Assembly (NCBI GenBank): GCA_015066115.1
Contig: SVOZ01000001.1
Span: forward strand, 124,001-188,000
Direction: 5' to 3'
From: Oscillospiraceae bacterium
GTDB taxonomy: Bacteria > Bacillota > Clostridia > Oscillospirales > Ruminococcaceae
DNA length: 64,000 nucleotides
The translations under genes were made by a program, and so were the position numbers. The notes below the pieces were generated by a model, which was given only the letters and a program-made list of their open reading frames with translations, had not been told where the DNA came from and ran no database searches. Below are positions 1 through 64,000 of the stretch, piece by piece; the stretch's first letter is position 1, and every line of letters starts with the position of its first letter.

Positions 1-1
1 A

Positions 2-1915
2 ACTCAGAGCGTTGAGGTTCAAAAAGAAGAGGTAACTGTTAATAAAGAGCTTATAGAGTTTCGTGAAAGCCGAAAGAAAAAGGTTGAAAAGTTTGTGCTT
101 TTCGGCGAGGAAGAGGAAGAAAACGATCCTGAAACAGAAAACAGTGAGCCGCAGCAGCAAGAGGTAAAGGTGCTTGAGGATTTTAATGATTATTCTGAAT
201 CCGCCGCAATAATCAAGGACCTTTCAGGAATTAAAGCAAGCCTTACCCTGCGCCTTATAGTGCTTTCGGCGCTGACGATTATTTCGGCATATATAGAGCT
301 TGGAAACAGATTTAATTTTCCAATGCTTGAAATGCTAAACAGGGATCTTCAGCCGCTTTCCTATCTAATAATTAGCGCTCTTGTTTTTATAGCGGCGGCT
401 GTTGTTTCGGCGCCTGCTGTTTTCGGCGGAATTGCTTCGCTTTTCAGATTTAAAGCAGATGGGGACTCGCTGCTTTCGGTGTCTGCAATAGGAAGCGCTG
501 TGCAGTATATAGCGCTGTTTGCTTCTCCGCTTTACATTTCGAGCGCAAGGAACACGGTTTTTGTTTATGGATTTATCTCTATCCTTGCAATGCTCATAAA
601 CACAATAGGAAAGCTTCTGATCGTAAAAAGGGTACGCCTTAATTTCAGGTTTGTTTCGGGCGGATATGAAAAATATGCCGTTACAATGCCCGAAAGTGAG
701 AAAATTAATGCCTTTGTAAAAGAACAGTTTGATGTTTCTTATGCAGGTGTTGCAGTTGCTAAGAAAACTGACTTTATCGGAAACTTTTTAAACTACTCTT
801 TCAGAGAAGATCTTTCCGACACGGTAAGCCGCTTTGTTTCGCCTATGCTTATCCTGGGGGCGCTTGTTTTGGCGGCCGTTAGCTTTGTGCTTATGAAGGA
901 TGTTCAGAAAGCAGCATCGACATTTGCGGCAGTAACCGCAATTTGCGCACCGGTTTCTGTAATGATTTCTGTAAACCTGCCGCTTCTCAGTGCAGTTAAA
1001 AAGCTTGTGTCAAGAGGAAGTATGATTTCGGGCCTTTCTGCCTGTAACGAGATTTACGACACAAACTCCGTGCTTATCAAATCTTCCGATCTTTTCCCCA
1101 AGGGATCTATTCAGCTTAGCGCAATAAAAACCTTTGCGGCAGGCAAAATTGATGATGTTATCCTTGATGCCGCAAGCGTTGTTATAAGAGCAGAGAGCGA
1201 TCTTTCGGATGTTTTCCTTTCGGTAATCGGCGGCAGACGCGACCTTTTGCATCCTGTAGACAGCATTGTTTATGAAGAGTCTATGGGATTGAGCGCTTGG
1301 GTTCAGTCGAAAAGGGTGCTTATCGGAAACAGAGAGCTTATAAGTAACCACGGAATAGATGTTCCCTCAAAGGATTATGAAGAAAGATATTTAAGCAGCG
1401 GAATGGATATGGTATATCTCGCAGAGTCGGGAGAACTTGCTGCGGTTTTCCTTATTCAGTATAAACCCGGCAAACAGATCAAAAAGGCAATGAAGGCTCT
1501 GAGAAATCTCTCAATAGGCGTTGTTGCCGTTTCTACCGACCCCAATATAAATGCTCAAAAAATCGCCAAGATTTTCGATGTTGAAGAAAGCATGATAAAA
1601 ACTGTTCCTGCCGATAAGCAGGGTGAAACAGAAAGAGTTATGCGTCAGAGCAGCAGGGAAGATGTGGGGGTCGCAAGCATCTCGAGCTTTACCGCCTTTG
1701 TGCAGACTATTTTTGCCGCTATAAAGCTTAAAAGCATTGCGGCACTTGCTGTTTCTCTTCAAACAGCAGGCGCAATTCTCGGCTTTGCAATTATGGCATT
1801 CTTCACGCTTATGTCGGGAAGCATAAGCATTTCTATTGAGGCGATCTTGCTGTATCAGCTCTTCTGGCTTATGGTTGTAATAATTATTCCTGCCTTCAGA
1901 AAGGTTAAAATTTAA
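2..1915 (+). CDS. P-type ATPase-like membrane protein, catalytically degenerate (5'-partial)
   Basis: Reading frame is open back to nt 2 (TQSVEVQKEEVTVNKELIEFRESRKKKVEKFVLFGEEE...), so the gene starts before the window. Heavy-metal P-type ATPase-like layout: 'AICAPVSVMISVNLPLLSAVKKLVSRG...VLIKSSDLFPKG', 'VLIGNRELISNHGIDV', 'IGVVAVSTDPNINAQKIAKIFDV', C-terminal TM helices; signature motifs are substituted. Confidence 0.7.
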   Translation, partial: TQSVEVQKEEVTVNKELIEFRESRKKKVEKFVLFGEEEEENDPETENSEPQQQEVKVLEDFNDYSESAAIIKDLSGIKASLTLRLIVLSALTIISAYIELGNRFNFPMLEMLNRDLQPLSYLIISALVFIAAAVVSAPAVFGGIASLFRFKADGDSLLSVSAIGSAVQYIALFASPLYISSARNTVFVYGFISILAMLINTIGKLLIVKRVRLNFRFVSGGYEKYAVTMPESEKINAFVKEQFDVSYAGVAVAKKTDFIGNFLNYSFREDLSDTVSRFVSPMLILGALVLAAVSFVLMKDVQKAASTFAAVTAICAPVSVMISVNLPLLSAVKKLVSRGSMISGLSACNEIYDTNSVLIKSSDLFPKGSIQLSAIKTFAAGKIDDVILDAASVVIRAESDLSDVFLSVIGGRRDLLHPVDSIVYEESMGLSAWVQSKRVLIGNRELISNHGIDVPSKDYEERYLSSGMDMVYLAESGELAAVFLIQYKPGKQIKKAMKALRNLSIGVVAVSTDPNINAQKIAKIFDVEESMIKTVPADKQGETERVMRQSSREDVGVASISSFTAFVQTIFAAIKLKSIAALAVSLQTAGAILGFAIMAFFTLMSGSISISIEAILLYQLFWLMVVIIIPAFRKVKI

Positions 1916-1926
1916 ATAACATTTTT

Positions 1927-1965
1927 TACCCTGTCGGTTCATATAATCGACAGGGTAATTTTTTT
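1927..1965 (+). terminator. Rho-independent terminator
   Basis: taccctgtcg/cgacagggta stem followed by a T-rich tract, directly after the first CDS. Confidence 0.8.
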
Positions 1966-2092
1966 ATTTTTGTATGAAATTTTTATTGAAATTAATATAA
2001 ATGTATAGTATAATAAAGAAAATTGCATAAAAAAATTAAACTTTTTTGGCTTTTTTTATTTATTATTTTCAAATTAAGGAGCGTAGATAGCA

Positions 2093-4159
2093 ATGAAACA
2101 GTATCCAATCGACAAAATAAGAAACGTAGCCCTAACAGGTCACGGTGGAAGCGGAAAGACCACTTTTGCCGAGGCATTATTATACATAGCAGGTGCTACC
2201 GACCGTTTTGGCAAAATTTCAGACGGAAACACAGTTTTTGATTTTGACCCCGAAGAAATTAAGAGAAAGACTTCTGTTTCGTCAGCGGCTGCTCCTTATG
2301 AGTGGAAGGATTATAAGGTTAATTTAATAGACTCACCCGGTGCTTTTGACTTTGAAGGCGGTCTTATTGAGGCTGTTACTGCAAGTGACACCGTTGTTAT
2401 TGAGCTTTCGGGTAAATCGGGTGTAACTGTTGGTGCACAGCGCGCCTGGGATCTTGCAAAGGCTCAGAAAAAGGCAAGGATGTTCTTTATTTCTAAGCTT
2501 GACCGCGAAAGCGCAAACTTCCAAAAGGTTTTCAATGAGCTTCGCGAGCTTTACGGACATTGTGTTTGCCCTGTTGTTATTCCTCATGGCAAGGAAGGCC
2601 ACGTTGAGTGCTATATAGATATCGCAAGAAATAAGGCATACACCTATGATGAAAGCGGAAAAGAAACAGAGGTTGCCATTCCGCAGGATGATTTTCTTAA
2701 TAAGGCACATGTACTGCTTACAGAAGCAGTTGCTGAAAGTGACGAAGAATTATTTGAAAAATATTTGGCCGGAGAAACCTTTACCGAGCAGGAGATCATA
2801 AAAGGTCTTCGAGCAGGCGTTTGCGATGGAAGCATCGCTCCCGTGCTTTGCGGAAGCGCTCTGTTCCTTGCGGCTGTTGAGCGTTTTCTCTATGCTATTA
2901 ACGATTATGCGCCTTCTCCTGCAGATAATGTCAGCGTTGCTTTTGATAAAGAAGGCCAAAAGGTCGAAGTTAAATGTGACGAGAGCGAACCCGCAATGCT
3001 TCAGGTGTTTAAAACTGTTGCAGACCCGTTTGTTGGTAAGCTTTCTTATTTCAAAGTGCTTTCGGGCAAGATCGACTCTGATACGAGCCTTTTAAATGCG
3101 TCAAACGGACAGCAGGAAAAGATAGGTAAGCTTGTAATCATAAAGGGTAAAAAGCAAGAGGATGTTAAATCTATCAGCGCAGGTGATATAGGCGCTGTTG
3201 CTAAACTTGCAACAACCGTAACAGGAGATTGCCTCTGCGCTCCCTCAAGAGTGCTCAAATGTGCGCCCCTGCCTTTCCCGCGTCCGACTCTTATGCAGGC
3301 AGTTGTTCCTAAAAATAAAGGTGATGAGGGCAAGATCTCTCAGAATATCCAAAGGCTCAGAGAAGAGGATCCCACCCTCGACTTTGCAGTTAACCCCGAA
3401 ACCAGACAGCAGGTTATTTCAGGCCTTGGTGAACAGCACCTTGATGTTGTTGTTTCTAAGCTTAAATCTAAGTTTGGTCTTGAAGTAAATCTTGAAAAGG
3501 CCCGTGTGCCTTACCGCGAGACAATTAAGAAAAAGGTAAAGGTTCAGGGTAAATATAAAAAGCAGTCGGGCGGACACGGCCAGTATGGCGATGTTTGGGT
3601 CGAGTTTGAGCCCTGCGATAGCGACGATATGATCTTTGAAGAAAAGGTGTTCGGCGGAGCTGTTCCTAAAAACTTCTTCCCGGCAGTTGAAAAGGGACTC
3701 CGCGATAGTATGGATAAGGGCTTTTTGGCAGGCTATCCTATGGTTGGCGTTAAGGCAACATTGGTTGACGGATCTTACCATCCCGTTGACTCCTCTGAAA
3801 TGTCCTTTAAGCTTGCCGCCAATGTAGCATTTAAAAATGCTATGGCAGATGCATCACCCGTGCTCCTTGAACCCATCGTTAAGCTCACGGCAAACGTTCC
3901 CGAAGCCAACACAGGCGATATCTTAGGCGATCTTAATAAGCGCCGCGGCAGAGTTTTGGGAATGAATCCTGCAGGCAAGGGAATGAGTACAGTTGAGGCT
4001 GAGGTTCCAATGTCCGAGATCGGCGATTTTACAACAGTCCTGCGTTCTATGACTCAGGGAAGAGGCAGCTTTGAGACCGCTTTTGAGCGCTACGAACAGC
4101 TTCCTACAGCTCTTGAGGAAAAGGTTATTGCAGATAACAAGGCTAATATGAGTGAATAA
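2093..4159 (+). CDS. Elongation factor G-like GTPase (EF-G2-type paralog)
   Basis: P-loop GHGGSGKT, G3 DSPGAFDF, SKLDRE in place of NKMDR, full EF-G domain layout including C-terminal 'VPMSEIGDFTTVLRSMTQGRGSFETAFERYEQLP'. Confidence 0.9.
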   Translation: MKQYPIDKIRNVALTGHGGSGKTTFAEALLYIAGATDRFGKISDGNTVFDFDPEEIKRKTSVSSAAAPYEWKDYKVNLIDSPGAFDFEGGLIEAVTASDTVVIELSGKSGVTVGAQRAWDLAKAQKKARMFFISKLDRESANFQKVFNELRELYGHCVCPVVIPHGKEGHVECYIDIARNKAYTYDESGKETEVAIPQDDFLNKAHVLLTEAVAESDEELFEKYLAGETFTEQEIIKGLRAGVCDGSIAPVLCGSALFLAAVERFLYAINDYAPSPADNVSVAFDKEGQKVEVKCDESEPAMLQVFKTVADPFVGKLSYFKVLSGKIDSDTSLLNASNGQQEKIGKLVIIKGKKQEDVKSISAGDIGAVAKLATTVTGDCLCAPSRVLKCAPLPFPRPTLMQAVVPKNKGDEGKISQNIQRLREEDPTLDFAVNPETRQQVISGLGEQHLDVVVSKLKSKFGLEVNLEKARVPYRETIKKKVKVQGKYKKQSGGHGQYGDVWVEFEPCDSDDMIFEEKVFGGAVPKNFFPAVEKGLRDSMDKGFLAGYPMVGVKATLVDGSYHPVDSSEMSFKLAANVAFKNAMADASPVLLEPIVKLTANVPEANTGDILGDLNKRRGRVLGMNPAGKGMSTVEAEVPMSEIGDFTTVLRSMTQGRGSFETAFERYEQLPTALEEKVIADNKANMSE

Positions 4160-4162
4160 CTT

Positions 4163-4196
4163 AAAAAAGCGGCGGAATTGTTTCCGCCGCTTTTTT
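4163..4196 (+). terminator. Rho-independent terminator
   Basis: aaaaaagcggcgga/tccgccgctttttt. Confidence 0.8.
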
Positions 4197-4264
4197 GTGT
4201 TGTGTAATCAACCACCAGCAATGCTGGTGGCACCAAAAAGCTTTAGCTATGAGTAGAAAAAATA

Positions 4265-4324
4265 TCCTCCTTTGTCTAAAATAGAAATGGGTTTGCCAAC
4301 CACAACAAAAAAGACAAAGGAGGA
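4265..4324 (+). promoter_or_regulatory. Hairpin sequestering the tnpA Shine-Dalgarno sequence
   Basis: Perfect 13-bp inverted repeat tcctcctttgtct (4265-4277) / agacaaaggagga (4312-4324); the right arm contains AAGGAGGA upstream of GTG 4333. Confidence 0.75.
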
Positions 4325-4332
4325 ATCAAGTC

Positions 4333-4799
4333 GTGAAACTTGACACAGAAAGTTTAGCACATACGAAGTGGAATTGCAAATATCATATAGTATTTGCACC
4401 AAAATATCGCAGACAGGTGATATACGGAAAGATAAATCAGATATAGGGATAATGTTGAGAAAGCTATGTGAATACAAACAGGTGGAAATAATAGAGGCAG
4501 AAGCCTGTAAAGATCACATACATATGCTTGTATCAATACCGCCCAAGTATAGTGTATCACAAATAATGGGATATTTAAAAGGGAAAAGTAGTCTAATGAT
4601 ATTTGAGAAGTACGCAAATATGAAGTATAAATATGGAAACAGACATTTCTGGTGCAGAGGATATTATGTAGATACAGTGGGGCGCAATAAAAAAGTAATA
4701 GCAGAATACATAAGAAATCAACTGCAAGAAGATGTAGCAAGTGATCAACTATCATTCAAGGAGTACATAGACCCGTTTACGGGTCAGCAGGTAAAATAA
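4333..4799 (+). pseudogene. tnpA: IS200-type transposase (tnpA), single-base frameshift
   Basis: GTG 4333 frame reads VKLDTESLAHTKWNCKYHIVFAPKYRRQVIYGKI then hits a stop; the +1-shifted frame continues KSDIGIMLRKLCEYKQVEIIEAEACKDHIHMLVSIPPKYSVSQIMGYLKGKSSLMIFEKYANMKYKYGNRHFWCRGYYVDTVGRN... Break lies at the A run near 4434-4436. Confidence 0.85.
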
Positions 4800-5011
4800 G
4801 GCAAATAAAAAGCCCCTTTAGGGGCTGCCGGTGAAAGAGTTGCGGTTGGCAAACCTTTCGACGAGCCTATAGGCTCGGCCGGCCTTATGCCCTAAGGGGG
4901 CAGTGCATACTACCGGCGCGGCCGGTAGTTATGATTTTTTGCCTACGTAGTGTTTACAAAGGCTTATGTTTTGTGTTATAATTATTACATATTTGAAAAT
5001 TGAGGAGAAAA

Positions 5012-6931
5012 ATGATTATGAGAGGAATGGGAGGATTCGGGCCGCAATATGAGCGGGTTAAAAAGCCTCAGGGAATAGGAGATGTTCCGCGCTATTTAAA
5101 GGAACTTATTGGCGGCTTTTTCGTCCGTTATGGATATATAGTAAAGCTTGTCTGGAGATCGGGACCGTGGATTTTGTTTTTGCTTTCGGCTATTGCGATA
5201 GTCAGAGGTGTGCTTCCTGTTTTGGGTTCGATTATTTCTAAAAATATTCTCAATCAGCTTCAAGATGTTATTAAGATTGGTGCTGTATCTGAGGCTGATT
5301 TCTTTAGCTCTGGAATAATGTTTTTGCTTATTTTCCTTTTTGTTTATTGGGTGCTTGTAAGGGTCGTAAACTATGTAAACAGTGCGGTAAACCGTATTGC
5401 AGGAGAAAAGGTCGTCAAGCAGGTCAAGATCCAGATGATGGAAAAATCCAAACAGATCGACTTAGCTTCCTTTGATAACCCTCTATTTTACGAGAAGATG
5501 GAAAATGCAAACCGTGAGGCAGGTAACAGACCGATTTCCATTTTGTCCGAGACCTTTAGCATTGTAAGTAGCCTTATTGAGTTTACAAGCTATCTTGTAA
5601 TTTTGCTTGCCGCTCCCGCGCTTCGCTGGGCAACCTTTGTAATTCTGCTTGTGTCTATTCCTTCTGCGGTTATAAATTTTGTTTACAGAAAAAAGAACTT
5701 CCAGTATATGAGATTTCGTTCCAAGGAACGCAGACAGATGAATTACTATTCCGACACACTTGTTAATAAGGACCTTATTAAAGAGGTCAGAATGTATGAT
5801 CTTGCTGACACCTTTATCGGACACTATTCAAATGTTTTTGCAAAATATTATAAAGGCCTTCGCTCTCTTATTTTAAGCGAAAGCGCCTGGCATATTGTTG
5901 TCGGTGTCGTTTCGGGAGTTGTAAACCTTGTTTTCTATGTAATAATTGCTAAAAAGGTTTTCGTCGGCGAAATGATGATAGGTGATTACACCCTTTACAC
6001 AGGCGCAATTACCTCTATTGCCACCTGCGTAGGAACCCTTATTTCGCACTCTGCTATGATTTATGAAGGAACCCTTTTTATAGATAACCTTATGGCGTTT
6101 ATGAAAGAAAAGCAAACAGTCGTGCCGCTGAGCGATAAACCTGAAAAGGTGGTCCACAACACGGGGCATACAATTGAGTTTAAAAATGTTTGCTTTAAAT
6201 ATCCCGGAACAGAAAAATATGTTCTCAATAATATAAATCTTACAATTAAAGCAGGGCAAACTGTTGTTCTCGTTGGCCTTAACGGAGCGGGAAAAACAAC
6301 CCTGATAAAACTTTTAACAAGACTGTATGACCCAACCGAAGGAGAAATTTTGCTCGACGGCAAAAATCTCAAGGAATATGATATACATAGCCTTTACAGC
6401 ATTTTCAGCATCATCTTCCAGGATTTCGGGAAATATGCCTTTACCGTTGAAGAGAATATCCGCTTTGGAGACCTAAATAAAGAAAGAAATATTGATGATA
6501 TAAAAAATGCCGCTGTAAAGAGCTCTGCCAAGAACTATATTGATAGTCTCCCCAAAGGGTTTGACACCCCGCTTATGCGAATTTTCGAGCCCGACGGACT
6601 TGAGCTTTCTATCGGTCAGTGGCAAAAGCTTGCAATTGCCAGAGCGTTTTATTCTGATTCTGACATTCTTATTCTCGATGAGCCAACTGCGTCTCTTGAC
6701 CCGATTGCCGAGCAGGAGATATATAATCAATTTGATGAACTCAGGGAAAATAAAACGACTGTTTTTGTTTCTCATAGGCTTTCAAGTGCAACCGTTGCGG
6801 ATCAGATAATAGTTCTTGAAAACGGATGTGTGATTGAAAACGGAACTCACGATGAGCTTATGAGCCTCGGCGGAAAGTATCATAAGCTTTTCTCGACACA
6901 GGCGAAACGATATATTTCACAGAAAAACTAA
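5012..6931 (+). CDS. ABC transporter half-transporter (permease + ATP-binding)
   Basis: TM domain then Walker A GLNGAGKTT, ABC signature LSIGQWQKLAIARA, Walker B ILILDEPTASLDP. ATG 5012 has a GAGGAG SD, so the listed upstream TTG start is less likely. Confidence 0.88.
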   Translation: MIMRGMGGFGPQYERVKKPQGIGDVPRYLKELIGGFFVRYGYIVKLVWRSGPWILFLLSAIAIVRGVLPVLGSIISKNILNQLQDVIKIGAVSEADFFSSGIMFLLIFLFVYWVLVRVVNYVNSAVNRIAGEKVVKQVKIQMMEKSKQIDLASFDNPLFYEKMENANREAGNRPISILSETFSIVSSLIEFTSYLVILLAAPALRWATFVILLVSIPSAVINFVYRKKNFQYMRFRSKERRQMNYYSDTLVNKDLIKEVRMYDLADTFIGHYSNVFAKYYKGLRSLILSESAWHIVVGVVSGVVNLVFYVIIAKKVFVGEMMIGDYTLYTGAITSIATCVGTLISHSAMIYEGTLFIDNLMAFMKEKQTVVPLSDKPEKVVHNTGHTIEFKNVCFKYPGTEKYVLNNINLTIKAGQTVVLVGLNGAGKTTLIKLLTRLYDPTEGEILLDGKNLKEYDIHSLYSIFSIIFQDFGKYAFTVEENIRFGDLNKERNIDDIKNAAVKSSAKNYIDSLPKGFDTPLMRIFEPDGLELSIGQWQKLAIARAFYSDSDILILDEPTASLDPIAEQEIYNQFDELRENKTTVFVSHRLSSATVADQIIVLENGCVIENGTHDELMSLGGKYHKLFSTQAKRYISQKN

Positions 6932-6948
6932 TAAGTTTGGTGATTAAA

Positions 6949-8109
6949 ATGAATAAAAAGCCGAAAAAATATAAGATTTACAGCGTCCGCAGGGTAAATA
7001 GAACCCTGCTGACTTCTGTTGTTTTGTCCGTTATAGCCTGCGCGCTTGCCCTGGTGCTTCTTTTTGTGCTCGTTCTCGGCCCAAATGATAAAACATCGTC
7101 GGGCGGCTCGTCATCTGCTATGGCGGTGTCTGAGGTTTCAAGTGCGGTGGCGCAGTCTGAGGTAGAAACCTCGTCGATTGCGCAAACAAGTAGCCAGGCT
7201 TCAACATCTTCAAAAACTATGGCAACATCTTCGGCGTCTTCAAAAACTAATGAGACTTCAAAGGTAGCTTCTGTGGCCACGGGAAACAAAAACAATTACG
7301 GGCTTCCTTTTGATGTTTATGCCGAGGCTAAAGAGTGGACCTATGTGGTGGATAAAAGCAAACCTGTTCCTCTTCAGCCCTGCGTTGATAACAGCTTCTT
7401 TACAGATGCGATGTTTGTTGGTGACTCAATAACAACCGGAATTGACCTTTATAACATAGTAAGCAATGTTCCTGTAGTGGCTTACACGGGAATAAACTCA
7501 AACACCATTTTAACCCGTGAGGTTATAAAAACCTCGTCCGGAAAGGTTACATTTTTGCAGGCAATGAAAAAATACAACCCCAAACATATCTATATTATGC
7601 TTGGAATTAACGGAATTGCGTTTCAGTCTAAGGATAAGTTTATAAGCGGTTATTCCAAATTTGTTGATGAGGTAAAGAAACAGCACCCCAATGCTGTGAT
7701 CTATCTACAATCCATTCTTCCTGTTACGGCAAAAAAGCAAAGCAACGATAGTCGATTTGCTAACTCAAAAATAAACACATATAATGCGGCCATAGCCCAG
7801 CTTGCCAAAGATAAAGGTGTTTATTATCTGAATGTGGCAGAATCCTTTAAGGATGCAAACGGAAACCTGCCTTCTGCCGCATCAAGTGACGGAATACATT
7901 TCGGAACAGGGTATTACAGACGCTGGATAGAATATCTTAAAAGACACACGGTTTATACCGGTAAAATACCTACGGCAACCTCTTCCAAGGCGCCAACAAG
8001 CAGTGCCGCGGCAGGCAGCAGCGCTCCAACAAGCAGCGCGGCAGAATCATCCTCGTCGCAGGCTACAACAAGTGTTTCGGTCTCTTCAGAGCAAACAACT
8101 TCTCAGTAA
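6949..8109 (+). CDS. Membrane-anchored SGNH/GDSL-type hydrolase with Ser/Thr/Ala-rich linker and tail
   Basis: N-terminal TM helix; block I FVGDSITTGI, LGINGIAF, C-terminal SDGIHF; Ser-rich segments before and after the domain. Confidence 0.75.
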   Translation: MNKKPKKYKIYSVRRVNRTLLTSVVLSVIACALALVLLFVLVLGPNDKTSSGGSSSAMAVSEVSSAVAQSEVETSSIAQTSSQASTSSKTMATSSASSKTNETSKVASVATGNKNNYGLPFDVYAEAKEWTYVVDKSKPVPLQPCVDNSFFTDAMFVGDSITTGIDLYNIVSNVPVVAYTGINSNTILTREVIKTSSGKVTFLQAMKKYNPKHIYIMLGINGIAFQSKDKFISGYSKFVDEVKKQHPNAVIYLQSILPVTAKKQSNDSRFANSKINTYNAAIAQLAKDKGVYYLNVAESFKDANGNLPSAASSDGIHFGTGYYRRWIEYLKRHTVYTGKIPTATSSKAPTSSAAAGSSAPTSSAAESSSSQATTSVSVSSEQTTSQ

Positions 8110-8116
8110 ATAAAAA

Positions 8117-8153
8117 ATAAGCCCTCTGCCTTTAAGCAGAGGGCTTATTTTTT
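8117..8153. terminator. Bidirectional Rho-independent terminator
   Basis: aataagccctctgc/gcagagggcttatt between convergent genes. Confidence 0.75.
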
Positions 8154-8161
8154 AAGCTAAA

Positions 8162-8278
8162 TTAGCTGCAGGAGCAGCCACATCCGTTATTGTCGTTACC
8201 GCAGCAGCAAACAAGGATGATGATGAGAAGAATGATCCAGGTGCAGTTGCCGTTACCGAAGAAGTTGTTTCCACACAT
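8162..8278 (-). CDS. Small Cys-rich membrane miniprotein (38 aa), putative sporulation-associated
   Basis: Reverse strand ATG with strong SD (aaaaaaggaggaaacgcacATG): MCGNNFFGNGNCTWIILLIIILVCCCGNDNNGCGCSCS*. Below the length cut-off of the supplied ORF track. Confidence 0.65.
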   Translation of the reverse strand: MCGNNFFGNGNCTWIILLIIILVCCCGNDNNGCGCSCS

Positions 8279-8308
8279 GTGCGTTTCCTCCTTTTTTAGA
8301 TTTCATCA

Positions 8309-8336
8309 TATACTATGAGATTTGTGGGAAAATGGT
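8309..8336 (-). promoter_or_regulatory. Putative sigma-K-like promoter for the 38-aa miniprotein
   Basis: Reverse strand ACC - 16 nt - CATAGTATA, matching the -35 AC / -10 CATANNNTA pattern. Confidence 0.4.
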
Positions 8337-8469
8337 TACACATATGTTTTTAAAACAAATCAACCTATAAAATCTAAAGCAAAATCAAGAAAAAGTTAGA
8401 AAATGTAAGATATTTTAAATTATTTGAATTTATTTGGGAAATTTGGGGGTAATTATAATAATTATAAAG

Positions 8470-8486
8470 TTTGACTTTCTTTGACT
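8470..8486. promoter_or_regulatory. CtsR operator (heptad direct repeat)
   Basis: tttgact-ttc-tttgact (reverse complement AGTCAAA-GAA-AGTCAAA), matching the CtsR consensus RGTCAAA-NAN-RGTCAAA, upstream of ctsR. Confidence 0.85.
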
Positions 8487-8546
8487 TTGTGATAAAATGG
8501 TAATAAAGATAAAGGTAAAAGAAAGTCTAAAAAGGGATGATAAAGC

Positions 8547-8996
8547 TTGAAAATAAGTGAACTTATTGCAAGAGAAATTCTTTCCATGTTAGAAGAACAG
8601 GATGGAACTGCGGAAATAAAACGAAACGATTTTGCCGCAAAGCTCGGCTGTGTTCCCAGCCAGATAAACTATGTTTTGTCTTCGCGCTTTACAACAGAGC
8701 AGGGCTATGTAATAGAAAGCAGACGCGGTGGCGGCGGATATGTTAAAATAACCCGCATTTGTAATGATAAAAAGAGCCAAATAATGCATATCATTGATTC
8801 GCTCGGTTCTCAGATAGATTATTACAGTGCGCGTTCAATATTAATAAATCTTTGCTATCAAGAGCTTATCGAGCAAAAGGCGGCATCAATCGTTTTGGCG
8901 GCGATTTCAGATAACGCCCTCAAAGATGCTCCTTTGCAGGTTAAAGATAAGGTCAGAGCAGAAATTTTTAAAAACGCCTTGTTAATGGCGGTGTAA
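8547..8996 (+). CDS. ctsR: Transcriptional repressor of heat-shock genes CtsR
   Basis: ISELIAREILSMLEEQDGTAEIKRNDFAAKLGCVPSQINYVLSSRFTTEQGYVIESRRGGGGYVKI; TTG start; first gene of the ctsR-mcsA-mcsB-clpC operon. Confidence 0.95.
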   Translation: MKISELIAREILSMLEEQDGTAEIKRNDFAAKLGCVPSQINYVLSSRFTTEQGYVIESRRGGGGYVKITRICNDKKSQIMHIIDSLGSQIDYYSARSILINLCYQELIEQKAASIVLAAISDNALKDAPLQVKDKVRAEIFKNALLMAV

Positions 8997-9014
8997 TTAA
9001 AGGAGGAAAAACCT

Positions 9015-9536
9015 ATGTTGTGTGAAAAATGTAAAAAAAATCAGGCAGTTACTCATATAAGACAGAATATAAACGGAAATCTTACCGAAATGCATCTTTG
9101 TGAAAACTGTGCCGCCGAAATAACCGGCAAGTTTGAAAACGAGTACAGTAAGCTTTTCTCTGATTTCGGATTTGGAATTGATTCGGTGCTTGGCTCAATT
9201 TTCGGTCAAGACTTTCTTTCCGAGAATCTGCTTTCCGAGCCCGAAGAAAAATGTCCAATGTGCTCTGCAACCTTAAGTCAAATAAGGAAAAGCGGAAATG
9301 TTGGATGTAGCCACTGCTATCAAACCTTTCGTTCCCAGCTTATGCCGCTTATTTCGCGTATTCACGGAAAAACAGCGCATAACGGAAAGATTCCGGCATC
9401 GGTTGAGGGTAAAATTTCGGTTAAGGCACAGATAACAGAGCTTGAAAATCAGCTTAAAACTGCAATTGACGAGCAGGAATTTGAAAAAGCCGCTAAGCTT
9501 CGCGATGAGATAAATGCCCTTAAAAAGTCGATTTAA
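9015..9536 (+). CDS. mcsA: McsA, activator of protein-arginine kinase
   Basis: Paired CxxC zinc motifs (CEKC...CENC, CPMC...CSHC) and C-terminal UVR motif; operon context. Confidence 0.93.
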   Translation: MLCEKCKKNQAVTHIRQNINGNLTEMHLCENCAAEITGKFENEYSKLFSDFGFGIDSVLGSIFGQDFLSENLLSEPEEKCPMCSATLSQIRKSGNVGCSHCYQTFRSQLMPLISRIHGKTAHNGKIPASVEGKISVKAQITELENQLKTAIDEQEFEKAAKLRDEINALKKSI

Positions 9537-9557
9537 TTTGGGAAAGGAGTAAATAAA

Positions 9558-10589
9558 ATGAATAAATGGTTTGAAACAGATAATAAAACTAATGACCGCG
9601 GCGTTGTTGTGAGCACAAGAATTCGCCTTGCAAGAAACCTTTCGGATATTCCGTTTCCCAATAAAATGAGTGGAGAACAGAAAAAGGATGTTATTGACAG
9701 GGTTTCAAAGGCTCTCTCTAAGGCCAAGTTTGCAAAGGATATAACCCTTAAAATGATAGATATGGAAAAGCTCGACAATATTGAGGCTAACGCTATGGCA
9801 GAGCGCCGTATCATCAGCCCCGAATTTGCCTCAAACAGAGAGGGAAGGGCTATCTTTATTTCGCAGGATGAAAGCGTTGCCGTCCTTGTAAATGAGGAGG
9901 ATCACATTCGAATTCAGGTGCTCGCGTCAGGCTCTGACCTGCCTGTTTGCCTTAAAATAGCAAGCGAGATCGACACCTATTTGGATAATAAGCTTAGCTT
10001 TGCTTTTGACGAAACTCTGGGCTATTTAACACAATGTCCCACCAATCTCGGAACAGGACTCAGAGCATCTGTTATGCTTCATCTGCCTATGATGGAGTCT
10101 GGGAAAATGATTGAAAATTTAGCGAGCACCGTTTCAAAGCTTGGAATGACTGTTCGCGGCTCTATGGGTGAGGGCTCTGCTTCAAGAGGAGCGCTTTATC
10201 AGATCTCCAATCAGGTAACCCTCGGAATTTCAGAGCAAAATGCCATTGATAACCTTATGAGCATTGTAAATCAGGTTATCAGACAGGAAGAAAATCTCAG
10301 AAAAAACGCTTATGAGCATGACAGGATTTCAACCGATGATAAAATCTACAGAGCACTTGGTCTTCTCTCAACTGCAAGACTTCTATCAAGCGATGAGCTT
10401 CTTCATCTTTTGTCGCTTGTAAGGCTTGGAGCATCTCTCGGCGTTGTGAAAACGGATGTTTCGGTTTTAAACACGCTTCTTTTTGAAACAGGCGCGTATT
10501 CTGTCTGCGCCAGATATGGAGAAGGCGTTGATTTGAGAAAAAGGGATGAACTGCGCGCTCTGTTTGTAAGAGAAAAATTATCTGCTTAA
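9558..10589 (+). CDS. mcsB: Protein-arginine kinase McsB
   Basis: STRIRLARNL, phosphagen-kinase-like fold motifs, operon context. Confidence 0.95.
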   Translation: MNKWFETDNKTNDRGVVVSTRIRLARNLSDIPFPNKMSGEQKKDVIDRVSKALSKAKFAKDITLKMIDMEKLDNIEANAMAERRIISPEFASNREGRAIFISQDESVAVLVNEEDHIRIQVLASGSDLPVCLKIASEIDTYLDNKLSFAFDETLGYLTQCPTNLGTGLRASVMLHLPMMESGKMIENLASTVSKLGMTVRGSMGEGSASRGALYQISNQVTLGISEQNAIDNLMSIVNQVIRQEENLRKNAYEHDRISTDDKIYRALGLLSTARLLSSDELLHLLSLVRLGASLGVVKTDVSVLNTLLFETGAYSVCARYGEGVDLRKRDELRALFVREKLSA

Positions 10590-10608
10590 ATCTTAAAAGG
10601 AGGCAAAA

Positions 10609-13068
10609 ATGTTTGTTTTTAATTCGTTTACTCAAAAAGCAAATAAAACCCTAAACGCCGCAATAGAGTTTGCCCAGAGTTTAGGGCACACCTATATCGG
10701 AAGCGAGCACCTGCTCGGCGGCTTTTTAAAGGAAGAGGATTCGGCGGCATCAGAGCTTTTAAGAGATGCCGGTCTTACCTATATAGATTTATTTGAACAG
10801 CTTGAAACTGATGTAGGCAAAGGAATGCCGTCAACTCTAAGTCCTGCAGATTTCACTCCGCGTACAAAGAGAATACTTGAGTCGGCAGTTTTAGAGGCGC
10901 GAAAAATGGGGCATAGCTATGTCGGAACAGAGCATCTGTTTTTGGCCCTTTTAAATGAGCAGGATTGCTATGCCGTAAAGTATTTAGAGGTTTTCGGCGC
11001 AAGTGTTTCAGAATTGCGTCGCGACTGCCTTGATGCCATTGGCAGCGATGCACAAGCGGTGGGTGACGGCGGTTCTGTTGGAGCAACAAATAGACCTAAA
11101 GCAAAGTCGTCTACCAAGGCGCTTGATGAATTTTCGCGCGACTTAACTTTGGCCGCTAAAAACGGCGAGCTTGACCCCGTTATCGGCAGAGAAACCGAGA
11201 TTGAAAGGGTCATCCAGATCCTTTCAAGGCGTACAAAAAATAATCCCTGCCTTATAGGTGAACCCGGCGTCGGAAAAACAGCCGCCATTGAGGGACTTGC
11301 TCAAAAAATAGTTGAAGGTCAGGTCCCTGAAATACTCAAAAACAAAAGGGTTGTAACCCTTGATTTAACTGGTATGCTTGCGGGCACAAAGTATCGCGGC
11401 GATTTCGAGGAAAGAATAAAAAATGTGCTTGCTGATGTCAAAAAAGCAGGCGATGTTATCCTCTTTATCGACGAAATTCACACCCTTATCGGTGCGGGTG
11501 CTTCCGAGGGCGCAATTGATGCGGCAAATATCTTAAAACCCTCGCTTTCGCGTGGCGAAATTCAGCTTATCGGAGCTACAACAATAAATGAGTATCGTAA
11601 GCATATAGAAAAGGACGCCGCTTTAGAGCGTAGATTTCAGCCTGTTATGGTGGACGAACCCTCGCAGGAGGAGGCAGAGCAGATTCTCTTTGGTCTGCGT
11701 GATAAATACGAAGCGCACCATAAAATTAAAATAACCGACGAGGCAATAAAGGCCGCCGTAAAGCTTTCTGCAAGATATATTAATGACCGTTTTCTTCCCG
11801 ATAAGGCAATTGACCTTATCGACGAGGCGGCTTCGCGTGTAAAGATAAAGAACTTTACAGCGCCGCCCGACCTAAAAGAGCTTGAGGATGAGCTGAAAAA
11901 GCTTGGTCTTGAAAAGGCTGAGGCGGTAAACACTCAGGATTATGAGAGAGCGGCAGAGCTTCGCGATGAGGAAAATGATGTTAAAGCAAAAATTGATGAG
12001 GCTAAAAAGAATTGGCAGCAGGGAAATCAAAAGGAAAAAAGCGAGGTTAGTGCCGAGGATGTTGCCGATATTATAGCGCAGTCAACAGGCATTCCTGTTT
12101 CGCAGTTAAGCCGCGAGGAAAGTGAAAGACTTCTTAAAATTGAGGAAACTCTCCATCAGCGCGTTATCGGGCAGGATGATGCTGTTTCGGCCGTTGCAAA
12201 GGCGGTGCGCAGAAGCAGAGTAGGTCTTAAGGATCCCAAACGCCCGATTGGCTCATTTATTTTTCTTGGACCCACAGGCGTTGGAAAAACCGAGCTTTGT
12301 AAAGCACTTGCCGAGGGCCTTTTTGGCGATGAAAACGCAATGATAAGGCTTGATATGTCTGAGTATATGGAAAAGCACACGGTGTCGCGTCTTGTTGGCT
12401 CTCCTCCCGGATATGTCGGCTTTGACGAGGGCGGTCAGCTCACCGAGAAGATAAGAAGAAATCCTTATTCTGTTGTGCTTTTTGATGAGATCGAAAAGGC
12501 TCATCCCGATATTTTCAACATCCTTCTTCAGATACTTGATGATGGACAGCTTACCGACTCTCACGGCAGAAAGGTCAACTTTAAAAACTCTGTTATTATA
12601 ATGACTTCTAATGTCGGCGCAAGAATGATAACCGAGAGTGTAAAGTCTTTGGGCTTTGCAGGCTCTGATTCATCCGCCGCAGATGAGGAGAAGATAAAAG
12701 AGAATGTAATGGGCGAGCTTAAAAAGACCTTCCGTCCCGAGTTTTTAAACCGCGTTGACGATATTATCGTTTTCCATAAGCTCAGCTCGGAAAATATCCG
12801 TGAGATCGCCAAAAATATGCTCAAAAATGTTGCAGAGAGAATATGCACTCTTAAAATAGACATTTCATTCACCGAAGAGGCAATTTCTGCCATTGCAGAT
12901 AAAGGCTTTGACGCTGTTTACGGTGCAAGACCGCTTCGCCGCGCCATAACCTCTCAGATCGAGGATATGATTTCCGAGGCAATCCTTTCAGGAACCTTAA
13001 AAGAGGGCGATAGCGTTACCTGCACATTCTCCGACGGAAAATTTATTCTTGAGTCTATTGAAAAATAA
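10609..13068 (+). CDS. clpC: ATP-dependent Clp protease ATP-binding subunit ClpC
   Basis: Clp_N repeats, two AAA modules (GEPGVGKT, GPTGVGKTE), UVR linker. Confidence 0.95.
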   Translation: MFVFNSFTQKANKTLNAAIEFAQSLGHTYIGSEHLLGGFLKEEDSAASELLRDAGLTYIDLFEQLETDVGKGMPSTLSPADFTPRTKRILESAVLEARKMGHSYVGTEHLFLALLNEQDCYAVKYLEVFGASVSELRRDCLDAIGSDAQAVGDGGSVGATNRPKAKSSTKALDEFSRDLTLAAKNGELDPVIGRETEIERVIQILSRRTKNNPCLIGEPGVGKTAAIEGLAQKIVEGQVPEILKNKRVVTLDLTGMLAGTKYRGDFEERIKNVLADVKKAGDVILFIDEIHTLIGAGASEGAIDAANILKPSLSRGEIQLIGATTINEYRKHIEKDAALERRFQPVMVDEPSQEEAEQILFGLRDKYEAHHKIKITDEAIKAAVKLSARYINDRFLPDKAIDLIDEAASRVKIKNFTAPPDLKELEDELKKLGLEKAEAVNTQDYERAAELRDEENDVKAKIDEAKKNWQQGNQKEKSEVSAEDVADIIAQSTGIPVSQLSREESERLLKIEETLHQRVIGQDDAVSAVAKAVRRSRVGLKDPKRPIGSFIFLGPTGVGKTELCKALAEGLFGDENAMIRLDMSEYMEKHTVSRLVGSPPGYVGFDEGGQLTEKIRRNPYSVVLFDEIEKAHPDIFNILLQILDDGQLTDSHGRKVNFKNSVIIMTSNVGARMITESVKSLGFAGSDSSAADEEKIKENVMGELKKTFRPEFLNRVDDIIVFHKLSSENIREIAKNMLKNVAERICTLKIDISFTEEAISAIADKGFDAVYGARPLRRAITSQIEDMISEAILSGTLKEGDSVTCTFSDGKFILESIEK

Positions 13069-13072
13069 AAGA

Positions 13073-13104
13073 AACCCGCCATGGCGCTGCCAAGGCGGGT
13101 TTTG
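13073..13104. terminator. Terminator hairpin between convergent genes
   Basis: aacccgcc/ggcgggtt stem. Confidence 0.6.
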
Positions 13105-13109
13105 AGCCT

Positions 13110-13409
13110 TTATTGTATAAGTGAAGTTAAATCACTTCCGTAAATTTTGAGAAATATCTTTTCGTCATTTAATAAGCTCTCAACAAGCTTTTTTATATTA
13201 TCCTCGGTTATTTTATCAACAACACAAAATGGAAGAGATGGCTCAATATAAGAAAGATTTTCCTTTTTCATCAACGCCTTTAGATTATCAGGTGTGGTTA
13301 TTACAAGAGTGTATTGGCTGCCGTCCTCAAGCGTTAAACAAACATCTATGTTATCGTTTATAGGGTCAACTTCTTGTATAGGAGTGGGGAAAAATAGTTT
13401 GTAATTCAT
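13110..13409 (-). CDS. Hypothetical protein (99 aa), partner of the adjacent immunity-like gene
   Basis: ATG at 13409 with GGAGGTTT SD; MNYKLFFPTPIQEVDPINDNIDVCLTLEDGSQYTLVITTPDNLKALMKKEN... The listed 199-aa ORF start lies inside the neighbouring gene. Confidence 0.7.
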   Translation of the reverse strand: MNYKLFFPTPIQEVDPINDNIDVCLTLEDGSQYTLVITTPDNLKALMKKENLSYIEPSLPFCVVDKITEDNIKKLVESLLNDEKIFLKIYGSDLTSLIQ

Positions 13410-13428
13410 ATTAAACCTCCGATTTAAA

Positions 13429-13815
13429 TTAGGCTTTGTCATGCCAAACCGCAAGAACCTCTCCACCTTCTTCTTTGAGCAAAATGTGTGGACCGCCGGG
13501 GATAAAAAACACCCAGCTTCCTTTAACCAACCAAATGTGGCTTTCAGAATCATAATAAACTCTGTATGGAAGCTTGAATATAACCGAGTCGCCGTAAACT
13601 TGTTTCCATATTTTAAATGCAGCAGACTTTGCCTGTGCTGCAGTTTTAATTTCGTTAGTAACATCATTGGATACATTTGAAAAGGTACTGAGTTCTTGGC
13701 TGTATTCATTTATAGAAAAGTCGAAAGTAATGTTGTTAAAAAATGTGAAAAACAAAACCGCACAAAAGGTTATGACAATCAGAGATATAACAAGAATTCT
13801 TTTATTCTTTTTCAT
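13429..13815 (-). CDS. NTF2-fold immunity-like membrane-anchored protein
   Basis: N-terminal TM helix; 'AAQAKSAAFKIWKQVYGDSVIFKLPYRVYYDSESHIWLVKGSWVFFIPGGPHILLKEEGGEVLAVWHDKA' resembles the NTF2-fold immunity protein pattern (KIWKxxYG...YYDSExxxWLVxG...GG). ATG 13815 preceded by a GAGGTGG SD. Confidence 0.6.
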   Translation of the reverse strand: MKKNKRILVISLIVITFCAVLFFTFFNNITFDFSINEYSQELSTFSNVSNDVTNEIKTAAQAKSAAFKIWKQVYGDSVIFKLPYRVYYDSESHIWLVKGSWVFFIPGGPHILLKEEGGEVLAVWHDKA

Positions 13816-14025
13816 TTTTGCCACCTCGTTTTTTGTGTACATTTTCTATAATAATTATAAAATATGTGCTAACGCTTGTCAATTGACTATAACAACAAAC
13901 ACAAGTCTGTTTTTTTGTTTTCAAAAAGAAAAATTATCCATAAAGAAAATGTAAGAATGTTGTAGAAATATTAAAAGAAATATGTTATAATGTCTATAAA
14001 TTGTTTTTTATCTGAGCAATGACAG

Positions 14026-14054
14026 AATATTAAAGGAAAAGACACCATATATAT
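14026..14054 (+). promoter_or_regulatory. Possible sigma-E-type promoter
   Basis: AATATT - 14 nt - CATATATAT, resembling kmATATT / CATACAHT upstream of the GHL10 gene. A TATAAT-like hexamer also exists near 13986. Confidence 0.35.
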
Positions 14055-14090
14055 AGACAAGCCTTAAAAAACAGAAAGGTGCCTTGTTTT

Positions 14091-15668
14091 ATGAAAAGAA
14101 AAGGATTTGCTTTGTTAGCTTTGGTGCTATATCTGATTGCGTTTTGCTTTGGTTGCAAAGAGGATAAAACGGACGCAAGCTCCGCGGCCGCCCAGAAAGA
14201 GTCGCTTGTTATAGGCTCTGCAAGTGAATGGGGAAATGAGTACCCCGATTTTAACGAAAGCTTTAGCTTTTCTGATGTGTCGGCGCCGCTTGTTTCGGAT
14301 GTTGCATCTTCCGAAAACAGCCAGCAGAGCCTATCGTCCGATAAGTCATCCTCTAAAAATTCGTCGCAGGCCTTGACCTCGTCGCTTTCATCCTCAAAGC
14401 CCTCGTCAAATCAAACTACAACGGTTGTAACTTCTACTGCCTCATCAACCACATCTTCAAATTCCGCCGTTTCAAATTACAACACAGTTAAGGCGGTTTG
14501 GATATCTTATATTGATTTTAGCAGCATTTTAACAAACAAATCCGAAAGCGCATTTCGTAAAAACTTTGAAGCTGTTTGTAAAAATGCCAAGAATTTCGGC
14601 TTAAACACCCTGATTTGTCAGGTTCGTGCCTTTGGCGATGCGGCTTATCCGTCTGAATATTTTGCCTGGTCGCAGTTTGTGGCCGGCGTGGGTAAAAACC
14701 CCGGATATGACCCGCTTAAAATTATGATAGAGCTTGCCCACAAATATAACCTTTCTTTCCACGCATGGATAAACCCTTTCAGAACCTTTTTAAACACGCA
14801 GGTCTCAAGTGTTCCATCAAACACCGTTTTTAAAAAATGGTATAACGATAGCTCAAAAAGGGGAAAACACATAGTTAATTTTTCTGACCGCTGGTACTAT
14901 AACCCGGGCGAGCCCGAGGTCAGAGAACTGATTGTAAACGGAATTGTTGAGATAATAAAAAATTATAATGTCGACGGAATTCATTTTGACGATTATTTTT
15001 ATCCCAGAGGCATTGATAAAACCTTTGACAGCAGTACATATTCAAAGTATGGCGGTGGAAAAACCTTAGAAAACTTTAGAAGAGCCTCTGTCAGCACCCT
15101 TGTAAAAGAGGTTTATAACACCGTAAAAAAACACAACTCGAAAATCGTGTTTGGCATAAGCCCAGACGCAAACGTTGATAACAATCAAAATCAGCTTTAC
15201 TCAGATGTAAAGCTCTGGGGAAAAACAAATGGCTATGTTGATTATCTTTGCCCCCAAATTTACTATAACTACAAAAGTGAATCAACAAGCTTTTCAAAGG
15301 CGCTTAGTAATTGGAATAGCCTTGTGACCGCCTCAAATGTAAAGCTTATGGTTGGCCTTGCGCCTTATAAGATTGGCTATAAGGAAGATTCTTGGGCCTG
15401 CCTAAATGCAAACCGAGAAAATCATAAAAATACTCCTGACATCTGCGGAGCTTATGGCTGGCAGGTAAGTGATGCCTCTAAAAGCAACATTCTTGCCCGT
15501 CAATGTGAAGATAGTCTTTCGCTTAAAAAATGCGGCGGCGTGTTTTTGTATAGCTATCAGTATGTTTTTAATGTAAGCGGATATTTTTCGAACACTTCAA
15601 CCTATGTAAGCAATGCAGTTTCTCAGGCCAAAACCGAGATGGAAAACTTAAAAGAGACGCTCAAATAA
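14091..15668 (+). CDS. Glycosyl-hydrolase-like 10 (GHL10/YngK-like) lipoprotein
   Basis: Lipobox-like FCFGC; VKAVWISYIDFSSIL, VDGIHFDDYFYPRG, Ser-rich linker. ATG 14091 with AAAGGTG SD. Confidence 0.82.
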   Translation: MKRKGFALLALVLYLIAFCFGCKEDKTDASSAAAQKESLVIGSASEWGNEYPDFNESFSFSDVSAPLVSDVASSENSQQSLSSDKSSSKNSSQALTSSLSSSKPSSNQTTTVVTSTASSTTSSNSAVSNYNTVKAVWISYIDFSSILTNKSESAFRKNFEAVCKNAKNFGLNTLICQVRAFGDAAYPSEYFAWSQFVAGVGKNPGYDPLKIMIELAHKYNLSFHAWINPFRTFLNTQVSSVPSNTVFKKWYNDSSKRGKHIVNFSDRWYYNPGEPEVRELIVNGIVEIIKNYNVDGIHFDDYFYPRGIDKTFDSSTYSKYGGGKTLENFRRASVSTLVKEVYNTVKKHNSKIVFGISPDANVDNNQNQLYSDVKLWGKTNGYVDYLCPQIYYNYKSESTSFSKALSNWNSLVTASNVKLMVGLAPYKIGYKEDSWACLNANRENHKNTPDICGAYGWQVSDASKSNILARQCEDSLSLKKCGGVFLYSYQYVFNVSGYFSNTSTYVSNAVSQAKTEMENLKETLK

Positions 15669-15688
15669 ATTAAAAGGATGTTAAAAAT

Positions 15689-18600
15689 ATGAGGATGCAG
15701 AAAAAAAGACTTTCAGACGGTAAGATTGCCGCAATAATTGCAGGCAGTTTTTCTGCCGTTGCGCTTGTTGCAGTTGCGGCGGCGCTTTTGGTGCGCTTTT
15801 CTGCTCCGTCACTAAACAGTTCCCTCATTCAATCATCCTCAACTCCTCAAAAAGAAACCTCGTCTCAAATTGCTCAAACCGAGTCTCAAATTAGCTCGGA
15901 CACCGTTATTTATGAAACAGATGAGGGAACAAGCTTTAATGTTCCTGATGAATTACGCGCAGTTTATCTTAAACCCGGCCAGGACTTTCTTTTAAAGAAC
16001 ACCGACAGCATTGATACTGTAAAAAAACAGATCGACGCCGCAATCGACTCAACTATTAAGCTTAAATTTAACAGCCTTGTTATTTTCACTAAAACCACCT
16101 ATGGCGTAATTTTCGAGGACAAAGACTTAAAAATGGTGGTTGAGGGCTTTGATGTCCTTGAGTACGCCATTGAAAAGGCAAAAGAAAAAAATCTTTACAC
16201 CTATGTGGTTTACCCTGCTTTTGCTGAGCAAAAGGATAGTAAAATAACGGGTATTTCTGACTTTTCAAAAGAAACCATTAAAAATATAATAGACAGGGCA
16301 TCGGCTTTTGCCAAAAAATATCAGCCGTCTGCCATAGTTTTTGATGATTATTGTGTCGAAAAATCTGACAGTATGACAGATTTTCACAGCCAGAACGGGC
16401 AGGGAAGAGATATTGGTGACTTCCTGCGCGATAAGGTTTCTGAAGCTGTAAGGCTAGCAAGAAACGCAGTTAGGCAGAATAATAAAACATCTCAGATAGG
16501 CTTCCTTGCAAGTAGTGTCTGGGCAAATTCCTCGACCGATAAAAGAGGCAGCGCCACAAACTCCGATTATGAAAGCTATGTTGACGGCTTTGCTGATACA
16601 AGAAATTTTGCATTAGACCACAAGTTTAACTTTGTAATGGTTGAAAACCTAATGCCTACAGATAGCGTGAAAAACAATTTTAAAACTATTGCAAAATGGT
16701 GGAGCGAATTGTGCTCGCAGGCGGATATTCCGTTTTATAATGTTCACGCCTCAAGCAAGCTTCTTTCGGGTCCTGGTGAATTTGCAAGCCCTGACCAGCT
16801 TATTCTTCAGGTAAAGGAATTAAAGGGGCTTAAAACCTATAGCGGAAGCGTTTTTGACTCTCTTTCGGCTCTCTCTGCCGATAAAGAGGGAAGCACGACC
16901 CTGCTCTTAAAATATTTTGACAATCAAATAAAGGATAACCTTGTTTTCAGCAAGCTTAAAATGTCAAAGCCTGCATCAAACAAAATAACCACCTACGACA
17001 GCACAATCGCCTTTGCAGGTGCAACAGATCCTAATTTCAAAACTACATTTAACGGCAAGACCATCGAGGTTACTGATAAAGGATATTTTTCGCTTGATGC
17101 CGCCCTTGAAATCGGAACAAACACATTTAAGATAAGCCATAAGGGCAGGACCGTTACATATACAGTTGTAAGAAAGGTAAAGCTTTTAGAAAGTGTAACT
17201 CCTACAGGCACACTTGAGGTCGACGGAAACACAAATATTACCATTTCAGTTAAAGCCTATACAGGCTCTGCTGTAACTGCAAAAATTAACGGCACTACCG
17301 TTAAGCTTACAGAGAAAAAAGCAGAGGATGTTTCTGACGAAACGGTACAGTCAAACTATGTAATGTTTGAGGGTGTTTATAAGGCCCCTGCCGCTATTGA
17401 AACGGTGCAAAATCTCGGCAAAATTTCTGTAACAGCCACCTGGCAGACATTTAGCGAAAGCCTTACGGGCGCAACCATCAAGGTTTATGCTAAGCCCAAG
17501 CCTGCCGGTGAAACAATGAGCGCTGTTATGATAACCGAGCAGTACGCCGAAACCTTCCCAACAACCATTTTAAGCGACCAATCTCAGCCAAATTGCTATC
17601 CGCTTCCTGCAGGAACAGTTGACTATATTGTTGGTAACGAGCTTACCTTTACAAACAGCGACGGAACATTTACTTACTATAAGCTTATGTCGGGACACCG
17701 CATCTATAAAAAGGACACAAAGGCTCTTGGCAAAATCGAAAAGAAAAACAACAAAGTTTCTGCCGTTAATTTAACCTATGACGGAAGATTTGTAAATCTT
17801 AAAGTCGATAATAGCTGGAGCGTTCCCTTTAAGTACATCGAACAGCCTGAAGTAAGCTACAGATTTTATAAAAACGATCTTACCGACTTTGAGCTTAAAA
17901 AGGACTATCAGATAACAAAAGTTGTTTACCGCCTTTTCTACACAGACGAGATTGATCTGTCAAAGATCAATATGGATATAAATCCGCTTGTAAGTAAAAT
18001 GGAGTGCATGCTTAAAAAGGTAACTGTCGATTCGGTTGAGATACCGGTTTGCGACATTGAGCTTACATTAAAAACCGCAGGCGGCTTCTTCGGCGCAACT
18101 CCGGCCTATACAAACAGCAACAAGACCCTTGATATAAGGCTTAATGTTGCCGCGCCTATTCAAAAGGCAGATAATGCTTACGGATACACATTAAAAGGCG
18201 CAGTTATCATAGTTGACGCAGGACATAACAAAACTAGCCCCGGCGACCCCGGAAGCCTTATGGACAGCACAACGGGAAAATACAGCCATCCTGAATATCT
18301 GATGAATCAGATGACGCGCGATAAGCTTGTGCCAATTTTAAAAAGCCTTGGCGCAACCGTTATAACCATAGATAATGAGAAAATGCCGACAGCCGCACAG
18401 CGACTTGCATATTTCCAATCCGTAGATCCGCATCTAATGATATGTATTCATCACAACGGCGCGTCTTCGTCTTATGCTCGCGGAGCGGTCGGAACATATT
18501 TTAATGCTTATTCACAGCTTCTTGCAAAGAGCATTATGACAAGCGTTTGCGGTGACTATATAAGCACAGGGTCAAACCGAGCCTATGATTACTATTTCAG

Positions 18601-18919
18601 CAGACTTAAAATGACAAGGGAACAGTTTTACCCGTCTATGCTTATTGAGTGCGGCTTTATAACCAATGTTGCACAGCATCAGGAGCTTATCATTCCTGAA
18701 AATCAGGAAAAAATTGCTAAAAATATGGTTAAGGGCCTTATAAATTACTTTGTAAAAACAGGCTCGCTTAACCATGCAGAGCTTGAATCTGAGCAAAATT
18801 CAAGCTCCAATATTACTTCAAACTCATCTCAGCCTTCTTCAGATGCGCCTGCAACCTCTTCGCAGATTGCAACATCGGAAACCGTGGCTTACCTTGAACC
18901 TAAAAAACAGCTTGTCTGA
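15689..18919 (+). CDS. Fusion protein: GHL10-like domain + Ig-like region + N-acetylmuramoyl-L-alanine amidase (Amidase_3)
   Basis: N-terminal RAVYLKPGQDFL...SAIVFDDYCVE is GHL10-like; C-terminal IIVDAGHNKTSPGDPGS...HPEYLMNQ...MICIHHNGAS...MLIECGFITN is Amidase_3-like with the metal-ligand pattern retained. Confidence 0.8.
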   Translation: MRMQKKRLSDGKIAAIIAGSFSAVALVAVAAALLVRFSAPSLNSSLIQSSSTPQKETSSQIAQTESQISSDTVIYETDEGTSFNVPDELRAVYLKPGQDFLLKNTDSIDTVKKQIDAAIDSTIKLKFNSLVIFTKTTYGVIFEDKDLKMVVEGFDVLEYAIEKAKEKNLYTYVVYPAFAEQKDSKITGISDFSKETIKNIIDRASAFAKKYQPSAIVFDDYCVEKSDSMTDFHSQNGQGRDIGDFLRDKVSEAVRLARNAVRQNNKTSQIGFLASSVWANSSTDKRGSATNSDYESYVDGFADTRNFALDHKFNFVMVENLMPTDSVKNNFKTIAKWWSELCSQADIPFYNVHASSKLLSGPGEFASPDQLILQVKELKGLKTYSGSVFDSLSALSADKEGSTTLLLKYFDNQIKDNLVFSKLKMSKPASNKITTYDSTIAFAGATDPNFKTTFNGKTIEVTDKGYFSLDAALEIGTNTFKISHKGRTVTYTVVRKVKLLESVTPTGTLEVDGNTNITISVKAYTGSAVTAKINGTTVKLTEKKAEDVSDETVQSNYVMFEGVYKAPAAIETVQNLGKISVTATWQTFSESLTGATIKVYAKPKPAGETMSAVMITEQYAETFPTTILSDQSQPNCYPLPAGTVDYIVGNELTFTNSDGTFTYYKLMSGHRIYKKDTKALGKIEKKNNKVSAVNLTYDGRFVNLKVDNSWSVPFKYIEQPEVSYRFYKNDLTDFELKKDYQITKVVYRLFYTDEIDLSKINMDINPLVSKMECMLKKVTVDSVEIPVCDIELTLKTAGGFFGATPAYTNSNKTLDIRLNVAAPIQKADNAYGYTLKGAVIIVDAGHNKTSPGDPGSLMDSTTGKYSHPEYLMNQMTRDKLVPILKSLGATVITIDNEKMPTAAQRLAYFQSVDPHLMICIHHNGASSSYARGAVGTYFNAYSQLLAKSIMTSVCGDYISTGSNRAYDYYFSRLKMTREQFYPSMLIECGFITNVAQHQELIIPENQEKIAKNMVKGLINYFVKTGSLNHAELESEQNSSSNITSNSSQPSSDAPATSSQIATSETVAYLEPKKQLV

Positions 18920-18924
18920 TTAAC

Positions 18925-19305
18925 TTAAAAAACATTAACAGGTGACGGCACTTCCTTTTCCCAAAGGTGTTTAACAAGTGCCGTCGCCTTTTTTAGTTCG
19001 GCGCGAAATTCAGGCATTTCCTCAGATTTAAGATATTCCTTAAGCATTTCCAAAGAAAAGGCAATGTCATCAACATCCTCATGAGGAAGAATTATCATTA
19101 AAAACTTCTCGTCTTTTTCCCATTTTTTTGAGAATTTGTCAAGGTCGGCTTTTGCCTTGCTCGTATCTTCAGAAAAGGAATTGTTGTAAACGTCCTCAAG
19201 AAGCCTGCTGTAACAGTTTTTGCTGTCGTTTATAAAAATCAGACTTGCAACACAGCACAAAATCGATACCACCGTTATTGCAACAGAAACCTGAAATCTT
19301 TTCAT
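18925..19305 (-). CDS. DUF4363-like membrane-anchored protein
   Basis: MKRFQVSVAITVVSILCCVASLIFI... followed by a helical domain; adjacent to a DUF421 gene as is typical. Confidence 0.65.
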   Translation of the reverse strand: MKRFQVSVAITVVSILCCVASLIFINDSKNCYSRLLEDVYNNSFSEDTSKAKADLDKFSKKWEKDEKFLMIILPHEDVDDIAFSLEMLKEYLKSEEMPEFRAELKKATALVKHLWEKEVPSPVNVF

Positions 19306-19309
19306 AAAT

Positions 19310-19981
19310 CTATTCCTTTTCAACAATAGTGTATTTTCCGTTCTTGTCACAAATCATGACAAGAACTTTTTTTATGTCAGTTTTCTTCTTTTTGAGTTGT
19401 TTTTCAATAAATTTTTTGTCCTTTCCGCAGTATTTTATGCCCTCGCTGTTAAAAGAACCGTTGTTTATAACAATAAAAGAAGGGCAGGAGCTGGGGTCAT
19501 GCGTGTTTCCTATATCGCGGTTTTCAACTTCCTGAAACTCATATTTTTTAAACACACTCAGTTCACCTGTTGTTTCAACTATCGCACAGTCAACCTCTGT
19601 GAAATCAAAAACATTGTTAAGCCGCAGTTCTTCCATAAGGTCGTCGACAGAAAACCTCAGCTCTTTCATAACCTTTTGATCTATGTTTCCGTCGCGTATA
19701 ATAACCTGCGGACTTCCGCATATCTTCTTTCTTAAAACGGGCGAATTTTTAAGGGCATAAGACATAAAGACCTCAAGACAAACAAGTGTAAGAATTGGGA
19801 TTATTCCTATTGATAATGGCAGTGAACGGTCTTCCATTGGGCGAGAGGCAAGGTTTGAAATAAGTATTGTAACAACAAGCTCTGAAGGCTGCAATTCGCC
19901 AACCTGACGCCTGCCCATTATCCTTATTGAAATTATAATTATCACGTAAACAATGATCGTTCTTATAAAAGTTACCGTCAT
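19310..19981 (-). CDS. DUF421 (YetF-like) membrane protein
   Basis: IIISIRIMGRRQVGELQPSELVVTILISNLASRPM...GSPQVIIRDGNIDQKVMKELRFSVDDLMEELRLNNVFDFTEVDCAIVETTGELSVFKK. MTVTF start has a GGGAGCTT SD. Confidence 0.85.
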   Translation of the reverse strand: MTVTFIRTIIVYVIIIISIRIMGRRQVGELQPSELVVTILISNLASRPMEDRSLPLSIGIIPILTLVCLEVFMSYALKNSPVLRKKICGSPQVIIRDGNIDQKVMKELRFSVDDLMEELRLNNVFDFTEVDCAIVETTGELSVFKKYEFQEVENRDIGNTHDPSSCPSFIVINNGSFNSEGIKYCGKDKKFIEKQLKKKKTDIKKVLVMICDKNGKYTIVEKE

Positions 19982-20097
19982 TTTTAAGCTCCCAAACACA
20001 ATTTGTATCTATTGTTTTCTTATGTTTCAAAATTATGTGTGAATTTAAAGAGAAAAAATGTCAAAGATATTAGTAACATTTTTTAGGGAGAAATAGT

Positions 20098-21636
20098 ATG
20101 TTTGAAAACCTTAAAAGAAAAATTGATTATATTTTAAACGGCAAAAGAAACCCGGCACCGCAGAATAAAACCCCGCTGACATCTTCGCTTACTGAAAATA
20201 TGATAACCTTAAGAAAGCTTTTCCCTTATTCCATGGATCTAAATAATAGGGAGCTTGTGGTTGGAAAATCTAAGGTCCAGCTTATATCCTGCGAGGGAAT
20301 GATAAGTATGGACAGGCTAATTCACGGCGCAATAGAGCCGCTTATGAAACTTTCTGATTTAGATCCGTCACCAGATGAGATCAGAGATTTTATTATGAAT
20401 AAAAGCATTATGTCGCAGGAGCAAAAGGAAATTTACAGCCTTGAGGAACTTTTGCAGATGATTATGTCGGGCTTTGTTGCAATTTTAATTGACGGGGTGG
20501 AAATCGGATTTGTAATCGGTATGCAGGGGTTTAATTTCCGAAGCATTTCCGAGCCGACAAACGAGGCAAATGAGCTTGGCTCAAAGGAAGCCTTTGTTGA
20601 GGCAATAAGAATTAACCTCAGTATGATAAGGCGAAGAGCCAAGTCGCCGAATCTGCGCTTTGAGCCCGCAAATATCGGGGTACAGAGCAAAACCGATGTC
20701 TGCTTAATTTACCTTGCTGACAGGGTCTCGCACAAGCTGTTAAAAGAGGTGAGAAAAAAGCTTTCTAAGGTAAACCTTGATATGATTTTGGACTCAAGCT
20801 ATCTGCGCCCCTTTTTAGAAAACCATCCTCTTTCACTTTTTTCCTCGGTTGGCACAACAGAGCGCCCCGACACCCTTTTGGGAAAGATAAACGAGGGAAG
20901 AGTGGCAATTTTGGTCGATGGCTCTCCCTATGCGCTCATAGTTCCCTTTCTTTTTAGCGAAAACTTTAAAAGCTTTGATGATTACGCCCATAGGCCATAT
21001 TTTGCCACCTTTGTAAGACTTCTTAAATATCTCTCTTTTTATATTTCATTTCTGCTCCCGGGCGGCTATGTCGCAATCTCGACATTTCATCCCGAGCTAC
21101 TTCCTCACGCCCTGCTTTTTAGTGTTGCGGCGGCAGAGGAAACAACCCCGTTTTCTCTTATGATAGAGGCGATTTTTATCTATCTTGTTTTTGAGATTTT
21201 AAGGGAAGCAGGAATAAGGCTTCCGAGCGCCGTTGGCCACACCATCGGAATTGTCGGCGCTCTTGTTATAGGAGATGCGGCGGTAAACGCAGGGCTTATC
21301 GGCGCACCTATGGTAATGGTAGTTGCAATAACGGCAATCTGCGCCTTTTGTGTTCCTCAGCTTTATGAGCCGATAATGCTTCTTAGATTTGTGTTTATAA
21401 TTCTGGGTGGAGTTGGGGGACTTTTTGGAGTTTCGCTCGGCGCCGTTTGTGTTAGCGCCAAAATATGCTCAATGAACAGCTTTCACATTCCAATGACGGC
21501 ACCGCTGTCGCCGCTTGATTATCGCTGGATAACCGACAGTGTGCTGTTTGCAGGAATCAGAAAGCTTTCTGGCAAAGGCCTTAAAATTCAAAATGTTTCA
21601 GGCTCGGAAATTAAGGATGGGGAAGGTGATGAATAG
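20098..21636 (+). CDS. gerAA: Spore germination protein, GerA family (A subunit)
   Basis: GerA-like N-domain and C-terminal TM region 'HPELLPHALLFSVAAAEETTPFSLMIEAIFIYLVFEILREAGIRLPSAVGHTIGIVGALVIGDAAVNAGLIGAPMVMVVAITAI'. Confidence 0.92.
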   Translation: MFENLKRKIDYILNGKRNPAPQNKTPLTSSLTENMITLRKLFPYSMDLNNRELVVGKSKVQLISCEGMISMDRLIHGAIEPLMKLSDLDPSPDEIRDFIMNKSIMSQEQKEIYSLEELLQMIMSGFVAILIDGVEIGFVIGMQGFNFRSISEPTNEANELGSKEAFVEAIRINLSMIRRRAKSPNLRFEPANIGVQSKTDVCLIYLADRVSHKLLKEVRKKLSKVNLDMILDSSYLRPFLENHPLSLFSSVGTTERPDTLLGKINEGRVAILVDGSPYALIVPFLFSENFKSFDDYAHRPYFATFVRLLKYLSFYISFLLPGGYVAISTFHPELLPHALLFSVAAAEETTPFSLMIEAIFIYLVFEILREAGIRLPSAVGHTIGIVGALVIGDAAVNAGLIGAPMVMVVAITAICAFCVPQLYEPIMLLRFVFIILGGVGGLFGVSLGAVCVSAKICSMNSFHIPMTAPLSPLDYRWITDSVLFAGIRKLSGKGLKIQNVSGSEIKDGEGDE

Positions 21637-22715
21637 TGATAAAATTGCCTAAAATCAGCCTTTCTCAGCTTGTTGTTTTGCTTGTCATTTCAAGAATGTT
21701 TGCAATGTTCACCTACAAGCCAACCGATTATAACCTAAGTGCAGTTGCGGCAGGAATAGCCGTGGCACTCTCTGTGGTTATAAACATTCTCGTTTTTTTG
21801 CCTTCACTTGCCGTCTTAAAAAGATTTGACGGCAGAAATGTTTCTGACAGCGCTTATATAGCGCTTGGAAGCGGCGGCAAGATATTTTCATTTTTATCTC
21901 TTGCTGTCTGCCTTTTTCTTGCAATCGAGTGTTTAACTCAGTTTGAGGTTTTTATGACCTCAACCATTTATATGACCGCCTCACCGCTCTTTTTTATCAT
22001 ACCAATGGTTCTTGCCGCTGTTTATATAAGCAGGCTTGGAGTTGAGTCGGTTGCAAGACTTGCAAGCTTTGTTTTTGGTGGACTTATTTTCACAGTGCTT
22101 GCAATTTTAATTGCAGTTTCTCCCGAGATAAACACTGTGTGGGTGGAGGGTGCAAGCGGCTCTGACCTGCCGGCATTTTTTAGATTTCTTTTAGAAAATA
22201 TCAGCAGTACCACCGAGATAATTCCCTTTATGATATTAGCATCCAACACAAAAGGCGATCTTAAAAGGGGAGCGGTCTCATTTTGCATCATAATCGGCGT
22301 GCTGTTTCAGCTTATCTCGTTTTTAACCTTTGCCGTGCTGGGTAATTACAGAGAAACGGTTATGTTCCCGTTTTACACAGTTGCCGCAATGGCTGAAAGC
22401 ACACTAACAGAGCGCTTTAATTCGGCATATACAGCACTTTGGGTGTTTATGGCGGTTATCAGACTTTGCTTATATCTTTTGGCCGCCGCTAAATCGGTAA
22501 GAAGATTTTACGTCTTCAAAAACGACACTGTACCGCTCCTTATTTGCGGCGCCGTAGTGCTGTTTTTCTCAATCTTTACAACACAAAAGATCACCTATGT
22601 AAACATTATGTATTATTTTTTGATGACAGGTATTCCCATCATTCTGCTTGCCCTTGTCTTTCCTATAAGCATTCTTGCAGTAAGAAAAAGCAAAGAAAGG
22701 CGGAAGGATAAATGA
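21636..22715 (+). CDS. gerAB: Spore germination permease, GerAB family
   Basis: 10-TM permease-like, overlaps the stop of gerA and the start of gerC. Confidence 0.88.
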   Translation: MIKLPKISLSQLVVLLVISRMFAMFTYKPTDYNLSAVAAGIAVALSVVINILVFLPSLAVLKRFDGRNVSDSAYIALGSGGKIFSFLSLAVCLFLAIECLTQFEVFMTSTIYMTASPLFFIIPMVLAAVYISRLGVESVARLASFVFGGLIFTVLAILIAVSPEINTVWVEGASGSDLPAFFRFLLENISSTTEIIPFMILASNTKGDLKRGAVSFCIIIGVLFQLISFLTFAVLGNYRETVMFPFYTVAAMAESTLTERFNSAYTALWVFMAVIRLCLYLLAAAKSVRRFYVFKNDTVPLLICGAVVLFFSIFTTQKITYVNIMYYFLMTGIPIILLALVFPISILAVRKSKERRKDK

Positions 22716-23815
22716 AAAAAATCAAAATATTAGTCGCCTTTCTTTTATCCATCATTGTGCTTTTTTCAGGTTGCGCTGTGCCGATTGATCTTAGAGATAG
22801 GTCAATAGTTCAGATAATGGGCATAGATTATGAAAACGGAAAATATAAGGTTATTTTGCAGGAATTTATTCCGGTTAAACAGGATGAAGGCTCTGGTTCT
22901 TCCAAAAGCGAGGGAGAATATGCCTCCGCAGAGGGTGAAACCTTGTTTGATGCACTTAAAAACGCCGAGTCAAGGGACGGAAATCAGGTGTTTTACGGTC
23001 AATGCCGCCTTTATATAGTCGGGCAAGAGGCTTTAAAAAAGGGAATAGGGCAAATAACCGAATTTATGAACTCAAATTATCAGCTCTCGCTTGCATCTTC
23101 GGTGCTTGCAGCAGATACAAAGGCAGAGGAGATTTTAAAGGCAAAGCTTTTTTCTGGAACAGCTCCAAATATTTCTGTTTCAAGAATTGAAGGCTGCGGA
23201 AAGGCACCAGACACAACAGTTATTGACCTTTTAAAAAATATGTATAACCTAAACGGGACAGGCTGTCTGCCGCTCATTTCTTTAAAGGACAAGGATGAGG
23301 CGGTAATAGAAAAGTGTGTAGTCTTAAAGGATTATAAGAAAAATTTTAATCTTAATGATGAGCAAACGATGGGTCTGTGCTTTATTAACAATAAGATTTC
23401 CGATGCGGTCATGACCGCAGAACACAATGGACATAAAATTTCTGTAGGTGTTGTGTCGGAAAACACAAAAATACAAATGGACACACAGGGGGAAAAAATT
23501 ATTTTAAAGGTTTCGGTTTCGGCAAAGGGCAATATGTCCGAAAACGGAATTATAAGCAGTAAAAGCGTTAATTTAGCGCAGGTCGATGAGATTGAAAAAG
23601 ATATAGCTAAAAAAATAGAAAATAACATAAAAAACGCCCTTGATAAAATAGTCACAAAAGAAAAATGCGACCTTTTTTATCTTTTTCAGCGACTTAAAAA
23701 AGCTGATAGAAACCTTTATAAGAAGCTAAAAGATAGCGACGATTGGCTGTCTAAAATAAAATTTGAGGTGTCGGCAGATTTTTCCGTCCGCCACTCAGGA
23801 ATACAGGTAAACTAA
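22712..23815 (+). CDS. gerAC: Ger(x)C family spore germination lipoprotein
   Basis: Lipobox LFSGC, 'DLRDRSIVQIMGIDY', Ger(x)C C-terminal region; operon position. Confidence 0.9.
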   Translation: MKKIKILVAFLLSIIVLFSGCAVPIDLRDRSIVQIMGIDYENGKYKVILQEFIPVKQDEGSGSSKSEGEYASAEGETLFDALKNAESRDGNQVFYGQCRLYIVGQEALKKGIGQITEFMNSNYQLSLASSVLAADTKAEEILKAKLFSGTAPNISVSRIEGCGKAPDTTVIDLLKNMYNLNGTGCLPLISLKDKDEAVIEKCVVLKDYKKNFNLNDEQTMGLCFINNKISDAVMTAEHNGHKISVGVVSENTKIQMDTQGEKIILKVSVSAKGNMSENGIISSKSVNLAQVDEIEKDIAKKIENNIKNALDKIVTKEKCDLFYLFQRLKKADRNLYKKLKDSDDWLSKIKFEVSADFSVRHSGIQVN

Positions 23816-23846
23816 AAAAATCACCTGCACAGGCAGGTGATTTTTT
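23814..23846. terminator. Bidirectional terminator
   Basis: aaaaaaatcacctg/caggtgatttttt between convergent genes. Confidence 0.8.
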
Positions 23847-24849
23847 AGTTTTCAACTTTATTTACCTTGTCAACCTTTTTCATAGAAATTTTTGAAAGGG
23901 GATTGCTTTCAAAGGCTTTTTCCATCTGCTCGCTTGCAATGTGGGTGTAAATTTCGGTGGTGGCAAGATTTTGGTGACCTAAAATTTCTTTAAGTATCCT
24001 TAAATCAACTCCGCCGTGCTGGTACATAAGTGTGGCGGCGGTGTGGCGCAGTTTATGAACAGAATAGCCCTTTTCTTCAAGACCGCTCATTTTAAAGTAT
24101 TTTTTCATATTAGCCTGAATAGCCTTGTTGCTTATTCTGTTGCCTTGACGGCTTATGAAAAGCGCCTGATGGTCCTTTGCTATGTTGTTTGGCCGAACCT
24201 TTAGATATTCCGCGATAGCATCAAGACAGGCTTTGTTTAGGTGTATTGAACGCTCCTTGTCACCCTTACCAACAACCCTTAAGGTGTCGCCCTTTATGTC
24301 GTTCATATTTATTCCAACAAGCTCAGACAATCGTATGCCGCAGTTTAAAAACAAAACCGTTATGCAGTAATCTCTCGCGGCATAAGCGCCTTCAATAGAG
24401 GATAAAAGCTGAATGCACTCCTCAAGGCTTAAGTATTTAGGAAGCCTTTTTCTTTGGGACGGAACCTCAAGCTCTGCAACGGGGTTTACTTCAAGCAGAT
24501 TTGCCTTAACCGTGAGATAAGTAAAAAAGGTGCGTAGGGCAGAGGATTTTCGTGAGCGGGTTGAGGCAATGTCGCCTCTGTCGTTTAGAACATAGTACAA
24601 AAAGTCATAAACCTCGGAAAGAGTAACCGTTTTTAAAATGTCGATTCCGACATCGGAAATGGTAATATCATCAAATTCTGTGTCGGCAGAAACGAGACCT
24701 CTGTTTTTCTTGAGAAATCTGAAAAACATTCTGATGTCAAGAAAATATTCGTAAACTGTTTTGGGCGATTTTCCTTTGATGGTTTGAAGATAAACCAAAA
24801 ATCGCTTTAATATTTCGGGGCAATCTGTAAGTGCGTTTATCTGAAACAA
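23845..24849 (-). CDS. Tyrosine recombinase, XerC/XerD-like
   Basis: SAM-like N-domain and catalytic pattern (NCGIRLSELVGI, HKLRHTAATLMYQHG, LGHQNLATTEIYTH). Confidence 0.88.
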   Translation of the reverse strand: MFQINALTDCPEILKRFLVYLQTIKGKSPKTVYEYFLDIRMFFRFLKKNRGLVSADTEFDDITISDVGIDILKTVTLSEVYDFLYYVLNDRGDIASTRSRKSSALRTFFTYLTVKANLLEVNPVAELEVPSQRKRLPKYLSLEECIQLLSSIEGAYAARDYCITVLFLNCGIRLSELVGINMNDIKGDTLRVVGKGDKERSIHLNKACLDAIAEYLKVRPNNIAKDHQALFISRQGNRISNKAIQANMKKYFKMSGLEEKGYSVHKLRHTAATLMYQHGGVDLRILKEILGHQNLATTEIYTHIASEQMEKAFESNPLSKISMKKVDKVNKVEN

Positions 24850-24962
24850 AGGCTCACCTCCAAAAAGCTTATAAATATATTATACTATGAAAAAAAATAA
24901 TTGCAAACTATTTTCAAAAAACGTTTTTTGTGGTATTATATCAATAACTGTTTTAAAAAGGG

Positions 24963-26885
24963 GTGAGACTTGTGCTATTATCTTTTGAGAATATAACAAA
25001 ATATTTTGGAGATAAGCTTATTTTGTCGGGTGTTAGCGCCTGTGTTAACGAAAATGACAGAATTGGCATTATCGGCAGAAACGGCACAGGTAAAACCACA
25101 CTTTTAAACATTCTTTGTGAGTCAATGTCGTTTGATGAGGGCGAGCTTTCGCTTGGCAAAAGGATAAGTGTAGGCTATCTTAAGCAAAACAGCGGCTTAG
25201 AAAGCGATAGCACCATTTATATCGAAATGCAAAAGGTTTTTGCAGACCTTTTAAAACTGCGCGATGAAATTTCTGCACTTGAAAAAGAAATGGCGCTTCT
25301 TTCGGATAAAGATACCAAAAGATACAAGGAAATTTCTGAGCGTTATGCCTCTATTTCAACATATTTTGAGCAAAAAGACGGATATAACATCGATGTTAAG
25401 ATAAAAACGGTTTTAAACGGTATGGGCTTTATGGATAAACAGCTTGACACCGTTATAAACACCTTGAGTGGCGGCGAAAAGACACGTCTTTCGCTGGCAA
25501 GGCTTTTGCTTTTACAGCCTCAGGTTTTGGTGCTCGATGAGCCCACTAACCACCTTGATTTTGAAACGCTTGTTTGGCTTGAAGAATATCTTGAGGGCTA
25601 TAAAGGCGCCATTATAACAGTTTCGCACGACCGATTCTTTTTAGACAGGGTTGTAAACACCATCTGGGAGATAGAAGACCATAGCTTAAACTCTTATAAA
25701 GGCAATTACAGCAAGTATCTTGTTTTGAAGGAAGAAGAGCAGAAAAGAGCGCTTAAGGAATATGAACAGCAGCAGAAAAAGATTGCCGATTTAAAGGATT
25801 ATGTTGCTAAAAACTTGGTGCGCGCGTCAACCTCAAAGAGTGCAAAAAGCCGAAGAAACACCCTCGAAAAGATGGAAATGCTTGACAAGCCAAAAACCTT
25901 TACACGCAAAATGACTGTTCGTTTTGATTATGACTTTGAGCCGCACTTTGAGGTTCTTTCGGTCAAGGACTATTTACTTGAGGTGGGCAGTGGAGAAGAG
26001 AAAAAAACGCTTTGCGAGTCTGTCTCCTTTGCTCTTGAAAGAGGAGATAAACTTGCAGTTCTCGGCTCTAACGGAACGGGTAAAACGACCCTTTTGCGCG
26101 CTATTAAAAATTACCCTTCAACAAACCGCGCTATAAAGTGGGGCGGTAATGTTAAAATAGGCTATTATGACCAGCACCTTGAGGTTTTAAACCCAGAGAA
26201 CACCGTTATGGAAGAGCTTTGGTCGCGCTTTCCTTTAAGAGACCCATTAAGCATTCGCACGACCCTTGGAAGAGCGCTTTTTTCGGGCGATGCAATTGAG
26301 AAAAAGGTTTGTGATTTAAGCGGCGGAGAAAAGGCGAGACTAAGCCTTGCCATCTTGATTGAAGAAAGACCTAATGTGCTTATTATGGACGAGCCAACAA
26401 ACCATCTTGACCTGCCTGCGCGTGAAATGCTTGAAAAGGCGCTTTTTGAGTTTGAAGGAACTCTCATAATAGTTTCTCACGACCGCTATTTTCTTAAAAA
26501 AATTCCAAATAAAATTTTGTATCTAAATGAGAAAAAAGCTGATTTTGTTTTAGGTGGATATGGCGAGTTTTCAAAGCTTGTTCAAAATCAAAAGGCCGAA
26601 AAACTTTCTGAAAAACAGGAGCAAAAACCGCAAAAATCATCTTCAAATCAAGGCTACAGAAGTAAACAACAGCGTGCACTTGATGCTCAAAGAAGAAATG
26701 AGATTTCAAAGCTTGAAAAAGAAATAGCGTTGCTCGAGACCAAAATAAAGGAGCTTGAGGCTCTTCTTTCAGATCCCGAGATATTTGCAGACTATCAAAG
26801 GTCGAATGAAGTGTGCACAGAGCTTGAGGGCGTGCGTAAAAATCACGAAGAACTTCTTGAAAAATGGCTTGAGCTTTGTGACTAA
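24963..26885 (+). CDS. ABC-F family ATPase
   Basis: Two ABC domains (GRNGTGKTT, LSGGEKTRLSLARLL; GSNGTGKTT, LSGGEKARLSLAIL), linker, C-terminal coiled coil. Start codon uncertain (24963 or about 24972). Confidence 0.92.
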   Translation: MRLVLLSFENITKYFGDKLILSGVSACVNENDRIGIIGRNGTGKTTLLNILCESMSFDEGELSLGKRISVGYLKQNSGLESDSTIYIEMQKVFADLLKLRDEISALEKEMALLSDKDTKRYKEISERYASISTYFEQKDGYNIDVKIKTVLNGMGFMDKQLDTVINTLSGGEKTRLSLARLLLLQPQVLVLDEPTNHLDFETLVWLEEYLEGYKGAIITVSHDRFFLDRVVNTIWEIEDHSLNSYKGNYSKYLVLKEEEQKRALKEYEQQQKKIADLKDYVAKNLVRASTSKSAKSRRNTLEKMEMLDKPKTFTRKMTVRFDYDFEPHFEVLSVKDYLLEVGSGEEKKTLCESVSFALERGDKLAVLGSNGTGKTTLLRAIKNYPSTNRAIKWGGNVKIGYYDQHLEVLNPENTVMEELWSRFPLRDPLSIRTTLGRALFSGDAIEKKVCDLSGGEKARLSLAILIEERPNVLIMDEPTNHLDLPAREMLEKALFEFEGTLIIVSHDRYFLKKIPNKILYLNEKKADFVLGGYGEFSKLVQNQKAEKLSEKQEQKPQKSSSNQGYRSKQQRALDAQRRNEISKLEKEIALLETKIKELEALLSDPEIFADYQRSNEVCTELEGVRKNHEELLEKWLELCD

Positions 26886-26955
26886 GTAAATAGTTGATTT
26901 TTATTAAAAAAAGGTATAAAATAAAAAGGATAATATTTAAGGAGTAAATTTTTAG

Positions 26956-29382
26956 ATGAACAATGAAATCATTATAGATAGAACGGTGGGAAAAATGCTT
27001 CCTGCGCTTGCGCTTAGAGGCATTATGCTTTTTCCTACCACTATTTTGAATTTTGAGGTGGTGCGGCCCAAGTCGGTTGCCGCAGTTAGTTACGCGCTTC
27101 AAAAGCAAAAGGATATATTTTTGGTAACCCAAAAGGACATTATGGTAGAAGAGCCTAATGAAAAGGACCTGTATAAAGTCGGCGTTGTTGCGAGCATTAA
27201 GCAGGTAATCCGCGGAAACGGCAATTCAATGCGGGTTATTGTCGAAGGAAAGTACCGCGCAAAAATGCTTTCCCTTGATACCGAGCAGGATTTTCTTGTT
27301 GCCGATGTAAAGGAGTTTCCCATAAACAAAAGAACAGTTCAGATAACTATTTTGCAAGAGGCACTTATCCGCAAACTTAAGGATTCCTTTGAGGAGTATC
27401 TTTCGCTTATTCCGCCTATGCCAAAAGAGGTTGTTGCGCGCATTTTCAGCGAAAACGATCCCCTTGTGTTAACCGAGCTTTTCGCAGGCAACACTGCGCT
27501 TGCCGTTAATGATAAGCAGGCTGTTTTGGAGCTTTCCGATGTAACAAAAAGGCTTGAATATCTCATAAAAGTCCTTGAACATGAAAACGAGGTCCTTTCG
27601 ATCGAAAAGGAGATCAGCGAAAAGGTTCAGGAAAATATTGATAAAAACCAGCGTGAATACTATCTGCGTGAACAGCTTCGCGTAATCGCGGACGAGCTCT
27701 CAGTAGGGGATGACCCCGTTTCAGAGGCAGAGGAGTATCGCAAAAAACTGCCTTCTTTAAATCTCTCCGAAGAGTCCAACAAAAAGCTTATATCTGAGAT
27801 AAATAAGCTTGCCAAAATGCCCCTTAATTCGCACGAGGCAAGCGTTTTAAGAAGTTATCTTGAGCTTTGCTTTTCGCTTCCTTGGAATAAGTCCACAAAG
27901 GATAAGATAAATATCAAAAATGCGAGAAAAATCCTCGATAGTGAGCATTTCGGGCTTGATGAGGTTAAGGAGCGCATTTTAGAGTTTATGGCTGTAAGAA
28001 AGCTTGCTCCCGATGTTAAAGGCCAGATCATCTGCCTTGTAGGCCCTCCGGGAGTCGGAAAAACCTCAATTGCCGCCTCGCTTGCAAAGGCGATGGGCAG
28101 AAAATATGTCAGAGTATCTCTTGGCGGAGTTCACGATGAAGCCGACATCAGAGGCCATAGAAAGACCTATATCGGTTCAATGCCCGGAAGAATTATAAAT
28201 GCCTTCTCGCAGGCAGATTGCAACAATCCGCTTATCCTTTTTGATGAAATAGACAAAATGGGAAGCGATTTTAAGGGTGACCCCGCCTCTGCAATGCTTG
28301 AGGTTTTAGACAGCGAGCAAAACCACACCTTCCGCGACCATTATCTTGAAATTCCTTTTGATATCAGCAATGCAGTTTTTGTAACCTCGGCAAACACCAC
28401 ATCTACAATTCCTGCTCCCATTCTTGACAGAATGGAAATTATTGAGCTTTCAAGTTACACTGCTGAGGAAAAATTCCGCATTATTAAGGACCATCTTATA
28501 AAGAAACAGCTTAAAAAGCACGGCCTTAACAGAAACACCTGCCGAATAACAGACAGCGCAGTGCGCGATTTAATCGATTTTTACACCAGAGAGGCAGGAG
28601 TAAGACAGGCGGAAAGATTGATTGCCTCGCTTATGCGCAAGGCGGCTAAAAAGCTTGTTTCTGAGGATGTCAGCCGCGTTGTTATCGATTGCTCGGAGCT
28701 TAAAGAATATCTCGGACCTCATAAGTTTAAAAAAGATGTAATTGAAAAAGAGGACCCTGTCGGCGTTGTAAATGGTCTTGCTTACACAACCGTTGGGGGA
28801 GAGCTTCTTAATATTGAGGTTGTAGTGCTTGAGGGAACGGGTAAAATTGAGATAACAGGCTCGCTCGGCGACGTTATGACAGAGTCGGCAAAGGCGGCAT
28901 TAAGCCATATCCGCTCAATCGCAAAATACTATAACATTCCCGAGGATTTTTACAGAACCCGCGATATTCATATCCACGCACCCGAAGGTGCCGTTCCCAA
29001 GGACGGCCCTTCCGCAGGAATAACTATTGCAACCGCAATTCTTTCGGCATTAACTGGTATGCGTGTCAGACGCGATGTTGCTATGACAGGCGAAATAACC
29101 CTGCGCGGAAGAGTTCTTGCAATTGGGGGACTTAAGGAAAAAACAATGGCGGCATATAAAGCTGGAATGAAAAAGGTTATAATTCCTGCCGAGAACATGC
29201 CCGACCTTGAAAAAATCGACCCAACTGTTAAAAACGCCCTTGAATTTGTTCCTGTAAGCGATTTTTCCAAGGTTTTGGAAATTGCCTTGATTTCTGATGA
29301 TATCAAAAACGCGCCTCAGCAAAAAAGCACTAAAAGCATCATAAGAGAAGAGATGGGCACGCGCACAGGCGTAAATATTTAA
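26956..29382 (+). CDS. lon: ATP-dependent protease Lon
   Basis: LON N-domain, GPPGVGKTSIA, protease PKDGPSAGITIATA. Confidence 0.96.
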   Translation: MNNEIIIDRTVGKMLPALALRGIMLFPTTILNFEVVRPKSVAAVSYALQKQKDIFLVTQKDIMVEEPNEKDLYKVGVVASIKQVIRGNGNSMRVIVEGKYRAKMLSLDTEQDFLVADVKEFPINKRTVQITILQEALIRKLKDSFEEYLSLIPPMPKEVVARIFSENDPLVLTELFAGNTALAVNDKQAVLELSDVTKRLEYLIKVLEHENEVLSIEKEISEKVQENIDKNQREYYLREQLRVIADELSVGDDPVSEAEEYRKKLPSLNLSEESNKKLISEINKLAKMPLNSHEASVLRSYLELCFSLPWNKSTKDKINIKNARKILDSEHFGLDEVKERILEFMAVRKLAPDVKGQIICLVGPPGVGKTSIAASLAKAMGRKYVRVSLGGVHDEADIRGHRKTYIGSMPGRIINAFSQADCNNPLILFDEIDKMGSDFKGDPASAMLEVLDSEQNHTFRDHYLEIPFDISNAVFVTSANTTSTIPAPILDRMEIIELSSYTAEEKFRIIKDHLIKKQLKKHGLNRNTCRITDSAVRDLIDFYTREAGVRQAERLIASLMRKAAKKLVSEDVSRVVIDCSELKEYLGPHKFKKDVIEKEDPVGVVNGLAYTTVGGELLNIEVVVLEGTGKIEITGSLGDVMTESAKAALSHIRSIAKYYNIPEDFYRTRDIHIHAPEGAVPKDGPSAGITIATAILSALTGMRVRRDVAMTGEITLRGRVLAIGGLKEKTMAAYKAGMKKVIIPAENMPDLEKIDPTVKNALEFVPVSDFSKVLEIALISDDIKNAPQQKSTKSIIREEMGTRTGVNI

Positions 29383-29396
29383 ATCGGAGTAAAATT

Positions 29397-29987
29397 ATGA
29401 ATTTCAATCAAATTCAGTTTGAAACCTCGTTTGGTAGACCCGACCAGTTTTTTGAGTCGGATATGCCCGAGATTGCATTTGTAGGCAGATCGAATGTCGG
29501 CAAATCCTCAATGATAAATAGAGTCTTCAGCAGAAAAAATTTAGCGAGAGTAAGCTCCTCGCCGGGTAAAACCGCAACAATTAACTTTTTCAAGCTCGAA
29601 AATTTAAGATTTGCTGACCTTCCCGGTTATGGCTTTGCCAAGGTTTCTAAGGCCGAAAAAGAAAAATGGGGAAACCTTATGGAAGCCTATTTTGCAGGAG
29701 AAAGAAATATCGAGCTTGTCTTGTCATTAATCGATATAAGGCACCTGCCTTCGCAAGATGACCTTGTTATGATAGACTTTTTAATTCAAAGCGGCTTTCC
29801 CTTTGCGGTTGTTTTAACTAAGGTGGACAAGCTTTCAAAAAAACAGCGCGAGGAAATGCATAAAAAAATAAAGGATGTGCTCGGCTTGTCCTTTGATAAA
29901 AAAATGATAGAATTTTCTGCCGAAACAGGCGAGGGTGCAGAAGAGATACGTGCCCTTTTTGAAGAGATCAGTAAAAACTACTTATAA
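29397..29987 (+). CDS. engB: Ribosome biogenesis GTP-binding protein YihA/YsxC (EngB)
   Basis: GRSNVGKSSMINRV, DLPGYGFAKVSKAEKEKW, TKVDK; directly downstream of lon. Confidence 0.95.
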   Translation: MNFNQIQFETSFGRPDQFFESDMPEIAFVGRSNVGKSSMINRVFSRKNLARVSSSPGKTATINFFKLENLRFADLPGYGFAKVSKAEKEKWGNLMEAYFAGERNIELVLSLIDIRHLPSQDDLVMIDFLIQSGFPFAVVLTKVDKLSKKQREEMHKKIKDVLGLSFDKKMIEFSAETGEGAEEIRALFEEISKNYL

Positions 29988-30003
29988 TTCTTGGGGGATC
30001 ATT

Positions 30004-31302
30004 ATGTTTGTATCAGACAGCCTTGGAATAAATGAAAAAGGCAATTTAAGCATTGGCGGCGTTGACACCGTTGCGCTCGCGAAGGAGTTTAAAACTCCGC
30101 TTTATGTAATGAGCGAGGACGGAATAAGAAAAAATTGCCGCAGTTTTAAGGATGCGGTCGATAAATATTATGATGGTAACGGTCTTATTCTGTATGCCTC
30201 AAAGGCTTTTTGCTGTAAAGAAATATGCAGAGTTATAAATAGTGAAGGCCTTGGGCTCGATGTTGTTTCGGGCGGCGAGCTTTATACAGCGCTGTCGGTT
30301 TCATTTCCTGCGGAGAGAATCTATTTCCACGGAAATAATAAAAGCCCTGAGGAAATTTTTTATGCAGTTGAAAATAAAGTCGGCTGTATTGTAGTTGACC
30401 ACATTGATGAGCTTGATGTTATAAATTCTGCGGCCGAAAAGTGTAATACAAAACAAAAGGTTATGCTCAGAATCAAGCCCGGAATAGACGCTCACACCCA
30501 CGAATTTATTAAAACAGGCCAGATCGACTCTAAATTCGGCTTTACCCTTGAGCATAACGAGGCAATGAACGCCGTTAAAAAAGCCATTGAGCTTGAAAAT
30601 ATTGACCTTTGCGGAATTCACTGCCACATCGGCTCTCAGATATTTGATGAACAGCCCTTTGAGTTTGCGGCAAAAATTATGATAAACTTCTTATACGAGA
30701 TAAAAAATGAAACAGGCATCGAACTTGAAAGATTAAATCTCGGCGGCGGCTTTGGAATTAAATATCTTAAAGGCGACATGGCCATCCCGTTTGAAAACTA
30801 TATCCAAAAGGCGTCTCAGGTCGTAAAGCAGGAGTGTCAAAATAAGGGCATAGCCGTTCCTTTTATCCTTATGGAGCCGGGAAGGGCAATTGTCGGCAGT
30901 GAAGGTATAACCCTTTACACCGTTGGCTTTGTTAAAGACATTCCAAATGTACGCAAATTTGTGTCGGTCAACGGCGGAATGAGCGATAATCCGAGGTTTG
31001 CACTCTATCAGGCTGAGTACACCGCTGTTGTTGCAAACCGCGCAGGCGAAATTGCCGACGATGTTGTTACCATTGCGGGAAAATGCTGTGAAAGCGGCGA
31101 CCTTATTCAAAAGGATTGCCCCATACAAAATGCAAAAACAGGGGACATCCTTGCCGTTTTATCAACAGGCGCTTATAACTATTCAATGGCCTCTAACTAT
31201 AACCGAATTCCCAAACCGCCCGTTGTTTTTGTTAAAAACGGTGAGGCAAGGCTGGTTGTGCGCCGCGAAAGCTATGATGACGTTTTAAAGAGCGACATTT
31301 AA
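30004..31302 (+). CDS. lysA: Diaminopimelate decarboxylase
   Basis: PLP-dependent type III decarboxylase: YASKAFCCKEI, GIHCHIGSQI, NLGGGFGI, CESGD. Start set at ATG 30004. Confidence 0.93.
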   Translation: MFVSDSLGINEKGNLSIGGVDTVALAKEFKTPLYVMSEDGIRKNCRSFKDAVDKYYDGNGLILYASKAFCCKEICRVINSEGLGLDVVSGGELYTALSVSFPAERIYFHGNNKSPEEIFYAVENKVGCIVVDHIDELDVINSAAEKCNTKQKVMLRIKPGIDAHTHEFIKTGQIDSKFGFTLEHNEAMNAVKKAIELENIDLCGIHCHIGSQIFDEQPFEFAAKIMINFLYEIKNETGIELERLNLGGGFGIKYLKGDMAIPFENYIQKASQVVKQECQNKGIAVPFILMEPGRAIVGSEGITLYTVGFVKDIPNVRKFVSVNGGMSDNPRFALYQAEYTAVVANRAGEIADDVVTIAGKCCESGDLIQKDCPIQNAKTGDILAVLSTGAYNYSMASNYNRIPKPPVVFVKNGEARLVVRRESYDDVLKSDI

Positions 31303-31323
31303 GATAAATGAAAGGCAGATAAA

Positions 31324-32067
31324 ATGAAAACTTACGAGGCGTTTGCCGCTTATTACGACGGTTTAACCGATAATGTGGACTATAATGCGCTTTGCGACCG
31401 TTTTTGTCAGCTTTTTTCGCAGTACGGAAACGGTGGAAAGATAGTTTTGGACTTGGCTTGCGGAACAGGCTCGCTTTCAATTTTGCTTGCCGAAAAGGGC
31501 TTTGACGTTGTCGGTGTCGATGCAAGTGAAGAGATGCTCTCTGAAGCGATGAATAAGTCCTTTGAGTTTGGAAATCCTATTTTTTTAAACCAGAGCATGC
31601 AGAGCCTTGATATGTTCGGAACTATTGACGCCGCCGTTTGTACCCTTGACAGCATTAACCATCTTAAAACAAAAAAAGATGTTAAAAAGGCTATTGATCG
31701 AGTGTCGCTTTTCTTAAATCCCAAAGGTTTGTTTTTATTCGATGTAAACACCCTTTATAAGCATCAGGAAATTTTAGGAAACAATACTTTTGTTTATGAC
31801 ACAGATTCGGTTTACTGCGTCTGGCAAAATAATTTCCATAAGAAAAGCGGTCAAATAGACATCTCTCTTGACTTTTTTGAAAAACAGGACGATGGTAGTT
31901 ATTTAAGGGAAAATGAGTGCTTTAGCGAGTATTATTACAGCGATGAGTTTTTAACTCAGACCTTAGAAGAAAATTCGCTCAAAGTGCTTTGTAGATTTGA
32001 TGATTATTCGGACAGAAATGTAAACGAGAAATCCCAAAGAGTTTTGTATCTTTGCAGAAAGGAATAG
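31324..32067 (+). CDS. Class I SAM-dependent methyltransferase
   Basis: VLDLACGTGSLSILLAEKGFDVVGVDASEEML. Confidence 0.88.
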   Translation: MKTYEAFAAYYDGLTDNVDYNALCDRFCQLFSQYGNGGKIVLDLACGTGSLSILLAEKGFDVVGVDASEEMLSEAMNKSFEFGNPIFLNQSMQSLDMFGTIDAAVCTLDSINHLKTKKDVKKAIDRVSLFLNPKGLFLFDVNTLYKHQEILGNNTFVYDTDSVYCVWQNNFHKKSGQIDISLDFFEKQDDGSYLRENECFSEYYYSDEFLTQTLEENSLKVLCRFDDYSDRNVNEKSQRVLYLCRKE

Positions 32068-32073
32068 GTAAAA

Positions 32074-32955
32074 ATGGGAGAATTAGTCAGAACAATTTCA
32101 GAGAACGGCGGAATAATTGCCCTTGCCGTCGATTCAACCGATATAGTTTCCAGAATGGAGAATATACATAAAACCTCTGCTGTTGTTACAGCGGGCCTTG
32201 GCAGACTCTTAACAGCCGCATCGCTTATGGGAAGTATGCTAAAAGGAAAAGACGACTCTATAACCCTTCGAATAAACGGCGGAGGCCCTGCAGGCTCGCT
32301 TATTGCCGTTACCGATTATATGGGAAATGTGCGCGGCTATGTTGCAAACCCAATTGTTGAGATTCCTTTAAATCAGTATGGCAAGCTTGATGTTTCGGGC
32401 GCCGTCGGTAAAGAAGGCTATCTGTCGGTTGTAAAGGATATTGGCCTTAAAGATCCCTATGTCGGACAGATTCCTATCGTTTCTGGCGAGATAGCCGAGG
32501 ATATAACCGCTTATTACGCAACAAGCGAGCAAATTCCCACCGCTTGCGGTCTCGGAGTGCTTGTTGGAGAAGATCTGTCTGTTATCAGTGCAGGCGGATA
32601 TATCATTCAGCTTCTTCCCGGCGTAACAGATGACGAAATAACACAAATTGAAAATAACATTAAGGCAATGCCGCCTGTAAGCAGTATGCTCAGAGATAAA
32701 ATGACGCCTGAGGACATCTGCAAAAAGGCTCTCGAAGGCTTTAATCCTCAGGTTCTTGATCGTATGCATTGTGTGTATCATTGCAACTGCAGTAGAGAAA
32801 GGGTAGAAAAGGCGCTTTTGTCTTTGGGTGTGCAGGAGCTTGAAGAAATGATAGCTGAAAACAAGACCCAGAGCGTAAATTGCCATTTTTGTAATAAGAT
32901 CTATAGATTTAACTCCAATGAGCTTTCTCAGCTGCTTGAAAAGGCTAAAAAATAG
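32074..32955 (+). CDS. hslO: Redox-regulated chaperone Hsp33
   Basis: Hsp33 fold and C-terminal redox zinc motif (CNC...CHFC). Confidence 0.95.
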   Translation: MGELVRTISENGGIIALAVDSTDIVSRMENIHKTSAVVTAGLGRLLTAASLMGSMLKGKDDSITLRINGGGPAGSLIAVTDYMGNVRGYVANPIVEIPLNQYGKLDVSGAVGKEGYLSVVKDIGLKDPYVGQIPIVSGEIAEDITAYYATSEQIPTACGLGVLVGEDLSVISAGGYIIQLLPGVTDDEITQIENNIKAMPPVSSMLRDKMTPEDICKKALEGFNPQVLDRMHCVYHCNCSRERVEKALLSLGVQELEEMIAENKTQSVNCHFCNKIYRFNSNELSQLLEKAKK

Positions 32956-33047
32956 TGTGTTTTCTGCCCGATAAAAATATTTTTAAAAATTTTCAAAATT
33001 CGCTTGCATTTTGAGAACATCTGTGATATTATAATCGGGTAGCAAAT

Positions 33048-33124
33048 CTGGGTGTGGCGCAGTTTGGTAGCGCGCTACCTTGGGGTGGTAGAGGCCGTGG
33101 GTTCAACTCCCGCCACTCAGACCA
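33048..33124 (+). tRNA. tRNA-Pro (anticodon GGG)
   Basis: Hand-folded cloverleaf: acceptor ctgggtg/cactcag (one G-U), anticodon stem ctacc/ggtag with loop TTGGGGT, T-loop ttcaact, CCA encoded. Confidence 0.92.
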
Positions 33125-33126
33125 TG

Positions 33127-33162
33127 TCGTCGCGAACACAGTTTTTGTTCGCGACGATTTTT
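33127..33162 (+). terminator. Terminator after tRNA-Pro
   Basis: tcgtcgcgaac/gttcgcgacga + T tract. Confidence 0.75.
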
Positions 33163-33183
33163 ACTTTAAGAAGGAGTGATAAG

Positions 33184-34191
33184 ATGTTCAGCGTAAAAAT
33201 TCCCAAAGGCTATAAGTCGACCCTGTCTTTGAGAGAAACTCAACGTGCTATAAAGCTTACAAAGGATCTTTTTGAGCGAAATTTGGCTTCTGCGCTGAAT
33301 TTGGAAAGGGTAACAGCTCCTTTGATTGTTAAAAAACAAAGCGGAATTAACGATGATTTAAGCGGCGTTGAAAGAAAGGTTCATTTTACTACAAAGGAAT
33401 TTAATTGCGATGCCGAGGTCGTTCAGTCTTTAGCTAAGTGGAAAAGGCTTGCGCTTTATAGATATGGCTTTAAAAAGGGCGAAGGTCTTTACACAGATAT
33501 GAGCGCCATTCGCCGTGATGACAGCGTTGATAATCTTCATTCAATTTATGTTGACCAGTGGGATTGGGAGCTTGTTATCGGCAAAGAGGACAGAACGGTT
33601 GAGTTTTTAAAAGAAACCGTCAGAAAGATCGTTGCCGCATTTGTAAAGACTCATAAGGCTGTTGTAAAGGAATATCCTTCGATTAAACAAACATTTTCTG
33701 AGGATGTCTTTTTTGTTACAACTCAGGAACTTGAGGATATGTATCCCGAACTCACAGCAAAACAGCGCGAAAATGAGATAACAAAGAAGTACAAGACCGT
33801 TTTCATTATGCAGATAGGCGAGGTCCTCAAAAGCGGCAATAAGCATGACGGCAGAGCGCCCGACTATGATGACTGGTCACTAAATGGCGACCTTTTAATG
33901 TGGAGCGATCCTCTTGATGTTGCAATCGAGCTTTCCTCCATGGGAATTCGTGTAGACCGCGAGACGCTTATATATCAGCTCGAAAAAGCAGGCTGTATGG
34001 ATAGGCTTGAGTATGATTATCATTCTAAGATTGCGAATGAGACCCTGCCGCTTACAATCGGCGGCGGCTTAGGACAGTCGAGAATTTGCCTTATAATGCT
34101 TGATAAAATCCACGTTGGCGAGGTTCAGTCGTCGATCTGGCCCGATGAAATGGTTAAAGAATGTGCTGAGCAAGGCGTGGAACTTTTGTAA
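33184..34191 (+). CDS. asnA: Aspartate--ammonia ligase
   Basis: GYKSTLSLRETQRAIKLTKDLFERNLASALNLERVTAPLIV, SVDNLHSIYVDQWDWE, GGGLGQSRICLIML. The listed 33052 start lies inside the tRNA; ATG 33184 used. Confidence 0.95.
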   Translation: MFSVKIPKGYKSTLSLRETQRAIKLTKDLFERNLASALNLERVTAPLIVKKQSGINDDLSGVERKVHFTTKEFNCDAEVVQSLAKWKRLALYRYGFKKGEGLYTDMSAIRRDDSVDNLHSIYVDQWDWELVIGKEDRTVEFLKETVRKIVAAFVKTHKAVVKEYPSIKQTFSEDVFFVTTQELEDMYPELTAKQRENEITKKYKTVFIMQIGEVLKSGNKHDGRAPDYDDWSLNGDLLMWSDPLDVAIELSSMGIRVDRETLIYQLEKAGCMDRLEYDYHSKIANETLPLTIGGGLGQSRICLIMLDKIHVGEVQSSIWPDEMVKECAEQGVELL

Positions 34192-34224
34192 TAAAAAAAT
34201 CCTTAAAAAATTTGCATTTTCTTA

Positions 34225-34253
34225 TTGACAAAGCAAATAACGGATGATATAAT
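34225..34253 (+). promoter_or_regulatory. Consensus sigma-A promoter of tRNA-Leu
   Basis: TTGACA - 17 nt - TATAAT. Confidence 0.85.
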
Positions 34254-34286
34254 GATTAGGCGCTCTGAAAGAGAGCGCCGAAATAT

Positions 34287-34370
34287 GCGAGTGTGCTGGA
34301 ACTGGCAGACAGGCACGTTTGAGGGGCGTGTGTCTTTGGCGTACGGGTTCAAGTCCCGTCACTCGCACCA
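34287..34370 (+). tRNA. tRNA-Leu (anticodon GAG)
   Basis: Class II cloverleaf: acceptor gcgagtg/cactcgc, anticodon loop TTGAGGG, long variable arm, T-loop ttcaagt, CCA encoded. Confidence 0.92.
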
Positions 34371-34410
34371 AAATAAAGGATACCACATGGGTGGTATCCT
34401 TTATTTTTTT
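34371..34410 (+). terminator. Terminator after tRNA-Leu
   Basis: aaaggatacca/tggtatccttt + T run. Confidence 0.85.
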
Positions 34411-34431
34411 GCAAATCCGAGAGACCCCACA

Positions 34432-34480
34432 GCCTAAGAGGGTACTACGCATACGAAAAACAGTCCGGTGGACTTTTTTA
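34432..34480 (+). repeat. Copy 1 of leader-terminator repeat module
   Basis: GCCTAAGAGGGTACTACGCATACGAAAAA followed by cagtcc-ggt-ggacttttttta-type hairpin; 26/29 identical to the copy at 35172. Confidence 0.65.
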
Positions 34481-34547
34481 GCTTGCAAGGTTGTTTATCT
34501 TGAAAAATCTATAACTAAATGTTATACTATAAAAAAGGGGATATAAT

Positions 34548-35072
34548 ATGGGAATTTTAGGAACAATAATTTATAATATTAAAAACATGAAAAAAGCCAA
34601 AAAATATAGAACCATGGGAAAAGCAGGATTACTTGATTTACGTGACGAAGAATTTTATGATGCCATAGAATGTATTTGCGAAGATGCTGTATACGATATT
34701 AACGAAACCAAGCTGACAGATGAACAGAAAATTGTTTATTCACTCAATAAATTTGAAGCAGAAGTAAACAACGGTGGATTGTGTCAATTTTTTGTAAATT
34801 CCAGTAGTGAGTGTGCTCCTTATATCAGCAAAGCACTTGCAGCTGTTGGAGCAATTGAGATTAAGACATTGTTCGATAATTTTATAAATGAAAATAACAT
34901 TGATGTAAATGATTTGTCTTCTTTTAAAATTAGCAATATTGATGAATATGAAGCACAAACCGAGCGATTTGGTTTTGATGGTTTTGACGATAGATTCTAC
35001 CAAGACGAAAATTTTCATCAACAAATTATTGACTATTCAAGAAAACACATTGAGCAACTTATTATAAATTGA
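34548..35072 (+). CDS. DMP19 (DUF4375)-family protein
   Basis: 'DEQKIVYSLNKFEAEVNNGGLCQFFVNSSSECAPYISKALAAVGA' and 'DDRFYQ' are characteristic of the family. Confidence 0.78.
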   Translation: MGILGTIIYNIKNMKKAKKYRTMGKAGLLDLRDEEFYDAIECICEDAVYDINETKLTDEQKIVYSLNKFEAEVNNGGLCQFFVNSSSECAPYISKALAAVGAIEIKTLFDNFINENNIDVNDLSSFKISNIDEYEAQTERFGFDGFDDRFYQDENFHQQIIDYSRKHIEQLIIN

Positions 35073-35118
35073 AAGTAGCCGGATGTTTTCGAAATCCTTT
35101 AAGAATAACCACGCCAAA

Positions 35119-35157
35119 ATTACGGGTACCGCTTTAGCGACACCCGTAATTTTTTTG
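35119..35157 (+). terminator. Rho-independent terminator after the DMP19 gene
   Basis: attacgggt/acccgtaat + T run. Confidence 0.8.
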
Positions 35158-35171
35158 TAATATAGGACATT

Positions 35172-35243
35172 GCCTAACAGGGCACTACGCAAACGAAAAA
35201 GAGTTACAAATTAAAAAAGCAGTCCGTAAAGGACTGCTTTTTG
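35172..35243 (+). repeat. Copy 2 of leader-terminator repeat module
   Basis: GCCTAACAGGGCACTACGCAAACGAAAAA followed after 18 nt by gcagtcc-gtaaa-ggactgcttttt. Confidence 0.65.
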
Positions 35244-35260
35244 TGTTGCATTAAATATAA

Positions 35261-36454
35261 TTATTCGGTTGTGTAGTTATCAAAGTAACCCTGGATAAAT
35301 ACGATAGGAGTTCCTTTGTCGCCGGAGCCTGATGTAAGGTCGCAGAGTGAGCCGATAAGGTCGGTAAGTCTTCTGGGAGTTGTACCTTCAGAAGCCATCT
35401 GACCTACAAGGTTGTCGTCCTTTTCCTGAATCTTTACTTTGATTGCTTCTTTAAGAGCATCGCCCGAAAGATCGGAAAACTCGTTGTCTGCAAGATATTT
35501 AAGCTTGAGCTCGTTAGGAGTTCCTTCAAGGCCGCTTGTGTAAGCAGGGGAAACAACGGGGTCTGCAAGCTCCCAGATTTTTCCAACGGGATCTTTAAAT
35601 GCGCCGTCGCCGTAAACCATTACTTCTATCTTTTTGCCTGTTGCATCATAAAGCTTTTTCTGAATAGCGTCAACAACCTCTTGGCAATCGCGGGGGAAGA
35701 GTTTAACCGAATCTTCGGTTGCCTTGTTTGAACCTAAAAGACCGTAATCTGAGTTATATCCGCTTCCGTTAACAGAAGCGTTGAGAATTTCATCAAGACC
35801 TAAAACGATCTCTGCTCCTGCGGCTTTTAAAATTCTCTTTGTGCGTGCTCTTGTGTGAATGTCACAGCAAAGAACATTTTTTGTATAATCAAGAATAGCA
35901 AGGGGATTGTTTGCAAAAATGATCTCGCAATCAGCGCCGCATCCGCGGATAAGCTCCTCATAATATTCAACATAGTCAACACCTGTAAAGGTGTGCTTTT
36001 CATAACCGAAAAGCTCGCGATATTTAGAAAGCGAGAGAACATCTGTATAGGGATTTACACCCTTCTCGTCAAGTGCATCTAATGAGATCAGGTGGTTTCC
36101 AACCTCGTCAGAGGGATAGGAAAGCATAAGAACGATTTTTTTGGCGCCCTTTGCAATGCCGCGAAGGCAGATAGCAAAGCGGTTACGGCTAAGAATAGGG
36201 AGAATAACACCAACAGTTTCGCCGCCGAACTTATTCTTTACATCCTCTGCGATATCATCAACAGAAGCATAGTTGCCCTGTGCTCTTGCAACGATGGCTT
36301 CTGTCATAGCAACGATGTCACGGTCATTAAATTTAAAGCCCGCGTCCTCGGAAGCCTCCAGAACAGATGAGGTTACGATCTGTACAATGTCGTCGCCTGC
36401 CTTGATAATAGGTGCGCGGACACCGCGTGAAACTGTGCCGATAGTACGACTCAT
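35261..36454 (-). CDS. Coenzyme F420-0:L-glutamate ligase (CofE)-like protein
   Basis: Family-like pattern including 'RGVRAPIIKAGDDI', 'DRDIVAMTEAIVARAQG', 'VMVYGDGAFKDPVG'; function in this host unknown. Confidence 0.65.
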   Translation of the reverse strand: MSRTIGTVSRGVRAPIIKAGDDIVQIVTSSVLEASEDAGFKFNDRDIVAMTEAIVARAQGNYASVDDIAEDVKNKFGGETVGVILPILSRNRFAICLRGIAKGAKKIVLMLSYPSDEVGNHLISLDALDEKGVNPYTDVLSLSKYRELFGYEKHTFTGVDYVEYYEELIRGCGADCEIIFANNPLAILDYTKNVLCCDIHTRARTKRILKAAGAEIVLGLDEILNASVNGSGYNSDYGLLGSNKATEDSVKLFPRDCQEVVDAIQKKLYDATGKKIEVMVYGDGAFKDPVGKIWELADPVVSPAYTSGLEGTPNELKLKYLADNEFSDLSGDALKEAIKVKIQEKDDNLVGQMASEGTTPRRLTDLIGSLCDLTSGSGDKGTPIVFIQGYFDNYTTE

Positions 36455-36654
36455 ATTTGAACAACTCCTTAGTATAATTACAAAACCGTATATTTAAGCT
36501 TGAATTTATACGACACTAAATTATATCATTATAATGCGTGTATTTCAATGTTTTTTTGCAAAAAATCACAAAAATTTTTATAATTTTAAGTTGAAACAAC
36601 ATAAACTTGTATGATATTATATATTCAGAATAAAAATTTAGGAGATAGAATTAA

Positions 36655-38256
36655 GTGACAACATACTTGGTGCTTGTGGCAATTGTTATATTTGCCTGCG
36701 TGCTTTTTCGCGGAGTTACAGGCAAACTCGGCATTCCTATGCTGTTTGCTTTTATTTTGCTCGGAATGCTTTTTGGCTCAGACGGGATATTTAAAATTCC
36801 TTTTGATGACTATTCCTTTGCAGAAGAAATTTGTACAATTGCGCTTATTTTTATAATGTTTTACGGCGGCTTTGGCACCAAATGGAGTCAGGCAAAGCCT
36901 GTTGCGCTTCACGCAATCGTGCTGTCGTCTTTCGGAACTATTTTAACGGCGGGCGCTGTCGGAGTTTTTTGTTACTTTGTTTTAAAATTTGAGTTTTTAG
37001 AAAGCTTTTTAATCGGTGCGGTTATCAGCTCAACCGACGCTGCATCGGTTTTCTCAATACTTCGTTCAAAGCACCTTAACCTGCGTTTTGGAACCGCATC
37101 GCTTTTGGAAATCGAAAGCGGTAGTAACGACCCGTTTTCCTATATGCTTACTGTGCTTATCCTCGCGCTTATGAGTGGCGAAGCATCGGGTGTGGGTTTT
37201 GCACTTATGATCGTAAAACAGCTTGTTTTCGGCGTTTTGTTCGGAGTTATTATAGCCTTTTTGGCAGAACGCTTTATGAGAGGGCTCAGGTTTATGTCTT
37301 CGGGCTTTGACGGCGTTTTTCTTGTCGCTGTAGCTGTTTTGTCATTTGCTCTGCCCACACTTGTCGGCGGAAACGGATACTTAAGCGTTTACCTTACAGG
37401 TATTATCCTCGGAAATAAAAATATAAACAACAAACAGGCGCTTGTGCACTTCTTTGATAGCGTTACAGGACTTATGCAGATGCTTTTGTTCTTCCTTTTG
37501 GGACTTCTTGCATTCCCGTCACAGCTTCTAAAGGTTATCCTTCCTGCCGCACTTATAGCGGTGTTCTTAACGCTTGTTGCAAGGCCGCTTGCGGTGTTCC
37601 TGCTTTCAATTCCGTTTAAATATAATTTTAAACAGCTTTTGGTGGTTTCCTGGTCAGGAATGAGGGGAGCGGCATCAATCGTTTTTGCTATTTTAACAGT
37701 TATAAGCACAGCATTTACCCAAAACGATATTTTCCACATTGTGCTGTTTATAGTTCTCTTCTCAATCTTAATTCAAGGCTCTCTAATTCCTCTCGTCGCA
37801 AAGAAACTTGACATGACCGATGACGGAAGCGATGTTATGAAAACCTTTAACGATTACACCGACGATTTCCCAATTCGGTACATTCAGTTCACTATTCCCG
37901 AAAATCATTCATGGGCAGGCAAAAAGGTTAAAGAAATTGATCTGCCGCCTGAGTGCCTTTTGGTGCTTGTCTTAAGAAACGGCAAAAATCATATCCCTAA
38001 AGGCAACACTACTATACATTCGGGAGATATGCTTATCTTAAGCGGTAGGGCAAGTGAAGAAACTATTGGGGTTCATCTGCATGAAAAAATCATTTTAAAG
38101 GGCGATGATTGGGAAAATAAAACTATCAGCGAGATCAAGGATTCAAGCAAGCTTATTGTAATGATTCTGCGCGCTAATCACACCATTATTCCTAAAGGTA
38201 ATACCAAAATTCACCAAGATGATATTTTAGTAATTAACGATATTGTAGAAGAATAA
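36655..38256 (+). CDS. Potassium/proton antiporter (CPA1-type) with C-terminal TrkA_C-like domains
   Basis: Na/H exchanger TM domain (SSTDAASVFSILR), two C-terminal repeats 'NHIPKGNTTIHSGDMLILSG' and 'NHTIIPKGNTKIHQDDILVIND'. Confidence 0.85.
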   Translation: MTTYLVLVAIVIFACVLFRGVTGKLGIPMLFAFILLGMLFGSDGIFKIPFDDYSFAEEICTIALIFIMFYGGFGTKWSQAKPVALHAIVLSSFGTILTAGAVGVFCYFVLKFEFLESFLIGAVISSTDAASVFSILRSKHLNLRFGTASLLEIESGSNDPFSYMLTVLILALMSGEASGVGFALMIVKQLVFGVLFGVIIAFLAERFMRGLRFMSSGFDGVFLVAVAVLSFALPTLVGGNGYLSVYLTGIILGNKNINNKQALVHFFDSVTGLMQMLLFFLLGLLAFPSQLLKVILPAALIAVFLTLVARPLAVFLLSIPFKYNFKQLLVVSWSGMRGAASIVFAILTVISTAFTQNDIFHIVLFIVLFSILIQGSLIPLVAKKLDMTDDGSDVMKTFNDYTDDFPIRYIQFTIPENHSWAGKKVKEIDLPPECLLVLVLRNGKNHIPKGNTTIHSGDMLILSGRASEETIGVHLHEKIILKGDDWENKTISEIKDSSKLIVMILRANHTIIPKGNTKIHQDDILVINDIVEE

Positions 38257-38259
38257 AAT

Positions 38260-38292
38260 AAAACTCCGCAGCTTGCGGAGTTTTATTTTTTA
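38260..38292. terminator. Bidirectional terminator
   Basis: aaactccgca/tgcggagttt. Confidence 0.75.
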
Positions 38293-39213
38293 CTTGTCTT
38301 TTTTAGAAAGTTTACTGAAAATTGGGAAGGTTAGCGGCCAGACGCAACCAGCAAAGGCGGTAAGCAAGAAGTAGCGGACAAAGTCGGCAAAATAGCTTCC
38401 GCCAAAAAGGGAATAGAGCGGCTGTTTTAAGACGGCTTTTATAAGAATAACAGGGATAAGTCCAAGCACAAGCTTTAAGATCTGAACCCACCAGACACCG
38501 TTTGTTTTAAAATTGGTGTATCGGCTGTCAATTTCATAGGAAAGCCAAATTCCAACTATGCAACCGAGCATTGTGTAGGCGTTTTTTGCGCCGCTTGCAA
38601 GATTTTCTGCGTCTGTGTCGGCAGGGAAGCTGTAAAAAGAAATAAACAAAAGAAACGCAATGGAAAGCGCTGTCATAGATGCAAAAAGAATGCGAATGGT
38701 TTTCTTGCTCTCAAAGCATTTTTCAAATATAGGGTAAAGCCCAAAAATAAGAACAATTGCAATGCCTGCCGAAACCAAAACATCCTGCGGAGTGTGAACC
38801 CCGAGATACATTCTTGAAAAAGCAACAAGAACTGCTATTACAATGCATACAAAGCGAATAATCGTGCTTTTGGTAAGCCTTGCAATTCCGCCGAAAATGC
38901 CTGCACTTGCTTGTGTGTGTCCGCTGGGGAAGGAATAACCCGTTGCTGCTTCTCTTGCACTTTCAACGATTGTGAAGTTCGGGTCCTTAACCCACGGCCT
39001 CGGAATTCTGAAAACAAGCTTTAAAAACTGGTTTATGACCGTGCCGATAAGGCCGATAGATAAAAGATAATATCCGTGCTTTTTGTTTATGCACCAGAAA
39101 AAAACAAGGCCAACCAAAATGAAGATTGTTTCCTCGCCAAGTCTTGTAACGGTTGAGAAAAACGCATCTCCAAGCGGGGTGCGTATGTCTTCTAAAATGC
39201 GTAAAAAATCCAT
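38290..39213 (-). CDS. PAP2-family phosphatase
   Basis: KLVFRIPRPW, YSFPSGHTQAS, SRMYLGVHTPQDV. Confidence 0.9.
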   Translation of the reverse strand: MDFLRILEDIRTPLGDAFFSTVTRLGEETIFILVGLVFFWCINKKHGYYLLSIGLIGTVINQFLKLVFRIPRPWVKDPNFTIVESAREAATGYSFPSGHTQASAGIFGGIARLTKSTIIRFVCIVIAVLVAFSRMYLGVHTPQDVLVSAGIAIVLIFGLYPIFEKCFESKKTIRILFASMTALSIAFLLFISFYSFPADTDAENLASGAKNAYTMLGCIVGIWLSYEIDSRYTNFKTNGVWWVQILKLVLGLIPVILIKAVLKQPLYSLFGGSYFADFVRYFLLTAFAGCVWPLTFPIFSKLSKKDK

Positions 39214-39344
39214 AAGAAGCTCCTTTTTTGTCGTGATAAATAAATTATAGCATATTTTTTTTGTAAAACCACTTTTTTTATAAAAAACCTTTTACTTTTT
39301 ATAAAAAGTATGTTATAGTAAAGAAAATAAAGGAGGTTATTACT

Positions 39345-39848
39345 ATGGCTTTTTGTTCAAAATGCGGAAACGAAATGCAGGAAGGAGCAAAATTTTGCGA
39401 TAAATGCGGAGCAAGCTTTGCAACAGGTGAGAAGGTAAATGATACATTTGATGCTATAAAAGATAAGTTTGAAAATGTCAACAATACTGCCGACACCACA
39501 AAAGAGTTTGATGCTGCAGATATAAACGATAATAAGGTTATGGCAATTCTTGCTTATATAAGCATTCTTTTCCTTGTGCCTTTGCTTGCTGCTAAGGACT
39601 CAAAGTTTGCAAAATTTCACACAAATCAAGGACTTGTTCTGTTCATTATCAGTTTTGCCTGGGCAATCATAAGTGGAATGCTTTCTGCGGTTTTTCTCTT
39701 TGTTCCACTTTTTAATGTTGTTGTGGCTATTATTGGATGGCTTGTTTCGCTTGTGTTAGTTGCGTTTATGATTATAGGAATTGTTAATGCCGCCACGGGT
39801 AAGGCAAAAGAGCTTCCGCTTATAGGCTCAATTAAAATTATAAAGTAA
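39345..39848 (+). CDS. Zinc-ribbon + DUF4870-like membrane protein
   Basis: N-terminal CSKCGNEMQEGAKFCDKCG zinc ribbon; C-terminal TM helices with 'HTNQGLVLF'. Confidence 0.75.
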   Translation: MAFCSKCGNEMQEGAKFCDKCGASFATGEKVNDTFDAIKDKFENVNNTADTTKEFDAADINDNKVMAILAYISILFLVPLLAAKDSKFAKFHTNQGLVLFIISFAWAIISGMLSAVFLFVPLFNVVVAIIGWLVSLVLVAFMIIGIVNAATGKAKELPLIGSIKIIK

Positions 39849-39945
39849 CAACTAAAAAACCTGCCTCGGCAGGTTTTTTCTTTTATGGACATACAAAGAT
39901 CGACTTTTTTACGAATATATTTTTGTAAAAAAAGGGGTTGATGGT

Positions 39946-40626
39946 ATGTTTTTTGAAATTATAAATCTAATTTGCAGTATTTTTCATTTTGCCCTGCATT
40001 TAAGCGGAGAAAGCTTTCCAAAACCGCTTTCTTTAAAAGAGGAAAAGGAATGCTTTGAAAAAATTGAACAAGGGGATCAGAATGCCCGAAATAAAGTTAT
40101 AGAACACAATTTGAGGCTTGTGGCTCATGTGGTTAAAAAATATAATCAGAGCGGTGTTGATCAGGATGACCTTATATCGATTGGCACAATTGGGCTTATA
40201 AAAGCGGTTTCGGGATATAGCTACAAAAAAGAAACAAAGTTTGCAACCTACGCCTCAAGATGTATTGAAAATGAGATACTAATGTATTTCAGAAGCCTTA
40301 AGAAAAGCTCGCAGGATGTGTATATCAGCGATCCCATTGACACAGACTCAGAGGGAAACGCCCTGTCGCTTATCGATATTGTTGCAGATGAGAGACGCAT
40401 CGATGATGACATTGAGGAAAAGCTCAGAAGTGAGAAACTTTATAAATATGTGGTAGAGAGCCTGACTCCAAGAGAGAGAACCATCATAAAAATGAGATAC
40501 GGACTTTGTTGTACAACTCCGCTTACACAAAGAGAGGTTGCAGCAAGAATGAAGATTTCTCGTTCTTATGTAAGTAGAATAGAGAAAAAAGCGCTTCAAA
40601 AGCTCAAAAAAAGATTTGAACGGTGA
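39946..40626 (+). CDS. sigK: RNA polymerase sporulation sigma factor SigK
   Basis: 'RNKVIEHNLRLVAHVVKKYNQSGVDQDDLISIGTIGLIKAVSGY...' with short N-terminal hydrophobic pro-sequence-like region; intact ORF. Confidence 0.92.
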   Translation: MFFEIINLICSIFHFALHLSGESFPKPLSLKEEKECFEKIEQGDQNARNKVIEHNLRLVAHVVKKYNQSGVDQDDLISIGTIGLIKAVSGYSYKKETKFATYASRCIENEILMYFRSLKKSSQDVYISDPIDTDSEGNALSLIDIVADERRIDDDIEEKLRSEKLYKYVVESLTPRERTIIKMRYGLCCTTPLTQREVAARMKISRSYVSRIEKKALQKLKKRFER

Positions 40627-40689
40627 TTGACAGTAAAGCAAAAATTTGAGATAATATAAAAAAGATTACATAATCAAGAGGTTAATAAG

Positions 40690-41148
40690 ATGAAATTTTT
40701 CCGTTCTAAGAGTAATTTTCTTTTTGGAGTTATTTTGCTTGCGGCAGTAGTTGTTTTTGAAGCTCCTGCGGTTGTTAAAATTATAAACGGTGCATCAGTT
40801 CAGAAACTTGGTATCGTGTTTCTGGTCTTGCCCTTTATTGTTGCTGTTTATATGTTTATTTCGGGCTCTCAGATTATTAAAATCAATGACCGTGGTGTTG
40901 CCCTTGAGGTTTTCGGAATTCCTCTTAAGGATATTGAATGGGAAAAGATCAATGAAGCCGGCACAGGCAAAATTAAGATCAGCAAAAATAAATATATGCG
41001 CCAGCTTTATGTGTCGCAAAAGAGGGTTAATGAACAGCAGCTTGAAAACCTTGAAAAATTAAGGCTTGACTCGGCGGTGATTTGGTTTGATTACTCTCTA
41101 AAAGCAGAAGAAGGTCTTGCAAAACATCTTGGGGTTTCAGAGGAATAA
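40690..41148 (+). CDS. Small membrane protein (two TM helices plus C-terminal soluble domain), function unknown
   Basis: N-terminal hydrophobic segments then 'INDRGVALEVFGIPLKDIEWEKINEAGTGKIKISKNKYMRQLYVSQ'. Confidence 0.6.
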   Translation: MKFFRSKSNFLFGVILLAAVVVFEAPAVVKIINGASVQKLGIVFLVLPFIVAVYMFISGSQIIKINDRGVALEVFGIPLKDIEWEKINEAGTGKIKISKNKYMRQLYVSQKRVNEQQLENLEKLRLDSAVIWFDYSLKAEEGLAKHLGVSEE

Positions 41149-41271
41149 GAAAACGGACAGAGAACTCATTCTCTGTCCTTTATTTTTTGTTAAAATCTCT
41201 TGAAGAAATAAAGAGAAAATGCTATAATTAATTAATAATGCAAAAAAGCAATTTTATCGGAGGAAAATCAG

Positions 41272-42702
41272 TTGTCAGATAAAGAAAAAAGCCGCTTTGT
41301 CCCGCAGGACGAGCTTAACAGACAAAAGGAGTTTGCAAAAAAGGTAAGGGAAGTTTTGTCCTCGCTTTACCCCAATGGATACACACCTCACGCATTTGTT
41401 CACTCCTACGGATGCCAGCAAAATGTTTCCGACGGCGAAAAAATAAAGGGCATTCTTTTTTCAATGGGCTATCAGATGACGGATAAGCCCGAAAATGCCG
41501 ACTTTGTTATATACAACACCTGCGCAGTGCGCGAGCACGCCGAGCAGAGAGTTTTCGGGAATGTTGGCGCGCTTAAAAATATAAAACGGCGCAGACCAAA
41601 TATGCTTATCGGCCTTTGCGGCTGTATGACTCAGCAGGAGATAGTGGCCGAAAAGGTTAAAAAGAGTTTCCCGTTTGTTGATATAGTTCTCGGTACGCAC
41701 GTTATGCATAAGCTGCCCGAAATAATTTACACAAAGCTTACAGGCGGCAAAAGAGTGATTGATATAAGCGGTGAAGAGGGGATTATTGCAGAGGGGCTCC
41801 CGATTTTAAGAGATGGAAGCAGTAAGGCCTGGATTCCTATTATGTACGGATGTAATAACTTTTGTTCCTACTGTATAGTTCCTTATGTAAGAGGAAGGGA
41901 GCGAAGCCGAAAAAGCGGAGATATTATTGCTGAAGTAAAAGAGGTTGTTGCTTCGGGCTACAAGGAAATAACCCTGCTTGGTCAGAATGTTAATTCCTAC
42001 GGCAAGGAAAACGGAGAAATTTCATTTCCTCAGCTTTTAAGAGAGCTTAATGCGCTTGATGGCGATTTCCGCATCAGATTTATGACATCGCATCCCAAGG
42101 ATGCAACGCGTGAGCTTATAGATGCGATGGCTGATTGCGAGAAGGTTTGCAAGCATCTGCATCTTCCTGTCCAGAGCGGCTCAGACAGAATTCTCTCTGA
42201 AATGAACAGAAAATACACTGTCGATGATTATCTTAAGATAATTAAATACGCGAGAGAAAAAATGCCCGAAATAAGCTTTACAAGCGATATAATTGTCGGA
42301 TTTCCAAATGAACAGGATGAAGATTTCGAGGCAACTTTAGAGCTTATAAAAAAGGTTGGCTACGACCTGCTTTACACCTTTATCTATTCTAAGCGCCCGG
42401 GAACTCCTGCTGCAAAAATGGAGGACCCGATAAGCGATGAACAAAAATCTATTCGATTTAGAAAACTGCTTTCGGTTCAGGAAGACATTGCCTATAAAAA
42501 GCTCTCTGATATGAAGGGCAAGGTGTTTAAGGTTCTTTGCGAGGGCGAAGGAAGAACTATGGAAAATTCGCTTTGCGGAAGAGCCGATAATAATGTTATG
42601 GTTGAGTTTGAAAGCACAGACAAGTCGCTTGTCGGCGAATTTGTAAATGTTATAATCACTTCAAGCAAAGGCTACGTCTGCTTAGGAGAAATTATTAAAT
42701 AG
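41272..42702 (+). CDS. miaB: tRNA-2-methylthio-N6-dimethylallyladenosine synthase MiaB
   Basis: SYGCQQNVSDGE, CNNFCSYCIVPYVRGRERSR, TRAM domain. Confidence 0.96.
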   Translation: MSDKEKSRFVPQDELNRQKEFAKKVREVLSSLYPNGYTPHAFVHSYGCQQNVSDGEKIKGILFSMGYQMTDKPENADFVIYNTCAVREHAEQRVFGNVGALKNIKRRRPNMLIGLCGCMTQQEIVAEKVKKSFPFVDIVLGTHVMHKLPEIIYTKLTGGKRVIDISGEEGIIAEGLPILRDGSSKAWIPIMYGCNNFCSYCIVPYVRGRERSRKSGDIIAEVKEVVASGYKEITLLGQNVNSYGKENGEISFPQLLRELNALDGDFRIRFMTSHPKDATRELIDAMADCEKVCKHLHLPVQSGSDRILSEMNRKYTVDDYLKIIKYAREKMPEISFTSDIIVGFPNEQDEDFEATLELIKKVGYDLLYTFIYSKRPGTPAAKMEDPISDEQKSIRFRKLLSVQEDIAYKKLSDMKGKVFKVLCEGEGRTMENSLCGRADNNVMVEFESTDKSLVGEFVNVIITSSKGYVCLGEIIK

Positions 42703-42718
42703 AAAAGAGGAAAAAACA

Positions 42719-43132
42719 ATGGATGTTATTTTAAAGGCAAGAGAATTAGGAAAGGCAATTCAGGAGAGCGAGGCCTATAAAGAGATGGAAGAGGCTCGCC
42801 GCCGCAGTGATGCTAATCTTGAGCTTCAGGAGAGAATAAGCGACTTTAATTTAAAGAAAATTGCGCTTAACAGAGAGGTAAACCGCGAGGAAAAGAACAG
42901 CGATAAGATCGCTCAGTATGACCGCGAGCTTCGCCAGGCTTATATGAAGATTATGGAGATCCCTGATATGACCGCTTATGCTAATGCCAAGCAAAAGGTT
43001 GACCAGATGATGCAGAAGGTTCAGATGCTTATTGACTTGACCCTTCAGGGCAACGACCCCGAAACAGTTGAGATTCCCGAAAATATGGGCTGCAGCGGCA
43101 ATTGTTCTGATTGCGGCGGCGGTTGTCACTAA
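42719..43132 (+). CDS. YlbF/YmcA (RicA-like) family protein with Cys-rich tail
   Basis: Com_YlbF helical domain; C-terminus ENMGCSGNCSDCGGGCH; located between miaB and mutS, like ymcA in Bacillus. Confidence 0.85.
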   Translation: MDVILKARELGKAIQESEAYKEMEEARRRSDANLELQERISDFNLKKIALNREVNREEKNSDKIAQYDRELRQAYMKIMEIPDMTAYANAKQKVDQMMQKVQMLIDLTLQGNDPETVEIPENMGCSGNCSDCGGGCH

Positions 43133-43164
43133 AAAAGCTTTACTTTAACGCAAGGAGAGATAAT

Positions 43165-45789
43165 GTGGCACAACAGTTATCACCTATGATGAAGCAGTAC
43201 CTTGAGATCAAGGAACAGCATAAAGACCAGATATTATTTTTCAGACTCGGCGATTTTTACGAAATGTTCTTTGATGATGCCGTTGTTGCATCAAGAGAGC
43301 TTGAATTGCAGCTTACAGGTAAAAACTGCGGTTTGGAAGAGCGCGCCAAAATGTGCGGTGTGCCTTATCATAGCTGTGAGGCATATATCGCAAGGCTGAT
43401 CGAAAAAGGATATAAGGTCGCAATTTGCGAGCAGGTTGAAGATCCTGCTAAAGCTAAGGGCCTTGTTAAAAGGGATGTAGTGCGCGTTGTAACTCCCGGA
43501 ACTGTTATAGAGGGCAGTATGCTTGATGAAACCAAAAACAACTACATCTGCTCTATTAAAATGGATTATAACGGAGCGGGAATTGTTTTTGCCGATGTTT
43601 CAACAGGTGAGATCAGAGCCACAGATTTTTCCGAAGGAGATATTGTTGTTAAGATCATAAACGAGCTTAGCAGATTTTCGCCGAGTGAGGTCTTGTTTTG
43701 CCCACAAAGCGCTCGCGACGAGAATATAACGCGTTTTGTCAAAAACAAGCTTATGGCCGCTATAACCATGCACAATGAAGATGTGCTTGAGCTTAAAAAT
43801 GCGCGCAAGGCGGTTTTGTCGCAGTTTAATTGCGATTCATTGTCACATTTAAAGCTTGAATCAAAGCCGCTTATAGTAGAGGCTCTCGGCGGGCTTATTG
43901 ATTATCTTCAGGAAACCCAGATAAGCGGACTTAACAGGCTTGACAGAGTTGAGCTTTATAAAACCGAGCATTATATGAACCTTGATATTTCGGCAAGGCA
44001 TAATCTTGAGATAACCCAGAGCATGCACAAGGGTGAAAAATACGGAACGCTTCTTTGGGTCCTCGACCAGACCGAGACGGCTATGGGTCACAGACTGCTC
44101 AGAAACTATCTTGAACAGCCTCTTATGAGCGTAAGCGATATAACACGCAGACAAAATGCAGTAAGAGAGCTTGCTGAAAACAGTATTATGCGTAGCGAGA
44201 TTCGTGAAAGGCTCAGAAACATCTATGACCTAAAGCGCATTTTGACCAGAGTTGTTTTTGGAAGTGTAAGCCCAAGAGAGCTTAATTCACTTGCTTACAC
44301 AGCAGAGCAGATCCCGCCGATTATTGAGCTTTTAAAGGGTGCAAACAGCTCGCTGCTTAGCGATCTGCTTTATAGCATTGACCCTCTCGACGATATAAGA
44401 GAAAAGATAATTGAAACGATTAAGGATGACCCTGCCGCAATTTTGCGCGACGGAGGATACATCCGCGATGGTTTTAACGCTGATTTGGATTCGCTTCGCG
44501 AGATTCTTAATAATTCTCAGAGCTTTCTTGCCAAAATCGAAGCATCCGAGAAAGAGCGAACAGGAATTAGAACTCTAAAGGTTGGCTATAACAAGGTCTT
44601 TGGTTATTATATCGAAGTTTCAAATTCCTTTAAGGATCAGGTGCCCGAGGAATATGTTCGTAAACAGACGCTTACAGGCGGCGAAAGGTATATAACACAG
44701 CAGCTTAAGGAAATTGAAGCAAAGGTTCTGACGGCAGGCGAGCGCTCTGTTGCCCTGGAACATGAGCTTTTTAATGAACTCAGAAGCTATGTTTCTGCGG
44801 CGCTTGACAGAATTCAGAGAACCGCTGATGCCCTTTCCGTGCTTGATGTTATGTGCTCATTTGCTGAGGTTGCTGTTAATAATAACTATGTTTGTCCGGC
44901 TATTAACGTGTCGGGAGAAATCATCATAAAAGAGGGAAGGCACCCGGTTGTTGAACAGCTTACGCTAACTCCTTTTGTGCCAAACGACACGCTTCTTGAC
45001 ACAAACAGCAACGCAATTTCAATCATCACCGGTCCTAATATGGCAGGTAAATCAACCTATATGCGACAGGTTGCACTTATCACCGTTATGGCGCAGATTG
45101 GCTCATTTGTTCCTGCAAAGGATGCAAATATTTCTATCGTTGACAGCGTATTTACCCGAATCGGCGCCTCAGACGATTTGGCATCGGGCCAATCAACCTT
45201 TATGATGGAAATGAATGAGGTTTCCTATATTCTTAAAAACGCCACTAAAAACAGTCTGCTTATTCTTGACGAGGTTGGAAGAGGAACCTCAACCTTTGAC
45301 GGAATGAGCATTGCGAGGGCGGTGCTTGAGTATATTGCTAATAAAAAGAAGCTTGGTGCCAAAACCCTTTTTGCAACCCACTATCACGAGCTATCTGTTT
45401 TAGAGGACAAGCTTTCCAATGTTAAAAACTATAACATTTTGGTAAAGAAACGCGGAGAAGAAATAATATTCCTTCGCAGAATTGTAAGAGGCGGAACAGA
45501 CGATAGCTACGGTATTGACGTTGCAAGGCTTTCAGGAATTCCTGAAGAAATTATAAAACGTGCAAAAGAGATATTAGACAGTCTTGAAAAAGGCAAGGAA
45601 ATTGAGTTTAAAGGCGACAAAACTTTTGAAAACATTTCGCCGGAGGATAGTTACCAGATTTCTTTTGATACTTCAAATAATCTTCCTATAATTGACAAAA
45701 TTAAGGCTATAGATGTTGACGTTTTAACTCCCAGAGAGGCTATAAATATTCTTTTTGAGCTTAAAAAGATGGCTCAGGAGCAAGAATAA
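43165..45789 (+). CDS. mutS: DNA mismatch repair protein MutS
   Basis: LGDFYEMFFDDA, GPNMAGKSTYMRQ, LDEVGRGTSTFDG. GTG 43165 with AAGGAGAG SD. Confidence 0.96.
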   Translation: MAQQLSPMMKQYLEIKEQHKDQILFFRLGDFYEMFFDDAVVASRELELQLTGKNCGLEERAKMCGVPYHSCEAYIARLIEKGYKVAICEQVEDPAKAKGLVKRDVVRVVTPGTVIEGSMLDETKNNYICSIKMDYNGAGIVFADVSTGEIRATDFSEGDIVVKIINELSRFSPSEVLFCPQSARDENITRFVKNKLMAAITMHNEDVLELKNARKAVLSQFNCDSLSHLKLESKPLIVEALGGLIDYLQETQISGLNRLDRVELYKTEHYMNLDISARHNLEITQSMHKGEKYGTLLWVLDQTETAMGHRLLRNYLEQPLMSVSDITRRQNAVRELAENSIMRSEIRERLRNIYDLKRILTRVVFGSVSPRELNSLAYTAEQIPPIIELLKGANSSLLSDLLYSIDPLDDIREKIIETIKDDPAAILRDGGYIRDGFNADLDSLREILNNSQSFLAKIEASEKERTGIRTLKVGYNKVFGYYIEVSNSFKDQVPEEYVRKQTLTGGERYITQQLKEIEAKVLTAGERSVALEHELFNELRSYVSAALDRIQRTADALSVLDVMCSFAEVAVNNNYVCPAINVSGEIIIKEGRHPVVEQLTLTPFVPNDTLLDTNSNAISIITGPNMAGKSTYMRQVALITVMAQIGSFVPAKDANISIVDSVFTRIGASDDLASGQSTFMMEMNEVSYILKNATKNSLLILDEVGRGTSTFDGMSIARAVLEYIANKKKLGAKTLFATHYHELSVLEDKLSNVKNYNILVKKRGEEIIFLRRIVRGGTDDSYGIDVARLSGIPEEIIKRAKEILDSLEKGKEIEFKGDKTFENISPEDSYQISFDTSNNLPIIDKIKAIDVDVLTPREAINILFELKKMAQEQE

Positions 45790-45803
45790 AAGGAGAGTAG
45801 ACT

Positions 45804-47795
45804 ATGGGCGAGATCAGAGTACTTGATAAACAGGTGGCGGAGCTTATCGCCGCAGGCGAGGTAATTGACAGACCTGCCTCTGTTGTTAAAGAGCTGATTG
45901 AAAATTCCGTTGATGCAGGTGCATTACATATTACAATTGAAATAAAAAGCGGCGGAATTGAGCTTATCCGTGTAACAGACGACGGTAAAGGAATTTCGCC
46001 CGACGACGCCGAAACTGCCTTTTTGCGCCATGCTACAAGTAAGGTGCGTTCTGCAAGTGACCTAAATGAGATCTTCACCTTAGGCTTTCGCGGTGAGGCA
46101 CTTGCCTCAGTTTGCGCCGTTTCCAAGGTTTCTATGATAACCCGCAAGGCCGATACCGATATGGGATGTCATATTGAGGTTGCAGGCGGCGAGGTGCTTT
46201 CTAAAGAGGAGGCAGGCTGTCCTGTTGGCACAACCATTATGGTTAAAAACCTTTTTTATAACACTCCTGCGAGAATGAAGTTTCTTAAAAAGGACGTTTC
46301 TGAGGCTAATGCGGTTGCCGCAGTTGTTGAAAAGATCGCAGTTTCCAATCCTAATATTGCTTTTAAATTTATTCGTGACGGAAGAATTGATCTGCAAACA
46401 GTCGGCGACGGAAAGCTCATCTCTGCAATTCACTGTGTATTTGGAAAAGCATTTGCAAGCTCTCTTTTGCCTGTTTCTTTTGAAAAAAACGGTGTAAAGG
46501 TTGAGGGCTTTATAAGCAAAGCGCTAAATGCAAAAGCAAAGCGCAGTATGCAGTACTTTTTCCTAAACGGCAGAACAGTTAAAAATGTTACAATGATGGT
46601 TGCGCTTGAGGAGTCTTATAAAGGCTCGATAATGGTCGGAAAATTTCCTGCCTGTGTGCTTATGGTCGAGGTTTCGCCGTCAATTGTTGATGTTAACGTT
46701 CATCCAACCAAAACAGAGGTTCGTTTTTCCGATGAGCGCGTGATCTATGATGCGGTGTATTTTGCTTGTAAATCGGCAATCTCTCGCGATAGTGCAGAAG
46801 CGGATATTGTTTTTAATGAAATCTCTGCTCAAAAAAACAATGTTTCATATGTAAAGGATGAAGACTTTACATCAAAAGGCGAACAAATTTCATTTGAGAA
46901 GGTAGAAAATAAACAAAATTCAGAGACTCTAAAAGAGTCTGAAACGTTTATTAAGTCTAACATTGCCTATAACGAAACACCTGTGTACAGATCACCTGAA
47001 AAAATTGTATTGGATCCTAAAATTTCTGAGATATCGTACACACTAAGTGATAACAAGATAAATAATAATAGCACAAACACTGTAAATGTCATGGAAAATC
47101 CTTTGTTTGCAAAAGAGGACGAACAAGAGGAACAAGCCCTGCCTTTTGTGTTGCCTGTTATACCTCGGGCCAATAAATTTGAGGCAGCAGAGCAACCGGC
47201 AGAATTAAAAGAGGATGATAGATTTTCCGGAGCAAAGATCATAGGCGAGCTTTTTAAGACCTATATTTTGCTTGAAGCAGAAAACGCGCTTTACTTAATT
47301 GACAAGCACGCGGCACATGAACGCCTTATTTATAACAAGCTTAAGTCCGAGGGCGCGGGAGCAGAAAAGCAGTATCTGCTTGAACCTGCAGTAATAAAGC
47401 CTTCAAGAGAAGAATATGACGCGCTTATTTCCCATGCAGAAACAGTTGACAAAATAGGATTTGAGATCGACGATTTCGGCTCAGGAAGCATTATTATCCG
47501 CTCTGTTCCTGCATTTATTGCGGCAGAGGATGCGGCCTGTGTGCTTTCTGAGGTTGCGGCTAACCTGCTTAATTGTAAAAAAGAGATTGCTCCGCAAATT
47601 CTTGACGATATGTATCACACTATTGCCTGCCGAAGCGCCATAAAGGCACACGATAAGACAAGCGTTTATGAGCTTTCATTTCTTGTTGATTGCCTCAGAA
47701 AAGAAACCGATGTTAAGTATTGTCCGCATGGAAGACCCATTACTGCAAAAATCACTAAAACTGACATAGAAAAAAGGTTTGGCAGAATACAGTAG
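45804..47795 (+). CDS. mutL: DNA mismatch repair protein MutL
   Basis: IAAGEVIDRPASVVKELIENSVDAGA, GFRGEALASV; C-terminal endonuclease-like HAAHERLIYNKL, CPHGRPI. Confidence 0.96.
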   Translation: MGEIRVLDKQVAELIAAGEVIDRPASVVKELIENSVDAGALHITIEIKSGGIELIRVTDDGKGISPDDAETAFLRHATSKVRSASDLNEIFTLGFRGEALASVCAVSKVSMITRKADTDMGCHIEVAGGEVLSKEEAGCPVGTTIMVKNLFYNTPARMKFLKKDVSEANAVAAVVEKIAVSNPNIAFKFIRDGRIDLQTVGDGKLISAIHCVFGKAFASSLLPVSFEKNGVKVEGFISKALNAKAKRSMQYFFLNGRTVKNVTMMVALEESYKGSIMVGKFPACVLMVEVSPSIVDVNVHPTKTEVRFSDERVIYDAVYFACKSAISRDSAEADIVFNEISAQKNNVSYVKDEDFTSKGEQISFEKVENKQNSETLKESETFIKSNIAYNETPVYRSPEKIVLDPKISEISYTLSDNKINNNSTNTVNVMENPLFAKEDEQEEQALPFVLPVIPRANKFEAAEQPAELKEDDRFSGAKIIGELFKTYILLEAENALYLIDKHAAHERLIYNKLKSEGAGAEKQYLLEPAVIKPSREEYDALISHAETVDKIGFEIDDFGSGSIIIRSVPAFIAAEDAACVLSEVAANLLNCKKEIAPQILDDMYHTIACRSAIKAHDKTSVYELSFLVDCLRKETDVKYCPHGRPITAKITKTDIEKRFGRIQ

Positions 47796-47806
47796 GAGGA
47801 ATTGTT

Positions 47807-48751
47807 TTGGAAAATAAAAAAATCCCTTTAACTGTTATAGTAGGCCCAACCGCGTCGGGAAAAACCGCGCTTTCAATTGAAATTGCAAAAAGATTTGGCG
47901 CTGAAATAGTTTCTGCTGACTCTATGCAGATCTATAAAGAAATGGATATAGCAACTGCTAAGCCAACATTAGAGGAAATGCAGGGTGTGCCGCATCATCT
48001 TATAGACTGTGTTGATATTAAAAATAAGTTTTCGGTTGCTCAGTATCTTAAAATGGCTCGCGACGCAATTTATGATATTAATTCGCGCGGTAAAAGGGCA
48101 GTCGTTGTCGGCGGTACAGGGCTTTATGTAAACAGCCTTGTTGATAATATTCAATTTGAGGATGAAAGCGACAGCACATTGAGGCAGGAGCTGTTAGCTG
48201 AGCTCGAAAAGTTCGGTGGCGAGTATATGCTTAAAAAACTCTCAGTCCTTGATCCTGAATATGCTGCAAAACTTCATCCGAACAATAAGGGAAGGATTAT
48301 AAGAGGAATAGAGATTAATCTTACTTTCGGCCATAGCATGAGTGAGCATACTGCTATTTCGAGAAATGTCCAGTCGCCGTATAGTGCACTTATGCTCGGT
48401 ATCACTTATAAAGACAGACAAAAGCTTTACGACAGAATTGACAGACGCGTTGATAGAATGATTGAAACGGGGCTTGTGAAAGAAACAGAGGCCTTTTTCA
48501 ATAAACTTGACGCTGATAAAACTGCCGTTCAGGCAATAGGCTATAAAGAGCTGTTTCCTTATCTTGATGGAAAAATCTCGCTTGATGAGGCGGTAGATAA
48601 CCTAAAACGTGCCACAAGAAATTACGCAAAACGTCAGCTTACATGGTTTCGAAAGGACGAGAGAATACATTGGCTGTACGCCGATGAGATGTCAGAAAGT
48701 AAGCTTGTTAACGGCGCTTTTTCGCTTTGTGAAGCCTTTTATAAAAGTTGA
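47807..48751 (+). CDS. miaA: tRNA dimethylallyltransferase MiaA
   Basis: VGPTASGKTALSIEIAKRFGAEIVSADSMQIYKEMDIATAKP. Confidence 0.96.
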   Translation: MENKKIPLTVIVGPTASGKTALSIEIAKRFGAEIVSADSMQIYKEMDIATAKPTLEEMQGVPHHLIDCVDIKNKFSVAQYLKMARDAIYDINSRGKRAVVVGGTGLYVNSLVDNIQFEDESDSTLRQELLAELEKFGGEYMLKKLSVLDPEYAAKLHPNNKGRIIRGIEINLTFGHSMSEHTAISRNVQSPYSALMLGITYKDRQKLYDRIDRRVDRMIETGLVKETEAFFNKLDADKTAVQAIGYKELFPYLDGKISLDEAVDNLKRATRNYAKRQLTWFRKDERIHWLYADEMSESKLVNGAFSLCEAFYKS

Positions 48752-48808
48752 TTTTTCGCAAGTTTTATGGTAAAATAAAATGTAAAATTTATTAAGGAGG
48801 TAAAGTAG

Positions 48809-50047
48809 GTGTCAGGAGCATCAAAAATTGTTAAAACGCTGCTTGTATCGCTTCTTGCAGTTTTTCTGCTTGTCTTTGTGGGATACCAGATATACAGCGC
48901 GGTTTACTCTCCTTATCATACAGAAACAGTTTCGGAGCTAACCCACGAAAACAAAATAGAACTTAACGGAATGTTTTTGCGTTCTGAGGAAAATGTAACA
49001 GCCGCTCATAAAGGATATATAGTTCATTATTTGTATTCTGACGGACAAAAGGTCGGAGCGGGCGGAACGGTTGCAGAGCTTTATGCCTCGGAATCGGATG
49101 TTGTAAATTATGAAAAGATCAAAGAGCTTAAAAATCTTTTAAGCCTTTTGGAAGAGTCGCAGGACCAATCAAGCGTTTTGGTTACAAATGCCGACCAGAT
49201 CAATACTCAGATAAATAATAAGATCAAGGAATATTCCCAGGCTGTTTATAATAACGATGCTGATGCGATCGAGCGATGCAAAAATGACCTGCAGGTGCTT
49301 TTAAACCGTCGAAATATAATAACCGAGAAGGAAACCGATTTTAATGATTATATTTCTCAGGTTAAAAAAGAAATTAAAACCTTAGAAGGTAAAATTAAAA
49401 ATGCGCTTAAATCTGTTTATGCCCAGAAAAACGGAAACTTTGTTATATCTGCTGACGGTTTTGAAAAAACAGCTCAGTATTCAAAGCTTTCTTCGCTGTC
49501 TGCCGCAGAAATAGAAAAGTTTATAAATGACGAAGCTCCGCAGAGCGTTGCCGATAACACTATTGGAAAGCTTATAACCGATTTTGATTGGCACTATGTT
49601 TTTATGCTTCCGATAGACGACAGCGAGTATCACAAAAAGATAAAAGCGGGGACAAGCCTTAAAATTCGCTTCCCCGACATTTCGGAAAAACCCGTTAATG
49701 TTATTGTCAGCAGTGTTGCGCTCTCTGAAGAAGAGGGAAAGATGGCTGTGTTTGTAAAGTCTAATCAGATGACGGGCAAATTCTGCTCGGCAAGACGTGA
49801 AAAGGCGGAACTGATTTTTTCATCTGTTAAGGGATACAGAGTTCCTAAAAGTGCTATTCGTATTGTTGATGGAGAACAAGGTGTATATGTTGTTATAGGA
49901 CAGCAAATGATGTTCAGAAAAGTCGATGTAATTTTTGAGGGCAATGATTATGTTGTTTGCAGTGCCGCTAACGGAAGCGGAACCCTTAAGCCGTTTGATG
50001 ATGTAATTGTGAAAGGAACTGACCTGTATGACGGTAAAACCATCTGA
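48809..50047 (+). CDS. HlyD-like membrane fusion/adaptor protein
   Basis: N-terminal TM helix, biotinyl-lipoyl-like 'GYIVHYLYSDGQKVGAGGTVAELYASES', coiled coil, barrel-like C-terminus. Confidence 0.72.
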   Translation: MSGASKIVKTLLVSLLAVFLLVFVGYQIYSAVYSPYHTETVSELTHENKIELNGMFLRSEENVTAAHKGYIVHYLYSDGQKVGAGGTVAELYASESDVVNYEKIKELKNLLSLLEESQDQSSVLVTNADQINTQINNKIKEYSQAVYNNDADAIERCKNDLQVLLNRRNIITEKETDFNDYISQVKKEIKTLEGKIKNALKSVYAQKNGNFVISADGFEKTAQYSKLSSLSAAEIEKFINDEAPQSVADNTIGKLITDFDWHYVFMLPIDDSEYHKKIKAGTSLKIRFPDISEKPVNVIVSSVALSEEEGKMAVFVKSNQMTGKFCSARREKAELIFSSVKGYRVPKSAIRIVDGEQGVYVVIGQQMMFRKVDVIFEGNDYVVCSAANGSGTLKPFDDVIVKGTDLYDGKTI

Positions 50048-50741
50048 AATAGCAGTAGTTGAAAATTTAAAGGTTATCCGCGATAAAATTTCTGTTGCCG
50101 CCCAAAAAACCGGACGAAACGCAAATGATATTCGCCTTATGGCCGTTACTAAAACAGTCGCCCCCGAGCTTGTTAATGTTGCAATAGATAACGGTGTTGA
50201 TCTGCTTGGCGAAAATAGAGTGCAGGAATATCTCGATAAAAAGGATTCTTATGTCCCAGATACAGAAACTCACTTTATCGGACATCTGCAGACTAATAAG
50301 GTTAAATATATCATTGATAAGGTCGATATGATACAGTCTGTTGACAGTGTAAAGCTTGCTCGTGAGATCAGCAAAAACGCTGTAAAAAACAATCTCATTA
50401 TGGATATTCTTGTTGAAATTAATATCGGGGAAGAAAGCTCAAAATCGGGCACAAGTCCTCAAATGGCACAGGAGCTTGTTTGCGAAATAGCAGAGCTTGA
50501 GGGGCTTCGCATTAAGGGACTTATGTCAATTCCGCCGATTTGTGAGAAAAAAGAGCAAAGTTTGCATTATTTTTCGCAGTTAAGGCAAATATTTGTTGAC
50601 ATTAGAGACAAAAACATAGATAATGTATATATGGAGTGTCTTTCGATGGGAATGTCACAAGATTATGAGGCTGCCATTGAAATGGGATCCAATATTGTTC
50701 GTATAGGTTCGGCGCTTTTTGGCCAGCGCCAATATCATTGA
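50028..50741 (+). CDS. YggS-family PLP homeostasis protein
   Basis: LLGENRVQEYLDK, HFIGHLQTNKVKYI, LSMGMSQDYEAAIEMGSNIVRIGSALFG. Confidence 0.95.
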   Translation: MTVKPSEIAVVENLKVIRDKISVAAQKTGRNANDIRLMAVTKTVAPELVNVAIDNGVDLLGENRVQEYLDKKDSYVPDTETHFIGHLQTNKVKYIIDKVDMIQSVDSVKLAREISKNAVKNNLIMDILVEINIGEESSKSGTSPQMAQELVCEIAELEGLRIKGLMSIPPICEKKEQSLHYFSQLRQIFVDIRDKNIDNVYMECLSMGMSQDYEAAIEMGSNIVRIGSALFGQRQYH

Positions 50742-50767
50742 TAAATAATTGAAAGAGAGGCATTAAA

Positions 50768-51217
50768 ATGGGATTATTCGGAAAATTATTCGGAGATGCA
50801 GAAGACGAGCAGTTTGAAAATGAGAGAGACGGATTGGGCGAGGATCTAATTCACAACAGCGAGCTTGTTGCTGCTGACGATACTACAGTTTCCTATGGCA
50901 ATGAGAAAAACCGTAACAGAGTTGTTAACATTCATGCAACAACTCAGCTTCAGGTTATTCTTGTTAAGCCTGAAAGATTTGAGGACGCACGCACCATTGC
51001 TGATCACCTCAACTCAAAAAGAACTGTTGTTTTAAATCTTGAATCCACAAATAAAGATGTTTCAAGAAGACTTATCGACTTTTTAAGCGGAGTTGCTTAT
51101 GCAAATCATGGACAGATCAAGCGCGTTGCAAACTCTACATTTATCATCACTCCTTACAATGTTGCAATTGAGGGAGATCTTCTTGATGAGCTTGAAAACA
51201 GCGGTGTTTATTTCTAA
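50768..51217 (+). CDS. sepF: Cell division protein SepF
   Basis: 'ILVKPERFEDARTIADHLNSKRTVVLNLESTNKDVSRRLIDFLSGVAYANHGQIKRVANSTFIITPYNV'. Confidence 0.95.
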   Translation: MGLFGKLFGDAEDEQFENERDGLGEDLIHNSELVAADDTTVSYGNEKNRNRVVNIHATTQLQVILVKPERFEDARTIADHLNSKRTVVLNLESTNKDVSRRLIDFLSGVAYANHGQIKRVANSTFIITPYNVAIEGDLLDELENSGVYF

Positions 51218-51222
51218 AAAAT

Positions 51223-51996
51223 ATGAATGAGCATCTGAAACAGCTTAATCTTAGCCGTGAAGAAGAAATATTATCTGCAAGGATTGAGGATCTTTTTGCC
51301 GCTTGCGATAAAAATAATATTCCTAAATTCACAGGGTTTCTTGACCTGCGTCAGCAAAGAATTGCAGAGTGTACAGCATCAGCTATTGATGCATCTGCCT
51401 TTCAGTTTTTTGGCGGTTTTGAAGGTGCCGAACGTAAAATGTTCGGCGTTTTTCCTGATTATATCATTGATAAAAACGTAGAATTTCCGATCTGTTTTGT
51501 CGAGATAACTCACAGGTTACCGCTTAATCATCGCGATTTTCTTGGATCGCTTATGTCGCTTGGCATAAAAAGAGAGGTTGTAGGGGATATAATCGTTGGT
51601 GAAAATAAGAGCTATGTGATTTTGCAGGAAAATATGTCCGGACACGTGATGGACAATATTTCAAAAATCGGCAATGTCGGCGTTTCCTTGCGTAAATGTG
51701 AGCTTAGCGAGCTTAAGATAAGCCAAAACAAATTTGAAGAAAACAGCGCAATTGTTGCGTCAATGAGGCTTGACTGCGTTGTTGCCGCTCTTTCAAATAA
51801 GAGCAGGGCGGAGTCTGCAAAATTTGTTGTTTCAGAAAGAGTAAATGTAAATCACGAGGTTATTACAAACTGCTCTAAAAATTTAAACCCAGGCGATGTT
51901 GTTTCTATTCGCTCGGTAGGGAAGTTTGTTATCGGGGAGTGTACAGGCAGAACTAAAAAAGGAAGATTGGTCCTTTGTTATAAAAAATATATTTAA
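51223..51996 (+). CDS. YlmH-family RNA-binding (S4 domain) protein
   Basis: YlmH domain plus C-terminal S4 (LDCVVAALSNKSRAESAKFVVSERVNVN); position between sepF and divIVA. Confidence 0.9.
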   Translation: MNEHLKQLNLSREEEILSARIEDLFAACDKNNIPKFTGFLDLRQQRIAECTASAIDASAFQFFGGFEGAERKMFGVFPDYIIDKNVEFPICFVEITHRLPLNHRDFLGSLMSLGIKREVVGDIIVGENKSYVILQENMSGHVMDNISKIGNVGVSLRKCELSELKISQNKFEENSAIVASMRLDCVVAALSNKSRAESAKFVVSERVNVNHEVITNCSKNLNPGDVVSIRSVGKFVIGECTGRTKKGRLVLCYKKYI

Positions 51997-52011
51997 TGGG
52001 AGGTTTCCGGG

Positions 52012-52788
52012 GTGCTTACTATTAATGAAATCAAAAACAAAAAATTTGACAAATCCGCCTTTGGTTACAAGGTAGAGGATGTTGAAGCATTCTTAAATCA
52101 GGTTATCGATTATGTTACAGCTATCGAAAACGAAAAGGCTGAAACCGAGAAAAAACTCGTTGTTCTTGCAAACAAAATAGAGGAATACCGCAATCAAGAG
52201 GATAGTCTTAGCCAGGTGCTTCTCGGAGCACAGAAGCTTAGCGATAGCATACTTAAAGAAGCAAAGAACCGTGCAGAAATTATTATGCGCGATGCCACAA
52301 TAAAGTCCGAGAATATTCTTAAAAATGTTAAGGACGATGTTAAGCGTGAGGAAGTTATCTTAAATAAAATGAAGCGCGAGGTTGACGCTTTTAAAACCAA
52401 GATGCTTACAATGTACAGCTCGCACATTGATATGTTAAAGAGCATTCCCGAAATAGAGCACGCAAAAGAAGAGGAAAAAGAAGAACCTGAGGTAAAAGAA
52501 GAGCCTGTAGTAGTTGAAGCGGCACCCGCTGAGGAGCCTGCACAAGAGCCTGCACAAGAAGAGGCTGTGGCTGCTGAAGTTTCTGAGCCCTCTGAGGAGC
52601 CTGTTAAACATGAGGAAGAAGCACAGGGACAGGAGCCTGCAAAAGAAGAGCCTGAGGAAGAGGGCTTTAAAATAAGCGGAGGATTTAAGTTCAGCCGCTT
52701 TGATGAAAACGAACCTAAAAAGGAATCCAAGTTCGGTCCCCTTAAGTTTGGAGACAGCTACGATCTGGATGACGATAATAAAAGATAA
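52012..52788 (+). CDS. divIVA: DivIVA domain-containing protein with acidic low-complexity region
   Basis: 'LTINEIKNKKFDKSAFGYKVEDVEAFLNQVIDYV' and coiled coil; Glu/Pro/Ala-rich C-terminal region. Confidence 0.92.
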   Translation: MLTINEIKNKKFDKSAFGYKVEDVEAFLNQVIDYVTAIENEKAETEKKLVVLANKIEEYRNQEDSLSQVLLGAQKLSDSILKEAKNRAEIIMRDATIKSENILKNVKDDVKREEVILNKMKREVDAFKTKMLTMYSSHIDMLKSIPEIEHAKEEEKEEPEVKEEPVVVEAAPAEEPAQEPAQEEAVAAEVSEPSEEPVKHEEEAQGQEPAKEEPEEEGFKISGGFKFSRFDENEPKKESKFGPLKFGDSYDLDDDNKR

Positions 52789-52813
52789 ACAATCATTTTG
52801 AGGAGAGAGCACA

Positions 52814-55603
52814 ATGCCACAGGATTATAACCAGACCTTAAACCTGCCGCAAACCGATTTTGCTATGCGTGCAGGTCTTCCCCAGAGAGAACCCGAGATG
52901 TTCAAGAAAATTGATGACGATAACATCTATGGAAAACTCATTGAAAAAAACAAAGGAAAACCGCAGTACATCCTTCACGATGGCCCTCCGTACGCAAACG
53001 GAGATATTCATCTTGGAACTGCGCTCAATAAGGTTTTAAAGGATTTTATTGTTAAATATAAAAATATGGCAGGATTTTATTCCCCGTACATTCCGGGATG
53101 GGATACCCACGGACTGCCTATTGAATTAAAAGCAATAAAAAAGATCGGCGTTGATAAGGCGCTTCTCTCTCCTGTAGAACTGAGAAAGCATTGCCGCGAT
53201 TTTGCCCTTATGTATGTAGATAACCAGAGAAATCAGTTTAAGCGTTTGGGCTCAATTGGCGACTATTCAGATCCTTATCTCACATTAAAACCCGAGTTTG
53301 AGGCCAAGCAGATCGAGATATTCGGCGATATGGCTGAAAAGGGATATATCTATAAAGGTCTTAAGCCTGTTTATTGGTGTCCCACCTGTGAAACGGCGCT
53401 TGCAGAGGCTGAAATTGAATATTCTGAGGACCCTTGTCATTCAATTTATGTAAAATTTAAGGTTACAGACGATAAGGGCAAAATCTCAGCCCTTGGAGCA
53501 GACCCCGCGAAGACATATTTTGTTATCTGGACAACTACTACCTGGACTCTGCCCGCAAACGTTGCAATTTGTATCGGACCTGAGTACACCTATGCCGCAG
53601 TTAAAGCAAACGGCGAGTATTATATAATCGCTCAGGAACTTATTGAGCCAACAATGAAGGCGGCAGGCATTGAGGATTACGAGGTTGTTGGAACTGCAAA
53701 GGGAAGCGAGTTAGAGCTTGTTGAAACCGCTCATCCTTTCATTGACAGAACTTCTTACATTATTGTTGGTAATCACGTAACCTTAGAGAGCGGTACAGGA
53801 TGTGTTCATACAGCGCCCGGCCACGGTGTTGAGGACTTTGAGGTTTGCAGAAACTATCCTCAGATTCCCATCGTTGTTCCTGTTGACTCAAAGGGTTATA
53901 TGACAGAGGAAGCAGGCCAGTTTGCAGGACTTTCTACAAATGATGCAAACAAGGCTATTGCTAAGCACCTCGACGAAACCGGAAGCCTTTTTGCGCTTCA
54001 GAAGATTATTCACCAGTATCCTCATTGCTGGCGTTGTAAGGACCCCGTTCTCTTCAGAGCAACTAAACAGTGGTTCTGCTCGATTGACGGATTTAAGGAT
54101 GACGCTATTAAGGCTATTGAGGGTGTTGAGTGGATTCCCCAGTGGGGCGAGGATCGCATTAAGGGAATGGTCCGCGATAGAAGTGACTGGTGTATTTCCC
54201 GTCAGCGTACCTGGGGCGTTCCTATTCCTATTTTCTATTGTGAAAAATGCGGAAAAGAGCACATTACCAAGGAGAGTATTAAGGCAGTTGCCGAGCTATT
54301 CCGTAAATATGGTTCTGATGCTTGGTACACCTATGAGGCTAACGAAATTCTCCCTGAGGGAACCGTTTGCAGCGAGTGCGGACACAATGTGTTTACTAAA
54401 GAAACAGATATTATGGACGTTTGGTTTGATTCTGGATCATCTCACGCCGCTGTTTTGCAGCAGAGAGATGAGGTTTCCTGGCCCGCTGACCTCTATTTAG
54501 AGGGCGCTGACCAGTATCGCGGTTGGTTCCAGTCGTCACTTCTTACATCTGTTGCATGGTGCGGAAAAGCACCTTACAAGGCCGTTTGTACTCACGGCTG
54601 GGTTGTTGACGGCGAAGGCAAAAAGATGTCCAAGTCCCTTGGCAACGGAATTTTACCCGATGAAATTGTCAGCGAATACGGTGCTGATATTTTAAGACTT
54701 TGGGTTGCATCCTCTGATTATCACGCTGATATCAGAATTTCCAAAGACATCTTAAAACAGCTTTCTGAGGGCTACAGAAAGATCCGCAACACCGCAAGAT
54801 ATATCCTTGGAAATATCTCTGATTTTGATCCCAATAAAAATATGGTTGCCTTTGACGATATGGCAGATATTGATAAGTGGGCGCTCATTAAGCTTGATGA
54901 ACTCAAAAAGAAGGTTACAGATGCTTACGATGCATTTGAATTCCATCAGGTTTATCATTCAATTCGCAATTTCTGTGTTATAGATATGTCCAATTTCTAT
55001 CTTGATGTTCTTAAGGATCGTTTGTACTGTGATAAAACCGACTCAGTTTCAAGAAGAGCGGCACAGAGCGCAATGTATGTTATTTTAAATTCGCTTACAA
55101 AGATGCTTGCTCCTATCCTCGCATTTACTTCTGAGGAGATCTGGCAGTGTATGCCGCATCTTGATTGCGAAAACACAGAAAATGTTCTCCTTAACGACAT
55201 GCCTAAGTTTGAGGGAATAACCGCTCAAGATGGCTTTATGGAAAAATGGGAGAAGATTCATGCTGTTAAAGATGCAGTTAAGAAACAGCTTGAAGAGCTT
55301 CGTGCACAAAAGGTTATCGGCTCTTCTCTTGACGCTGAGGTAACACTTTACGCCGATGGAGATTACTTTGAGTTCCTTTCGTCGATTGAGGAGGTTCTTC
55401 CCCAGGTTCTTATCGTTTCCAAGGTCTCGCTTGTAAAAGGAAACGGCGGAAGGGCAGACGACGAGCTTAAAGAACTTGGCATTGAAGTCGCAAAAGCTGG
55501 CGGATGTAAATGTGCTCGTTGCTGGACTTATAGTGACAGCGTTGGAAAAGATGCAGACCATCCCGAAATTTGTGAGCGCTGCGCAGCTGTAATAAAGGGT
55601 TAA
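52814..55603 (+). CDS. ileS: Isoleucyl-tRNA synthetase
   Basis: HDGPPYANGDIHLGTALNKVLKD, KMSKSLGNGI, C-terminal zinc finger CARCWTYSD...CERC. Confidence 0.97.
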   Translation: MPQDYNQTLNLPQTDFAMRAGLPQREPEMFKKIDDDNIYGKLIEKNKGKPQYILHDGPPYANGDIHLGTALNKVLKDFIVKYKNMAGFYSPYIPGWDTHGLPIELKAIKKIGVDKALLSPVELRKHCRDFALMYVDNQRNQFKRLGSIGDYSDPYLTLKPEFEAKQIEIFGDMAEKGYIYKGLKPVYWCPTCETALAEAEIEYSEDPCHSIYVKFKVTDDKGKISALGADPAKTYFVIWTTTTWTLPANVAICIGPEYTYAAVKANGEYYIIAQELIEPTMKAAGIEDYEVVGTAKGSELELVETAHPFIDRTSYIIVGNHVTLESGTGCVHTAPGHGVEDFEVCRNYPQIPIVVPVDSKGYMTEEAGQFAGLSTNDANKAIAKHLDETGSLFALQKIIHQYPHCWRCKDPVLFRATKQWFCSIDGFKDDAIKAIEGVEWIPQWGEDRIKGMVRDRSDWCISRQRTWGVPIPIFYCEKCGKEHITKESIKAVAELFRKYGSDAWYTYEANEILPEGTVCSECGHNVFTKETDIMDVWFDSGSSHAAVLQQRDEVSWPADLYLEGADQYRGWFQSSLLTSVAWCGKAPYKAVCTHGWVVDGEGKKMSKSLGNGILPDEIVSEYGADILRLWVASSDYHADIRISKDILKQLSEGYRKIRNTARYILGNISDFDPNKNMVAFDDMADIDKWALIKLDELKKKVTDAYDAFEFHQVYHSIRNFCVIDMSNFYLDVLKDRLYCDKTDSVSRRAAQSAMYVILNSLTKMLAPILAFTSEEIWQCMPHLDCENTENVLLNDMPKFEGITAQDGFMEKWEKIHAVKDAVKKQLEELRAQKVIGSSLDAEVTLYADGDYFEFLSSIEEVLPQVLIVSKVSLVKGNGGRADDELKELGIEVAKAGGCKCARCWTYSDSVGKDADHPEICERCAAVIKG

Positions 55604-55611
55604 AAACTATG

Positions 55612-55646
55612 GGAACGGGACACATAGTTTATGTGTCCCGTTTTTA
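55612..55646 (+). terminator. Terminator hairpin after ileS
   Basis: aacgggacacata/tatgtgtcccgtt + T run. Confidence 0.75.
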
Positions 55647-55666
55647 AGTGTTAGGAGGTGTCATAA

Positions 55667-56197
55667 GTGAAGAAAATGTCGCTGCCGCATGTTAAGATGC
55701 TAATTATCCTTATTTCTGTTGCATTTATCGGGATAGATCAGCTTATAAAGTATGTGGTTGTAGATAATATGCAGCTTTATGACACCATTCCCATTATAAA
55801 CAATGCCATTCATATAACCTATGTTTTAAATGACGGTGCGGCGTTTAGTATGCTGTCGGGGCAGGCTTGGCTCCTTTGCGGAGTCACCTCGCTGCTTATG
55901 ATTGGATTAATCGTTTTCTTCTTTTTAAAATCAACTAATCACATCCCGACGCTTTGCTCTTTAGGGCTTATCATCTCTGGCGGAATAGGCAATTTGATTG
56001 ACAGATTTTTCCGTGGAGAGACCCTGTTTTACGGCAAGGTGGTCGACTATATTGATTTTAGGCTTATAAAATTTGCGGTTTTCAATTTTGCCGATTGTTG
56101 TGTTGTTATCGGCGGATGTTTATTGACTGCAATATATATTTATATGGTGTACAAGGAGTACAAAGAGAAAAAAATCGGAGAAACTGCCAATGAATGA
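55667..56197 (+). CDS. lspA: Lipoprotein signal peptidase
   Basis: GIDQLIKYVV, NDGAAFSML, SGGIGNLIDRFFRG, VVDYIDF. Confidence 0.94.
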   Translation: MKKMSLPHVKMLIILISVAFIGIDQLIKYVVVDNMQLYDTIPIINNAIHITYVLNDGAAFSMLSGQAWLLCGVTSLLMIGLIVFFFLKSTNHIPTLCSLGLIISGGIGNLIDRFFRGETLFYGKVVDYIDFRLIKFAVFNFADCCVVIGGCLLTAIYIYMVYKEYKEKKIGETANE

Positions 56198-57110
56198 GCA
56201 GGAAATGATATTTGTTGCCGAGATTGAAGATATTGGCAAGAGAATAGATAGTTTTTTGAGTGAAAAGGTTGAAACCTTTACACGTAGCCGAGTACAGAAA
56301 ATCATAGATGACGGCGGTGTGTTTGTAAACTCAAAGGTAGTTTCTAAAAGTTATAAACTTTGTGAAGGCGATAATGTAACCTTGAACGTGCCGGAAAACA
56401 CTGATTTGGAAATTTTACCCGAGGATATTAAACTTGATATAGTTTATGAAGATGATGATCTGCTTGTTGTAAACAAGCCAAAAGGAATGGTGGTTCACCC
56501 GGCGGCAGGCAACTATAGCGGAACGCTTGTAAATGCGCTTTTGTTTCATTGCAAAGGAAATCTTTCGGGAATAAACGGCGTAAATCGTCCCGGAATCGTG
56601 CATAGAATAGATAAGGATACAAGCGGACTTGTTGTTGTGGCAAAAAGCGATGCGGCTCATATGGGGCTGTCTGAGCAGTTTGCAGAGCATTCTATCAAAA
56701 GGGAATACCACGCCGTTGTTTACGGGAATGTAAAAAACGATTTCGGCACAGTTAATGCTCCGATCGGAAGACACCCTGTTTTGAGAAAGCAAATGGCAAT
56801 TACATATACAAACTCCAAAAATGCAGTAACACATTATAATGTTATCGAAAGATTAAATGGCTTTACCTATATTTCCTGTAAGCTTGAAACGGGAAGGACA
56901 CACCAGATTCGTGTTCATATGGCAAGCCTTGGCCATAGCCTTGCGGGAGACGAGGTTTATGGCCCTAAAAAAGTAATAAAGCAGTTAAATGGGCAGTGTT
57001 TGCATGCAAAGGTTTTGGGCTTTACACACCCTGTTACAAAACAACAACTGCTTTTTAACAGCGAATTGCCTGAGTACTTTGTGAAGTTCTTAAATTCGCT
57101 GAAAAAATAA
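56190..57110 (+). CDS. RluA/RluD-family pseudouridine synthase
   Basis: S4 domain; VNKPKGMVVHPAAG, GIVHRIDKDTSGLVVVAKSD. Confidence 0.94.
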   Translation: MNEQEMIFVAEIEDIGKRIDSFLSEKVETFTRSRVQKIIDDGGVFVNSKVVSKSYKLCEGDNVTLNVPENTDLEILPEDIKLDIVYEDDDLLVVNKPKGMVVHPAAGNYSGTLVNALLFHCKGNLSGINGVNRPGIVHRIDKDTSGLVVVAKSDAAHMGLSEQFAEHSIKREYHAVVYGNVKNDFGTVNAPIGRHPVLRKQMAITYTNSKNAVTHYNVIERLNGFTYISCKLETGRTHQIRVHMASLGHSLAGDEVYGPKKVIKQLNGQCLHAKVLGFTHPVTKQQLLFNSELPEYFVKFLNSLKK

Positions 57111-57161
57111 CACATTGGTCCTAATTTAGTTTAACTTTTACATAATATAGGAGGAAGAACA

Positions 57162-58004
57162 ATGCAGGAAACGACAAAGAAACAACTGCAAAAAACAGCC
57201 TGCGAAATCAGACTCGGAATTATTGAGGCTGTTCACAGCGCAAAATCTGGTCACCCGGGAGGCTCGCTTTCAATTGCTGATCTTCTCACATATCTTTATT
57301 TCGTTGAGATGAAGATCAACCCCCAAAATCCTAAGGATGAGAATAGAGACAGACTTGTTCTCTCTAAGGGACACTGCTCACCCGGCCTTTATTCTGCGCT
57401 TGCAAACCGCGGATATTTTCCGGTTGACGAGCTTAAAACCTTCCGTCACATTGGAAGCAGACTTCAGGGACACCCCGATATGAAGGGAATCCCCGGTGTT
57501 GATATGAGTTCAGGCTCGCTTGGACAGGGTATTTCTGCCGCTTGCGGAATGGCTCTCGGCGCAAAAATCAACGGCGCCGATAACAGAGTTTATGCAATTT
57601 TAGGCGACGGTGAGTGCGAGGAAGGTCAGGTTTGGGAGGCCGCTATGTTTGCTGGTCATAAAAAACTTGATAATCTCTGCGCTATCGTTGACTATAACGG
57701 ACTTCAGATCGACGGAAAGCTTGATGAAGTTTGTTCTCCTGAGCCTCTTGATAAGAAATTTGAGGCTTTTGGATGGAATGTAATTGTAATCGACGCTCAC
57801 GATTTTGATAATTACGAGGCTGCTTTTGAAGCTGCAAAACAGTGCAAGGGCAAGCCTACCGCTATTATTCAGAAGAGTGTTAAGGGCAAGGGAGTTTCAT
57901 ATATGGAAAATTCTGTTGCATGGCACGGAGCTGCTCCCAATGATGAACAGTATGAAGTTGCAATGAATGAGCTTAAAGCGGCTCTCAAAGAAATGGAGGC
58001 GTAA
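57162..58004 (+). CDS. Transketolase, N-terminal subunit
   Basis: AKSGHPGGSLSIADLLTYLYF, TPP motif GDGECEEGQVWEAAMFA. Confidence 0.94.
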   Translation: MQETTKKQLQKTACEIRLGIIEAVHSAKSGHPGGSLSIADLLTYLYFVEMKINPQNPKDENRDRLVLSKGHCSPGLYSALANRGYFPVDELKTFRHIGSRLQGHPDMKGIPGVDMSSGSLGQGISAACGMALGAKINGADNRVYAILGDGECEEGQVWEAAMFAGHKKLDNLCAIVDYNGLQIDGKLDEVCSPEPLDKKFEAFGWNVIVIDAHDFDNYEAAFEAAKQCKGKPTAIIQKSVKGKGVSYMENSVAWHGAAPNDEQYEVAMNELKAALKEMEA

Positions 58005-58008
58005 AACA

Positions 58009-58956
58009 ATGGCAGACGTTATTAAAAAGGCTACCCGTGAAAGCTACGGTGAAGCTCTTGTTGAGCTTGGAGAAAAATATGAAAATGTTATTGTTTTAGA
58101 TGCTGACCTTGCCGCCGCAACTAAAACAGGAAGCTTTAAAAAGGCATTTCCCGAGCGTTTTTATGATTGCGGAATTGCTGAGTGTAATATGATGGGCATT
58201 GCCGCAGGTCTTTCCACAACAGGAATTGTTCCTTTTGCAAGCACCTTTGCAATGTTTGCCGCAGGCAGAGCTTACGAGATCGTAAGAAACGCAATCGGCT
58301 ATCCTCATATGAATGTTAAAATAGGTGCAACACACGCAGGTATCACCGTTGGTGAAGACGGCGCCACCCACCAGTGCTGCGAGGATATCGCCCTTATGCG
58401 CACAATTCCCGGAATGGTCGTTATTAACCCCAGCGATCATGTTGAGGCTAAAAAAGCTGTTTTTGCCGCTTATAAGCATCAGGGACCTGTTTATATGAGA
58501 TTTGGCAGACTTGCCGTTCCTGTAATCAACGATGAAGATTACGAGTTTGAGATTGGCAAGGGCGTAACCCTCAGAGAAGGAACCGATGTTACAATTATTG
58601 CGACCGGTCTTGAGGTTTCTCAGGCGCTCGAGGCTCACGAAATGCTCAAAGCAGAGGGAATTTCTGCAAGGGTTATCAACATCCACACAATCAAGCCTCT
58701 TGATGAGGAAATTGTTGTTAAAGCCGCTAAAGAAACAGGCGCTGTTGTAACTGCTGAGGAACACAGCATTATCGGCGGTCTCGGCGAGGCTGTTTGCACA
58801 GTTCTGTGCGAAAAATGTCCGGTTCCTGTTGTAAAAATCGGCGTAAAAGATACATTTGGCTACTCTGGTCCTGCCGCAAAGCTTTTGCCGCTCTTTGGGC
58901 TTGATGCAGAGTCTATTGCAAAAGCCGCTAAAGAAGCCGTTGCAAAGAAAAATTAG
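58009..58956 (+). CDS. Transketolase, C-terminal subunit
   Basis: DLAAATKTGSFKKAFPERFYDCGIAECNMMGIAAGLS; begins just after the N-terminal half stop. Confidence 0.94.
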   Translation: MADVIKKATRESYGEALVELGEKYENVIVLDADLAAATKTGSFKKAFPERFYDCGIAECNMMGIAAGLSTTGIVPFASTFAMFAAGRAYEIVRNAIGYPHMNVKIGATHAGITVGEDGATHQCCEDIALMRTIPGMVVINPSDHVEAKKAVFAAYKHQGPVYMRFGRLAVPVINDEDYEFEIGKGVTLREGTDVTIIATGLEVSQALEAHEMLKAEGISARVINIHTIKPLDEEIVVKAAKETGAVVTAEEHSIIGGLGEAVCTVLCEKCPVPVVKIGVKDTFGYSGPAAKLLPLFGLDAESIAKAAKEAVAKKN

Positions 58957-58963
58957 TATTTTT

Positions 58964-59042
58964 AAAACAAAAAACCGCTCTCTTTTTTAAAAGAGGGCGG
59001 TTTTTTTGTAAAAAAGCCGTTATTTAAAACGGCTTTTTGTTT
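58964..59042. terminator. Two adjacent terminator hairpins between convergent genes
   Basis: aaaccgctctctttt/aaaagagggcggttt and aaaagccgtt/aacggcttttt. Confidence 0.7.
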
Positions 59043-60251
59043 TTAGATATTAAAGAAAGCGTCGTGAACAACTCTTGAAGCGGTTTCAGCCTGAGCTTCA
59101 TCAATGATAACAGAAACCTTTATTTCGCTTGTTGTTATCATGCTGATGTTGATGTTTGCGTCAGAAAGAGCCTCAAACATTTTTGCAGCAATTCCGGGGT
59201 TGGACTGCATTCCTGCTCCAACAAGTGAAACCTTTGCAAGATTATCTTTGGTAACAACCTTTGAAGCGCCAATCATTTCAAGGTTTTCATTAATAACAGA
59301 AACTGCAAGATCAAGATTAGCTTTGTTAACGGTAAAGCTTATATCTTTTGTGTTGTCGCGGCCAACAGACTGAAGAATTACATCGATATTAACCTTTTTA
59401 GCGGCGAGCAGGGAGAAGAGCTTAAATGCCATTCCGGGTTTGTCTGCGATACCTATAACAGCAACCTTTGCAACATCTTTATCAACGGCTACGCCTCTAA
59501 CTAACATTTTTTCCATTTTAACAACCTCCTTAACCTTTGTACCGGGTTTTCTTTCTAAACTTGATAAAACTTCAAGCTCAATATTGTGCTTCTTTGCCAT
59601 TTCAACCGAACGGTTGTGAAGAACCTGTGCGCCAAGTGATGCAAGCTCGAGCATTTCGTCAAAGGTGATTTCGTCAAGCTTCTTGGCGGTGGGGATCTTT
59701 CTGGGATCAGCGGTGTAAACGCCGTCAACATCGGTGTAGATCTGGCAGAGATCAGCTTTAAGTGCAGTTGCAAGAGCAACAGCGCTTGTGTCAGAACCGC
59801 CTCTTCCAAGGGTTGTAATATCGTCGTAACGGTTAATTCCCTGGAAACCTGCAACTATAACGATGTTCTTTCTCATGAGCTCGCTGCGTAAACGCTCGGA
59901 ATTAATATTGTAAATTCGAGCGTTTCCGTGGTCGGAGTTTGTCTTCATTCCAACCTGCCAGCCTGTAAGAGAAATAACAGGGAAGCCCATCTTTTCAATT
60001 GTCATGGCAAGAAGTGAGATAGAAATCTGCTCGCCAACAGAAAGAAGAACGTCCATTTCGCGCTTTGAGGGGGAAGGGTTAACCTCTTTTGCTTTTTCAA
60101 TAAGGTCGTCGGTTGTGTCGCCTTGTGCAGAAACAACTACAACAACATCGTTTCCGGCTTTGTATGTGTCTGTAATAATGCCGGCAACGTTTCTGAGTCG
60201 CTCTGCGTTAGCAACAGAGCTTCCTCCGAATTTTTGTACTATAAGTGACAT
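59043..60251 (-). CDS. Aspartate kinase
   Basis: VQKFGGSSVANAERL, two ACT domains. Confidence 0.95.
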   Translation of the reverse strand: MSLIVQKFGGSSVANAERLRNVAGIITDTYKAGNDVVVVVSAQGDTTDDLIEKAKEVNPSPSKREMDVLLSVGEQISISLLAMTIEKMGFPVISLTGWQVGMKTNSDHGNARIYNINSERLRSELMRKNIVIVAGFQGINRYDDITTLGRGGSDTSAVALATALKADLCQIYTDVDGVYTADPRKIPTAKKLDEITFDEMLELASLGAQVLHNRSVEMAKKHNIELEVLSSLERKPGTKVKEVVKMEKMLVRGVAVDKDVAKVAVIGIADKPGMAFKLFSLLAAKKVNIDVILQSVGRDNTKDISFTVNKANLDLAVSVINENLEMIGASKVVTKDNLAKVSLVGAGMQSNPGIAAKMFEALSDANINISMITTSEIKVSVIIDEAQAETASRVVHDAFFNI

Positions 60252-60278
60252 AATAAAAAACTCCGTTTCTTATCTATT

Positions 60279-61511
60279 TTATTTAAGCACTCTGAAATAT
60301 GAATTAACAATTTCACCCTGCTGCTTTAACTTATTTAATGCTGACTCAAAATCAGCTTCCTTGATCTCTTTGGTTATAAATAAGAGCTGGTTATCGTATT
60401 CAAAGGTAACTTCGCCTTCACCAAAAAGAGAAACCAACTTTTCCAAAGTTTCCTGTGTTTTTTGCGCGCGAATGCAGAAAGAAAATTCACCCTGCTTGTA
60501 ATCAATAACCTTGTCGTGTGCGCCGTCTTTCCAGAAAACAGGCTGACTTGTGGGAGCAAACTTTACACACTCAATAATATCAGAAACAACGGCACTTGCG
60601 GTGGGCAGTTTTCCTGCGCCTCTGCCGTAAAAAGCAACCTCGCCAACAGCATCTCCTTCGACCACAACTCCGTTAAATACGTCTTTAATGTTTGAAAGGC
60701 GGCTTTGAGGGGGAACCATCATAGGAGCAACCAGAACCTGTGTTTTTTTATCTTCAAGCTGCTTGCAATAAGCGATGAGCTTTATTGTGTAATGGAGCTT
60801 TGCGGCGGCAGAAACATCATCAGATGTGATGGCGGTAATGCCTTCTGTATGTACCTCGTCGGGATAAACGTGCTCGCCAGAGATAAGGGAAGAGATAATG
60901 CAGATTTTGCGGCAGGCATCGTGCCCGTCAATGTCGGCAGAAGGGTTTCTCTCGGCATATCCAAGCTTTTGTGCAAGAGAAAGAGCATCCTCAAACGACA
61001 TCTTTTCCTCAAACATCTTTGTAAGAATAAAGTTTGTTGTTCCGTTTACTATTCCTGCAATTTTCTTTATATTGTTTCCTATAAGACACATTCTGAGCGG
61101 CCTGATAATAGGAATTCCGCCTCCGACGCTGGCTTCAAAGAGGTAAAGAACATTATGCTCTTTTGCAATTTGTAGAAGCTCTGCGCCGTGTGTTGCAACA
61201 AGCTCTTTGTTTGAGGTAACAACGCTTTTTCCTGCTTCAAGTAAACGCTTGGTATAGTCGTAAGCCGGCTTTAAACCGCCGATAACCTCTGCAACAACAG
61301 TAACCTCGGGGTCGCTAAGTATTACTTCAAAATCCGAAGTGAATTTTTCGTCAAATGGGGTGCCTGTGTGGCTTACGATGTCAAGAATGTATTTAATGTC
61401 AACATCGTCATTGATTTTTTTTGATATGCCCTCAAGACTGTTGTAAAAAGCTTCAACAACTCCTGAACCGACAACACCGTAACCCATAACTGCGATTTTT
61501 TGACTGCTCAT
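60279..61511 (-). CDS. hom: Homoserine dehydrogenase
   Basis: MGYGVVGSGVVEAF, ASVGGGIPIIRPL, GIVNGTTNFILTKM, C-terminal ACT-like domain. Confidence 0.95.
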   Translation of the reverse strand: MSSQKIAVMGYGVVGSGVVEAFYNSLEGISKKINDDVDIKYILDIVSHTGTPFDEKFTSDFEVILSDPEVTVVAEVIGGLKPAYDYTKRLLEAGKSVVTSNKELVATHGAELLQIAKEHNVLYLFEASVGGGIPIIRPLRMCLIGNNIKKIAGIVNGTTNFILTKMFEEKMSFEDALSLAQKLGYAERNPSADIDGHDACRKICIISSLISGEHVYPDEVHTEGITAITSDDVSAAAKLHYTIKLIAYCKQLEDKKTQVLVAPMMVPPQSRLSNIKDVFNGVVVEGDAVGEVAFYGRGAGKLPTASAVVSDIIECVKFAPTSQPVFWKDGAHDKVIDYKQGEFSFCIRAQKTQETLEKLVSLFGEGEVTFEYDNQLLFITKEIKEADFESALNKLKQQGEIVNSYFRVLK

Positions 61512-61685
61512 TTGTGTTCTCCGTTTTCTAAATTCTTTTGCTTTAAAAATTACAAATATATAAAGATTGTACCTTATTTTTACTTATATTTCAAGTGTTT
61601 AAGTCACTTTTTTATCGTATATTTTAAAAAAATGCAAATAAAAAGAATTTAAGGAATAAAATGTAGAGATTATTGCAGAAATGAA

Positions 61686-62786
61686 GTGATCTTGTTGAAT
61701 AAAAACGGCGAAAAAAACAAAAAATTAATAACTGCTCTGTCGTTTGCGGCTGCTTTAATTTTTGCTGTTTGTTTCTGGAAGATAATACTACCTTTTTTGT
61801 TCTGCTTTGTTGTGGCGATCATGCTTAGAAAAATGGTTAAATTTATAGAAAATGTAACGGGGATGAACTCTAAGATCTCGGGCGGAATATGTATAACAGT
61901 TTGCTATGCGCTGCTTTTCGGCGCAACCTATATTCTTGCGCAAAGCTTTGTTAGTGAAATAATTCGCCTTGCTGAAAACCTGCCGACTATTTATAACACC
62001 AAAATTGTGCCGCTCATTAATAGTCTTGAAAAGGGAGTTTTTCAGCTTTTTGGCGGCAACACAGAGTTTGAAAAGATGATTAGAGCTTTTTTGAGCGGCG
62101 CTGATGAGCAGTCTTTCCGTTTTTTAGTAAACCTTTCAAATAAAGTTACAGAGATAGTTGCAAAATTTGTTCTTAATCTGCCGGATTTTTTTGTTACAGC
62201 AACAGTTACAATAATTGCATCCTTTTTTATATGTATAGATTATGAAAAAATCAGAGATTTTATTTTGTTGCAGTTTTCCGACGATTTAAAGGAGAAGTTT
62301 TTGGAAATAAAAGAAATATTTTATAAAATAGTATTTAAGATAATCTATTCGTATTTTTTGATTTTTCTTTTAACATTTTCTCAGCTTGTTTTAGGTCTTT
62401 TGCTTCTTAAAGTAAATTACGCATTAATACTTTCGCTTATTATAGCCGTTGCTGATATTTTTCCTATAATCGGAACCGGAACTATTCTTGTTCCTTGGGC
62501 GATTTTTGAATTTGTAAACGGAAATTATCCGCTTGCAATTGGACTTATTGCATTGTTTTTCATCATAACGGTTGTTAGAAATATAGTTGAGCCTAAAATA
62601 ATCGGTAAAAACATAGGAATACATCCTCTTCTAAGCCTTGCCGCAATGTATTTCGGACTTAAAACAGGAGGCGTGATTTGGGCGGTTTTCTTGCCGATCT
62701 TGTTGGGCGTTATTAAACAGCTTAACGATAATGGAATTATAAAATTATATAAAAAGAAGGACAAAGCGTATAACATAAATGCTTAA
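61686..62786 (+). CDS. AI-2E family transporter-like (DUF20/YtvI-like) membrane protein
   Basis: Multi-TM with 'IIAVADIFPIIGTGTILVPWAIFEFVNGNYPLAIGL' and 'EPKIIGKNIGIHPLLSLAAMYFGLKTGGVIWAVFLPI'. Confidence 0.85.
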   Translation: MILLNKNGEKNKKLITALSFAAALIFAVCFWKIILPFLFCFVVAIMLRKMVKFIENVTGMNSKISGGICITVCYALLFGATYILAQSFVSEIIRLAENLPTIYNTKIVPLINSLEKGVFQLFGGNTEFEKMIRAFLSGADEQSFRFLVNLSNKVTEIVAKFVLNLPDFFVTATVTIIASFFICIDYEKIRDFILLQFSDDLKEKFLEIKEIFYKIVFKIIYSYFLIFLLTFSQLVLGLLLLKVNYALILSLIIAVADIFPIIGTGTILVPWAIFEFVNGNYPLAIGLIALFFIITVVRNIVEPKIIGKNIGIHPLLSLAAMYFGLKTGGVIWAVFLPILLGVIKQLNDNGIIKLYKKKDKAYNINA

Positions 62787-62914
62787 AAAGACATACTATA
62801 TACTGAGCCGAAAGAAAAAATATTTTTGCACTGTTTAAAAAACGGAGTGTTGGCAAAAATAGTTTTGACAGAAAAAACGGTCAAAGGAAATCAAATAAAC
62901 GGAGCGTGAATTAA

Positions 62915-63274
62915 TTGAATGTAAAAAGAGGAGAAATATATTATGCAGATCTAAGTCCTGTTGTCGGCTCAGAACAGGGAGGAGTAAGACCGGTACTTAT
63001 AGTTCAAAATGATGTGGGAAATAAATTCAGTCCAACCGTTATAGCGGCGGCAATTACAAGCCAACGCGATAAAACAAAATTACCTACACATATTGAAATT
63101 GAATCTGTCGATTGCGGACTTTCAAAAGACTCTGTCGTGCTACTCGAACAGATCAGAACCATCGACAAAAAGCGTCTTAAGGAAAGAATGGGTATGCTGG
63201 ACACAGGTTCTATGTATCAGGTTGATAACGCACTTTCTGTAAGTTTCGGACTTTCTGCTTCGCGTCCTACATAA
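62915..63274 (+). CDS. mazF: MazF/PemK (NdoA)-family endoribonuclease toxin
   Basis: [51 protein letters not shown] start. Confidence 0.92.
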
Positions 63275-63304
63275 TTTATGTGGGACAAAAGATAAAAAAT
63301 ATGT

Positions 63305-63334
63305 ACAGCGCGGTAATTTGCCGCGCTGTTTTTG
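63305..63334 (+). terminator. Terminator after mazF
   Basis: acagcgcgg/ccgcgctgt + T run. Confidence 0.8.
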
Positions 63335-63400
63335 TTGAAATAGAAATATTATTATGATATAATATAAAGGATATTTTAGTAAGAATCGGAGGCTTTTTTG

Positions 63401-64000
63401 ATGGATTGGCTTGAAATAAAAATATTTACTACGACCGAAGGAATCGAACATATTGGCGGAATGCTTTTAATGCTTGGAATAAACGGATATGCCGTTGAGG
63501 ATAAAAACGATTTTGAGGAGTTTTTATCCCAGACTGAGCCTCATTGGGATTATGTAGACGAGTCGCTGGATAGGCTTAAAACAGTTGAAACGACCGTTAC
63601 ATTTTACCTGCCCGATAATGCTGACGGCAGAGAACAGCTTGCCTTTGTAAAAAGCGAGCTTGGCAGAATTGCTTCAAATGATAAAGAAAATCAGCTCGGC
63701 AGATTGGAAATGGAAATTTCGGGTCTTAAACAATGCGATTGGGAAAACGGCTGGAAACAGTATTTCAAACCTTTTACTGTAGGAAAAGATATAATCGTAA
63801 TTCCTTCCTGGGAAAAGGTTCCTGATGACAACACAAGAAAAGTTCTAACTATTGACCCCGGAATGAGCTTTGGAACAGGCCAGCACCACACAACAAGGCT
63901 TTGTATAGAGGCACTGGAAGAATGTGTCAGTGATGGATGCAGTGTTCTTGATTTAGGTAGCGGAAGCGGAATTCTTTCAATTGCGTCGCTTATTCTCGGC
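63401..64000 (+). CDS. prmA: Ribosomal protein L11 methyltransferase (3'-partial)
   Basis: ATG 63401: MDWLEIKIFTTTEGIEHIGGMLLMLGINGYAVEDKNDFEEF...WKQYFKPFTVGKDIIVIPSWE...DPGMSFGTGQHHTTRLC...VLDLGSGSGILSIAS, open to the window end. Confidence 0.93.
   Translation, partial: MDWLEIKIFTTTEGIEHIGGMLLMLGINGYAVEDKNDFEEFLSQTEPHWDYVDESLDRLKTVETTVTFYLPDNADGREQLAFVKSELGRIASNDKENQLGRLEMEISGLKQCDWENGWKQYFKPFTVGKDIIVIPSWEKVPDDNTRKVLTIDPGMSFGTGQHHTTRLCIEALEECVSDGCSVLDLGSGSGILSIASLILG

Follow-up and report, generated by a model that had tools for sequence, protein, structure and literature searches.

A family of cysteine-rich miniproteins with sigma-K-type promoters and a predicted role in late sporulation

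Introduction

SpoVM is a tiny sporulation peptide that acts at the membrane. Tiny sporulation proteins are also found in Bacillus among the YjcZ proteins (TIGR01732, tiny_TM_bacill), and yjcZ of B. subtilis is included in the list of the sigma-K regulon (PMC517825). The Cys-rich proteins of the spore exterior considered here are of a different size class. CdeC, CdeM and CdeA of C. difficile are Cys-rich exosporium or spore-surface proteins that multimerise (PMC7677010), and CotY/ExsY and CsxA are self-assembling Cys-rich building blocks of the coat or exosporium (PMC8546674, PMC7333573). The spore surfaces of gut Oscillospirales-type bacteria are almost unknown, since Bacillus coat proteins are poorly conserved there; many of these bacteria are uncultured or hard to culture.

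Here we analyse a gene for a Cys-rich miniprotein located in a stretch of 64,000 nt (the window) of an Oscillospiraceae genome of 1.6 Mb in 16 contigs. Together with its relatives, the miniprotein constitutes a new, unnamed family of tiny Cys-rich proteins of predicted late sporulation function. Like YjcZ, these proteins are tiny and Gly-rich, have one hydrophobic stretch and appear to be under sigma-K control, which for the miniprotein is read from the promoter sequence only; unlike YjcZ, they have a Trp that does not vary and a Cys content of about 22%. Membership in TIGR01732 was considered and rejected, as the window's own genome has no match at E<=1 and none of 70 members of the family match. 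The likeness to CdeC, CdeM and CdeA lies in Cys content (21% in the miniprotein and 22.5% over the family, against about 8-9% in CdeC/CdeM), but the Cde proteins are much larger and show no relationship to the miniprotein detectable with Pfam or NCBIfam. CotY/ExsY and CsxA differ in being full-size proteins with no family match to the miniprotein. The difference from SpoVM is that the miniprotein has no NCBIfam or Pfam match, is Cys-rich and is predicted to be under sigma-K rather than earlier control. Comparison of the 70 members with Pfam, NCBIfam and PDB returned chance-level matches only (for the window protein, the best single family match is TMIE at E 1.1, also at chance level), and no description of the family was found in the literature searched. 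An entire family of sub-60-residue proteins is missing from the main curated libraries.

Results and Discussion

The miniprotein gene and its surroundings

The gene encodes MCGNNFFGNGNCTWIILLIIILVCCCGNDNNGCGCSCS, a protein of 38 aa with 8 Cys that ends in CGCSCS. Translation of the reverse strand reproduces the ORF proposed in the initial annotation, together with its eight Cys and strong Shine-Dalgarno sequence (SD), and the divergent intergenic region that the annotation placed between this ORF and ctsR is equally real (Table 1). The terminator, on the other hand, had been assigned to the miniprotein gene as its own, and turns out to be common to this gene and the convergent GDSL gene; the scan picked up the plus-strand part of it. 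The heptad repeat beside ctsR, which we take to be CtsR-operator-like from the operator consensus, lies more than 130 bp from the miniprotein promoter, and the two are separate elements. A search of the window with Rfam at gathering thresholds gave one tRNA and no other match. Among the genomes compared, the nearest named relative of the host is a goat-rectum MAG assigned to Oscillospiraceae (L031).

Table 1. Features of the window discussed in the text
Feature	Position	Strand	Remarks
Elongation factor G-like protein gene	2093-4159	+	NF009381, 890 bits; precedes the transposase gene
IS200/IS605-family transposase gene	4368-4799	+	NF033573, 111 bits
GDSL-lipase/acylhydrolase gene	6937-8109		convergent with the miniprotein gene
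Bidirectional intrinsic terminator	8112-8153	.	6-nt loop on an 18-bp stem, with a T/A tract at either side
Cys-rich miniprotein gene	8162-8278	-	ATG 8278-8276, stop TAA 8164-8162
Shine-Dalgarno AAGGAGG	8287-8293	-	8 nt 5' of the miniprotein ATG
-10 element CATAGTATA	8309-8317	-	sigma-K/E type
-35 element GTAAC	8335-8339	-	AC at 8336-8335 marks sigma-K; 17 nt from the -10
CtsR-operator-like heptad repeat TTTGACT-TTC-TTTGACT	8470-8486	.	beside divergent ctsR
ctsR	8547-8996	+	divergent neighbour of the miniprotein gene; Pfam CtsR PF05848
mcsA	9015-9536		3' of ctsR
mcsB	9558-10589		3' of mcsA
ClpC-type AAA+ ATPase gene	10609-13068		3' of mcsB
sigK	39946-40626	+	NF004471, 304 bits (cut-off 252); uninterrupted; Arg in SRSYVS

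Conservation of the encoded protein

The length of the miniprotein ORF is by itself uninformative, because 164 ORFs of at least 30 aa overlap the first 20 kb of the window. With short ORFs this common, the sequence might be taken for a spurious ORF within a conserved non-coding region. Its conservation, however, is that of a protein. The 38 residues alone find matches in 91 of 249 genomes sampled from the host's taxonomic family, and a profile built from 28 relatives detects the protein family across genera, in 124 of the 249 genomes and 77 of the 126 genera. Synonymous changes predominate in seven close pairs, with 46.5 synonymous against 16.5 nonsynonymous differences over about 159 synonymous and 660 nonsynonymous sites, and the pooled pN/pS of 0.085 excludes the spurious ORF, to which we attach next to no probability. 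Judged by these substitutions, the family is under strong purifying selection. The protein-level conservation, the low pN/pS and the conserved promoter described below place the ORF above chance, and the conservation in related genomes that the initial annotation named as a check is thereby found.

Outside the taxonomic family the distribution is patchy. Matches occur in 16 of 349 genomes sampled across the phylum, including the window's own genome and one other of its family; among the matches are short related forms, one of which is MADAKFDGIFGGNCLWIILLILLICCCCGGGFF (L269). SpoIVA is encoded in 15 of these 16 carriers but also in 299 of the 349 genomes overall; since nearly all sampled genomes have SpoIVA, its co-occurrence with the miniprotein is uninformative. 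Some members come from incomplete or fragmented genomes for which SpoIVA was not detected, which weighs against the explanation proposed below.

A sigma-K-type promoter

The miniprotein gene is preceded by a promoter of the form GTAAC-N17-CATAGTATA (full element GTAACCATTTTCCCACAAATCTCATAGTATA, 8339-8309), which is the sole occurrence of the strict pattern GTAACM-N13-16-CATANNATR in the host genome. A two-part element of this kind is repeated upstream of the ORFs of the family, in its clearest form as tGTAACa/c - 16-17 nt - CATAgtATa/g. CATANNATR is found in 95 of 113 family upstream regions; dinucleotide shuffles give 2.46 +/- 1.55, and among 860 control regions 1.4% have it. AC[AC]-N14-17-CATANNAT is found in 85 of the 113, against 0.57 in shuffles and none of the controls. 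The control regions precede different ORFs of these loci, chosen mechanically (ATG, at least 120 aa), and some of these ORFs are not genes.

The composition of the -35 element bears on the identity of the sigma factor. The sigma-K -35 of C. difficile carries AC and the sigma-E -35 carries ATA (PMC3789822), and in B. subtilis the difference in specificity is explained by one -35 base together with a single residue, which is Gln in sigma-E but Arg in sigma-K (PMC517825). Among the 90 miniprotein genes with an unambiguous -10 element, AC is present at a spacer of 15-17 nt in 87 (55 at 17 nt, 31 at 16 nt), and ATA in 2. The host encodes SpoIVA (710 bits), a SigE-like protein on contig C6 that reads SQSYIS, with Gln, and the SigK of the window with Arg at the specificity position. 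Transcription of the miniprotein gene is predicted to depend on this SigK. The AC-bearing -35, the 16-17-nt spacer and the CATA-type -10 are thus those of the sigma-K regulon, in a host with the matching SigK and sporulation genes. From the family-wide promoter, the SigK, SigE and SpoIVA of the host and the recurrent ctsR or clpC neighbourhood, there is hardly any doubt that the miniprotein gene is a sporulation gene of the late mother cell, under sigma-K. The sporulation link suggested by the initial annotation gains support from the same observations and from the conservation of the protein. A recognisable -10 element is absent in 18 of the 113 members, which counts against sigma-K control and the coat role proposed below. 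The promoter signature can be used for finding more sigma-K genes in these lineages, and the family as a late-sporulation marker gene for metatranscriptomes.

Two further promoter sets were considered as controls and set aside. Regions upstream of spoIVA gave no clean sigma-E set, as an ORF closely precedes spoIVA in most relatives; for dpaA, a candidate sigma-K control, the window's own genome has no match and the other matches fall under the cut-off. The sigK gene itself is intact, without an interrupting element, and the N terminus of its product is extended by a hydrophobic stretch (MFFEIINLICSIFHFALHLSGESFPKPLS...) that looks like a pro-sequence. A subgroup of relatives (L018, L022, L116, L130, L157, L182, L194, L202 and others) have a leader of 60-80 nt in which a hairpin (TATGAAAC...GTTTCAAATACATTA) follows directly on the -10 element and precedes the SD; this leader may serve in regulation or in stabilising the transcript.

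Gene neighbourhoods

Synteny beside ctsR, proposed earlier as a check, proves to be recurrent. In 62 of the 114 collected genes the miniprotein gene divergently adjoins ctsR (27) or clpC (35); 12 of the loci beside ctsR had been retrieved by way of CtsR itself, and the less biased figure for ctsR or clpC adjacency is about 50 of 102. A coat role gives no explanation for this neighbourhood. From this adjacency, though from nothing else seen here, a functional tie of the miniprotein to ClpC is possible: induced by sigma-K, a small membrane protein might act on ClpC/McsB as adaptor or inhibitor and so redirect Clp proteolysis late in the life of the mother cell. We regard such an activity as quite improbable: the miniprotein promoter is distinct from the CtsR operator, the near-uncharged Cys/Gly/Asn-rich sequence is unlike known adaptors, and the conserved position may reflect inherited gene order alone, so that placement by clpC could be no more than an ancestral arrangement. 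The relatives located elsewhere also speak against it. Seventeen of the 114 genes sit between mltG and a pair encoding 5-formyltetrahydrofolate cyclo-ligase and DJ-1 (which we take these three genes to be from their sequences rather than from family searches), and three (L172, L197, L212) follow sigK on its own strand at a distance of 83-129 bp, an arrangement that also favours the sigma-K reading. The shortest, tail-less members of the family (22-28 aa) are found in the mltG locus, and some genomes have both places occupied (e.g. L004 and L164 in G084).

Linkage to spoIVA was also considered, but the relatives within 10 kb of it (e.g. in G230, G100 and G055) are too few for a claim. In one locus (L012) the miniprotein gene lies between clpC and sigK.

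Family composition and proposed role

The 114 genes collected from the loci of relatives encode 110 distinct proteins with a median length of 44 aa (range 22-76), a lower bound for the size of the family. Their composition averages 22.5% Cys, 21% Gly and 17% Asn, with a mean of 0.27 Lys+Arg per protein, figures that are partly by construction, as collection required a Trp with a hydrophobic run, at least four Cys and an SD. Matching SDs are accordingly present in all collected relatives. The family core reads C-x-W-[ILV]~9-C(C)(C) and is followed by a Gly/Asn/Cys tail; C-x-W is present in 98 of 110 proteins, and a Cys after the hydrophobic core in 106.

By analogy with CdeC, CdeM and CdeA and with YjcZ as a tiny protein of the sigma-K regulon, the most likely role of the miniprotein is that of a disulfide-crosslinked component of the spore surface. 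Under sigma-K, a short monocistronic mRNA would yield abundant miniprotein in the mother cell during late sporulation. The Trp and the Ile/Leu/Val segment might bring the protein to the outer forespore membrane or let it pack within the coat, and the N-terminal Cys, the Cys triplet and the CGC tail might form disulfides with one another and with other coat proteins, which would harden the spore surface once out of the reducing mother cell. We consider this explanation as a whole, a late sigma-K mother-cell protein rich in Cys, Gly and Asn that is disulfide-linked at the spore surface and belongs to an unnamed family, to be probable, with considerable room for doubt. The family provides a conserved and readily recognised candidate spore-surface component in about half of the genomes of one large taxonomic family. 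A more elaborate version of the explanation, in which tiny sigma-K peptides of Clostridia in long- and short-tailed forms, supplied from the clpC/ctsR and mltG loci, polymerise through disulfides into a hydrophobic mesh layer of their own at the spore surface, is conceivable but rather doubtful.

The spore-surface role competes chiefly with metal binding and with an adaptor function at ClpC. A CGC or C-x-C-x-C motif occurs in 87 of 110 proteins, the window protein included, and the C-x-C tail might chelate Zn, Cu or Fe in the manner of a metallothionein, in a sigma-K-controlled peptide acting in the mother cell or on the spore with the hydrophobic segment as its anchor. No metallothionein match was returned by Pfam, NCBIfam or PDB, however, and it is not the tail that all members share: several short members of 22-28 aa (e.g. 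L006, L008, L011) retain the hydrophobic core and the CCC while having no CGC tail. We hold a metal-binding function to be unlikely.

The hydrophobic core, for its part, is present in every member. In the window protein it has a 19-residue Kyte-Doolittle maximum of 2.07, and AlphaFold predicts beta structure from the single sequence but a 14-residue helix (residues 13-26) from an alignment of 15 rows, both with low confidence (pLDDT about 60). The single transmembrane helix of the initial annotation is therefore uncertain, the hydrophobic run being short and the models of low confidence. SpoVM and CmpA are of comparably small size, and the core would also suit a tiny late mother-cell peptide serving the physiology of the forespore or mother-cell membranes, with Cys that have no cross-linking role. 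This too seems improbable: the core is short (a median of nine aliphatic residues after the Trp) and has no flanking positive charge, and the Cys content of 22% is well beyond the needs of a simple anchor.

Variant and related forms

The miniprotein gene is tandemly duplicated beside ctsR in several loci, with three copies in L009 and two each in L070, L071 and L082. The short paralogs of the mltG locus (L006, L008, L011, L030, L164) have SDs of the GAGGTGA type. A distant relative within the phylum (L275/L285 in G287) contains three tandem ORFs of 25-30 aa ending in EWLVFIILLLL[VI]CCND, possibly a related tiny family.
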